From the IMG/VR virus record IMGVR_UViG_3300049477_000297, positions 1 through 36,244 of that record: DNA of 36,244 nucleotides. One strand, 5' to 3'. The translations under genes and the position numbers were made by a program. Source of the DNA: a virus. The notes beneath the pieces are model-generated. The model worked only from the letters and a program-made list of their open reading frames with translations, ran no database searches and was not told the DNA's origin. How positions within the stretch are numbered: position 1 is the first letter of the stretch; every line of letters starts with the position of its first letter. This document shows, one piece after another, positions 1 to 36,244 of the stretch.

Positions 1-102
1 GTTAAAATGTGTCTCGACTTCACGAGGGAAATACATGCCAACAATTGATGCTAAGTGCATAGCTAGTGCTCGCTCCCGCGCCGCAGTTTCTAGGTCGGTC
101 AT
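1..102 (-). CDS. N-terminal part of a mosaic family protein, cut by the contig edge
   Basis: The ATG at 102 opens 34 codons (MTDLETAARERALAMHLAS...) before the window edge. The sequence is identical to the start of the gene at 35824-36219, and on a circular genome the two are one gene. Its ATG overlaps the TGA of the gene at 99-437 (ATGA). The GAGG-type ribosome binding site lies inside the last codons of that upstream gene. Function unknown. Confidence 0.75.
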   Translation of the reverse strand, partial: MTDLETAARERALAMHLASIVGMYFPREVETHFN

Positions 103-127
103 GTTTCCCTCAATTTCTGCACTTCGG
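1..127. repeat. Terminal direct repeat, left copy (contig overlap)
   Basis: These 127 bases are identical to 36118-36244. An exact overlap of 127 bases is what a k-mer assembler leaves when it closes a circular or circularly permuted molecule (127 is a common largest k-mer; inference). The repeat holds the stop/start junction and first 34 codons of the mosaic gene at 35824-36219. A third exact copy lies at 35726-35852, so the overlap alone does not prove circularity. Confidence 0.9.
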
Positions 128-437
128 CTAATATTCCCATAGCATTGCCTATTGCTGATGTGTCATTCAATTCAAAGTCCACACTTAACTCTAGTCCATC
201 CTCTGAGCATACTGTTTCTGTTAAATCGCTCAAAGCATCCTCCAGCAATTTTGAAATGCGATCCAACTCCTCGATGCGCTTTAGTGCTTTGGCGTAGGCG
301 CTGTATTCTACGACTTTAATAGGCGGTTTAAAATGTTGAATTGTCTCAGCCGAGGTGACACCGCTACCAATTTTATATTGAATAGATACAGCATTAAAAA
401 CCAGAGACTCCCGCGCCGCAGTTTCTAGGTTGGTCAT
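99..437 (-). CDS. Mosaic family protein A (112 aa), function unknown
   Basis: No known domain is recognised. The first ten residues (MTNLETAARE) match the first module of the proteins at 35543 and 35824. A central stretch, KRIEELDRISKLLEDAL, is a coiled-coil-like version of the RIEELE and ISKMLEEGL modules of other members. The C-terminus, EVQKLRET, is shared with the proteins at 434 and 35824. Residues about 12-50 are unique to this copy. The start overlaps the stop of the gene at 434-883 (ATGA), with GAGGGAAAC before the ATG. Its own stop overlaps the start of the next leftward gene in the same way. Expected to be cotranscribed in the early leftward operon. Confidence 0.75.
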   Translation of the reverse strand: MTNLETAARESLVFNAVSIQYKIGSGVTSAETIQHFKPPIKVVEYSAYAKALKRIEELDRISKLLEDALSDLTETVCSEDGLELSVDFELNDTSAIGNAMGILAEVQKLRET

Positions 438-883
438 GTTTCCCTCAATTTCTGCACTTCGGATAGGGTTTCGCTGGCAATGTCGCCCATGTCTAAAATG
501 CTATCACCGTAAACAATGCCACCTGGATAATTTTCATTCCATTTGCTGTTTGCATAAAACTTCAAACCCTCCTCCAGCATTTTTGATATTTCGCACTCTA
601 GATTGTAGTCTCTCAAATGCCCTGTGGCTCTTTTATCGTGAATTAATATATTGTTAGCGTATTGCTCGACCTTAGCCTTTAACTCCTCAATCATCGGCCA
701 AGTGAGGTTGAGAGCGGCACGGAAGCCATTTTTAAAAATAGTTCGATAACCATCCTCAGTTTCTTGCTGTTCAAGTTCTGACATAGACTTCCAGTCGGCC
801 CATGACTCGCACTCAAAAGTGATACGTTTATCTAAATCAGCCAACTCCTCACACTTAGCCTCAAGGTCTTTGCGCGTGATCAT
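434..883 (-). CDS. Mosaic family protein B (149 aa), function unknown
   Basis: This member combines modules found separately in other proteins of the family. Its start (ITRKDLEAKCEELAD) and ALNLTWP segment match the protein at 34689. AKVEQYANNILIHDKRAT matches the protein at 35543. ISKMLEEGLK and the C-terminal TLSEVQKLRET match the protein at 35824. The intervening stretches are unique. It looks helical and partly coiled-coil, with no signal peptide or membrane segment. The start overlaps the TGA of the preceding gene (ATGA), with AAGGA upstream. The role is unknown; position in the early operon suggests a host-interaction or accessory function (inference). Confidence 0.8.
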   Translation of the reverse strand: MITRKDLEAKCEELADLDKRITFECESWADWKSMSELEQQETEDGYRTIFKNGFRAALNLTWPMIEELKAKVEQYANNILIHDKRATGHLRDYNLECEISKMLEEGLKFYANSKWNENYPGGIVYGDSILDMGDIASETLSEVQKLRET

Positions 884-1155
884 AGCTTATCCTTAAAGAA
901 TGATTGTTTATACCAATCGGTAAATTTAACTTTTTCATTCTCAACTTTAATTGATATTAAAAACTCATTTAGAAGTCTAAGTGTCTCTATATTCTCAGTG
1001 TGATTTGCCTCATTAACAATGTGGTCATTAAGCACTTTAAACTTCTTTAAGAATCGAACGTAGGCAAAACTAAAACCTCCGTAAAATGCTGAAACAGATA
1101 GCGCTAAAGCCAAGCCAATCATTACAATTGGTGCAAATATTATTAATTCACTCAT
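880..1155 (-). CDS. Small membrane protein (91 aa), function unknown
   Basis: A hydrophobic stretch at about residues 4-32 (IIFAPIVMIGLALALSVSAF) predicts one or two membrane segments. A basic, charged C-terminal domain of about 55 residues follows. The reading frame is open further upstream, but the ATG at 1155 is preferred: it overlaps the stop of the gene at 1148-1348 and has AAAGG about 11 bases upstream. The junction ATGAGTGA with its upstream bases is repeated at 35543. The downstream gene overlaps its TGA (ATGA). No family recognised. Confidence 0.7.
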   Translation of the reverse strand: MSELIIFAPIVMIGLALALSVSAFYGGFSFAYVRFLKKFKVLNDHIVNEANHTENIETLRLLNEFLISIKVENEKVKFTDWYKQSFFKDKL

Positions 1156-1348
1156 CACTCGGGCCTTTCTGCGCATTTCGCTCAAATGTTTTTGCGCATA
1201 CCTTTGGCATCATGTACCAACACTTGCGCCATACATAGGCAACTACTTCACCTTTATTATAGATTGGCTTACCAAACATACGAGCAAGCCAATATTTATA
1301 ACGACGCGGCTCTGCCCTAAATTCTATTTCTTCTGGAAACTCCATCAT
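1148..1348 (-). CDS. Hypothetical protein (66 aa), basic and Trp/Tyr-rich
   Basis: The start at 1348 (ATGATG) follows a strong ribosome binding site, AGGAGG, seven bases away, and overlaps the TGA of the preceding gene. The longer open frame to 1402 is therefore unlikely to be used. The protein has many Arg, Lys, Trp and Tyr residues and two Cys, and no recognised domain. Its last six residues, KGPSDE, are shared with the mosaic protein at 35543 through a 24-bp repeat that also holds the start of the next gene. Confidence 0.7.
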   Translation of the reverse strand: MMEFPEEIEFRAEPRRYKYWLARMFGKPIYNKGEVVAYVWRKCWYMMPKVCAKTFERNAQKGPSDE

Positions 1349-1554
1349 GACTCCACCTCCTGCCATTTCAACTTTGGCTTCACCACTGGTGCAAAAATCC
1401 ATTCCTCATTATTATAAATCTTAAACTCGATCAGATTATTAGATGGGTCTTTTAAGAAGAAAGTTAAATGCTCTTCTGGACGACCTGAAAATCTAACGAT
1501 GCCAGGCTGCTCTGGATCTGTGAAAAATTCTAAGCCTTGAGCGCGTTGATACAT
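1345..1554 (-). CDS. Hypothetical protein (69 aa)
   Basis: A mostly beta-like, acidic small protein with no recognised domain. Its stop overlaps the start of the next gene (ATGA), and its start lies 25 bases inside the end of the preceding 59-aa gene. Only a weak purine stretch (GAAGAAGAA) precedes the ATG, so translation may depend on coupling to the upstream gene. Confidence 0.6.
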   Translation of the reverse strand: MYQRAQGLEFFTDPEQPGIVRFSGRPEEHLTFFLKDPSNNLIEFKIYNNEEWIFAPVVKPKLKWQEVES

Positions 1555-1709
1555 TTCTTCTTCACTTTCTTCGCCGTGAACTTATCGATGTATATAGGAA
1601 ACTTATTGAAATTAATTATAAGCACACCGCGAACTGTAGTCATGCGCTCTGGTTTTAAGATGTAGCCCGAGCGTTTATTAGCGCGAGCTAGCTTCTTGAT
1701 CGAGATCAT
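1530..1709 (-). CDS. Small basic hypothetical protein (59 aa)
   Basis: This frame (MISIKKLARANKR... ending INALKA) is open from the ATG at 1709, which overlaps the TGA of the preceding gene (ATGA), to a TAG at 1530-1532. It fills what would otherwise be a gap in a tightly packed operon. It is strongly basic, as for a nucleic-acid-binding or host-targeting peptide (inference). AAGGA lies about 12 bases upstream. It overlaps the next gene by 25 bases. No family recognised. Confidence 0.6.
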   Translation of the reverse strand: MISIKKLARANKRSGYILKPERMTTVRGVLIINFNKFPIYIDKFTAKKVKKKCINALKA

Positions 1710-1978
1710 CGGTCCCGTCCTTGCAAAGCACTAAGTACATTTAGTGAGGCCATATTTGCTACGTGCTTTGGGTCAATCAGGGACATCACTTTATCGAGAT
1801 GTTCCAAAATAAAGCGATCCGCTACAGCCCGAGCAATTTTCTCTTCTATGACTCGAGCTAAAGCCCAGCGATCTCCATTCTTTTGATTAATTAATCCGAT
1901 GATTTCATCAAGCGGATAATCAATAGTAGCTCTTACTATTTTACCATCTATGACTTCATATACCAATTCGGTTTCCAT
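1706..1978 (-). CDS. Hypothetical protein (90 aa)
   Basis: The start at 1978 (METELVYEV...) is preferred because GGGAGG lies just upstream. The frame is open further upstream, but that part would run through the hairpin and U-tract at 1994-2072. The protein looks helical, with a beta-like first 20 residues, and no known domain is recognised. Its stop overlaps the start of the 59-aa gene. The hairpin immediately upstream suggests its expression could be attenuated. Confidence 0.7.
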   Translation of the reverse strand: METELVYEVIDGKIVRATIDYPLDEIIGLINQKNGDRWALARVIEEKIARAVADRFILEHLDKVMSLIDPKHVANMASLNVLSALQGRDR

Positions 1979-1993
1979 ATTACCTCCCATGTT

Positions 1994-2072
1994 AAAAAAA
2001 GGCGCTCGTCTTAATAGCATTTAAGACCACAGCATTATGATTTTAAAATAGCGAGCCATCTCCTCGAGCGCC
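1994..2072 (-). terminator. Terminator- or attenuator-like hairpin with T7 tract inside the early operon
   Basis: On the minus strand, GGCGCTCG (2072-2065) pairs perfectly with CGAGCGCC (2008-2001), and seven T residues follow directly (2000-1994). The enclosed 56 bases hold a smaller hairpin (CTTAA-ATGCTA-TTAAG) and a second segment, GGCTCGC, that could compete for the same 3' arm. The ribosome binding site of the next gene begins about five bases after the T-tract. The loop is long for a plain intrinsic terminator, so an attenuator or other RNA control element is possible. Confidence 0.5.
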
Positions 2073-2078
2073 TAAAGT

Positions 2079-2246
2079 TTACTTATCAATTTCTTCAATC
2101 ATCCGTTTAGCCATCGCAATTATCGCCTGGTCACTATGCTTTGGATAAATATTAGGGTTCGCCATTAATGCTGCGATTAAGTACAGCAATGTTGTCTCGC
2201 TCGTCTCGTCGCTCTGTTTGTTCTTCGAGCCTACTGGTCTTGCCAT
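2079..2246 (-). CDS. Small hypothetical protein (55 aa)
   Basis: The protein begins MARPVGSKNK, a basic start familiar from small phage proteins, and continues with a helical segment (TLLYLIAALM). The ATG at 2246 has an excellent ribosome binding site, AGGAGA, spaced by four bases. It overlaps the 3' half of the gene at 2152-2406 in another frame for almost 100 bases. The hairpin at 1994-2072 follows its stop. Function unknown. Confidence 0.65.
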   Translation of the reverse strand: MARPVGSKNKQSDETSETTLLYLIAALMANPNIYPKHSDQAIIAMAKRMIEEIDK

Positions 2247-2406
2247 CGTCTCTCCTATACTTAACCCAAAATCCTAACTTCTCAGTTAGGAAGTCGGGCA
2301 TTTTATTAGCTACACAATTACCAAACACATCAAGCGATGTAGTTTGACCTACATTAACCCAAAGCTCTTCTGGTAAACTTTTAGGTGAAGTCAAACGCTG
2401 GCTCAT
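2152..2406 (-). CDS. Hypothetical protein (84 aa), overlaps the next gene
   Basis: The start at 2406 lies inside the end of the DUF669 gene. No clear ribosome binding site is visible, so translational coupling is likely. The first 50 residues (including LPEELWVNVGQTT and LTEKLGFWVKY) look like a folded domain. The last 30, which overlap the well-supported 55-aa gene, are charged and low in hydrophobics, so the function is probably in the first part. No family recognised. The longer frame to 2469 would overlap DUF669 further and is not preferred. Confidence 0.55.
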   Translation of the reverse strand: MSQRLTSPKSLPEELWVNVGQTTSLDVFGNCVANKMPDFLTEKLGFWVKYRRDDGKTSRLEEQTERRDERDNIAVLNRSINGEP

Positions 2407-2851
2407 CGGACTTTGCTTTTGGTGGAGCTTTTGTTTTTGCTGTTGGTGCCGTAGCTTTTTTAGCTCCACCTACGCCGTTTAAATAAACAGATTCGTACAT
2501 CTTTGCGTTGTATTCGCGATGTTTGATGTAAAGATCAACTCTAGTATTAACCGCACTCCACACCAACTCCACTAAATCCCCAGGCTGTGTTACAGCACTG
2601 TAATCAAGTCCCAACTGCTTTAGATCCTTCTTTAAAATACCAAGCCCTTGGCCCGCCAAATTATAATTACCAAACAATTTACGTCCAGCGTATTCACCTA
2701 GCAATTTATAAACGATAGTGATTTTTGGTGTAGCTTTAGTCATATCAAGAGTGCAGTTATCAATCTGCCCTTGGTAATCTCCCTCTGGTAGCAGGCTAAA
2801 ACCTTTACTTTCAGCCTCTGGTGTATTTTTAAACTCATCCATAAAACTCAT
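2381..2851 (-). CDS. DUF669 family protein, probable single-strand DNA-binding replication/recombination factor
   Basis: The start MSFMDEFKNTPEAE, then LLPEGDYQGQIDN, GKITIVYKLL-like strands and GRKLFGNYNL, follow the pattern of phage DUF669 proteins. These lie beside Sak-type recombinases and DUF2800 nucleases and are thought to act like SSB proteins (family knowledge). The C-terminal 25 residues are a Lys/Ala/Pro linker ending in an acidic DEPAFDFT tail, as in SSBs, where such a tail recruits partners. GGGG lies upstream of the ATG at 2851. A start at 2842 (MDEF) is possible. It follows the HTH and Sak4-like genes in the same operon. Confidence 0.8.
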   Translation of the reverse strand: MSFMDEFKNTPEAESKGFSLLPEGDYQGQIDNCTLDMTKATPKITIVYKLLGEYAGRKLFGNYNLAGQGLGILKKDLKQLGLDYSAVTQPGDLVELVWSAVNTRVDLYIKHREYNAKMYESVYLNGVGGAKKATAPTAKTKAPPKAKSDEPAFDFT

Positions 2852-2853
2852 AC

Positions 2854-3045
2854 TTACTTCCCCTCTGTTAATAGTTCGTTTTGTTTCACGTTTAAAACCT
2901 TAGCAAATACTTTTATCTCGTCAGGCCGAGGTAGGTGCCAATCACGCTCAATTACCTGGATACGGTAAAGCGAAATGCCGCTCATATCTGCAAGCTGCTG
3001 TTGTGACATATCTGCAAGTACCCTTGCGCGTTTTAGTTTATTCAC
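2854..3045 (-). CDS. XRE/Cro-type helix-turn-helix regulator (63 aa)
   Basis: A compact HTH_3-type domain fills the protein: KLKRARVLADMSQQQLADMS, then GISLYRIQVIERDWHLP, then the final helices EIKVFAKVLNV. The size is that of Cro-like repressors. The GTG at 3045 is chosen as the start because GAGGAGAG lies just upstream and the domain begins there; the ATG further upstream adds a non-conserved Cys/Arg-rich segment. It overlaps the Sak4-like gene by eight bases. It probably represses early transcription, and the palindromes at 4063-4220 are candidate binding sites (inference). Confidence 0.85.
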   Translation of the reverse strand: MNKLKRARVLADMSQQQLADMSGISLYRIQVIERDWHLPRPDEIKVFAKVLNVKQNELLTEGK

Positions 3046-3760
3046 ACGCCTCTCCTCTCGCAAAAGCCTCACACATTTCCTTGTAATCCATGCGCATGAT
3101 CTCTGGGAGCACTCCCGACCTATCTTTGGCATTAATATTAAGTGACGCCTTGGTGCGCATTAATCTTTTCTCTCCAAGGTCCTTTTCATCATTACGATAG
3201 CAATAAAAAATACAGTCAACCAAGCCATTGACGTAATTTCGGGCTGAATTAGAAAGGCTGTTATCTGTGACCACACGCTTTACTCCTCGCTCTTCTCGCT
3301 CACCAGTTTTCTCGTGGCTAATAAACACCAATCCAAAACCGCAGTTAGCGAGGTAGTTAATAACTTTCGTAAACTCACGCTTTACCATTCCAAAGCCTTT
3401 GCCAAAACCCTCATCACTCTCATGGTCAATGCCTCGTTGCTTTAACGTATAGAGCGAGCAAAACTCAAACGCGTTATCTATTGTGTCGATAACCACAGTC
3501 TTAAAGTCATGCTTTTGTGTGGCAAGTAATTTTACCGCGTCACAAATATCCTCCCAGTTTTTACAAATCTTAGGATTACCATCGTCGTCAGTAATTTGAT
3601 GACACTCTAAGAAATTTAGTCCTGGCTCTGTTGGAATAAAAATAGCGTTAGGCCACTGCGATGCAAGTGTAGATTTCCCAGCTCCTGGCTCACCGTAAAT
3701 TAAGAATTTATATTTACCTATATCAATTTCGCGCTTCTTTTTATCAGTGGGTAGCTTCAT
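3038..3760 (-). CDS. Sak4-like RecA-fold ATPase (AAA_24), single-strand annealing/recombination
   Basis: Walker A is GEPGAGKST (residues 23-31), and Walker B is TVVIDTID (about 88-95). Between them, NAIFIPTEPGLNFLE matches phage AAA_24/Sak4 ATPases. A GLVFISHEKTGE strand and an Arg-rich region follow. Sak4 proteins bind single-stranded DNA and promote annealing together with an SSB (family knowledge). The DUF669 gene two genes downstream and the Cas4-like exonuclease at 33248 would complete a recombination set (inference). The ATG at 3760 has GAGGA about seven bases upstream and lies inside the end of the preceding gene. Confidence 0.88.
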   Translation of the reverse strand: MKLPTDKKKREIDIGKYKFLIYGEPGAGKSTLASQWPNAIFIPTEPGLNFLECHQITDDDGNPKICKNWEDICDAVKLLATQKHDFKTVVIDTIDNAFEFCSLYTLKQRGIDHESDEGFGKGFGMVKREFTKVINYLANCGFGLVFISHEKTGEREERGVKRVVTDNSLSNSARNYVNGLVDCIFYCYRNDEKDLGEKRLMRTKASLNINAKDRSGVLPEIMRMDYKEMCEAFARGEACE

Positions 3761-3953
3761 TTTTGGTCCTCATGTTTCTCTCACCGTATTCTAAGGTGAG
3801 CTTTAGTTTTATAATCATCTCCTCGCACAACTCATCGGTAGTTCTATGCTCAGATAACTGAGCCGTTAACATGTGCTCGTAAAGTTTATTTGCCATATCG
3901 AGTGAATCTCTTAGCATCTCGCTAAACGCAATAGTGTGCTCTAGTCTATTCAT
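3744..3953 (-). CDS. Hypothetical protein (69 aa), first gene of the early leftward operon
   Basis: A helical, acidic protein with no recognised domain (MNRLEHTIAFSEMLRDSLDM...). GGGGAG lies upstream of the ATG at 3953. It is the promoter-proximal gene of the leftward operon and overlaps the Sak4-like gene by 17 bases, suggesting coupled translation. Confidence 0.65.
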   Translation of the reverse strand: MNRLEHTIAFSEMLRDSLDMANKLYEHMLTAQLSEHRTTDELCEEMIIKLKLTLEYGERNMRTKNEATH

Positions 3954-4227
3954 TAATCTCCCCTACATCTGATGTGATCGCCTAAGTTAATCGATTGAGT
4001 TAGTCGAGTCTAATGATTTATTTTAATTGGCGCGTGAGGCCGTGGGTTTAGCAAGAAAGGGCTAGGCCTAGTACTTGGCGTAGGCCTAACCCCTATATAT
4101 AGGGCTCGTGGCAGGGCCACAGGCGTTAATTGTTATTTCAGGTGGACTTTTCGTCAAGGATTGAGTGTTATTTCTATCCAAACAGCAAAATTTATGGTCG
4201 GGGGACCACTATATATAGGGGGAATGC
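3954..4227. promoter_or_regulatory. Divergent early control region with repeated palindromes
   Basis: This 274-base gene-free stretch separates the leftward recombination operon from the rightward primase gene. It holds TAGGCCTA twice (4063-4070 and 4081-4088, 18 bases apart). It also holds the perfect 14-base palindrome CCCTATATATAGGG (4091-4104) and a copy with one mismatch, CACTATATATAGGG (4207-4220), just before the primase ribosome binding site. A small stem, GTGGC-AGG-GCCAC, lies at 4108-4120. Divergent promoters and operators are expected here, but no clear -35/-10 pair could be fixed. Confidence 0.6.
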
Positions 4228-6213
4228 ATGGGTGTATTTGGGGATTGGGCGGAAAAGTATTGGGATATTGGTTTAGCTACTTTTCCTTGTGGAACAGGGC
4301 CACAGGGCAAAGGTCCTTACATAGAGGAGTGGAGCGATTGGTGCACTGCTAAGCCATCTGAGGAGATGTTTTTGGGCTATTTAAAGCGGTTTTCTCACGC
4401 TCAAAAAATAGGACTACCGCTTGGCCCCGCAAATGGTTTGGTCGCGTTTGATTTTGATTACGAGTATAAGCCAGACAAAGCACAAATTAGCGAAAAGGAA
4501 TTTCAAAAAGACCTAAGGGATATAGAACGAAAAGTCATGTCTGTTTTGCCTTACACGCCTGTTAAAAAGATTGGCAAAAAAGGCTTTACGTCTTTTTACA
4601 AATGGTCGCCACAGTTATTAAATCTTCAGTGTGATAGGCATGGCGTAAGGCTTTTTGATTTTTTGTGCGAAGGTCGGCAAACAATAATACCACCAAGTTT
4701 ACATTCGATAGTTAACGATAAAGCACTTCATTATAAATGGATCGAACAAGATTTGATGTTTGCTTTAGACGATATTCCAGAAATCGAAATGGAGTTAATA
4801 AAAGAGCTTAAGTTTTTACTTGGTAATAAATCAGAAAAGAAAAGTGCTGGACGCCATGATGATTTATTTTGGTATGCCGTTGATATGGTTAAAGTTGAAA
4901 AGGATCGGGATAAATTAATTCAATTAATGATCGAAAAGGATTTTGCTTTACATAAGAATCATCCAAAGGGACCTTATCTATCGGACTTAGGTCATAACAA
5001 ATATCCAGATGCAATTAAAAATGCTGATCATTGGTTGAATCGTATTTTTAAATACGCAGAGAAAATGCCAGAACAACTTAAGAGCAATAAGCTGTCGCAA
5101 GAAGGCTGGGGATATTTTTTTGAAAGCTGTTTTTACGATTTAAGAAAAGATATTTTAAGCAAAAAGATATTTGTTAAAAGGGACAGCGCCTCTCCTTGGG
5201 ATAGCTTTGATCCTCTTGATGGAGTTTTAAGATCCTTTGCAGTGGAACAGGGGTTACAAAAAACTTTTGTTAAAGATGAAATGCAGCGCTTTTCTTTTAT
5301 GAGAGACAAGGTTGAGTTTTTGTGTGACTTACCAGAGTGGGATGGCGTTGATTACGTATCAAAATATACCTCATGTTTAAAATCTGGAGAGTTTACTTGT
5401 GATGAGATCGCCGAAATTTTTAAAGAGTGGGGAGCTAGTATTTTTGCTAGGATCGAGTCCTCAAAAAACCAAAACCGCTGCATAATATTAAAGGGCAAGC
5501 AAAACATGGGTAAAGATACCTTTGTTAGATCAATGCTCGAGGGATTTGATCCTTATTATGAGTTGGTAAGCCCTCCCTCGCAAAACAAAGATTGGCTTGA
5601 GATTGTATCGCGGCTTTTTATTGTGCACCTAGAGGAGTTTGATCAAACGGCTAAGGTTGATGTGCCTTTTCTAAAGTCATTAATCACTCAGCCATCGACT
5701 TTCTTTAGGGAGAGCTATGGGCGAGATCCGAATAAAAAGATTACGGCTCCAAGTTTTATTAGCACGGTTAACCCAGATGATTTTTTTAGAGACCCCACCG
5801 GCAATCGTAGATTCATAGTTATTCCACTTGAGGGAATAGAGTTTAATTATCCTAAAAACATAAGTCAGCAGGTGTTAGCGCAATTCAAAGCAATTTACGA
5901 CGCTAAGAACTATAAGTGCTCTAAAGATACGGAGCTTAAAATTAAGGCAATTATCGACAAATTAACCCCAGAGTCTGCAGAGGATTGGATCGAAGAGCTT
6001 TGGGTGGAGATGGCTAGCGAAGCGTTGTCTTTAAGGTTTAATGAAGAAAACAAAGGGCCAAATGTAATAACCCAAAGCATGGCTGGTGAAATATTTGTTC
6101 GAATTGCCAAAATGTCTGGCTGTAGGACGGGCACAATACGCAGGATTTTAAAGACAAAGGGTTATCAATGGCGTGATAATCTATCGCGTTATTGGTTGGA
6201 CACTAAGAAATGA
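4228..6213 (+). CDS. Primase-polymerase/VapE-type helicase fusion (661 aa)
   Basis: The N-terminal 200 residues look like a bifunctional primase-polymerase (prim-pol) domain: LPLGPANGLVAFDFD with the metal-binding DFD at 75-77, an FTSFYKW strand, and EGRQTIIPPSLHS. The C-terminal half is a VapE/VirE-type P-loop domain: Walker A GKQNMGKD (423-430), Walker B-like FIVHLEEFD (about 464-472), then SFISTVNPDDFFRDPTGNRR with the arginine-finger-like NRR. It would prime and unwind DNA at the phage origin. GGGGG precedes the ATG. It is the only replication gene on this strand, and no separate DNA polymerase gene was seen. Confidence 0.88.
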   Translation: MGVFGDWAEKYWDIGLATFPCGTGPQGKGPYIEEWSDWCTAKPSEEMFLGYLKRFSHAQKIGLPLGPANGLVAFDFDYEYKPDKAQISEKEFQKDLRDIERKVMSVLPYTPVKKIGKKGFTSFYKWSPQLLNLQCDRHGVRLFDFLCEGRQTIIPPSLHSIVNDKALHYKWIEQDLMFALDDIPEIEMELIKELKFLLGNKSEKKSAGRHDDLFWYAVDMVKVEKDRDKLIQLMIEKDFALHKNHPKGPYLSDLGHNKYPDAIKNADHWLNRIFKYAEKMPEQLKSNKLSQEGWGYFFESCFYDLRKDILSKKIFVKRDSASPWDSFDPLDGVLRSFAVEQGLQKTFVKDEMQRFSFMRDKVEFLCDLPEWDGVDYVSKYTSCLKSGEFTCDEIAEIFKEWGASIFARIESSKNQNRCIILKGKQNMGKDTFVRSMLEGFDPYYELVSPPSQNKDWLEIVSRLFIVHLEEFDQTAKVDVPFLKSLITQPSTFFRESYGRDPNKKITAPSFISTVNPDDFFRDPTGNRRFIVIPLEGIEFNYPKNISQQVLAQFKAIYDAKNYKCSKDTELKIKAIIDKLTPESAEDWIEELWVEMASEALSLRFNEENKGPNVITQSMAGEIFVRIAKMSGCRTGTIRRILKTKGYQWRDNLSRYWLDTKK

Positions 6214-6486
6214 TAACGCCGAGTGGTAGCGTAAATTGTCATTATGCGCACCGTGGTAACGCGGTGGGCAGCCGTAAATTGGCTTTTGTGCTTTGCGTAA
6301 GTGTCACTTCTGTCACCAAATTGGCACCTTTAAGTTAACGTTATGACTAATGAATGACATAGTGACAGATATATATATACTTTTTGTTTTTTAGTTTTTA
6401 CTTTTATTTTATTTCTAGTAGGTCAATTTAAATCTAATTAGGAGGCACTTCAAAAGTGTCACCTGTCACTAACGAAAGGTTAGCAA
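6214..6486. promoter_or_regulatory. Intergenic region with TGTCAC repeats and an AT-rich tract
   Basis: No convincing ORF lies in this 273-base stretch. TGTCAC occurs at 6302-6307, 6311-6316, 6457-6462 and 6464-6469, and in inverted form at 6362-6367. The second pair ends 17 bases before the ATG at 6487. Between them lie ATATATATAC and a T-rich run (6380-6420). The two near-repeats GCGTAAATTGTC and GCCGTAAATTGGC lie near 6230-6285. A promoter with operators for the rightward genes from 6487 is the likely content (inference). Confidence 0.45.
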
Positions 6487-6903
6487 ATGAACACAATGGA
6501 TATGGTTTTTCTAAAAAGTTTCGTCACTCAACCAGGCCGACTGCAGGTCGATGCTGAATTTAGGAGCAAAGCTAAAAAGGCATTGGCTTATTCGATAGTT
6601 TATCCAAAGGAATGTATCGCTGTCGCTGGAGGCAAGTTTGACCACGACAAAGGCTCGCCTTACAAAGGTATGGTCTTTACTCCAGTTGGTATTTATAGGT
6701 TTGATACCGGATGGGAAAGGCCAGAACGAATCGATAAGGGCTATGCAATGGAGATAATAAAAAACTGGTTCAATCTGCCACACAAGCCAAAGATAGTTTC
6801 ATTTCTTGAGCTTATTGAAATGCTAAAGCGAGAAGGGCCAGACACAAAGCTAGAAAAAGAAATGGTTTACGGAGTCGAGGCAATGAGTAAAATTAAACTA
6901 TGA
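6487..6903 (+). CDS. Hypothetical protein (138 aa)
   Basis: No domain is recognised. The protein has a beta-like centre (AVAGGKFDHDKGSPYKGMVF, then GIYRFDTGWERP) and helical ends. AAAGG lies about eight bases before the ATG. It is the first gene after the TGTCAC-repeat region, and its stop overlaps the next ATG (ATGA). Cytoplasmic, with no signal peptide. Confidence 0.7.
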   Translation: MNTMDMVFLKSFVTQPGRLQVDAEFRSKAKKALAYSIVYPKECIAVAGGKFDHDKGSPYKGMVFTPVGIYRFDTGWERPERIDKGYAMEIIKNWFNLPHKPKIVSFLELIEMLKREGPDTKLEKEMVYGVEAMSKIKL

Positions 6904-7142
6904 CCTCCCTCTCCTTCACCACTACCTACGATGACATTAATTACTACATAGAGGCCGAGGTTACGGTTTACACCGACAACCTAGGCGTAGATAGGTCCGA
7001 CTTCGTTACGTTCGACACAATCGATCTACGTGCGTTTAACGAGGTGACTATGGAGCCTGTTATTATTTATGAAATACTTGGGCTTCGTGATGCGTTGCGT
7101 GAGGATTTAGATCGGGAGCTATGGAGACTAGGTATTTTATGA
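6900..7142 (+). CDS. Hypothetical acidic protein (80 aa)
   Basis: An acidic protein with a beta-like first half (SFTTTYDDINYYIEAEVTVY) and a helical end (LRDALREDLDRELWRLG). No family recognised. The start overlaps the preceding stop, and it converges on the leftward gene at 7146 with a three-base gap. No terminator hairpin is visible between them. Confidence 0.65.
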   Translation: MTSLSFTTTYDDINYYIEAEVTVYTDNLGVDRSDFVTFDTIDLRAFNEVTMEPVIIYEILGLRDALREDLDRELWRLGIL

Positions 7143-7145
7143 CGC

Positions 7146-7418
7146 TTACTTCTCGAGCTTGCCTTCTATGCGTGAGAGGCGTTGATCTATTGATCGAAGC
7201 AGTTCGTTGGTTGAGTCTCTTTGTTTATTTAATTCTAACCACACCTTTTCGTCTTGTACCTGTACCGACTTAGATAACTCGAGCACTGCTGCCTGCGTTT
7301 GTGTCGAGCTTAAATGAATATCAGTCATCCACGCTGCTGCTAAAACTACGCCAAGTAAAAAAGTTAAAAATGGTCCCTTTTCAAAAGACAGCATAAAATC
7401 ATAAAATAGTTTTGCCAT
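7146..7418 (-). CDS. Membrane-anchored coiled-coil protein (90 aa)
   Basis: One membrane segment (PFLTFLLGVVLAAAWM, about residues 16-31) is followed by a charged helical domain with heptad-like Leu/Ile spacing ending LLRSIDQRLSRIEGKLEK. This resembles inner-membrane spanins and hemolysin XhlA-type proteins, but no family can be assigned. The ATG at 7418 is preferred over that at 7427 because AAGGATGAG lies at a usable distance. It overlaps the end of the HNH gene, suggesting cotranscription. A lysis role is possible but unproven; the main lysis genes are at 28404-29707. Confidence 0.6.
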   Translation of the reverse strand: MAKLFYDFMLSFEKGPFLTFLLGVVLAAAWMTDIHLSSTQTQAAVLELSKSVQVQDEKVWLELNKQRDSTNELLRSIDQRLSRIEGKLEK

Positions 7419-7869
7419 TCGACTCATCCTTGAGTTTTTTGTTTAATCTAAAACGCTTAAGTCTAATCCTGCGACAATCGCAACAAACGCGAGCTGATTC
7501 TCTTCCTTTGTAATTAACTATCCTAAGGTTTTCACCAAAAAACTCATGCCCGTATTTGCAATGAGTTTTTCTAGCATTAAAGTTTCTTTTAAGTCTCTTA
7601 ACGTCTGCCATATTGTCTTTTTGTGTTCCGAGATATAAATGATTTGGGTTTACGCAACTGGGATTGTTGCATTTATGGCAAACGTATAATTTTCCAGGGT
7701 CTTGTTCATTCCAAAGTATCCAGGCAAATCTATGGGCTTTCCAAACTTGTTTTTTGCCAAAATAACTTGCGTTAAAAATACCGTAACCACGCTTTGTACA
7801 AGACCAAAGCCACTCCCAACATTCGGCACTTCCATTAACGTCAGCTTTAGACCAAAAATACTGCTCCAA
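7399..7869 (-). CDS. HNH endonuclease, free-standing homing-type (156 aa)
   Basis: The core is an HNH_3-like domain: AHRFAWILWN, LYVCHKCNNPSC and VNPNHLYLGT, with H65, N74 and H77 as probable catalytic or metal-site residues. NMADVKR helices and a C-terminal Cys-rich segment (CKYGHEF and CCDC) follow. The TTG at 7869 is chosen because GGAGG lies four bases upstream; the frame extends nine codons further. Such enzymes are usually selfish homing nucleases, though some take part in phage packaging (family knowledge). It runs against the surrounding rightward genes, consistent with insertion. Confidence 0.85.
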   Translation of the reverse strand: MEQYFWSKADVNGSAECWEWLWSCTKRGYGIFNASYFGKKQVWKAHRFAWILWNEQDPGKLYVCHKCNNPSCVNPNHLYLGTQKDNMADVKRLKRNFNARKTHCKYGHEFFGENLRIVNYKGRESARVCCDCRRIRLKRFRLNKKLKDESNGKTIL

Positions 7870-7981
7870 ACAGCCTCCACGAATAGTTAAACACAATAAT
7901 AAAATATAATCACTAGACCTAAAACCAGTCTAGTTGATTTAATATTTTGTAATACCGCTAGCTTATGTAAGCCTTTAGGCT
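7870..7981. promoter_or_regulatory. Divergent promoter region with an inverted repeat
   Basis: This short AT-rich stretch lies between the leftward HNH gene and the rightward phosphoesterase gene. It holds the perfect seven-base inverted repeat ACTAGAC (7912-7918) and GTCTAGT (7928-7934), flanked by TAAAATATAAT and TTTAATATTTTGTAATA. The arrangement suits an operator between two promoters, but no promoter can be fixed with certainty. Confidence 0.4.
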
Positions 7982-8689
7982 ATGGCGGTAGAGAATAAGT
8001 CCGTTTTAATTATTTCTGATTCTCATTTCCCCTACAGTCACCCAGACACAATAGAGTTTTTAAAGGCCGTGAAGCAGGCCTATAAGCCTGACCGAGTGAT
8101 CCATATCGGTGATGAAATAGACGCTCATGCGATGTCGTTTCATTCTCACGATCCGGACTTACTATCCCCAAGTAGTGAGCTGGAGTTAGCCCTTAAATAC
8201 CTAAAAGTTCTCTACCGCCTATTTCCTGATGTTGACGTGATGGAAAGTAACCACGGCTCTCTCGTTTATCGTCGCGCTAAAGCCTTTGGCATTCCAAAAA
8301 GCGTTATTAAATCTTATCGCGATATGCTGGAAGCTCCACTAACTTGGAAATGGCATAAAGATTTAGTCATTACTCTATCAAACGGTATGAAATGTTATTT
8401 TTGCCATTCAAAAGGCTCAGATATTTTACGAGTGTCGCAAAGTATGGGTATGAGTGTAGTCAGTGGTCACGAACATAGCAAAATGGAAATAAGATACTGG
8501 GCTAATCCACTTGGCCTTTACTTTGGAATGGTAGTTGGCTGTTTAATTGACGATAAATCACTTGCCTATTCTTATAACAAACTAGTCGCAAAGCGCCCAT
8601 TAATAGGGCTCGGACTAATTGTCGATGGCTATCCCATATTAGTGCCGATGGTATTAAATAAAAAAGGCCGATGGGAGGGTTTAAAATGA
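7982..8689 (+). CDS. Calcineurin-like metallophosphoesterase (235 aa)
   Basis: The metal-binding motifs of the family are in order: DSH (D13, H15), GDEID (D44, D47), SNH (N90, H91) and GHEH (H163, H165). Length and motif spacing fit a small single-domain phosphodiesterase. The substrate cannot be told from the sequence; nucleic acid ends or a host nucleotide signal are options (inference). No good ribosome binding site precedes the ATG, and the TTTAGG nearby is very close. The next gene overlaps its stop (ATGA). Confidence 0.85.
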   Translation: MAVENKSVLIISDSHFPYSHPDTIEFLKAVKQAYKPDRVIHIGDEIDAHAMSFHSHDPDLLSPSSELELALKYLKVLYRLFPDVDVMESNHGSLVYRRAKAFGIPKSVIKSYRDMLEAPLTWKWHKDLVITLSNGMKCYFCHSKGSDILRVSQSMGMSVVSGHEHSKMEIRYWANPLGLYFGMVVGCLIDDKSLAYSYNKLVAKRPLIGLGLIVDGYPILVPMVLNKKGRWEGLK

Positions 8690-8952
8690 TTGATGCTCTA
8701 AGAGTTGTTAAAGTAGTCTGGATCGATCCTCACTCAATTGACGAGTGGTGCGATACTGAGGAATTAGTTGATAGCGAGATATGCCAGATAGTAAGTATCG
8801 GTATCTTTGTTAAAGAAACTCCTGATAAAATTGTATTGACGCTTAACTACTCTCCATCAGGTAATGAAGGCTCGTGCTCCATGATTTTGCCAAAGAAATG
8901 TATCGTGCATATGAGCGAAGTCGCATACATTAAAAAGATACTTGAGAATTAG
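8686..8952 (+). CDS. Hypothetical protein (88 aa)
   Basis: The ATG at 8686 has GGAGGG about seven bases upstream and overlaps the preceding TGA, so it is preferred over the in-frame ATG at 8671. The protein is beta-rich (IVSIGIFVKETPDKIVLTLNY) and ends in a helix. Similar short proteins are common in phage accessory blocks, but no family is recognised. Confidence 0.65.
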   Translation: MIDALRVVKVVWIDPHSIDEWCDTEELVDSEICQIVSIGIFVKETPDKIVLTLNYSPSGNEGSCSMILPKKCIVHMSEVAYIKKILEN

Positions 8953-8963
8953 GGCAGTAAGAT

Positions 8964-9185
8964 ATGTCAAAAAAATCCTCGATTGACGATGAATTTGGAG
9001 CTGCCGGTGTCGGCTACTCAATAAAGTACACCGTAGATAAAGTTGAATTTTCTTTGACAATGGAGAGCCCAGAGTTACCATTTGAAAATACCCAAGAAGT
9101 TTTAAATGCAATGCAGTCTTTTATCGATAGCTGTATTGAAGAGGGTAAAGATCTTTTCGAGGAAGAGGACAAGGGGCTTCATTAA
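8964..9185 (+). CDS. Acidic hypothetical protein (73 aa)
   Basis: A strongly acidic protein ending GKDLFEEEDKGLH, with a beta-like middle (YSIKYTVDKVEFSLTM). No domain is recognised. AGGGCAG lies upstream of the ATG. It directly abuts the ParB-like gene and is probably cotranscribed with it. Confidence 0.6.
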   Translation: MSKKSSIDDEFGAAGVGYSIKYTVDKVEFSLTMESPELPFENTQEVLNAMQSFIDSCIEEGKDLFEEEDKGLH

Positions 9186-9728
9186 ATGGACGTTAAATGC
9201 TCTTTTACTAAAATGGCTGACGTTAATACGTTAGTCCCACATCCGATGAATCCTAACAAACACGGTGAGCGACAAATAGAAATGCTCGCTAAGATTATTA
9301 AGTACCAAGGCTTTAGAAATCCTATCGTCGTATCTAAGCGTTCGGGCTTTATCGTAGCAGGCCACGGTAGATTAATGGCAGCTCATAAATTAGGGTTAAC
9401 AGAAGTGCCAGTTGATGAACAGGATTTTAAAGACGAGGCTGCGGAGTTTTCGCACTTAATTGCGGATAATAAAATTGCTGAGTTAGCCGAGCATGATGAT
9501 AGTGCGATGATCGAGGGCATTAAGACGTTAGGGATAGAGGATTTTGAGCTGCTTGGATTAAAAGACATGAGTTTTTTAACGGCAGACCTAATGCCATTAG
9601 ACGATAAAGAGTTAACAGAATCTTTGGATAAGAAATTTATTATAGAAGTACAATTTCCAAACGATATGGAAATGAATGATATAAAGGACGATTTACTAAG
9701 TCGCGGTTATATCGTTAAGGTAAAATAA
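9186..9728 (+). CDS. ParB/Srx-like nuclease-domain protein (180 aa)
   Basis: Residues 15-75 show the ParB N-terminal pattern: LVPHPMNPNKH, LAKIIKYQGFRNPIVVSK, GFIVAGHGRLMAAHKLG. The GHGR box is the conserved nucleotide- or phosphate-binding motif. A helical segment (FSHLIADNKIAELAEHD), typical of phage ParB-like proteins linked to DNA methyltransferases, follows. The last 40 residues have a ferredoxin-like strand pattern (KKFIIEVQFP). The next gene is an adenine methyltransferase whose ATG overlaps this stop, so the two probably work together in modifying phage DNA (inference). Confidence 0.85.
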   Translation: MDVKCSFTKMADVNTLVPHPMNPNKHGERQIEMLAKIIKYQGFRNPIVVSKRSGFIVAGHGRLMAAHKLGLTEVPVDEQDFKDEAAEFSHLIADNKIAELAEHDDSAMIEGIKTLGIEDFELLGLKDMSFLTADLMPLDDKELTESLDKKFIIEVQFPNDMEMNDIKDDLLSRGYIVKVK

Positions 9729-10672
9729 TGGCAGAATATGGTATCCCATACATGGGCTCTAAAAGCTCAATTTGTAATGAGCTGATTAAGGTATTTCCTA
9801 AGTCCGATAATTTCTATGATCTATTCGGCGGAGGATTTTCAGTAAGTAACGCGATGATTGTTAGGCGTAGTCAAGATTACAAATCATTTCACTTCAATGA
9901 GCTGCGCACTGGTATTTGTGAGTTAATTAAAAAGGCTATTGCTGGTGAGTTTAATTATAATGTGTTTAAGCCTAAATTTATTTCTCGAGAAGAGTTTTTT
10001 GCTAAAGTTGATACAGACGCTTACATAAAATGCCTATGGTCGTTTGGAAATAATGGATCTGCGTACTTATTTTCTAAAGAAATAGAGCCCTACAAAAGAT
10101 CTATGCATAATGCTATTGTGTTAAATGAATTTGATGAGCTGGCCGAGAAAGTATTTGGGTTTAGTGGCTTCGCAGATGGCTATGATATTAAAGATAAGCG
10201 TTTGTTTTTAAGAAATAAGATAGAATATTATCGTAAGACAAAGGTACCAGAGTTTTTGTGGCCCTACTTAGACGAAGAGGCATTGGCCATAGTTAAGCGT
10301 AATAATGAAGTCACTCAATTACGACAACTGGAGCAACTGGAGCGACTGGAGCGACTGGAGTTTTATAATACAAGCTACGACAAAGTGCCTATAAAAGATA
10401 GTTCAGTAATATATTGTGATCCACCCTACGCTGGTACTGCTGAGTATGATGGGCAGTTTAACCACAAGCAATTTTTAGATTGGGCTCATGAGCAAAAAGA
10501 GCCAGTTTTTATTTCTGAGTACAATATCCCAGATAAAAGATTTGAAGCAGTTTTTAAGATTGGCAAAAGGTCTTTGTTGTCATCTGATAAATCAATGAAA
10601 GTTAAAGAAGAGCGAGTTTACGCAAATAATGCTGGTAAAAAAGCATTTATAAAACATGCGATGAGGTTATGA
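9728..10672 (+). CDS. D12-class adenine-specific DNA methyltransferase (314 aa)
   Basis: The N-terminus IPYMGSKSSI matches the conserved start of Dam/D12 N6-adenine methyltransferases. NFYDLFGGGFSVS is the S-adenosylmethionine-binding motif I, and DPPY (231-234) is the catalytic motif. A linker at about residues 197-212 is built from a nine-base tandem repeat (LEQLERLERLE). It probably methylates adenine in phage DNA, either against host restriction or for packaging control (inference). It sits directly before the terminase genes, and its stop overlaps the start region of terS. Target sequence unknown. Confidence 0.88.
   Translation: MAEYGIPYMGSKSSICNELIKVFPKSDNFYDLFGGGFSVSNAMIVRRSQDYKSFHFNELRTGICELIKKAIAGEFNYNVFKPKFISREEFFAKVDTDAYIKCLWSFGNNGSAYLFSKEIEPYKRSMHNAIVLNEFDELAEKVFGFSGFADGYDIKDKRLFLRNKIEYYRKTKVPEFLWPYLDEEALAIVKRNNEVTQLRQLEQLERLERLEFYNTSYDKVPIKDSSVIYCDPPYAGTAEYDGQFNHKQFLDWAHEQKEPVFISEYNIPDKRFEAVFKIGKRSLLSSDKSMKVKEERVYANNAGKKAFIKHAMRL
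10325..10360 (+). repeat. Four 9-base tandem repeats inside the methyltransferase gene
   Basis: The units are CAACTGGAG, CAACTGGAG, CGACTGGAG and CGACTGGAG. Each adds three residues (QLE or RLE) in frame, so gain or loss of units would lengthen or shorten a helical linker just before the DPPY motif without breaking the gene. Confidence 0.9.
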
Positions 10673-11047
10673 TTGGCTAAAATGGGACGACCATTAAAGC
10701 ATATAGATCAAGTTCAGTTTGAAAAGCTGTGCTCAATACTTTGTACGCTAGAGGACATAGCTGGTTTTTTTGATTGTTCTCCAGACACCATAGAGAACTG
10801 GTGCAAAAAAACATATAAAGAGACTTTTTCGGAGACCTATAAAAGAAAATCAGCAGTAGGTAGAGTAAGTTTACGCCGAAAACAATTCGAAATAGCAATG
10901 ACAGGTAATACTACAATGCTAGTATGGCTTGGAAAACAACAGCTAGGTCAACGAGATACATTCCCAGAAGAGTCAACTCAACAACCAATCATACCATCGG
11001 TTTATAAATTACATGTCGCAAATAAGCCTGACTCAGAAGCAGGCTGA
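10673..11047 (+). CDS. terS: Terminase small subunit (124 aa)
   Basis: The start GRPLKHIDQVQFEKLC and LEDIAGFFDCSPDTIENWCK form a helix-turn-helix typical of small terminase subunits, which bind the packaging site. A second helical region with ETYKRKSAVGRVSLRRKQ follows. The TTG at 10673 is chosen because GAGG lies about eight bases upstream; the ATG at 10682 is the alternative. It is followed by terL with a 35-base overlap. The length is usual for the family. Confidence 0.8.
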   Translation: MAKMGRPLKHIDQVQFEKLCSILCTLEDIAGFFDCSPDTIENWCKKTYKETFSETYKRKSAVGRVSLRRKQFEIAMTGNTTMLVWLGKQQLGQRDTFPEESTQQPIIPSVYKLHVANKPDSEAG

Positions 11048-13097
11048 TTTTTTAACAGCCCAAGATTTTGCTACTTTATTTGCTGCCGGTGTAGGCTGCA
11101 TCCATCCTGACACGCCTATAGTCACGGCAGATGGAATAAAAATTGTTTCTGAAATAAAAACTCCACAACTTTATAAAAGTTTAGAGAATGGACGGATTAC
11201 TTTTTCTTTAGGTACTGCTCCGTATTTGAAAGGGCATGGTGATTTATTCCAAGTTGTTCACGAGCGAGGGCAATTTGTTGCCTTCGGATCTCACCTGATC
11301 TTTTCTTCTTCTTATAAGTATGAACGCGTTTGTGATAATCCTCGGGAAGTCCTTTGCGGCCTACAAAATGTTTTCGACCAGCCTTCGACCATTTTGGAAC
11401 TTTGCCTTTCAAAGTTTGACTTAAGTGAGATCCATTGGACTCAAACAGTCGCAAATTGTCTGGATGATTATTTAATTTGTTGCCGTCAATATGGTCTACA
11501 ACCTCTTTTTTCGTTAAATAGCGTCCAAGAATTGATTCCATTACTAGGCGATGCTCTAAAATCCTGCCTCGAGTACGGCCTGGAAGAAGCCTTGCGTTTG
11601 GATGGCCAAAAGGAGCCATTACCAAACAATATCCATCTCGATCAATTATCCGACCATTCTTATAACCAGGATTTCTCTCACCAACTAAACCGCCTGACTT
11701 TAATCTTGGCAGATTCTCTTTTAGCATTAGTCTTTGAACGTATTTTGCTGGGCACAAAGCAATCTTTGCTATATCAGTCGATGAGCGAACCCCATCACAC
11801 AATGATCTTATCAAGTCTTTGTCGTAAATTGGCTTTTTCATTGACCAGAGCGTATTCCGCATCAAAAATATTGTCAATTGAAAGGGTTGGATCTGGTCAC
11901 TATTTTGATTTAAAGGTGGCTAATTCTCACAACTATATTTCTAGCGATGGCGTAATTCATCATAACTCTGGAAAATCTTTTATCGGCAGTCACTGGGCTA
12001 AAGAGAAAATAAATGCCGAGCCTAGAGCACGTGGATTTATTGGTGCTAATACTTATAACCAATTACGAAACGCTACACTTGCTACTTTTTTTGGCGTACT
12101 GGACGAGCACAACATTCGGTACAAGTATAACCAGCAGAGAAATATTATTATGGTTAACGGCACTGTTGTGTATGCGTACTCTCTTGATAACTACCAAAAC
12201 ATTCGAGGTATCGAGATAGGCTGGGGATGGCTAGATGAAACGCGTGACACTCCTAAAGAGGCGTTTGATGTAGTGCTAGGGCGCTTACGAGATAAGCGAG
12301 CTAAGAAGTTAGAGCTTAGGCTTACGTCGAGCCCATGTGGTTACAACTGGCTTTATGATTATTTTGCAGGCCCTCAAAAAAAACCAGGCTATCGAATTGT
12401 ACAAGGTGCGAGCCATGATAATCCTTTTCTGCCAGCGAGTTATGTTGAGAGTTTAAAAGATAGTTACGATGAGAAAATGTACCAGCAGGAAGTGCTAGGA
12501 CTATTCGTAACTACAGGTGTAGGCCAGGTTTATTATTCTTTTAACCGCACGAGAAATGTGATGCCTGTAAAGAGGGAAACTAATTATCCTCTCATGGTCG
12601 GAATGGATTTCAATATTAACCCAATGTCGGCAGTTGTATTTCAGTGCATTGGTCCAGAAATTAGAGTGATAGATGAAATTTCGTTGATGTCGAGCGACAC
12701 TAGTGAGATGGGCAAATTCCTGCTAAATAAATATGGGAGCGTTAGAATTATCCCAGACTCTACTGGTAAGCGTAAGCAAACGAGCAGTAAGGGTTTATCG
12801 GATCATCAGATATTAAAAGATTTAGGACACCAGGTAGTTTACAACGCTAACCCTGCAAGGTTTGATAGATATGTTTGTGTTAATAACTTGCTAGAAAAGG
12901 ATCGGTTAAAGATAGATCCTAAGTGTAAGCATTTAATAGCGGATTTAGAAAAGGTAACTTACAGGGCTGGTACTACGGAGCCTGATAGTACGAGTGATAA
13001 ATCATTGACACACATGAGTGATGCCTTAGGCTATGGATGCTGGTTTTGTTTTCCTGTTATTAAGCACTCTGGTGGAGTTTCAATGGTGGATCGATGA
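11013..13097 (+). CDS. terL: Terminase large subunit precursor interrupted by an intein (694 aa; 404 aa after splicing)
   Basis: The packaging motor has an N-terminal ATPase and a C-terminal RNase H-like nuclease. The intein (residues 29-318) splits the P-loop; joined, the exteins read GVG-SGKSF. Walker B is WGWLDE (D408, E409), followed by the LTSSP coupling motif. The nuclease acidic residues are D532 (GMDFN), D582 (IPDSTG) and D670 (HMSDAL). Splicing is required to form the ATP site, so an unspliced protein should be unable to package. At 404 aa the spliced protein is at the short end for TerL. The gene overlaps terS by 35 bases and has no clear ribosome binding site, so coupling is likely. 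Confidence 0.92.
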   Translation: MSQISLTQKQADFLTAQDFATLFAAGVGCIHPDTPIVTADGIKIVSEIKTPQLYKSLENGRITFSLGTAPYLKGHGDLFQVVHERGQFVAFGSHLIFSSSYKYERVCDNPREVLCGLQNVFDQPSTILELCLSKFDLSEIHWTQTVANCLDDYLICCRQYGLQPLFSLNSVQELIPLLGDALKSCLEYGLEEALRLDGQKEPLPNNIHLDQLSDHSYNQDFSHQLNRLTLILADSLLALVFERILLGTKQSLLYQSMSEPHHTMILSSLCRKLAFSLTRAYSASKILSIERVGSGHYFDLKVANSHNYISSDGVIHHNSGKSFIGSHWAKEKINAEPRARGFIGANTYNQLRNATLATFFGVLDEHNIRYKYNQQRNIIMVNGTVVYAYSLDNYQNIRGIEIGWGWLDETRDTPKEAFDVVLGRLRDKRAKKLELRLTSSPCGYNWLYDYFAGPQKKPGYRIVQGASHDNPFLPASYVESLKDSYDEKMYQQEVLGLFVTTGVGQVYYSFNRTRNVMPVKRETNYPLMVGMDFNINPMSAVVFQCIGPEIRVIDEISLMSSDTSEMGKFLLNKYGSVRIIPDSTGKRKQTSSKGLSDHQILKDLGHQVVYNANPARFDRYVCVNNLLEKDRLKIDPKCKHLIADLEKVTYRAGTTEPDSTSDKSLTHMSDALGYGCWFCFPVIKHSGGVSMVDR
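11097..11966 (+). other. Intein (290 aa) in the TerL Walker A motif
   Basis: The intein runs from C29 to N318, and the first residue of the C-extein is S319. Block A is CIHPDTPIVTADGIKIVSEI. Block B is the region DLFQVVHERGQFVAFGSHL with H94; the Thr usual before the block B His is replaced by Phe91. Block F is HYFDLKVANSHNYISSDG, and block G is VIHHN. The roughly 185 residues between B and F look like no protein domain. They are the complement of an HNH endonuclease gene on the other strand. Splicing by the standard Cys-Asn-Ser pathway is expected. Confidence 0.9.
11197..11841 (-). CDS. HNH homing endonuclease encoded antisense inside the intein (214 aa)
   Basis: An N-terminal helix-turn-helix-like region (residues 8-48, DIAKIALCPAKYVQRLMLKE) precedes an HNH_3 core: GYCLVMAPFGHPNA, ILEHRLVMESILGRYL, VVDHIDGNKLNNHPDNLRLF. 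The key residues are H97, D116, H117, D119, N121 and N129. The C-terminal 45 residues are basic. The start at 11841 is a choice; 11862 (ATG) and 11877 (TTG) are in frame, and none has a good ribosome binding site. TTGACA and TACGCT, 17 bases apart, lie just upstream on the minus strand. Presumed role: cutting intein-free terL so that repair copies the intein (inference from homing biology). Confidence 0.85.
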   Translation of the reverse strand: MKKPIYDKDLIRSLCDGVRSSTDIAKIALCPAKYVQRLMLKENLPRLKSGGLVGERNPGYKNGRIIDRDGYCLVMAPFGHPNARLLPGRTRGRILEHRLVMESILGRYLTKKEVVDHIDGNKLNNHPDNLRLFESNGSHLSQTLKGKVPKWSKAGRKHFVGRKGLPEDYHKRVHTYKKKKRSGEIRRQQIALAREQLGINHHALSNTEQYLKKK

Positions 13098-13327
13098 AGC
13101 GCCGTCAATTAGTAGTTCAATATATGCTAGAGGGTTTGCGTAATAGGGAAATAGCCGAGCGTATGGGTATTGCTGAAAAGACGGTTAAGGATCATTTGTG
13201 GAGAGAGTTTAAATTGCGTGGTGTTAGGTCAAGGGTTGAGTATGTGTTAAAGGTGCATAATGAGATGCGCTCTCAGCAGCTTGGTAAAAAGGTAGCTGAA
13301 ATAATCACTGGAGGATTTAGTGGATAA
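13094..13327 (+). CDS. LuxR/GerE-type helix-turn-helix protein (77 aa)
   Basis: Residues about 5-52 follow the GerE pattern: LVVQYMLEGLRNREIAERMG, then IAEKTVKDHLWREF, with the usual TVKxHL recognition helix. There is no receiver or ligand-binding domain, so it would bind DNA constitutively. It lies between terL and portal. Its ATG overlaps the terL stop, and its end overlaps the portal start by eight bases. It could regulate late genes or act in packaging (inference). Small terminase-like roles are less likely because terS is present. Confidence 0.75.
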   Translation: MKRRQLVVQYMLEGLRNREIAERMGIAEKTVKDHLWREFKLRGVRSRVEYVLKVHNEMRSQQLGKKVAEIITGGFSG

Positions 13328-14873
13328 TGTTAATTTGATGGACGCTCAGGTTAGAAAACAAATCATAGATGAGATAAGTGGTCCTGAGAATATTTCTCGT
13401 AAGCGTTTTGAGCAGCGTAAATTTGATATTTATAGGAATAGGCAGGCTCAATATGTTTTAGAGCGTTTGCGCGATGAGTTTGGCCCTAAGTCTGTGCAGA
13501 ATATGCGTAAAGTTTTGTCTATAAATCCTTTACCTCGTATTATCCAAGAGCAGGCGAGTCTTTACCAGAACGAGCCTATGCGACATTTTGGCAACGCGAG
13601 TGAGCAAGAAGAAGAGACGCTAGAGAATTTATACCACTACAACTGTGTAGATCAGCAGATGCGCTTGGCGAATCGCTATTACAAATTACACGACCAGTGC
13701 TTTTTATATGTAGTGCCTAACGGTGGATACATTTATCCAAGGGCTTTAACGCCTAAGGATCTAGACGTTATTCCAGACGCTAACAATCCTGAAAAGGCTT
13801 ATGCATATATTTTAAATGTTTGGAATATGGATCAATACGCAACTTATATTAGTCAGGCTAATGTTACTGAGGGGCTTGGTTACTACGGTAACGATGCTGT
13901 AAATCAGACGATAGCTGACGATAGTGATAGAGATAAAATGCTCCAGCGTTACGTTGTGTGGACAATCGATACACACTTCACGATGGACGGCTACGGCAAT
14001 ATTATTGGCGAGGTAGTGCCTAATCCTATTGGTAAGTTGCCGTTTGTGGATATTTCTGTAGAGAAGGACTTTCAGTTTTTCGTGGCAAGGGGTAATCAGG
14101 CCGCTGAGTTTGTTATTGATTTACTAAGTCAGCTTAGTGATTTGGCAAACGTAGCAAGGCTTCAAGGTTATAGTCAGGCGATTGTTTACTCTGTAGAAGA
14201 ACCAAAAGATATTCGAGTAGGTCCATCTAAAGTGATGTGGTTAAAGCTCGATCCAAACACACCAGATGCTAGACCTAACTTTGTGTTTGAGTCACCTAGC
14301 CCTGATTTAAATGCAGGATTAGAGATTATTAACGCTCAGTTAAAAATGTTTTTAAGTAGCCAAGGATTAGACGCTAGTGTTGTTAGCGGTAAGGATCAGG
14401 CTAAGGCGTTTAGTAGTGGTGTGGATCATTTGCTGGCTAATTTAGATAAGTTTCAGGCTAGCAAACAGGACATGGATCTATTTCGTAATGTAGAGACGCA
14501 GTTGTTCCACTTAATGGTTGATTGGAATAATGTAATGCAGCCTGTAAGTGGTGAGGGCGAGTTGGCTCCTGAGTTAAAGGGAGTGCAGATTAGTGATAAA
14601 GTATCTATGGAAGTTAAGTACGACGAGCCCACCTCTGTGCAGACGCAGAGTGAAAAAGAAGACTCTACGATTAAGTTACTTGATGCTGGTTTAATTTCTA
14701 AACAAGACGCATTGATGCGTATGTTTGGTTACGATGAGGAAAAGGCAATTGAGGAGCTAGCAGAAATACAGGCCGAGCAAATGCAATTGGCGGATGCGGT
14801 AGCGAAGTTAAAGCCTGAAGTACAAACTGAAACAGAGGATGTTGAAGTTGAAGAAACCGAAGGTCTCTCTTAA
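13320..14873 (+). CDS. Portal protein (517 aa)
   Basis: Length, position after terL and residue pattern fit the dodecameric portal through which DNA is packaged. The N-terminal helical part includes NPLPRIIQEQASLYQNEP. A beta-rich centre (YVVWTIDTHFTMDGYGN) and helices (QAAEFVIDLLSQLSDLANVA) follow. A long stem or crown region contains SSQGLDASVVSGKDQ. The C-terminus is acidic. The GTG at 13320 has GGAGG upstream. No HK97-type protease gene lies next to it. Confidence 0.85.
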   Translation: MDNVNLMDAQVRKQIIDEISGPENISRKRFEQRKFDIYRNRQAQYVLERLRDEFGPKSVQNMRKVLSINPLPRIIQEQASLYQNEPMRHFGNASEQEEETLENLYHYNCVDQQMRLANRYYKLHDQCFLYVVPNGGYIYPRALTPKDLDVIPDANNPEKAYAYILNVWNMDQYATYISQANVTEGLGYYGNDAVNQTIADDSDRDKMLQRYVVWTIDTHFTMDGYGNIIGEVVPNPIGKLPFVDISVEKDFQFFVARGNQAAEFVIDLLSQLSDLANVARLQGYSQAIVYSVEEPKDIRVGPSKVMWLKLDPNTPDARPNFVFESPSPDLNAGLEIINAQLKMFLSSQGLDASVVSGKDQAKAFSSGVDHLLANLDKFQASKQDMDLFRNVETQLFHLMVDWNNVMQPVSGEGELAPELKGVQISDKVSMEVKYDEPTSVQTQSEKEDSTIKLLDAGLISKQDALMRMFGYDEEKAIEELAEIQAEQMQLADAVAKLKPEVQTETEDVEVEETEGLS

Positions 14874-15387
14874 AGCTATAGAGCAAGAGATAGATTTAAA
14901 AGAAATATTTGGAGTCGATTTATCTGAGGCCGATGGTTTAAAAAAAGCCATTGGCCAAGTGCTATTGGATAAGATGTTGACTCGTGTTGAAGGTGGGCAA
15001 GGTATCGGTGGAGTTAAATTAAAGTCACCGTACTCTAAAGTGTACAGCGATAGCTTAGAGTTTAAAGCTGCTGGTAAGTCTCGAGGTAGTGTTAATATGT
15101 CACTTACTGGTGATATGTTAGCTGGCATAGATTTTGAGGACTCTGGAAATAAAATTACATTTAAGATAGCCGAGGATCAAGTAGAGAAGGCCTATAACCA
15201 TATCACTGGTGATACGGTGCCTAGGCGTCCATTCTTTGGATTTACGGCGGCTGAGTTAAAAGAAATTAAACGTGAGTTTGCTCCTCGTATTAAAGAGGCC
15301 GTTAAGCGTGACGAGGCTGGTGGGAGTGAGGCGTTATTAAACGCCTTAGCTAACGACATACTAGAGACAATTGACGAGGAGCTTTGA
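14839..15387 (+). CDS. Minor head/neck protein (182 aa)
   Basis: The pattern KSPYSKVYSDSLEFKAAGKS followed by VNMSLTGDMLAGIDF resembles phage morphogenesis proteins placed after the portal. A C-terminal segment with FFGFTAAELKEIKREFAPR is also typical. The ATG at 14839 lies inside the portal gene (35-base overlap), with no separate ribosome binding site, so coupling is likely. The exact role (neck, tail completion or head assembly) cannot be fixed. Confidence 0.65.
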   Translation: MLKLKKPKVSLKAIEQEIDLKEIFGVDLSEADGLKKAIGQVLLDKMLTRVEGGQGIGGVKLKSPYSKVYSDSLEFKAAGKSRGSVNMSLTGDMLAGIDFEDSGNKITFKIAEDQVEKAYNHITGDTVPRRPFFGFTAAELKEIKREFAPRIKEAVKRDEAGGSEALLNALANDILETIDEEL

Positions 15388-15938
15388 TGTTTAATGTTAG
15401 AATTAAAAACAAAGCTATATTTGCTCAGTTACAAAAAGAGGTGACTGTTGCCGTTGAGGAAGTGCTTGGCGGTAAGGATATGCTAGATGAAGTAGGTGAA
15501 TTTGTAAGCGATAGAGTTAGATACCAGGCTAGAATCGGTAAGCCAATTAGCGCAGATGGGTTTAAAACTCCACTTGAGGACTCGACTATTAGAAATAGGA
15601 AATACTTGGCTAGGTACAACTCAACTCACGAAACATATAACCCAGAGAGATCTAATTTAACTTTAACTGGTCAATTACTAGACTCGATTAAGCACACCAT
15701 AACAGGTATCGGTAAATTAGAGATTGATGTTAGCGGTAAGCACACTGGTTATAAAACAAAAACAGGCCACACTGATCCTATCGACATGAAAGAATTAAAG
15801 GGCCATCTAAAAAAGAAAGAGTTTGTTATATTTGATAAGTTGATCAACGATAATAAAACAATAGTGAGTCGGACCAAGACTATAGTCCTGAGATATATCA
15901 GAAGGGCCTTAGCAATTAGGAATAGACTTGCGAAATAA
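15387..15938 (+). CDS. Virion morphogenesis/head-tail joining protein (183 aa)
   Basis: The protein has the HK97 gp10-like layout: an N-terminal helix (AIFAQLQKEVTVAVEEVLGG), a central loop (STIRNRKYLARYN) and the LTLTGQLLDSIKHTI motif. It ends in a strongly basic tail. The ATG at 15387 overlaps the preceding TGA and follows GAGGAG. A role in head-to-tail joining is inferred from family and position. It shares the TLTG(Q/D)(L/M)L element with the preceding gene. Confidence 0.65.
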   Translation: MFNVRIKNKAIFAQLQKEVTVAVEEVLGGKDMLDEVGEFVSDRVRYQARIGKPISADGFKTPLEDSTIRNRKYLARYNSTHETYNPERSNLTLTGQLLDSIKHTITGIGKLEIDVSGKHTGYKTKTGHTDPIDMKELKGHLKKKEFVIFDKLINDNKTIVSRTKTIVLRYIRRALAIRNRLAK

Positions 15939-15955
15939 ATAAAAGGAGAGCTACG

Positions 15956-16570
15956 ATGTCAGTTGATACAGAAATCCCCAGTGGGGAAACTGGTGACGTT
16001 AGTGACGTTACACAGGATCAAAAAGAATCTAATGCCGGTGGCAAAAAAGATTCAGTCTCATACGACACTTATAAAAAGACACTAGGCGAGGCAAAGCGCC
16101 TTAAAGAGCAACTCAAGGAAGCGTTGGTCTTAAAGGATAAACTAGCTGAGCTAGAGCAAAACGAGCAAGTCCGTTTAGGTAAGCATGAGGAAACGATTAC
16201 TACCTTACGAAAGCAGCTTGAGGATGCGAAAAAAGGCGAGAAGGCAGTATTTCAAAAATTTGCCTACAAGTCTTTAGGTGAGCAAGTGAAGTCTGAGGCA
16301 CTAAAGCATGGATGCGTAGATCCTGATGCGTTGATGAAGCTCGCTGACTTAAGCGATGTTGAAATTGATGCCGAGACTTTCGAGGCCGACAAGGAAAAGT
16401 TAGCCGAGATAGTTGGTGGTATTAAGTCAACAAAGCCTTATTTGTTTAATAAGTCAGGTCCAAATATAAACGGCAAAATGCCGAGTGGACAAAAGGTAGA
16501 CGGCAAAACAATTGATTTTAAAAAAATGACAACTACTGAGATAGCTGAGTGGTTGAATAAAAATAGATAA
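15956..16570 (+). CDS. Capsid scaffold protein (204 aa)
   Basis: An acidic, Ser/Gly-rich start is followed by a long coiled coil (about residues 35-110, KTLGEAKRLKEQLKEALVLK and onward) and a helical C-terminus ending TTTEIAEWLNKNR. This layout is typical of scaffold proteins (GP20 type), which guide assembly and then leave the head. AAGGAGAG lies upstream, and the major capsid gene follows. Confidence 0.8.
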   Translation: MSVDTEIPSGETGDVSDVTQDQKESNAGGKKDSVSYDTYKKTLGEAKRLKEQLKEALVLKDKLAELEQNEQVRLGKHEETITTLRKQLEDAKKGEKAVFQKFAYKSLGEQVKSEALKHGCVDPDALMKLADLSDVEIDAETFEADKEKLAEIVGGIKSTKPYLFNKSGPNINGKMPSGQKVDGKTIDFKKMTTTEIAEWLNKNR

Positions 16571-16598
16571 TTAAAATTTCCAACGGAGGGAATATAAA

Positions 16599-17441
16599 AT
16601 GGCAGTAACAGGTGTAACGGAATTAGGTGCGGTCAAGGAAGCAGCGATTGCAGCGTTAGTACAGAAGGAATTGATTAGCGCGTCGGTGTTGGCGTCAAAT
16701 GTTTATGACGTTTCTGGATTTTGCAGACCAGGTGCAGAGTCTATTTCTTTTCCTAAGGCAGGTAGCTTTACAGTTGAAGACCGAGCGTCTGCGGCTCAAG
16801 CTACAATCCAGTCTTTAACTTTCGCTAAAGATACTTTGCCACTTAACTTTATGGCAACAGTTGGATGGATCATCGATCCTCAGGACGCTATTCAAACTCC
16901 TGTAGACGTTGAGGCAGAATATATCCGTCGCGCTGCTCGCAGTCACGGTGTGTTCGTGGATCAAAAATTGATCCTTCAATTAGAGACTGCTGGTGTAGCT
17001 ACAACTACTGCTGGTGATATTACAGATGCTATTATCTTGGAAATGCGCCAAGCATTGATGCAGCGTAAAGCTGACATGAGAAACTTGCGTCTTGCTATTT
17101 CTCCTGCTCAAGAAGCTAAACTTCTTGGTATCAATAAATTCACATTGGCTCAAGACTATGGTCGCGTTGTAATTCCAGAAGGTATCTTGTCTCAAGTTTA
17201 TGGAATTCCAATTTTGGTTACTCCTGAGCTTGGCGCTCAACAGTACTTTATGTATGACGTTGAAGGGATCGCTCTTGGTTTCCAAAAAGGTGTACAAATC
17301 GGTCAACGTCCTGCTCCCGAATACGGAAGTTCTGCGACGCTTAAGGTTATGGATGCTCTTTTTGGTTGTAAGGCACTTCAGATTGCTCAACAAGGTGTTG
17401 GCGCTGCTGAGTCTGCTCTTATCGTTAAGGATAACAACTAA
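16599..17441 (+). CDS. Major capsid protein (280 aa)
   Basis: HK97-fold-type features: an N-terminal helix, IQSLTFAKDTLPLNFMATVGW, a spine helix region (EAEYIRRAARSHGVFVDQKL), and a C-terminal P/A-domain ending with GIALGFQKGVQIGQRPAPEYG. It has a very strong ribosome binding site (CGGAGGGA). It uses more common codons (CTT, CGT, GCT) than its neighbours, fitting the most abundant virion protein. It comes directly after the scaffold. No N-terminal delta domain of HK97 type is evident. Confidence 0.85.
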   Translation: MAVTGVTELGAVKEAAIAALVQKELISASVLASNVYDVSGFCRPGAESISFPKAGSFTVEDRASAAQATIQSLTFAKDTLPLNFMATVGWIIDPQDAIQTPVDVEAEYIRRAARSHGVFVDQKLILQLETAGVATTTAGDITDAIILEMRQALMQRKADMRNLRLAISPAQEAKLLGINKFTLAQDYGRVVIPEGILSQVYGIPILVTPELGAQQYFMYDVEGIALGFQKGVQIGQRPAPEYGSSATLKVMDALFGCKALQIAQQGVGAAESALIVKDNN

Positions 17442-17446
17442 TATAG

Positions 17447-17656
17447 ATGGCCATGTCAGGCTTTGGACGTCCACCTTCATTGGTGGACGTTCCTCATTAT
17501 GTGAGAGCTAAAACGCCGAGTGGTTTAATTAAGGCGATGCTCGATAACAACATTAGGCTTAAGGCCTTTGTTGGATATTTTGATATTCAGTTTGTAAATG
17601 GCTATTGGTATGCATGGTTTACTATCGATATAGAAAAAATGATGGGACCAAAATAG
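17447..17656 (+). CDS. Hypothetical protein (69 aa) after the capsid gene
   Basis: A small beta-like protein with an aromatic-rich end (FVNGYWYAWFTIDIEKMM). No domain is recognised. It lies five bases after the capsid gene and abuts the next gene, so it belongs to the head operon. A small head or capsid-stabilising protein is possible. The ribosome binding site is weak. Confidence 0.55.
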   Translation: MAMSGFGRPPSLVDVPHYVRAKTPSGLIKAMLDNNIRLKAFVGYFDIQFVNGYWYAWFTIDIEKMMGPK

Positions 17657-18070
17657 ATGGCTTTACCTGGAACGATACAGGATAGAAACTTTAATAACTT
17701 CCAAGACCGAGGCGATGGGACTACCAATCGCTTTGTAACTGATACGGTTTCTCAAGGTAAATTAGATGCAATTTTAGTAGCGCTTGGTGGCGCTGGATCG
17801 GCTAATACGACTCCAGCTATTTCTAATTTTACGGCTACATTGGCGAACACTGAGTATAGCTTTTCGCTGCCTGCGAATTGTAAGGGTTTTACAATTCGTT
17901 CTCGTAAGATTGCTAGGATTAATTTTGGATACGCGAGTGGAGTTGACACGTTATATTTTAGTGTTCCACTTGGCGGATTTTATACTGATAATAATTTTTA
18001 TACAGCTCAGACGATTTATTTCTCGTCGTCTGTGGCTTCAAATATTTTAGAGATAATTACTTTTGTTTAA
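17657..18070 (+). CDS. Probable virion structural protein (137 aa)
   Basis: A Ser/Thr/Asn-rich, beta-strand protein. NTEYSFSLPANCKGFTIRSR is a pattern often seen in small phage structural proteins of the head or decoration class. No enzymatic motif is present. It lies between the capsid gene and two related structural genes. Confidence 0.6.
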   Translation: MALPGTIQDRNFNNFQDRGDGTTNRFVTDTVSQGKLDAILVALGGAGSANTTPAISNFTATLANTEYSFSLPANCKGFTIRSRKIARINFGYASGVDTLYFSVPLGGFYTDNNFYTAQTIYFSSSVASNILEIITFV

Positions 18071-18081
18071 AGGAGTGAACA

Positions 18082-18624
18082 ATGGCTGATGTAAGAGAGG
18101 TTTTTCCAATTTTAGAGGACTCGAGTAACGTAGGTGCGGTGTTATCTAAATCACAATCTGGTGATGCATCGGCTGGTAAGGTAGGCCTCACTGGTTTTGT
18201 ATTTAGAGATAGCTCGGGAAATTTAGTATTACCTCAGTTAACTGCTGCTGGTAAAATTTCAGTAGATGCTGGATCTAGTGCAAGTGGCACATGTAAGAGT
18301 GCTTACGGCACCAACGCTGGATCACTTAGCAATGTAACATTGGGCACAATTACTTTAACTGCCTCTAAGGTGGTTTCTGATATTGAAGCTCAGTTAAGTT
18401 GTTCACGCTCAGCATTGGCTGAAATTGTTTGGAACAACGATGGTGCCGAGACAATCCTTGGATGGATTATGACTGGCCCTGGTCAATTTACAGCGCACCT
18501 TGATATTAATTGTTTAACTTTTACGAGTGGTGCTACTGGGACTCAGCAGATTTTATTTAGAGCTAAGAATTTAGATAAAGCTGCGAGCCTTTACGGAACT
18601 GTAGCAGTACTCGAGGCTCCATAA
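18082..18624 (+). CDS. Probable head decoration/structural protein (180 aa), paralogue of the next gene
   Basis: The first 60 residues (MADVREVFPILED, then SQSGDASAGKVGLTGFVFRD) match the start of the next protein. The rest is a beta-rich domain (GTITLTASKVVSDIEAQLSC). AAGGAG precedes the ATG. The shared N-terminal module probably attaches the proteins to the same virion site, with different outer domains (inference). Confidence 0.6.
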   Translation: MADVREVFPILEDSSNVGAVLSKSQSGDASAGKVGLTGFVFRDSSGNLVLPQLTAAGKISVDAGSSASGTCKSAYGTNAGSLSNVTLGTITLTASKVVSDIEAQLSCSRSALAEIVWNNDGAETILGWIMTGPGQFTAHLDINCLTFTSGATGTQQILFRAKNLDKAASLYGTVAVLEAP

Positions 18625-18629
18625 TTTAG

Positions 18630-19517
18630 ATGGCTGATAGTAAAGAGTCTTTTGAAATTTTAGAAAACGGTTCTGGCGACGGTGTATCTCCAACGGCTTC
18701 ACAAATAGGTGAGGCCTCTGGTGGTAAAATCGGCATGACGGTTTTTGGTTTCAGAGATGCCTCTGGTGTTTTAAGGATGCCAGAGGTTAATGGATCTAAC
18801 GTTTTAAAGACTGATGGGAGTGCTGTAACTCAGCCAGTAAGCGGAACGGTTACGGCTAACGTTGGTACTACTGGTGGATTAGCTTTAGATGCGACACTTA
18901 CTAATCGTACTCAAAAGACTCAATTAACCAACGGTACCAACGATGCTGCTGTATTAAATACGGCTCCATCGGCTACACAGTATGGACTAGTCGTAAGGCA
19001 AGTACCGTTTGAGCTTCCGACTTTCAGCGTGGTCGCTGAGAACATTACTGTTGGTAATAACAAGTCGATGATAGCGATTCAAAACACTGGAACTAGTGTT
19101 TTAACTCTAAGAGAAATTTGGATTATTAACGACCAAACTACAGCCGTAACTGGTGTGGCTGGTGAGTTTAGAGTACATAGGATTGCCTCTTTTACTGGTG
19201 GTACGGCACTTACTCCAGCTACATTTGATACTACTGATAGTTTACCTGCAGGAATTACTGTAGCTACTGGAGCTACCATTGCTACAGAAACCACGCTTTT
19301 AAGAACTGGTAAATGGTCTACTGATGAGTGGGGAACTGGTACTTTAGACGTTGAGGCCAATGATCATGCCGCTCAAAACAATGGTCCATTTTGGAAGCAA
19401 ACTCCGAGCGGTAAGGGCCTGGTGATCAGGCAAAACCAAGGCGTGCACGTGAGATTTGCTACTAACTCTACTGCTGGTGCTTTTAACTTAAGATTTATTT
19501 TTACTACGGAGACTTAA
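18630..19517 (+). CDS. Probable virion structural protein (295 aa), shares N-terminal module
   Basis: The first 60 residues (MADSKESFEILEN, then SQIGEASGGKIGMTVFGFRD) are related to the start of the preceding protein. A VSGTVTANVG linker and a beta-sandwich-like C-terminal domain (NKSMIAIQNTGTSVLTLREI) of a type frequent in phage structural proteins follow. No enzyme motifs. Head fibre or decoration protein is the best guess. Confidence 0.6.
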   Translation: MADSKESFEILENGSGDGVSPTASQIGEASGGKIGMTVFGFRDASGVLRMPEVNGSNVLKTDGSAVTQPVSGTVTANVGTTGGLALDATLTNRTQKTQLTNGTNDAAVLNTAPSATQYGLVVRQVPFELPTFSVVAENITVGNNKSMIAIQNTGTSVLTLREIWIINDQTTAVTGVAGEFRVHRIASFTGGTALTPATFDTTDSLPAGITVATGATIATETTLLRTGKWSTDEWGTGTLDVEANDHAAQNNGPFWKQTPSGKGLVIRQNQGVHVRFATNSTAGAFNLRFIFTTET

Positions 19518-19519
19518 AA

Positions 19520-20263
19520 ATGAGAGATGTATCATGGTCTACATTTAAAAGTTTTGTTGATGGTAAAGGTTTACGTTTACAGTACGTCGAGGACACCGAA
19601 AATTATTATGCGTATGCATTTGATGGACAGTTTGGTTTAGAGTGCGCTCTGGCTAAAGATGAGAGTGCTGATACTGTAGATTTTGAAACTAACTATGTAG
19701 CTATAGCAAATCTACCGATGGAGTCTATTGACGCCGACGGAGCAAAGTTAGTTAATCCAAAGCTTGCAAGCTCAGGACGCACTTACAGATCTACCTTTAT
19801 TAATTTCGACACTTCTGACTTAGATAGTTTAGTAGTAAGCGGCTGGGCTGGTACTGATTTAGGTATTGGTGAGATTAAATTGTACGACGCTTTAGGTGAC
19901 GAGATTACGGATAATGCTGATAAGGCAAATGCTGTTGTGACTTTGGTGACAATGAACCAGACTTCTACGTTTGATTTACAGGGCTTTTGTATTTATCAAA
20001 GTGCTCAACCTGCAACTGATATGTACGCTAATGCGTGTATTGCTCCTCATATTCCAGCTATTTATGGTGGTACGGTTGAGTTAGTTCAAGGGTGTAACTT
20101 AAAGTACGCCAATTACGGTAATCGTGAAATGGATTGGGTAGGCGATTCAGCGAGCACAGTTACGTTTGATGGCACTAACTACAGTCATATTTTAGGTTTA
20201 AAAATTATCCATAACGCTGGAGTGACTCACCATTTGCAGTGCGAGGTAATTTGGTATGTTTAA
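19520..20263 (+). CDS. Probable virion structural protein (247 aa)
   Basis: The start WSTFKSFVDGKGLRLQYVED and YAFDGQFGLECALAKDES are recurrent features of a phage structural family lying between capsid and tail genes. The rest is beta-rich with no enzyme motif. The ATG at 19520 follows the preceding stop by two bases. The end overlaps the next gene by eight bases. Confidence 0.6.
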   Translation: MRDVSWSTFKSFVDGKGLRLQYVEDTENYYAYAFDGQFGLECALAKDESADTVDFETNYVAIANLPMESIDADGAKLVNPKLASSGRTYRSTFINFDTSDLDSLVVSGWAGTDLGIGEIKLYDALGDEITDNADKANAVVTLVTMNQTSTFDLQGFCIYQSAQPATDMYANACIAPHIPAIYGGTVELVQGCNLKYANYGNREMDWVGDSASTVTFDGTNYSHILGLKIIHNAGVTHHLQCEVIWYV

Positions 20264-20519
20264 GCAGTATCTTTATAACTTAGGTCTAGGACTAGATCAG
20301 TTTGTGAATGTGCTTTTACTCGGTGATCCTGATGAGTCTTTATCTGGACGTATTGGACGGGCTATTTTATCTAACCGCCCTAAGTTTTGGGTAGTACCGA
20401 TGGCTCATGCTTTAGATTGGTTAGCTTTTAATTTGGCAGGTGAGAAGGATCATTGCTTAAATGCGATAGAGCATGAGGAGCGTCCACACGAAAAGGAGCT
20501 GTGGTCATGGCAAAAATGA
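20256..20519 (+). CDS. Small conserved phage protein (87 aa)
   Basis: FKQYLYNLGLGLDQFVNVLL, then GDPDESLSGRIGRAI, is a pattern found in a small protein common to many tailed phages of Gram-negative hosts. It ends with a helical part and EKDHCLNAIEHEE. The role is unknown. GAGG lies upstream of the ATG, which is inside the preceding gene. It overlaps the 36-aa membrane peptide gene that follows. Confidence 0.65.
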   Translation: MFKQYLYNLGLGLDQFVNVLLLGDPDESLSGRIGRAILSNRPKFWVVPMAHALDWLAFNLAGEKDHCLNAIEHEERPHEKELWSWQK

Positions 20520-20617
20520 AAGGTCCAGCTTTTAGTATGTATGTAAGTATAGTGTTGGTAAGTATGTGGATATTGGTAATGTTTGGCGTGATGTACATCG
20601 TAACAGGTGGTGAGTAG
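20507..20617 (+). CDS. Single-span membrane peptide (36 aa), holin-like candidate
   Basis: MAKMKGPAF is followed by a 20-odd-residue membrane segment (VSIVLVSMWILVMFGVMYIV) and TGGE. AGGAG lies 10 bases before the ATG, and the stop abuts the next gene's ATG, so this fills a gap between well-spaced genes. Holins can be this small, but none of the sequence is diagnostic. Confidence 0.6.
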   Translation: MAKMKGPAFSMYVSIVLVSMWILVMFGVMYIVTGGE

Positions 20618-21322
20618 ATGGCTATATTTCCAGTTCTAGAGACCGAGGATATTGTTCAAGAGATAGATAAGACGCGATTAAACGCGGTTAAATCTTTTGT
20701 GTCTAAGGGTGCAACCGCTATTACTTTAGTCGAAATTGAACCCGAGGCTGGTTATGGATTTATTAACGTGACTGGCACTAGCTATAAAGACTGGTATTTA
20801 GACTGGAGTTACTCTGGCCCAAGTCGGTCGGAGACAATTTCTCTACGCATTACCGCTGGTACTACCTCGACTATTACAAAAACAATTCAAGTATTAACGG
20901 CAGCGGATGATTATTTATTTAGCGTGGATCAGGACATAATGGCTCTTGAGCCTGACATATTAAAGTGGTGTCCTGAGGGTAAGAATAGTTATTTAAATAT
21001 CCACCGCGAGGCTCAAAAAAAGATAATAGACTGGCTAGATGAGTCTGGCGTGACTGATACGGAAGGGCATAAGCTAACTAAAGAAGCCGTTGTAGATGTG
21101 TCTGAGGTTAGGTCCTGGTCTAGGTATTTAACTTTATCGTTGATTTTTAGATCTATTTATAACGCGGTAGACGATGTGTTTTCGGATAAGTCTAAATACT
21201 ACGAGACACTTGCTAAGAAGGCTTCGGATAGGGCTATTTTACGTTTAGATTTAGACGGCGATGGCGAGATAAACGTAGGTGAGGCCGTTGTAGTAATGAG
21301 TAAAGACTTGGTGCGCGAATGA
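20618..21322 (+). CDS. Head-tail connector-region protein with a C-terminal EF-hand loop (234 aa)
   Basis: The first 110 residues form a beta-rich domain (AITLVEIEPEAGYGFINVTG). A helical domain follows (EAQKKIIDWLDESG, TKEAVVDVSEVRSWSRYLTL) of the kind seen in gp6-like or DnaT-like connector proteins. The C-terminus carries a complete EF-hand calcium loop, DLDGDGEINVGE (211-222), with acidic residues at positions 1, 3, 5 and 12 and Gly at 6. The position before the tail terminator supports a connector role. Confidence 0.65.
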   Translation: MAIFPVLETEDIVQEIDKTRLNAVKSFVSKGATAITLVEIEPEAGYGFINVTGTSYKDWYLDWSYSGPSRSETISLRITAGTTSTITKTIQVLTAADDYLFSVDQDIMALEPDILKWCPEGKNSYLNIHREAQKKIIDWLDESGVTDTEGHKLTKEAVVDVSEVRSWSRYLTLSLIFRSIYNAVDDVFSDKSKYYETLAKKASDRAILRLDLDGDGEINVGEAVVVMSKDLVRE

Positions 21323-21744
21323 CTTTAGGTGGAGTGAGGGCATTTTTTAGATCACGCATGGATGGTTTAGGCTATCGTGAATGGACTGACGGTTTTAACG
21401 TTGAGAATATGCCCTCTACTATTTTGGATAAGATGTATCACCTAGAGGTAGGCGCTATTAAGTCAGGTCCTGCTAATCAGATGCACCACATATTTGATTA
21501 TCCAATTACCGTAAGGGTAGTGTTTAAGGGATTTAGAGATCCATCGAGTGCGATTGATTTATCACTTGATGCTGGTCAAGAAATACTGGACGATATTTTA
21601 AGTCCAGCGCAGAGGCTCCAGACAGATGGGTTAAAGGATATTCGTCCTGTTAATATCTCTGTTAGTCCTCTGGCGGACTCCAATGATAACACGGTGGTTA
21701 TCGAGTTAGAATTTAGTGCGCTAATGATTTACGCTTTTTGTTAA
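21319..21744 (+). CDS. Tail terminator/completion-type protein (141 aa)
   Basis: Length, position just before the tail tube gene and layout (a helix, then strands PITVRVVFKGF, VNISVSPLADS and VVIELEFSALM) fit the gpU-like tail terminator family, which caps the tail tube and joins it to the head. The ATG overlaps the preceding stop (ATGA). No residue-level signature is diagnostic. Confidence 0.55.
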   Translation: MTLGGVRAFFRSRMDGLGYREWTDGFNVENMPSTILDKMYHLEVGAIKSGPANQMHHIFDYPITVRVVFKGFRDPSSAIDLSLDAGQEILDDILSPAQRLQTDGLKDIRPVNISVSPLADSNDNTVVIELEFSALMIYAFC

Positions 21745-21769
21745 ATTTTAATAATCCACGGAGGGTTAA

Positions 21770-22657
21770 ATGAGCTGTGACAGTAATAATATTAAGATCA
21801 ATCCTGTAAATGTGTTTTGGCAAATTGAAGCCAATGATTGCTGGGACTTCACTGGCTCTACCGCTAGTGGTCTTGGTGGTAAGTACATTTTGTTATCATC
21901 TCCTAGCACTGATTACTACGTTTGGTGGGATGAGAATAACACCGATACCGATCCAGCCGTTGCTGGGCGCACTGCAATCCCAGTTGATTACGCAGCGTCT
22001 GCGTCTTTGAGTGCAATTTTAACTGCTACTCAAACTGCTATTGATGGCGTAACTGGATTATCAGCTACTTTAGAAGGTAACGTAGTTTGTGTTAACCGCG
22101 ATGCGATTGGTGAGGTAACTGCATCAACTGTTGGAACAACTACTACTGTTGTTTTGTCAGTATGTCGTAAAGGTAAAAACTTCGACCTTGGACTTTTAGA
22201 GGGCGATGTTGAGCCATCTGTTACGCCAAGTAACTTGGATGTAAAGGCTCACCAGTACGGACCTACACCAATTGCTTCATTGTCTCAAGGCTTTGAAAAG
22301 ATCGAGTGTAAAACCACAATGCTTGAGACGGCTACGTCTAAACTTAAAACTATCTATTCTATTTACGGTGGCACTTATACACCTGGTGGCGGTACAGAAG
22401 TTTTTGGAGCTGGTAGCGCTGTAATTGGCAGAAACATTTTAACAGAGGCCGCTCGATTAGTTTTGCGTCCTGTTAATGCGGTAGATAATACTACTGACAC
22501 TGTAATTATGCTTTGCGTACCGGTACCAGATAGCCTAACATTTTCTGGAGAGAATCCACAAAAGTTGTCAGTTACCTGGAAAGGTTTCTTGGACCTTAAC
22601 GCTAACACTAATGTTAACGCTATGGCATTCGGGGATGTATTCCAGACTGGCTTTTAA
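21770..22657 (+). CDS. Major tail (tube) protein (295 aa)
   Basis: The protein lies directly before the tail assembly chaperones and tape measure, where the tube protein is expected. It is beta-rich and contains PTPIASLSQGFEKIECKTT and a C-terminal LSVTWKGFLDL strand, resembling tube-protein folds. It has a strong ribosome binding site, CGGAGGG, as expected for an abundant protein. The frequent Ser/Thr content suits a virion surface. Confidence 0.7.
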   Translation: MSCDSNNIKINPVNVFWQIEANDCWDFTGSTASGLGGKYILLSSPSTDYYVWWDENNTDTDPAVAGRTAIPVDYAASASLSAILTATQTAIDGVTGLSATLEGNVVCVNRDAIGEVTASTVGTTTTVVLSVCRKGKNFDLGLLEGDVEPSVTPSNLDVKAHQYGPTPIASLSQGFEKIECKTTMLETATSKLKTIYSIYGGTYTPGGGTEVFGAGSAVIGRNILTEAARLVLRPVNAVDNTTDTVIMLCVPVPDSLTFSGENPQKLSVTWKGFLDLNANTNVNAMAFGDVFQTGF

Positions 22658-22670
22658 TTAGGAGTAGTCA

Positions 22671-22910
22671 ATGGATATTGATCTAGGTCAGGATGTAGAG
22701 TTTGTAGTTAAGTATAACGGCGCATCTTTTAAGATGCGCGAGCCTTCCGTATTAGAGGCTACATCTTTAAAAGACGGTACAGATACAATGTCCATTGTCG
22801 ATTTCTTAAATAAATTAGGGCTACCTACTGAGGTAGCTAATAAAATGCCAGTTAGCAAGATGAAGAAATTAGTCGAGACAATGCTTGGAGCTATCTCCGA
22901 AAAAAAGTAG
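22671..22910 (+). CDS. Tail assembly chaperone, short form (G-like, 79 aa)
   Basis: The short product of the paired chaperone gene between tube and tape measure. Its start MDIDLGQDVEFVVKYNG and the SVLEAT segment are typical of small tail chaperones. It ends at a TAG just after the slippery sequence A AAA AAG. These chaperones bind the tape measure before the tube grows around it (family knowledge). AGGAG lies upstream. Confidence 0.8.
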   Translation: MDIDLGQDVEFVVKYNGASFKMREPSVLEATSLKDGTDTMSIVDFLNKLGLPTEVANKMPVSKMKKLVETMLGAISEKK

Positions 22911-23206
22911 ATGCGAGCTTTTTAGATAAGGCTCGCGTTTGTAGGTTTTATGGATGGGACTCACAATTGGTAGATAAAATGCCTTACTCTGATTTTGTTA
23001 GGTTTTTAAAATCTGCCTATATGCTTGAGTGTCAAGAGGGTTTAGCTCGAGTCCAGCAAAATAATTTCGCTAGCTTTACCGATAAAGCTCGGGAGCAAAT
23101 TACAAGAGACCTAAAAAACGGCTCGACTCATTACATAGCACAAAAAGTTTTAGACTATAAAGAAGTGGTCGCCAATTTAGCAAGGAAGCTACAGCGTGGC
23201 AGATGA
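22671..23206 (+). CDS. Tail assembly chaperone, frameshift fusion (GT-like, 178 aa)
   Basis: A -1 shift at A AAA AAG (22901-22907) joins the first 79 residues to 99 residues read from 22907 in the other frame (VDASFLDKARVCRFYGWDSQ and on). The second frame has no stop between the slippery site and the previously open part from 22967, and it has no ribosome binding site of its own, which supports the fusion. Fusion ratios of this kind are conserved in siphovirus tails. The end overlaps the tape measure start by 11 bases. Confidence 0.85.
22901..22936 (+). promoter_or_regulatory. Programmed -1 frameshift signal
   Basis: The heptamer A AAA AAG (22901-22907) lies in the correct phase (GAA AAA AAG TAG). 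After a five-base spacer, a stem-loop forms from GCGAGC (22913-22918) and GCTCGC (22931-22936) with a 12-base loop. Slippery site, spacer and stem match the known layout of bacterial and phage -1 frameshift sites such as dnaX. Confidence 0.85.
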
Positions 23207-24956
23207 TTCAAAGATCCAAGTAGTAATTGAATTAGATGACGGCTCGATAAAGCAGGGCTTTATCAGAATGGAAAAGGCCGCCGAGGAGTCTGCGGGTAAT
23301 ATCGGTGGATTTTTTAGAAGAGCATCTGAGTTTGCAGCAGGTGTTTTATTAGAGCGAGCGTTTTCTAATTTCTTTTCTTTTTTAAAACAGGGCTTTACCG
23401 AAAGTATTAAGGCCGCAGAAGAGCAGCAAAATGCTATTAATAAGCTAGCTAACTCGCTAGCATCTGCGGGTACGTTTTCTCAAGAGGCTTTAAATAGTTT
23501 TGTTAAATTAGCTGATAGTATTCAAGATACTACAACAGTTCAAGACGATGCGGCGTTATCGCTTGCGGCCTTAGCTCGAAACTACACTCGTACAAATGAG
23601 CAGGCCGAGAGGCTAACAAGAGCAGCGGTTGATTTATCAGCACAGCTAGGGATTGATTTAAACTCAGCGGCTCAGCAAATTGGATCTACGTTTAGTGGAG
23701 TAGTACCAAGGTCTTTAGCTAAAACAGTTCAAGGGCTAAAGGAATTAAGCGTTGACCAACTAAGGGCTGGTGAGGGTGTAGATTTAATTGCTAAGAGATT
23801 TAAGGGTGCTGCCGAGAATGAAGTTAAAACATTTAGTGGAGCACTTACTCAGTTAAAAAATGCATTCGATGATTTAAAAGAGCAGTTTGGAAATTTAGTT
23901 GTTAGAAGTCCTGCGGTGTTAGCTGTATTTAAAACCATAAAGGACGCAGTGGTTTCTGCTAAAAATACGCTTGCGGGATTTAACGCAGGTGACGCTGATA
24001 TATTTAAGCCTTTAACTTTATCTGCAATTAACTTTGCTAAGACTATAAATTTCGCAGTAGTTGTGCCGATTACTATTGCTTTTAATGCGATAAAGATTGT
24101 TTTAAATGATATTTCTCAGGTTATTTTAGCGGTTATTGGAGATGTGGCAGGCTTTGCCGGTAGAGCTGTAGCGTTAGTAGCTCCAAATTCTGCCCTTGCT
24201 CAAGGTCTTATCGGGTTAAAGGATGTAGCAAAAGCCTCGTTTGATGACTTAAGTCTTAGTACTAACTCGGCGCTCGAAAGCATTAACAATGCTTTTGCTG
24301 GTGACGATGCGATAAATAATTTTTTAAATAAAACAAAAGAAAACGTAGAGGCAACGTCTGGCTCATTAAATGTAATGGGAGAAAACGCTAAAAATTCAGC
24401 CAAGGTAGCAGAAACTGCACTTAGTTCTTTAGCTTTAACGGCTAACCAGCTTGGTAATATCGTATCGACAGCTATTAGAAACTCTATTTCTAAATCTATC
24501 CAGTTAGTTGTTTTAAATATTGCTCAGGGTAAAAATGCTTTTGAGGGGCTTCTTAAAACCATAGGAGGCATTTTTGGCGATATGCTTATTACTATTGGTG
24601 AGACGGTTTTGCTAGCAGGTCTTGGTATGGAAGCAATTCGGGCTTCTGTTGTTGGGTTAACTGGTGGACCTGCTATTTTTGCAGGTATTGCACTTATTGC
24701 GGCTGGTACCTTGTTAAAAGCATTATCGGGCGGAGGTGCTGGTGCTGGTGGAGTTCCTACTACTAGTGCGAGTGGTGGAGGATCTACAACTCAACCAATT
24801 AACGAGCCTCAAGTGGTAGACGAAAAGGCCCAGCAACGAGTTGTAGTAAATATCCAAGGTGACGTTTTAGATAACAGAGAGTCGGCACTTCGCATAGTCG
24901 AGCTACTTAACGAGGGCATTGTTGAGCAAGGTGCCGTGATTACGGCGAGGGCATAA
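23196..24956 (+). CDS. Tail tape measure protein (586 aa)
   Basis: Helical and Ala-rich with two central hydrophobic stretches (NFAVVVPITIAFNAIKIVL, and around LAVIGDVAGFAGRAVALV) and a hydrophobic region near the C-terminus (FAGIALIAAGTLLKAL), as in siphovirus tape measures. An early segment, RRASEFAAGVLLERAF, matches the family start. At about 0.15 nm per residue it would set a tail of roughly 90 nm. The GTG start lies inside the end of the GT frame. It is short compared with many tape measures. Confidence 0.85.
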   Translation: MADDSKIQVVIELDDGSIKQGFIRMEKAAEESAGNIGGFFRRASEFAAGVLLERAFSNFFSFLKQGFTESIKAAEEQQNAINKLANSLASAGTFSQEALNSFVKLADSIQDTTTVQDDAALSLAALARNYTRTNEQAERLTRAAVDLSAQLGIDLNSAAQQIGSTFSGVVPRSLAKTVQGLKELSVDQLRAGEGVDLIAKRFKGAAENEVKTFSGALTQLKNAFDDLKEQFGNLVVRSPAVLAVFKTIKDAVVSAKNTLAGFNAGDADIFKPLTLSAINFAKTINFAVVVPITIAFNAIKIVLNDISQVILAVIGDVAGFAGRAVALVAPNSALAQGLIGLKDVAKASFDDLSLSTNSALESINNAFAGDDAINNFLNKTKENVEATSGSLNVMGENAKNSAKVAETALSSLALTANQLGNIVSTAIRNSISKSIQLVVLNIAQGKNAFEGLLKTIGGIFGDMLITIGETVLLAGLGMEAIRASVVGLTGGPAIFAGIALIAAGTLLKALSGGGAGAGGVPTTSASGGGSTTQPINEPQVVDEKAQQRVVVNIQGDVLDNRESALRIVELLNEGIVEQGAVITARA

Positions 24957-25732
24957 TGATTTACAGTTATTCAAAATTCAATTACGGCATAAATATAACG
25001 ACTGATAATAGATTTATTAACTTTAGCGAGGGCGGACCAGAGCTAACGGCGGTTATAGACACTGGGGATTATGCTTTAGAGCAATTTCCAGCGGCTGTGC
25101 AAGCGGCTTTAAACGACGCTGGTGCGCTTACTTATACGGTTACTGTAGACCGAAATAATAATAACGTGATGACGATTACTGGTTCTGGTACGTTTAGCCT
25201 TTTAATTAACACTGGATCAAACAATGGTAATGCTGCTTGGACCACTATGGGTTTTGTTTATCCAGGTGATTTAACTGGGGCTAGTACTTACGATGGAAGT
25301 ACCGACTGTGGAGAGCAGTATTTCCCACAGTTTTTACTACAAAGTTATGTAGATCGACTGCACAGTCAAAAGTCCTATGAGCCTACGGTTAACAAGACGC
25401 CAAGTGGTCGAGTTGAGGTAGTGCGGTTTGGGCTAAATCAGTTCTTTGAAATGGACGTTAAGTTTATTACCGATAAGCCTATGGATGGATGCGTTATTAA
25501 AAACAACGCGAGTGGTGTAGCGGATGCGGTAGATTTCTTAGAGTTTGTTTCGCAAAAGAATAAGTTTGAGTTTGTGCCCGATGTAGATCAACCGTCTACG
25601 TTTTTTAAAGTAATTTTAGAAAGTTATCCTGGCTTTTCTGATGGCACTGGTTTCAAATTAAAAGAGTTATTTACACAGAACCTACCGGACATTTATGAGA
25701 CTGGTGTGTTTATTTTAAGGGTAGTTCCATAG
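24956..25732 (+). CDS. Distal tail-type protein (258 aa)
   Basis: The protein directly follows the tape measure, the usual place for the distal tail hub protein. It is beta-rich (ALTYTVTVDRNNNNVMTIT) with a C-terminal region ending TGVFILRVVP. The ATG overlaps the tape measure stop (ATGA). Sequence is not diagnostic, so assignment rests on position and strand pattern. Confidence 0.5.
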   Translation: MIYSYSKFNYGINITTDNRFINFSEGGPELTAVIDTGDYALEQFPAAVQAALNDAGALTYTVTVDRNNNNVMTITGSGTFSLLINTGSNNGNAAWTTMGFVYPGDLTGASTYDGSTDCGEQYFPQFLLQSYVDRLHSQKSYEPTVNKTPSGRVEVVRFGLNQFFEMDVKFITDKPMDGCVIKNNASGVADAVDFLEFVSQKNKFEFVPDVDQPSTFFKVILESYPGFSDGTGFKLKELFTQNLPDIYETGVFILRVVP

Positions 25733-25744
25733 AGGGAGTTTTGT

Positions 25745-26827
25745 TTGGCGATTCAAGATGGAGTAAGCGCCACAGGCGCCAATTTTAACGCAGCATTTTT
25801 ATCTAGGACTCAAAACAGTTCTACAGTTGGTGTAGTTGATTTAAATAATACAGCAGATCCTAATTCTGGTGCGCAGGTTTCAAACGCTCAAAGGGCTATA
25901 AACGAAACGTTTGATGCTGTTGGTATGACTGGTATTGGAGACGCTTCTAGAAATAACTACTCATCTAATAACTATGTGACTAATGGTTCAAGTCGTAAGA
26001 CTGCAATAGGTCAACTGGACGCAGCCCTTGCGTCCCTAGACGCAGCAAAGTTAGAAGGTCCAGGGCCAACTGTAGCGGATAGATCGGTTGTAGTTTTTGA
26101 TGGACCTACTGGAAGTTTAATTGCTGAGAGTGCCGTTACAATAGATGTAACTGGTAATGTTATTATTCCAGGTGATTTAACAGTTAACGGCACCACGACA
26201 AGTATTAACTCTACAAATTTAGATGTAACGGATCAAAATATAACTGTGAATGTGGGTGGTAATGATGCCTCTAGTGTTGACGCTGGTCTTACTGTGGAGA
26301 GAACGTCAACTTTCGGATCTCTCGTATTTAACACTGGCTCAGCTTCGTACTGGCGAGCTGGTCTTCTTGGATCTGAGTCTGATGTTATTACTGATGACGC
26401 TGCTCAAGTCCTTATTAATAAAGACATCGACGGCGGAACTGCTAGCAACACAAATCGCATTACTGTACCAAGTGATACATACGCCAATTTACTTACGCTA
26501 ACTCGTAAAGCTGGGACGATTGTTTACGGCACGGACACTCAAGTTTTTTATTACGATAATGGTACTTCTTTAGTAGCGCCCTCTGGTGGTGGAGAGCCTG
26601 AGGTTGAGCTTCGTACAATTACAGGTGGCGAGGAGACGGCTAAGCAATTAACTTTAGCGTCAACTCCTGCGACTGCAAATAAAACTCAGCTTATGGTTAA
26701 GAGTGGTCCTCATCAATTTTATGGAGATGACTTTACGGTAAGTGGAGCAGTGCTTTCGTGGAATGGTTTAGGATTAGATGGAATTTTATTAACTGGTGAT
26801 AAGGTCACCATAATGTATTGGGTATAA
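25745..26827 (+). CDS. Tail fibre-like structural protein (360 aa)
   Basis: The centre carries the fibre pattern VIIPGDLTVNGTTTSINSTN followed by LDVTDQNITVN, common in phage fibres. A C-terminal domain ends ILLTGDKVTIMYWV, a pattern related to that at the end of the protein at 27617. The TTG start follows GGGAG. It is likely a trimeric fibre or baseplate-attached protein (inference). Confidence 0.7.
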   Translation: MAIQDGVSATGANFNAAFLSRTQNSSTVGVVDLNNTADPNSGAQVSNAQRAINETFDAVGMTGIGDASRNNYSSNNYVTNGSSRKTAIGQLDAALASLDAAKLEGPGPTVADRSVVVFDGPTGSLIAESAVTIDVTGNVIIPGDLTVNGTTTSINSTNLDVTDQNITVNVGGNDASSVDAGLTVERTSTFGSLVFNTGSASYWRAGLLGSESDVITDDAAQVLINKDIDGGTASNTNRITVPSDTYANLLTLTRKAGTIVYGTDTQVFYYDNGTSLVAPSGGGEPEVELRTITGGEETAKQLTLASTPATANKTQLMVKSGPHQFYGDDFTVSGAVLSWNGLGLDGILLTGDKVTIMYWV

Positions 26828-26828
26828 T

Positions 26829-27551
26829 ATGATTAAATTAATTGCTCTCTTAATGTTAACGATGCCTTCAAATGCTGCTCAAATTGACGGTAAGTTTATT
26901 AAAGCTCCTTTAGAATTAGCATTAGGCACGGTGAGTGCTCCTTCGTATTCTTTTAGCGGAGATCCTGATACTGGTATGTATTCTCCTAGTAGCAATAACG
27001 TTGCTTTTGCGGTAGCTGGCTCTAAGATTTTACAATTTAGTAACTCTGGATTTAATCCTGGTACTAGTAATGCCTTCGAGCTAGGCAGCTCATCTTTATT
27101 TTGGTCTGCAATGTATGCTAATTTATATTCTGCGCAAGCTGGCTTAAGAGTGCATTCAAGCGGATTTGGCACTGGCATTGTCATTGTAGCTGGTGGTCTA
27201 CCTTCTCCAGACGGCGGGACTTTTACAGGTCTTTACGGTGAAGGGGGAGCTACAAACCCAATTGGAATTACTGGTGGAGCAGACACTGGTGGGACGGCTA
27301 AAAACGTAATTGTGCAAGGTCAAAACCATACAGGATCAAGCGACGGTGGAGCTGTAATTATTCGGGGTGGTGACTCATCAACTGCAAACGGTGGGGGGAT
27401 TACTTTTAAAACTCCTGGAACAAAGCCAACGTGTGCAAGTGGAGTGCGTGGAATGTACTGGCATACTTTGGGCGGTACTGGGGTTAAAGACGATATTCAA
27501 GTATGCGCTAAAGATGCAGCAGACGCCTACGCTTGGCGCACTATTTACTAG
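26829..27551 (+). CDS. Fibre-like protein with a signal-peptide-like start (240 aa)
   Basis: SFSGDPDTGMYSPSSNNVAF and the following GSKILQFSNSGF are typical of phage fibre proteins. The rest is Gly/Thr-rich, with two C-terminal Cys-containing stretches (PTCASGVRG, QVCAKDAAD). Unusually, residues 1-17 read MIKLIALLMLTMPSNAA, which fits a short Sec signal peptide with a cleavage site after A16 or A17. No ribosome binding site is obvious; the ATG follows the preceding stop by one base. Later Met codons (9, 12) would leave little or no signal. Confidence 0.65.
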   Translation: MIKLIALLMLTMPSNAAQIDGKFIKAPLELALGTVSAPSYSFSGDPDTGMYSPSSNNVAFAVAGSKILQFSNSGFNPGTSNAFELGSSSLFWSAMYANLYSAQAGLRVHSSGFGTGIVIVAGGLPSPDGGTFTGLYGEGGATNPIGITGGADTGGTAKNVIVQGQNHTGSSDGGAVIIRGGDSSTANGGGITFKTPGTKPTCASGVRGMYWHTLGGTGVKDDIQVCAKDAADAYAWRTIY

Positions 27552-27616
27552 ACTTTTGTTTTATATTTTTAAGTCGTAACATTGGATGTTCGATAACAAT
27601 TTAAGGAGGATTTTTA

Positions 27617-28384
27617 ATGTCACAAATTACTAAGAAATTTATTACTAATAACGCGGTAGCTGATGAGAAAATCAGGTTAGATAATAACGGATCACTTCGC
27701 GCTCGTAACGCTGCTAATAGTGCTGATATTGATTTATTAAAGGTTAATACTAGCGATGAATTTGTCTTACAGTCTGGTTTACATCCAGAGACTGACGGAG
27801 GAGTTGACCTAGGCTCTCCAACTTTAGAGTTTGGTGAAGTTCACGCTAGATATATTGCTACAGATGGAACTGAGCTTTTGTTAGAAGCCACTACCGGCGC
27901 AATTAACATTAGCCCTACTACCGAAGTAGTTATTCTAGATCAGTCTGCTACTATCGCAATCCCTGTTAAATTCTACGACGCTGGTAATAACTTTACTGCT
28001 GGTATTAGAGCGCCTGCTACATTAACCGCAAGCTATCAATTAACTCTCCCACCAGACGCTGGAACAAATGGAGATGTGTTGAGCGTGGACGGGTCTGGTA
28101 ATTTGTCTTTTGTAGCACCAGGCGGTGGCGGAGTTACTTGGTCTAAGGAGACTTTTACCTTGGTATCTGGCGATATTACTAATCAGTTTTTAACTGTAGC
28201 AAATACTCCTATTCCAGACTCTCTTACGTTCTCAGTGCGCGGCGCTGGATTTTTATCAGAAGGCGGAGCAAATCCTGACTGGAGTCAGTCTGGTACTCAG
28301 ATTAACTTTTTAAATGACTTAGCAACAGGTGGTTCAGCCGCTCTTGTTGCCGGTGACATCGTAGTGATCCAATACCAATACTAA
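27617..28384 (+). CDS. Tail fibre-like structural protein (255 aa)
   Basis: SQITKKFITNNAVADEKIRL, ALPPDAGTNGDVLSVDGSG-type elements and GGGG hinge features match phage fibre proteins. Its C-terminal domain, ending AALVAGDIVVIQYQY, is related to that of the protein at 25745. AAGGAGG lies upstream of the ATG after a 65-base gene-free stretch. It may cooperate with that protein in host attachment (inference). Confidence 0.65.
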   Translation: MSQITKKFITNNAVADEKIRLDNNGSLRARNAANSADIDLLKVNTSDEFVLQSGLHPETDGGVDLGSPTLEFGEVHARYIATDGTELLLEATTGAINISPTTEVVILDQSATIAIPVKFYDAGNNFTAGIRAPATLTASYQLTLPPDAGTNGDVLSVDGSGNLSFVAPGGGGVTWSKETFTLVSGDITNQFLTVANTPIPDSLTFSVRGAGFLSEGGANPDWSQSGTQINFLNDLATGGSAALVAGDIVVIQYQY

Positions 28385-28403
28385 TTAAAAGGGGAAATAA
28401 AAA

Positions 28404-28676
28404 ATGGAACAAATGAAAAACACTAAAGAAGCAATCATTGCACTTCTGATTTTAGGTAAGTTTGTAGCTGATAGAGTTAAAGACGGTGTTCAGCTAGAGG
28501 ATGCATTGGCTTTAGGCCAAGCTCTTATGACTGAGGGTGAGTTTAAAACTTTAGTGCAAGCTGGTTACGCTGATATGGATAAGATTGGTGAGGAGTTTGC
28601 TGATTTTAATTTAGTAAAAGGCTTAGAGTTAGTTCAGATCATTCCTAAGATGGTTGAGATTCTACAAGCTAAGTAA
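28404..28676 (+). CDS. Hypothetical protein (90 aa) at the start of the lysis cassette
   Basis: A helical protein with a hydrophobic start (AIIALLILGKFVADRV, residues about 10-25) and an amphipathic rest (LVKGLELVQIIPKMVEIL). The start could be a membrane segment, so a holin or membrane-associated role is possible but not shown. AAGGGGAAA lies upstream. It leads directly into the genes for a membrane coiled-coil protein, a lipoprotein and endolysin. Confidence 0.6.
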   Translation: MEQMKNTKEAIIALLILGKFVADRVKDGVQLEDALALGQALMTEGEFKTLVQAGYADMDKIGEEFADFNLVKGLELVQIIPKMVEILQAK

Positions 28677-28685
28677 GGAGTAAGT

Positions 28686-28904
28686 ATGGGCCAGATTTTT
28701 TCAGCTATCGTTGCAGGTATTGCAGTTATAAGGGAGTTGATAAAACTGGCCTATATGTTTTTCGATTTAGTTGCAGATCAAAAAGCAAAAGAGGCAGCCG
28801 AGCGTGAGGCTAAATTGCGTGAGGCTGTTGATAAACAAAAGAATGCACAAACTGAAAAGGACTTTGACGATGCTCAGAACGACATTAGCGATTCTGTTAA
28901 TTAG
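28686..28904 (+). CDS. Membrane-associated coiled-coil protein (72 aa), candidate inner-membrane spanin or holin
   Basis: A hydrophobic start (IFSAIVAGIAVIRELIKLAY, residues about 4-23) is followed by a charged coiled coil (QKAKEAAEREAKLREAVDKQ) and an acidic tail. AAGGAG lies eight bases before the ATG. The next gene starts inside its 3' end in another frame, as in Rz/Rz1 pairs. It is shorter than most Rz proteins. It could be the inner-membrane spanin or a holin (inference). Confidence 0.6.
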   Translation: MGQIFSAIVAGIAVIRELIKLAYMFFDLVADQKAKEAAEREAKLREAVDKQKNAQTEKDFDDAQNDISDSVN

Positions 28905-29133
28905 CACTGTAGCTTGTGCAAAGTTACCTCCGGCACCAGCAATTTGGCAGTGTGGTTACTCTATTAAATTTAATAAATTTCGTTGTGTTAACACTAAGAC
29001 TAAAGAGAAAATAAATTTAAGTAGAGATAATCCTCAAATGGAAGCAGCCCAATGTTTATCGGCTGAGGATTTTAAAGCAGCACAAGCATGGGTAGCTCAA
29101 GTAAAGGCTACGGCTGAAAGGCGATGTCAATAG
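28870..29133 (+). CDS. Small lipoprotein-like protein (87 aa), candidate outer-membrane spanin
   Basis: The ATG at 28870 gives a signal peptide (LRTTLAILLISTVAC) with a lipobox-like end (TVAC, C16), followed by a Pro-rich KLPPAPA segment, which resembles o-spanins. The remainder has four further Cys residues, which is more than usual for Rz1. GGA lies eight bases upstream. The frame is open to 28771 but that start has no signal or ribosome binding site. It overlaps the preceding gene by 35 bases. Confidence 0.6.
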   Translation: MLRTTLAILLISTVACAKLPPAPAIWQCGYSIKFNKFRCVNTKTKEKINLSRDNPQMEAAQCLSAEDFKAAQAWVAQVKATAERRCQ

Positions 29134-29134
29134 T

Positions 29135-29707
29135 ATGAGAAAAATAGAACAAAAAATGTTTGATTACATTGATGATAAGTTAGCTAAAAACGGCTTAGCT
29201 CAAAACGCAGTTGAGATGAACGACTCGCGCCTTTTATTTATTTGTGCAATGGAGTCGTGCATAGGAATTTTTGAAAGCGGTGGGAATAATAAAGGACCTA
29301 TGGTCTCTTTAATTCAAGACACTGTTGGTGGTCCTGACCATGTAGCATGGTGCATGAGTTTGGTTCAAACTGGACTTGCTTACGTTGAAAAGAAATTAAA
29401 AGTTACTTCACCTATATTTGAGAGTGAGCACTGCTTAACCGTTTGGGATAAGACTTCTAAAAAACAAAGAGTTAAGTTTTCGCCTAAGCCTGGTGCGATA
29501 GTTATTTGGCAAAAGGGAAAAACTATGTCTGGTCATACTGGAATAGTAAAAGAGTTCGGTTTAGAGTCGATGCTAACTATTGAGGGCAACACTGGGCCTG
29601 ATACAAAGGCTGGTCTTAATAGAGATGGCGACGGTGTTTATTTAAAGAGTAGAAATAAAGCTGGTACTAAAGCCATGCGAGTTGTTGGATTTTTAAAACC
29701 ATTTTAG
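29135..29707 (+). CDS. Endolysin, CHAP/NlpC-like peptidase (190 aa)
   Basis: The catalytic triad pattern is visible: C73 in HVAWCMSLVQ, H134 in SGHTGIV and N152 in TIEGNTG. PGAIVIWQKG is the strand typical of CHAP domains. The enzyme would cut peptidoglycan peptides or amides. No signal peptide, so it depends on a holin. It forms a lysis cassette with the two preceding genes. The last residues (MRVVGFLKPF) follow the usual family end. Confidence 0.85.
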   Translation: MRKIEQKMFDYIDDKLAKNGLAQNAVEMNDSRLLFICAMESCIGIFESGGNNKGPMVSLIQDTVGGPDHVAWCMSLVQTGLAYVEKKLKVTSPIFESEHCLTVWDKTSKKQRVKFSPKPGAIVIWQKGKTMSGHTGIVKEFGLESMLTIEGNTGPDTKAGLNRDGDGVYLKSRNKAGTKAMRVVGFLKPF

Positions 29708-29717
29708 AGGTCTATAA

Positions 29718-31979
29718 TTGGCGTTTCAATTAACTCAAAGTGCATTACTGGCAGCTCAGCAGGTACAAAAACAGCCTAACATTGTGCTCGAGATTGATGG
29801 GTTAGATTATCCATTTGGCGCTTTGGCAATTAGACAGTATGTGCGTGTAGGTGATCCAGGGCTTGTTACTGGTGATCCTCAGGTAGATTTATTTGCGTTT
29901 TATGTAGGTGGCTATAATTTAGTTCCTAACCAAGAAAACGTAATTACATTTGATGGCACTACGACTTCGATAAAACAAAGTTTAAATATTGATAAAGGCG
30001 AGTCGGCTTCTATTTCTAACATGGCTATTGCTATGATAGACGACGGCACAATTACAGAGTTAATTACACCAGGGTTAGTGCTCGACGATGTATTACAACG
30101 CAAGTGCCGCGTCTGGATCGGATTTGAGCAGACGGCTTACCCAGACGATTATTTTATTGTGTTTCGAGGGCTGATTACGGACGTAACTTCTGACTCTGGT
30201 AAGGTTACTTTTCAAATTAATTCACCAGAGGATAAGAAACGCTCTAACATTTTTAAAAGTGTTGAGACTAAATTAACTGCTGCAATTACAAACTCACAGA
30301 CCACAATACCGCTTGAGACGGTAGCTAATATTTTAGCTCCAGTTTTAGGTCCTGACTTAACTTACGATAGTTCGTTTGAGGCTTACGTTAAAATAGGCGA
30401 TGATACGTCGTCTGAGCTTGTTAAGTTTACAGGCATAAGTGGACTTGATTTAACTGGGTGTACGAGGGCTGGACTTGCAACGTTAGCTCAGGCTTGGCCT
30501 ATAGATACACAAGTTACAACTTTTTATAGATTAATTGATGACGCTATTCCTTTGGCGCTAAAGCTTTTGTTCTCTGGCACTCAAGGCGATTACGTCGAGG
30601 ATATTCCTATTAGTGCGTTTAACGTAGTAGGTGCTCTTAATATTCCAAATAGTATTTACTGGGCAGGCCGAGACGTAGCAGAGGTTTATGGGATAGTAGT
30701 TGGTGATTACATTACAACTACTGGCTCTGGATTTGGGTCTAATAACGTAAGTTTAAAACGAGTGCTCGAGGTTAATTCAATTACTGGTGGATCTTACATA
30801 TTAGTAGACGGCGTTACGTTTACAGATGAATCGCCAAGTGTAGCCACGATGAGTATTAGATCACAATACGATGTGCTGCCCGATGGATTAAGAATGGGTG
30901 GTGACGAGGTAGACGTAGCTGAGCACTTGTTGCTTTACGGTAGATTTTTATCAAGTGACCAGTACGATATTTATTTAAAAGACACTATAGAAAACGCTAA
31001 GGAATTTTTAGAGCAGAACATTTACTCGCCGATTGCTTGCTACAGTTTGCCTCGTAAATCAAAAGCTAGTGTTGGCTATCACATAGGTCCAATACCAGGC
31101 CAGGACATTACAACACTTAACGATAGCAATGTTAAAAATCCAACCAAGCAGAAATTAAAACGCTCTACAAATAACCAATTTTACAATGAGATTGTTTATA
31201 AGTTCGAAGAGGATGAGCGCACTGATAGGTATTTGTCTAACCTTATTACTATTTCAGCTACATCTAAAAATAGAATTAAGGGCTCTAATAAAACTTTAGT
31301 TATTGAGGCCAAAGGATTTAGAGACGCCACTGGTGGAGAATCAAGGGCTCAGTTACACTCAAATCGTCGTTTAAAGCGGTATGAGTTTGGCGCTGAGGTT
31401 ATTACAGCTTCGGTATTGTTTGAGGTAGGATTTAATTTAGAGATTGGCGACATAGTTATTTACGATGGATCTGATTTAAAGCTACCAGATACAATTTCTG
31501 GTGAGCGTGGGATGAGTCCTCGTTTACTTGAAATTCAAAACAAGGATTTTAACCTACGCACTGGTGATATTTCTTTAGAAATGGTTAACACATCGTTTAG
31601 TACTTCGGCTCGATATTGTTTGATAGGGCACTCTAGCGATATATCTGCTGGTATTTCTACGACTCAGTTTGTGATACAGCCTAGTTATAATTCAAGCTAT
31701 GGTGCTCAGGAATATCGTAAGTGGGAGAATTTAACAAATTGCTCTGTACGGGTGCGCAGTGCTGATCATAGTATTTTAGAGGACACTGTTATCGTTAGCG
31801 CGTCATCAAATACAATTACTGTAAGTCCGGCATTGAGTTTTATTCCTACCGCTGGAATGATAATGGAGAAATCTAGTTATAACGATGCCGATGTGACTGA
31901 ACAAGTTAGCCTTGTCTACTGCCACATGAGTACATTAACTAGCTCAACTTTAAATAATACAGCTTACGCAATGCTGTAA
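29718..31979 (+). CDS. Tail-tip/baseplate protein (753 aa)
   Basis: The first 200 residues have a tail-hub-like pattern (NIVLEIDGLDYPFGALAI, VTFDGTTTSIKQSLNID, FIVFRGLITDVTSDSGK). The middle (ENAKEFLEQNIYSPIAC) and end (LEIGDIVIYDGSD, FNLRTGDISLEMVN) are beta-rich. It is large, without enzyme motifs, and likely the central tip protein. The TTG start follows GAGG. It lies after the lysis cassette, so the tail genes are split into two blocks. Confidence 0.65.
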   Translation: MAFQLTQSALLAAQQVQKQPNIVLEIDGLDYPFGALAIRQYVRVGDPGLVTGDPQVDLFAFYVGGYNLVPNQENVITFDGTTTSIKQSLNIDKGESASISNMAIAMIDDGTITELITPGLVLDDVLQRKCRVWIGFEQTAYPDDYFIVFRGLITDVTSDSGKVTFQINSPEDKKRSNIFKSVETKLTAAITNSQTTIPLETVANILAPVLGPDLTYDSSFEAYVKIGDDTSSELVKFTGISGLDLTGCTRAGLATLAQAWPIDTQVTTFYRLIDDAIPLALKLLFSGTQGDYVEDIPISAFNVVGALNIPNSIYWAGRDVAEVYGIVVGDYITTTGSGFGSNNVSLKRVLEVNSITGGSYILVDGVTFTDESPSVATMSIRSQYDVLPDGLRMGGDEVDVAEHLLLYGRFLSSDQYDIYLKDTIENAKEFLEQNIYSPIACYSLPRKSKASVGYHIGPIPGQDITTLNDSNVKNPTKQKLKRSTNNQFYNEIVYKFEEDERTDRYLSNLITISATSKNRIKGSNKTLVIEAKGFRDATGGESRAQLHSNRRLKRYEFGAEVITASVLFEVGFNLEIGDIVIYDGSDLKLPDTISGERGMSPRLLEIQNKDFNLRTGDISLEMVNTSFSTSARYCLIGHSSDISAGISTTQFVIQPSYNSSYGAQEYRKWENLTNCSVRVRSADHSILEDTVIVSASSNTITVSPALSFIPTAGMIMEKSSYNDADVTEQVSLVYCHMSTLTSSTLNNTAYAML

Positions 31980-31990
31980 GGAGTTTTACC

Positions 31991-32740
31991 TTGGCAGACC
32001 TATCGTATTCACAATTGCCTATCACGGATTTGGAAGTAACTGGAGATGCACCAGTTACCGCCGCTTTATTCACTAAGCTTGGTGGAGCAATTAATTATCT
32101 TTTAGATAAAGATTTGCGCTTTGTTGAATACACCACTGTTGGCGTGGACTCATTCGTTGTTCCACCTAATGTTAACACCGCGATGTTTGTAGTAGTTGGC
32201 GGTGGTGGCGGTGGCGGTGGAGGTGGATCTTCTGGAGTAGTTGTAATAACACCAACCGCTGGTGGATCTGGTGGTGGCGGTGGAGCTGGAGTTGTTTTAA
32301 CTACTATTTCAACCGTAGTTCCTTCGAGCACACTAACAGTAACAGTTGGTAGCGGTGGCACTGGTGGGATTGGCAGAGCTTCAAATACAAACCTTGCTGG
32401 AGGTGTTGGAACAAGTGGAACAATTAGCTCAGTGACTGGCACTGGTGTTAATATTGTCTCTGGTTTTGGTGGACGCGGATTAGGCGGAACACCAGGCTCT
32501 GCTCTGGGTAATACTCATGGTGGCGGTGGCGGTGGCGCTGGGAATTATGGCACTCCAGCAACGCCTGGCTTTGGTGGAGCTGCGCTAGCATTAGGTGGAC
32601 AGACTGCTGGACAGGATGCTGTAGCTAATAGTGGAGCAGGAGGCGCTGGTGGATCTAGAGGAAATGTTGGTAGTTCTTCTGGTGCCGGTGGAGACGGTGG
32701 GAGTGGTTACGTTGCTATAATTTATTATAACACTCCATAA
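31991..32740 (+). CDS. Glycine-rich tail adhesin/receptor-binding protein (249 aa)
   Basis: The N-terminus (LSYSQLPITDLEVTGDAPVT) looks like a virion anchor. TTVGVDSFVVPPNVNTAMFV precedes long Gly tracts (12-Gly run at about 75), then more Gly-rich loops and a beta end (GGSGYVAIIYYNTP). Gly-rich tips of this type bind host receptors in other phages (family knowledge). The TTG start follows GGAG. It is probably attached to the tail-tip protein encoded just upstream. Confidence 0.7.
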   Translation: MADLSYSQLPITDLEVTGDAPVTAALFTKLGGAINYLLDKDLRFVEYTTVGVDSFVVPPNVNTAMFVVVGGGGGGGGGGSSGVVVITPTAGGSGGGGGAGVVLTTISTVVPSSTLTVTVGSGGTGGIGRASNTNLAGGVGTSGTISSVTGTGVNIVSGFGGRGLGGTPGSALGNTHGGGGGGAGNYGTPATPGFGGAALALGGQTAGQDAVANSGAGGAGGSRGNVGSSSGAGGDGGSGYVAIIYYNTP

Positions 32741-32744
32741 TTTT

Positions 32745-33245
32745 ATGTCAGCTCGAGATGCTTTAAATAAATACTATCAAAATCAATTACCAAAGGAGCG
32801 CAAAGCTCCTCGTAAAAAGCGCAATGCTAAGCCAGAGGCTGAGTTAGAAAAGCACATCAGGGCACTTTTTGTAGAGCTAAAATTCTCGATGAATAAAATA
32901 GAATCAAAAGCGGTTTATAACGTACAAGCTGGGACGTATTTGCGTGGGCAAACTGACGCTGGAGTTAGCGATTATGTGGGCTGTGATCCTTCTGGTTACG
33001 GCGCTTTTGTTGAAGTAAAAGCACCTGGTAAACGCTCAACACTAAAGCCACATCAAAGGGCATTTTTAGAGGATAAAATTAATAAAGGTGCATTCGCCTG
33101 TTGTGTAGACTCGGTAGAGTTACTTTATAAAACATGGCATGAGTGGCAGGTAAGAAGGCTAATGGAGAAAATGTTAGCGCGTACTTATTTACTCAGGGCC
33201 TTACCTCGCCAAGGTAATATGGAGGACTCTTTTGATCTTGCATAA
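32745..33245 (+). CDS. VRR-NUC domain nuclease (166 aa)
   Basis: The domain core is GVSDYVG (D76), YGAFVEVKAPGK (E90, K92) and LKPHQRAFLEDKI, a PD-(D/E)XK-type site. A basic N-terminal segment (KERKAPRKKRNAKPE) and a basic helical C-terminus flank it. VRR-NUC enzymes process branched or single-stranded DNA; here it may resolve replication or packaging intermediates (inference). No good ribosome binding site is visible before the ATG. Confidence 0.8.
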   Translation: MSARDALNKYYQNQLPKERKAPRKKRNAKPEAELEKHIRALFVELKFSMNKIESKAVYNVQAGTYLRGQTDAGVSDYVGCDPSGYGAFVEVKAPGKRSTLKPHQRAFLEDKINKGAFACCVDSVELLYKTWHEWQVRRLMEKMLARTYLLRALPRQGNMEDSFDLA

Positions 33246-33260
33246 AGCTATGCATTTTTA
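33239..33260. terminator. Possible bidirectional terminator between convergent genes
   Basis: TGCATA (33239-33244) and TATGCA (33249-33254) can form a six-base stem with loop AAGC, followed by TTTTTA. It lies exactly at the end-to-end junction of the VRR-NUC and Cas4-like genes. The stem is weak and overlaps both stops, so the call is tentative. Confidence 0.35.
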
Positions 33261-33961
33261 TGCAGTGGACATATCGGCTTAGCCTGACAAAACTGACAGT
33301 GCTTACCTTTAACTAACGGCGTACCTATATCAGCCATTTCGGCAGCAGATTTAAATTTCTTCTCCCACACTTCAAATTGATCTTTAGGAAAGTCCCAGGA
33401 TTTTATTTGCTCACCATCGCTTGATCTCGGCTGAATGATTGTAATTGTGCAAACGTTAGGTGTAGTGTCCATTTTTTTAATAGCGCCGAGAGCGTAGTAA
33501 ATCATTTGAGAGTTTTCTTTAGCCTTCACGCTCCATGTGCCGAATTTGTAATCAATAACGTGAACGTGACCATTAGCTTTTATTAAAACACAATCTGCCG
33601 TTCCAAACATATCTGGATGAATGTGCTCTAAGGTAAGCCTCGTTTCGACTTCGATTTTATCGGAAGCTTTATCATACAAATCGGCTATAAAATTAACGTA
33701 CAATTCAGCCCCTATAATCATGGCTCTATCTACGAAAATACCGTTAATTTCCTCTCCCAACATATCCTGAAATGAAGCATCTGACTTATCTAAAAGCCGA
33801 TCAAGGCCAACCTCGCAGACGTAGTGCGCGACAGTTCCAACTTGAGCCGAGGGATGGGTTGCTTTTGGTGGAGCTATTTCGCTGAGTTTTACCGAGGCTG
33901 GACAGGATAACCAGATATTAGAGCCTGATGCCGAGAGGCGAGAGTGTGCTTTTTGTTCCAT
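33248..33961 (-). CDS. Cas4-like PD-(D/E)XK nuclease with Fe-S cysteines (DUF2800-type, 237 aa)
   Basis: The catalytic pattern is H46 (GTVAHYVCE), D123 (GTADCVLI), D137 and K139 (VIDYKFG) and a Q152-Y155 helix. Four cysteines, C20, C222, C225 and C231, are placed as in the iron-sulphur nucleases Cas4 and AddB, with one before and three after the nuclease fold. It would resect DNA ends for the Sak4-like and DUF669 proteins (inference). The start has weak ribosome binding sequence. It is transcribed leftward, opposite to the VRR-NUC gene. Confidence 0.87.
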   Translation of the reverse strand: MEQKAHSRLSASGSNIWLSCPASVKLSEIAPPKATHPSAQVGTVAHYVCEVGLDRLLDKSDASFQDMLGEEINGIFVDRAMIIGAELYVNFIADLYDKASDKIEVETRLTLEHIHPDMFGTADCVLIKANGHVHVIDYKFGTWSVKAKENSQMIYYALGAIKKMDTTPNVCTITIIQPRSSDGEQIKSWDFPKDQFEVWEKKFKSAAEMADIGTPLVKGKHCQFCQAKPICPLHKNA

Positions 33962-34005
33962 ATTGGTACTCTAAAGTTTTGATCGGTAAATGTCGATAGG
34001 TATGT

Positions 34006-34194
34006 ATGACGTTAAAAAAATGCTCATGCGGTAAAATTCAAACGACTCGAAACTCTAAGATGGTTGGTAAATGCCCAGAATTTGGTAGCCTTTATTTTAA
34101 CTGTCAGGAGTGCCAATCTACTTTTTTATTGATGTCTAAAAAGACAATGGAGATTTTAAGACAAACTAGAATTAAGGCTGCTGAGGCTTCTTAA
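34006..34194 (+). CDS. Zinc-ribbon protein (62 aa)
   Basis: Cysteines at KKCSCGKIQ, VGKCPEFG and NCQECQS form two CxC/CxxC-like knuckles, suggesting zinc binding. The rest is a basic helix (RQTRIKAAEAS). It overlaps the secreted protein gene tail-to-tail by 23 bases. No promoter is clear. Function unknown. Confidence 0.6.
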   Translation: MTLKKCSCGKIQTTRNSKMVGKCPEFGSLYFNCQECQSTFLLMSKKTMEILRQTRIKAAEAS

Positions 34195-34435
34195 ACAAAT
34201 TCCTAAACGCCATCGATTGTCGATGAGTCATCATGCCTGCTCTATAGCGGTAGAGTAGTTCATCGAGTTGTTTGCCCGACGAGTATACTTTGTATATTTC
34301 TAGGAGTTGATCCGTCTCTACTTCGGCGTAAGGTGCGGGGTCGTCGCTAATTAAATGACGGGCACACATATCCGACCACCATCCCGCTTGCGCAGGCAGA
34401 GATAACATAATGACTAGGATGAGTGACGTTTTCAT
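34172..34435 (-). CDS. Secreted/periplasmic small protein (87 aa)
   Basis: A Sec signal peptide (residues 1-17, MKTSLILVIMLSLPAQA) ends in the AQA cleavage motif. The mature part is 70 residues, begins GWWSDMC, has one Cys and a basic end (FRNLFKKPQQP). AAGG lies about six bases upstream. It stands alone, directly downstream of the repeat-rich control region, and so may be expressed early. A superinfection-exclusion or envelope role is possible (inference). No family recognised. Confidence 0.65.
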   Translation of the reverse strand: MKTSLILVIMLSLPAQAGWWSDMCARHLISDDPAPYAEVETDQLLEIYKVYSSGKQLDELLYRYRAGMMTHRQSMAFRNLFKKPQQP

Positions 34436-34572
34436 TGACCTTCTTTGATGCTATTCCCGCGCCAACCTCATTTACGTTTTATGGGTATTTGCGGGTATTT
34501 ATACGGGTAAACCTGTAAAAACTGCCAAATTTTGTCTATCTATAGGTGGACTTTCTGCGCTCAAACGTCACC
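34436..34572. promoter_or_regulatory. Control region with iteron-like direct repeats
   Basis: GGGTATTT occurs at 34483-34490 and 34493-34500 (10-base period), with GGGTAAA at 34505-34511. No gene is seen here. The stretch probably holds the promoter of the secreted-protein gene and may be an origin or operator (inference). Confidence 0.4.
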
Positions 34573-34618
34573 CTATATGTTGACGTTACTTAAGTGTGCC
34601 GCTGTTAACGTTTGAGCG
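34558..34618. repeat. Nested inverted repeats
   Basis: Outer arms CGCTCAAACGT (34558-34568) and ACGTTTGAGCG (34608-34618) are a perfect 11-base inverted repeat with a 39-base centre. Inner arms AACGTCA (34564-34570) and TGACGTT (34581-34587) form a second inverted repeat around CCCTATATGT. The right arms overlap the 39-aa gene at 34573-34692. No T-tract follows on either strand. Confidence 0.6.
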
Positions 34619-34692
34619 TTAGTTTGTCCCTTCAAAACCTGCTCGATTTGGGTGAGGGCCTCAGCAATGTACGCGGTGATTTCTTTACTCAC
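34573..34692 (-). CDS. Small hypothetical protein (39 aa), last gene of the early operon
   Basis: The GTG at 34692 overlaps the TGA of the preceding gene, with GGGG seven to ten bases upstream. The product (SKEITAYIAEALTQIEQVLK and on) is helical and ends SNVNI. The overlap, ribosome binding site and protein-like composition support it, but it is short. The nested inverted repeats lie in its 3' half. Confidence 0.5.
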   Translation of the reverse strand: MSKEITAYIAEALTQIEQVLKGQTNAQTLTAAHLSNVNI

Positions 34693-35051
34693 TTCATCCC
34701 CTTTGCTTGCTCGATGGCTTTGTTGATCTTTAAAACAAGATCCTCGCAGTCATCTATTGATCTAATACATGCTCCACACTGGTAATCACAATCCTCATTT
34801 GAGCAAACGGTATTGATTGCCTCATTTGCTCTGGCTCTTTGATCCTGACAAAACCATTTCGCTTCGTTCAACGCCTCCTCGTAAACCTTGAGCTTGGCAT
34901 CACGCTCCTCTAATAGAGGCCAAGTGAGGTTGAGAGCGGCAGTAAAGCCTGCTTTAAAATCTATATCGCCTACGCACGAGACGTAATGTTTTTGTAAATA
35001 AGCATCTGCCAACTCCTCACACTTAGCCTCAAGGTCTTTGCGCGTGGTCAT
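34689..35051 (-). CDS. Mosaic family protein C (120 aa), function unknown
   Basis: The start TTRKDLEAKCEELAD and the ALNLTWPLLEE segment match protein B (434-883), partly at the DNA level. The rest is unique and has seven Cys, five of them in the cluster NTVCSNEDCDYQCGACIRS and DDCEDL, which could bind metal. No known domain is recognised. TGTGTACTCCTTGC precedes the gene on the plus strand, giving AAGGAG upstream of the ATG. Confidence 0.75.
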   Translation of the reverse strand: MTTRKDLEAKCEELADAYLQKHYVSCVGDIDFKAGFTAALNLTWPLLEERDAKLKVYEEALNEAKWFCQDQRARANEAINTVCSNEDCDYQCGACIRSIDDCEDLVLKINKAIEQAKGMK

Positions 35052-35072
35052 TTGTGTACTCCTTGCTGTTAA

Positions 35073-35306
35073 TTATTTTACAAGCTTATGTATTTCTTCG
35101 ATTATTTCCTTTTCAATATCCTGAATTTTTTGGGTTAGACTCATCGAAAAAGGGAATTGAACGTCACTTCCATATTCGTTATTGAATGACTGCTTTGCTA
35201 CTGTTTTACCCATTGCTTCCAAAGAATACTGTCCCGTAATAATAGGAAGGTGCGTTTTTTCATCTTTTCTTATACTCCATTTTTCAATTTTAAAGCTAAC
35301 TTCCAT
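35073..35306 (-). CDS. Hypothetical protein (77 aa)
   Basis: A small protein with a beta-like first half (VSFKIEKWSIRKDEKTHLPI and on) and a helical end (KIQDIEKEIIEEIHKLVK). GAGGTG precedes the ATG. It lies one base after the next upstream gene. No domain recognised. Confidence 0.65.
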   Translation of the reverse strand: MEVSFKIEKWSIRKDEKTHLPIITGQYSLEAMGKTVAKQSFNNEYGSDVQFPFSMSLTQKIQDIEKEIIEEIHKLVK

Positions 35307-35307
35307 T

Positions 35308-35514
35308 TTACACCTCTAATTGGACTTTTTCGGGGGCCTGAAGTTTTTTAAGCTTAGCCTTTAATTCAATTATCTCATTTGTAAGGATCGCAATATTGCT
35401 CTGCTTATTAATAATATCTTGAATTAATGACCGAACCTCTCTTTCCGTTTTGCGCTGTTGCTCTTCATTTATTTCTTCTACCTGATCTTTAATTATCTCT
35501 TCTACTGTTTTCAT
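35308..35514 (-). CDS. Coiled-coil protein (68 aa)
   Basis: Nearly the whole protein is a charged coiled coil (EEIIKDQVEEINEEQQRKTE, then IIELKAKLKKL). The start at 35514 is chosen because of the strong ribosome binding site AAAGGAG. The frame also opens at 35550 in the 24-bp junction repeat (MSELKLKNKGEN), which would overlap the stop of protein D, so both starts may be used. Function unknown. Confidence 0.65.
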   Translation of the reverse strand: MKTVEEIIKDQVEEINEEQQRKTEREVRSLIQDIINKQSNIAILTNEIIELKAKLKKLQAPEKVQLEV

Positions 35515-35542
35515 GTTTTCTCCTTTGTTTTTTAGTTTTAAC

Positions 35543-35827
35543 TCACTCATCACTCGGGCCTTTCTGGGTTAGGTCTTTGAGCTTGGCTTGCGCTAGGTTA
35601 AAGTCTCGCAGGTGTTCTGTAGCCCTCTTGTCGTGAATTAAAATGTTGTTAGCGTATTGCTCGACCTTAGCCTCCAACTCCTCGATGCGCTTTTGCATGT
35701 GCGCGGCACCTGCGAGGAAGCCGGAGTTAAAATGTGTCTCGACTTCACGAGGGAAATACATGCCAACAATTGATGCTAAGTGCATAGCTAGTGCTCGCTC
35801 CCGCGCCGCAGTTTCTAGGTCGGTCAT
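35543..35827 (-). CDS. Mosaic family protein D (94 aa), function unknown
   Basis: The first 52 residues are identical to protein E (35824-36219) because of a 181-base exact repeat. AKVEQYANNILIHDKRAT matches protein B. The end QKGPSDE matches the gene at 1148. It is therefore composed of three modules that occur elsewhere. The start overlaps the stop of protein E (ATGA). Helical and coiled-coil, with no known domain. Confidence 0.75.
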   Translation of the reverse strand: MTDLETAARERALAMHLASIVGMYFPREVETHFNSGFLAGAAHMQKRIEELEAKVEQYANNILIHDKRATEHLRDFNLAQAKLKDLTQKGPSDE

Positions 35828-35852
35828 GTTTCCCTCAATTTCTGCACTTCGG
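35672..35852. repeat. 181-base exact direct repeat, copy 1
   Basis: Identical to 36064-36244, 392 bases away. It covers the first modules of proteins D and E, including the stop/start junction and ribosome binding site. Its right 127 bases are the third copy of the terminal repeat. Confidence 0.9.
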
Positions 35853-36219
35853 ATAGGGTGCGTTCACAAATGAAGGTTCTATTTTTAACTACTCCTGGCT
35901 CACTAATAGCGTCTTTCAAACCCTCCTCCAGCATTTTTGAAATTTGGCGCTCTTTGGTGAGTGTTTTTAAAATATCTTCTCGCCATTTTTCCCAATCATT
36001 TAATTCTTCAATTCTTACTGAGTTTAAATTGTCGTACATTCTCTGGTCTCTTACTTTATCGTTCTCCAACTCCTCGATGCGCTTTTGCATGTGCGCGGCA
36101 CCTGCGAGGAAGCCGGAGTTAAAATGTGTCTCGACTTCACGAGGGAAATACATGCCAACAATTGATGCTAAGTGCATAGCTAGTGCTCGCTCCCGCGCCG
36201 CAGTTTCTAGGTCGGTCAT
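35824..36219 (-). CDS. Mosaic family protein E (131 aa), function unknown
   Basis: It begins with the module MTDLETAARERALAMHLAS through KRIEELE (52 residues, same as protein D), then a unique coiled coil (NDWEKWREDILKTLTKER), ISKMLEEGLK as in B, and the end TLSEVQKLRET as in A and B. On the circular genome its upstream neighbour is protein A (99-437), whose stop overlaps its start. Its own last codons carry the ribosome binding site of gene D. Confidence 0.75.
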   Translation of the reverse strand: MTDLETAARERALAMHLASIVGMYFPREVETHFNSGFLAGAAHMQKRIEELENDKVRDQRMYDNLNSVRIEELNDWEKWREDILKTLTKERQISKMLEEGLKDAISEPGVVKNRTFICERTLSEVQKLRET

Positions 36220-36244
36220 GTTTCCCTCAATTTCTGCACTTCGG
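36064..36244. repeat. 181-base exact direct repeat, copy 2, reaching the contig end
   Basis: Identical to 35672-35852. Bases 36118-36244 also equal 1-127. The assembly ends exactly where this shared sequence ends, which is where graph-based assembly would break. Confidence 0.9.

Follow-up and report, generated by a model that had tools for sequence, protein, structure and literature searches.

The TerL1 inteins of mycobacteriophages carry a LAGLIDADG nuclease in frame between splicing blocks B and F, and their commonest insertion sites include GK|T (PMC5050341). Separately transcribed antisense homing endonuclease genes have been described in the nuclear group I introns Dsq.L2066 and Dir.S956-2 (PMC9548176), and phage methylases are invaded by the ShiLan domain and by similar hidden HNH insertions (PMC11855218). 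Here we describe a phage large terminase gene (terL) in which an intein and a predicted HNH nuclease are encoded back to back, on opposite strands of the same DNA. The comparison also takes in HNH homing endonucleases of the I-HmuI type, I-HmuI being encoded in a group I intron, and split inteins of the gp41-1 type (fractured genes), in which the gene is physically split and a free-standing endonuclease lies between the halves.

Like the mycobacteriophage TerL1 inteins (PMC5050341), the element has a Hint domain, Cys1 and an HN end, interrupts the ATPase P-loop of a terminase, resides in phages and is patchily distributed, but its nuclease is of the HNH type and has a gene of its own on the opposite strand; the insertion site is GxG|SGK. 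With Dsq.L2066 and Dir.S956-2 it shares the design of a self-removing element that bears an antisense homing endonuclease gene, although those introns splice as RNA, carry a His-Cys box gene in a peripheral RNA loop with no protein-coding overlap, and occur in eukaryotic rDNA. As in ShiLan insertions (PMC11855218), the HNH gene and the invaded phage gene are read in different frames, and that of the phage gene remains open; the ShiLan HNH, however, is on the same strand, has no splicing domain beside it and is not part of an intein. Nucleases of the I-HmuI type have the same HNH core and provide the best structural match of our model, but the present HNH family sits inside inteins. As in gp41-1-type split inteins, nuclease and intein are separate proteins, but the invaded gene described here is unbroken and its coding region overlaps that of the nuclease on the other strand. 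In the open-licence literature we came across no account of a nuclease gene lying antisense in an intein, and this agrees with the impression in an earlier note on this DNA that no such class had been described. A nuclease gene antisense within an intein therefore appears to be new as an arrangement; antisense nuclease genes are already known in group I introns.

The window, that is, the whole stretch of DNA analysed, is an IMG/VR virus record of 36,244 bases. The features of the locus are collected below.

Features of the interrupted terL gene and of the antisense HNH gene (positions in the window)
Feature	Position	Strand	Details
terL (large terminase), intein included	11013..13097	+	single open frame, 694 aa
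N-extein of terL	11013-11096	+	
Intein	11097..11966	+	290 codons, C1 to HN290, +1 Ser
Hint domain, N-terminal part	11097..11366	+	aa 1-90; block A (C1) and block B (His66)
Intein linker	11367..11846	+	aa 91-250; mostly disordered (predicted); complement of HNH gene
Splicing blocks F and G	11847..11966	+	aa 251-290; D271, HHN288-290
C-extein of terL	11967-13097	+	
Antisense HNH endonuclease gene (predicted)	11197..11841	-	214 aa; ATG at position shared with homologous starts
HNH ORF, longer alternative	11197-11877	-	226 aa, from TTG
HTH-like N-terminal segment of HNH protein	11719..11820	-	aa 8-41
HNH_3 catalytic core	11443..11556	-	aa 96-133; Pfam HNH_3; EHRLVMESILGRYLTKKEVVDHIDGNKLNNHPDNLRLF
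Possible HNH promoter	11849..11877	-	TTGACA 11877-11872, 17-bp spacer, TACGCT 11854-11849

The interrupted protein belongs to the large terminases, with Pfam matches to Terminase_6N (E 3e-14) and Terminase_3 (E 5e-10) and a PHROG match to phrog_2, terminase large subunit. Its insert comprises TerL residues 29-318, begins with Cys, ends with HHN followed by Ser, and divides the Walker A loop (P-loop) as GVG|SGKS. Across 22 inteins the residues C1, T10, G13, S28, G58, H66 and Y75 are invariant in the N-terminal part and D271, Y280, G285, H288, H289 and N290 in the C-terminal part, and the +1 residue is S, T or C among diverse members; Thr63 of block B is replaced by Phe in the window intein. In an AlphaFold model built with 22 diverse homologues, pLDDT is about 75-93 per ten-residue block in aa 1-90 and about 81-94 in aa 251-290, and it lies below 50 throughout the intervening linker (aa 91-250) except around aa 111-130. 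By this measure the featureless linker is about 160 residues long, shorter than the 'about 185' first estimated from the sequence. Within it, the sense frame has no credible protein-family match in Pfam, and an endonuclease domain in the intein frame is absent between blocks B and F.

Because PDB sequence searches with the intein gave just weak C-terminal matches, its likeness to solved inteins was reached through a fold search, in which Foldseek matched the model to DnaE, DnaB and gp41-1 inteins (top matches DnaE and DnaB, E 2e-5, probability 1.00). The Pfam Intein_splicing profile scores 18-20 bits on the C-terminal blocks of the window intein, under the curated cut-off of 35.8, which is exceeded in the related L151, L167, L170 and L173. 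Judged by its sequence and modelled fold, the terL insert is a class-1-type intein; with the open frame uninterrupted and the intein blocks present, protein splicing is its natural reading, over RNA removal by a group I ribozyme.

Most of this intein is overlapped by the HNH gene on the opposite strand. The predicted product matches Pfam HNH_3 at 42.7 bits (cut-off 24.8; E 4e-11) and, over nearly its full length, PHROG 10730, 'HNH endonuclease' (E 1.6e-43), so that both profiles give strongly significant HNH matches. The protein belongs to HNH_3, which is why searching the window record for the HNH family PF01844 gave no match; a PDB sequence search with the protein was also empty. Its AlphaFold model has a mean pLDDT of 84, and the best structural match in Foldseek is I-HmuI (1u3e, probability 0.95, E 0.09). 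The N-terminus is modelled as three helices (H8-14, H21-28 and H32-41) and carries the conserved motif DGxRxSxEIA...KYVQ. Core residues H97, D116, H117, D119, N125 and N129 are invariant among 22 homologues; the window protein has all of these catalytic-core invariants and is 54% identical to its homologue L018 over the length, and its C-terminus is shorter than in homologues. The two claims with which the earlier note began, a terL P-loop intein with its nuclease on the opposite strand and an antisense ORF with an HTH-like start and an HNH_3 core, are thus borne out by the Pfam and PHROG matches and the fold models, and the first of them also by the relatives of the element.

An alignment-based search with the HNH protein returned 270 relatives in IMG/VR, the best 80 of which were analysed. 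All of these best 80 lie antisense within a terL intein, always in the same phase, and each locus has exactly one open antisense frame, which is that of a terL with a P-loop intein. The antisense coincidence, with 80 of 80 loci in one phase and their sense frames open, is far beyond chance. When the intein was used as the query instead, 45 loci were found, and pooling both query sets gave 82 distinct clade-1 inteins with an HNH core in the same antisense frame in every one, so an unverified hunch that similar linkers occur in other phage TerL inteins proved correct. The HNH gene is whole in 80 of the 82, and the exceptions, L127 and L141, keep the intein intact.

The arrangement is also present in nine finished phage genomes (seven Pectobacterium phages, Dickeya phage Setonix and Pseudoalteromonas phage PHS3). 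In bacterial genomes four loci repeat it, and Enterobacter cloacae, Acinetobacter and E. coli MEI003 have it in prophages. Because the same structure is found in finished phage and bacterial genomes, a sequencing artefact was rejected. Among more distant HNH proteins (about 36-65% identity), two further scans found the arrangement repeated at 40 of 57 loci. A second, separate clade occupies Terminase_3-type TerLs (GGRG|C...NHN|SGKS); an SNF2-type phage helicase in L170 (1472-3973, minus strand) has an antisense-HNH intein, recognised by Pfam as an intein, in its Walker A loop; and L207 and L209 represent a further host with the same antisense phase. In total, the back-to-back arrangement is found in well above 100 further sequences from phages and prophages. 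One member of the second clade, L152, has a single sense-frame stop in the linker and an open HNH frame, either a sequencing error or a dead terL. That any HNH gene might have an open antisense frame was considered and rejected: in 16 weaker, partial HNH matches (L179-L187 and L199-L205) the intein phase is not open, and none of the three antisense phases of L145 is free of stops. A search of plasmids gave just weak, partial HNH matches.

We consider it very probable that the element is a homing intein that leaves splicing to one gene and cutting to another, the two overlapping in opposite orientation. Translation of terL from the sense strand would run through a Hint domain interrupted by the long disordered linker, and the intein would then excise itself and rejoin the two Walker A halves to give a working TerL. 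The antisense strand would act as an autonomous gene for an HTH-HNH nuclease, which would cleave terL at its P-loop codons in a co-infecting or resident phage that has no intein there; repair templated on the intein-bearing copy would insert the intein and the nuclease gene together. Protein splicing, site-specific cutting and homing or gene conversion are all inferred, and so is the idea that the nuclease is made early or independently.

Candidate signals for separate expression of the nuclease were found among the homologues. A Shine–Dalgarno 4-mer lies upstream of the position-conserved HNH start in 70 of 80 loci, compared with 14% at internal codons, and a strong 5-mer does so in 49 of 80, compared with 3%. 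A sigma70-type candidate promoter is located on the antisense strand within the coding sequence for intein blocks F and G; in a typical homologue it reads TTGACA-17-TATAAT and ends 26-31 nt upstream of the HNH ATG, and the match is perfect in L076. The best promoter score is 9.09 of 12, compared with 8.12 after synonymous resampling of the sense codons (54 representatives; Wilcoxon p 9e-8). Predicted expression signals for the nuclease are therefore conserved in most copies, and with a promoter and ribosome-binding site of its own the nuclease could be produced without late terL transcription, perhaps earlier. Strong late transcription of terL would counteract the antisense nuclease gene.

A promoter scan of the window alone stays at chance level, the signal emerging across homologues only. 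The window copy has a weak -10 and a promoter-like site just 8 nt from the ATG, and no clear Shine–Dalgarno sequence precedes that ATG; taken with the shorter HNH C-terminus, these features suggest that it may be poorly expressed or decaying. There is accordingly some chance, although we think it unlikely, that the window copy is a decaying remnant, in which the intein still splices since terL is needed and the HNH protein is no longer expressed or active. Such a fate would suit the poor signals, the Phe63 in block B and the decay known from L127 and L141, but the whole HNH frame of the window is open, with every catalytic-core invariant and its identity to L018 retained.

For the divided homing intein, the distribution of the element across related genomes is informative. 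A related phage, L002, with flanks of about 87% nucleotide identity and a TerL protein 98% identical, has an empty site, its TerL reading FAAGVGSGKS without an intein. The element is present in 1 of 5,426 complete E. coli genomes, 418 others matching in the terminase flank only; E. coli ET729, 91.5% identical in that flank, has an uninterrupted terL. The HNH and TerL trees conflict, a shared topology being rejected by the AU test both ways (p < 1e-70): HNH proteins about 56% identical are found in TerLs just about 15% identical, and the reverse contrast also occurs (HNH 61% versus TerL 85% identity). The antisense HNH is broken by an internal stop in L127 (4001-4900) and truncated in L141 (4001-4615), both with intact inteins, which fits the expectation for a homing gene that decays while its intein must keep splicing; L127 and L141 are also useful natural controls for splicing without the nuclease. 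A nuclease encoded inside the element, a patchy distribution and a transfer history separate from that of the host gene together make a homing-type mobility pattern, and the empty terL sites, the tree conflict and the decayed HNH copies would all fit with homing. Between window 11050-11130 and L002 3860-3940, the codons adjacent to the junction differ at 7 of 27 nt, compared with an average of about 11%. Donor flank was perhaps carried in, but the signal is weak and the mismatch excess mild, and flank co-conversion is not taken as evidence.

The location of the HNH gene inside a terminase gene invites another reading of its conservation, in which the protein serves as a packaging cofactor and is retained for the sake of phage growth rather than of homing. 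Terminase-adjacent HNH proteins help packaging, those of the HK97 gp74 type being encoded near terminases. Such aid from HNH proteins beside terminases is also mentioned in PMC11855218. We regard a packaging role as improbable here, because near relatives (L002 and E. coli ET729) have the same TerL without an intein or HNH at the site, and because HNH and intein are inherited together in unrelated TerLs, in conflict with the TerL tree; the gene is also broken or truncated in the two decayed copies, one copy resides in the SNF2 helicase, and the structure that the HNH model matches best is that of the homing nuclease I-HmuI.

More improbable still is a tolerated in-frame insertion that hides an HNH gene in another frame and does not splice. 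ShiLan elements, which have no splicing domains, do carry an HNH gene out of frame within a phage gene in this way (PMC11855218), but theirs lies on the same strand and ours is antisense. Here, moreover, the full Hint fold is present, with C1, the block B His, HHN and a +1 Ser/Thr/Cys, and an insert left in Walker A would be expected to abolish ATP hydrolysis.

Constraint was measured on each strand of the overlap, in which HNH codon position 3 is opposite intein position 2. In 26 independent pairs, substitutions in the overlap at intein positions 1/2/3 number 794/1575/687 (position 2 versus 3, p 1e-79), compared with 177/102/773 in the C-extein, the usual coding pattern; for the second clade the counts are 384/778/284 over the linker and 57/38/181 over the intein ends. 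Related loci are not fully independent, which makes the P values optimistic, but all pairs point the same way. The ends of the intein resemble a sense-coding gene and its linker an antisense gene, and aa 16-75, block B included, are slow at all three positions, so that both proteins are conserved there; in clade 1 the HNH overlap reaches into the splicing domain. Stop codons in the intein frame are absent from all 80 loci, compared with about 7.7 per gene expected when synonymous HNH codons are shuffled. The other two antisense phases match expectation (12.2 versus 12.2 and 10.8 versus 10.5, observed versus expected) and so serve as an internal control for this deficit.

These patterns indicate that both strands are under selection. 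The linker is the complement of a nuclease gene, as the earlier note had it, but it is not merely the 'unavoidable reading' of that gene, since its frame is actively kept free of stops. That only one strand is real, the HNH being a chance antisense reading or the sense frame being untranslated and terL simply disrupted, is next to impossible in our view, despite the RefSeq record of E. coli MEI003 with an incomplete terL beside an HNH gene and a PHS3 terL that starts inside the intein, given selection signatures in both frames, recognised folds for both products and invariant key residues in blocks A, B, F and G.

More broadly, inteins with an antisense nuclease are probably a large, old and self-contained mobile class. 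They would descend from one antisense fusion and would have held to a single codon phase as they spread into different TerL families and at least one helicase. The complement of a working intein would encode a full promoter, a ribosome-binding site and the nuclease gene, so that the nuclease could be timed independently of the host gene. This alters the view that the homing nuclease of an intein must be an intein domain. It would also remove two difficulties faced by a nuclease that is housed in a late structural gene, in that the nuclease would be independent of late-gene expression and would need no compatible fold inside the intein. The overlap would be a rare case of a widespread and statistically demonstrable antisense overlap of two functional proteins, one that includes a splicing block and, apparently, a promoter in the coding complement. 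For intein engineers, it points to Hint domains that tolerate roughly 160 disordered residues.

Annotation pipelines that keep only one strand are the likely reason that the arrangement was missed. In the RefSeq E. coli MEI003 genome (L147, 2097-4384), terL is marked incomplete next to an HNH gene because the N-terminal part of the intein was lost to the antisense gene call. The PHS3 record has the HNH gene and a truncated terL that begins inside the intein, and the Pectobacterium phage records have a fused 'hypothetical protein' with no HNH annotated. The two-strand reading thus explains some 'broken' terL annotations (MEI003 and PHS3) and 'hypothetical' fused terminases (Pectobacterium phages).

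Elsewhere in the window, two long ORFs of the late region (23196-24953, 586 aa; 29718-31976, 753 aa) lack a PHROG match at E 1e-5. Upstream of terS, the methyltransferase gene (9728-10672, plus strand) contains a 9-bp in-frame tandem repeat, CAACTGGAG, in four copies at 10325-10360, which encodes QLE/RLE residues. In L002 and especially in L003 the run in this gene is much longer, so repeat number varies among related phages.
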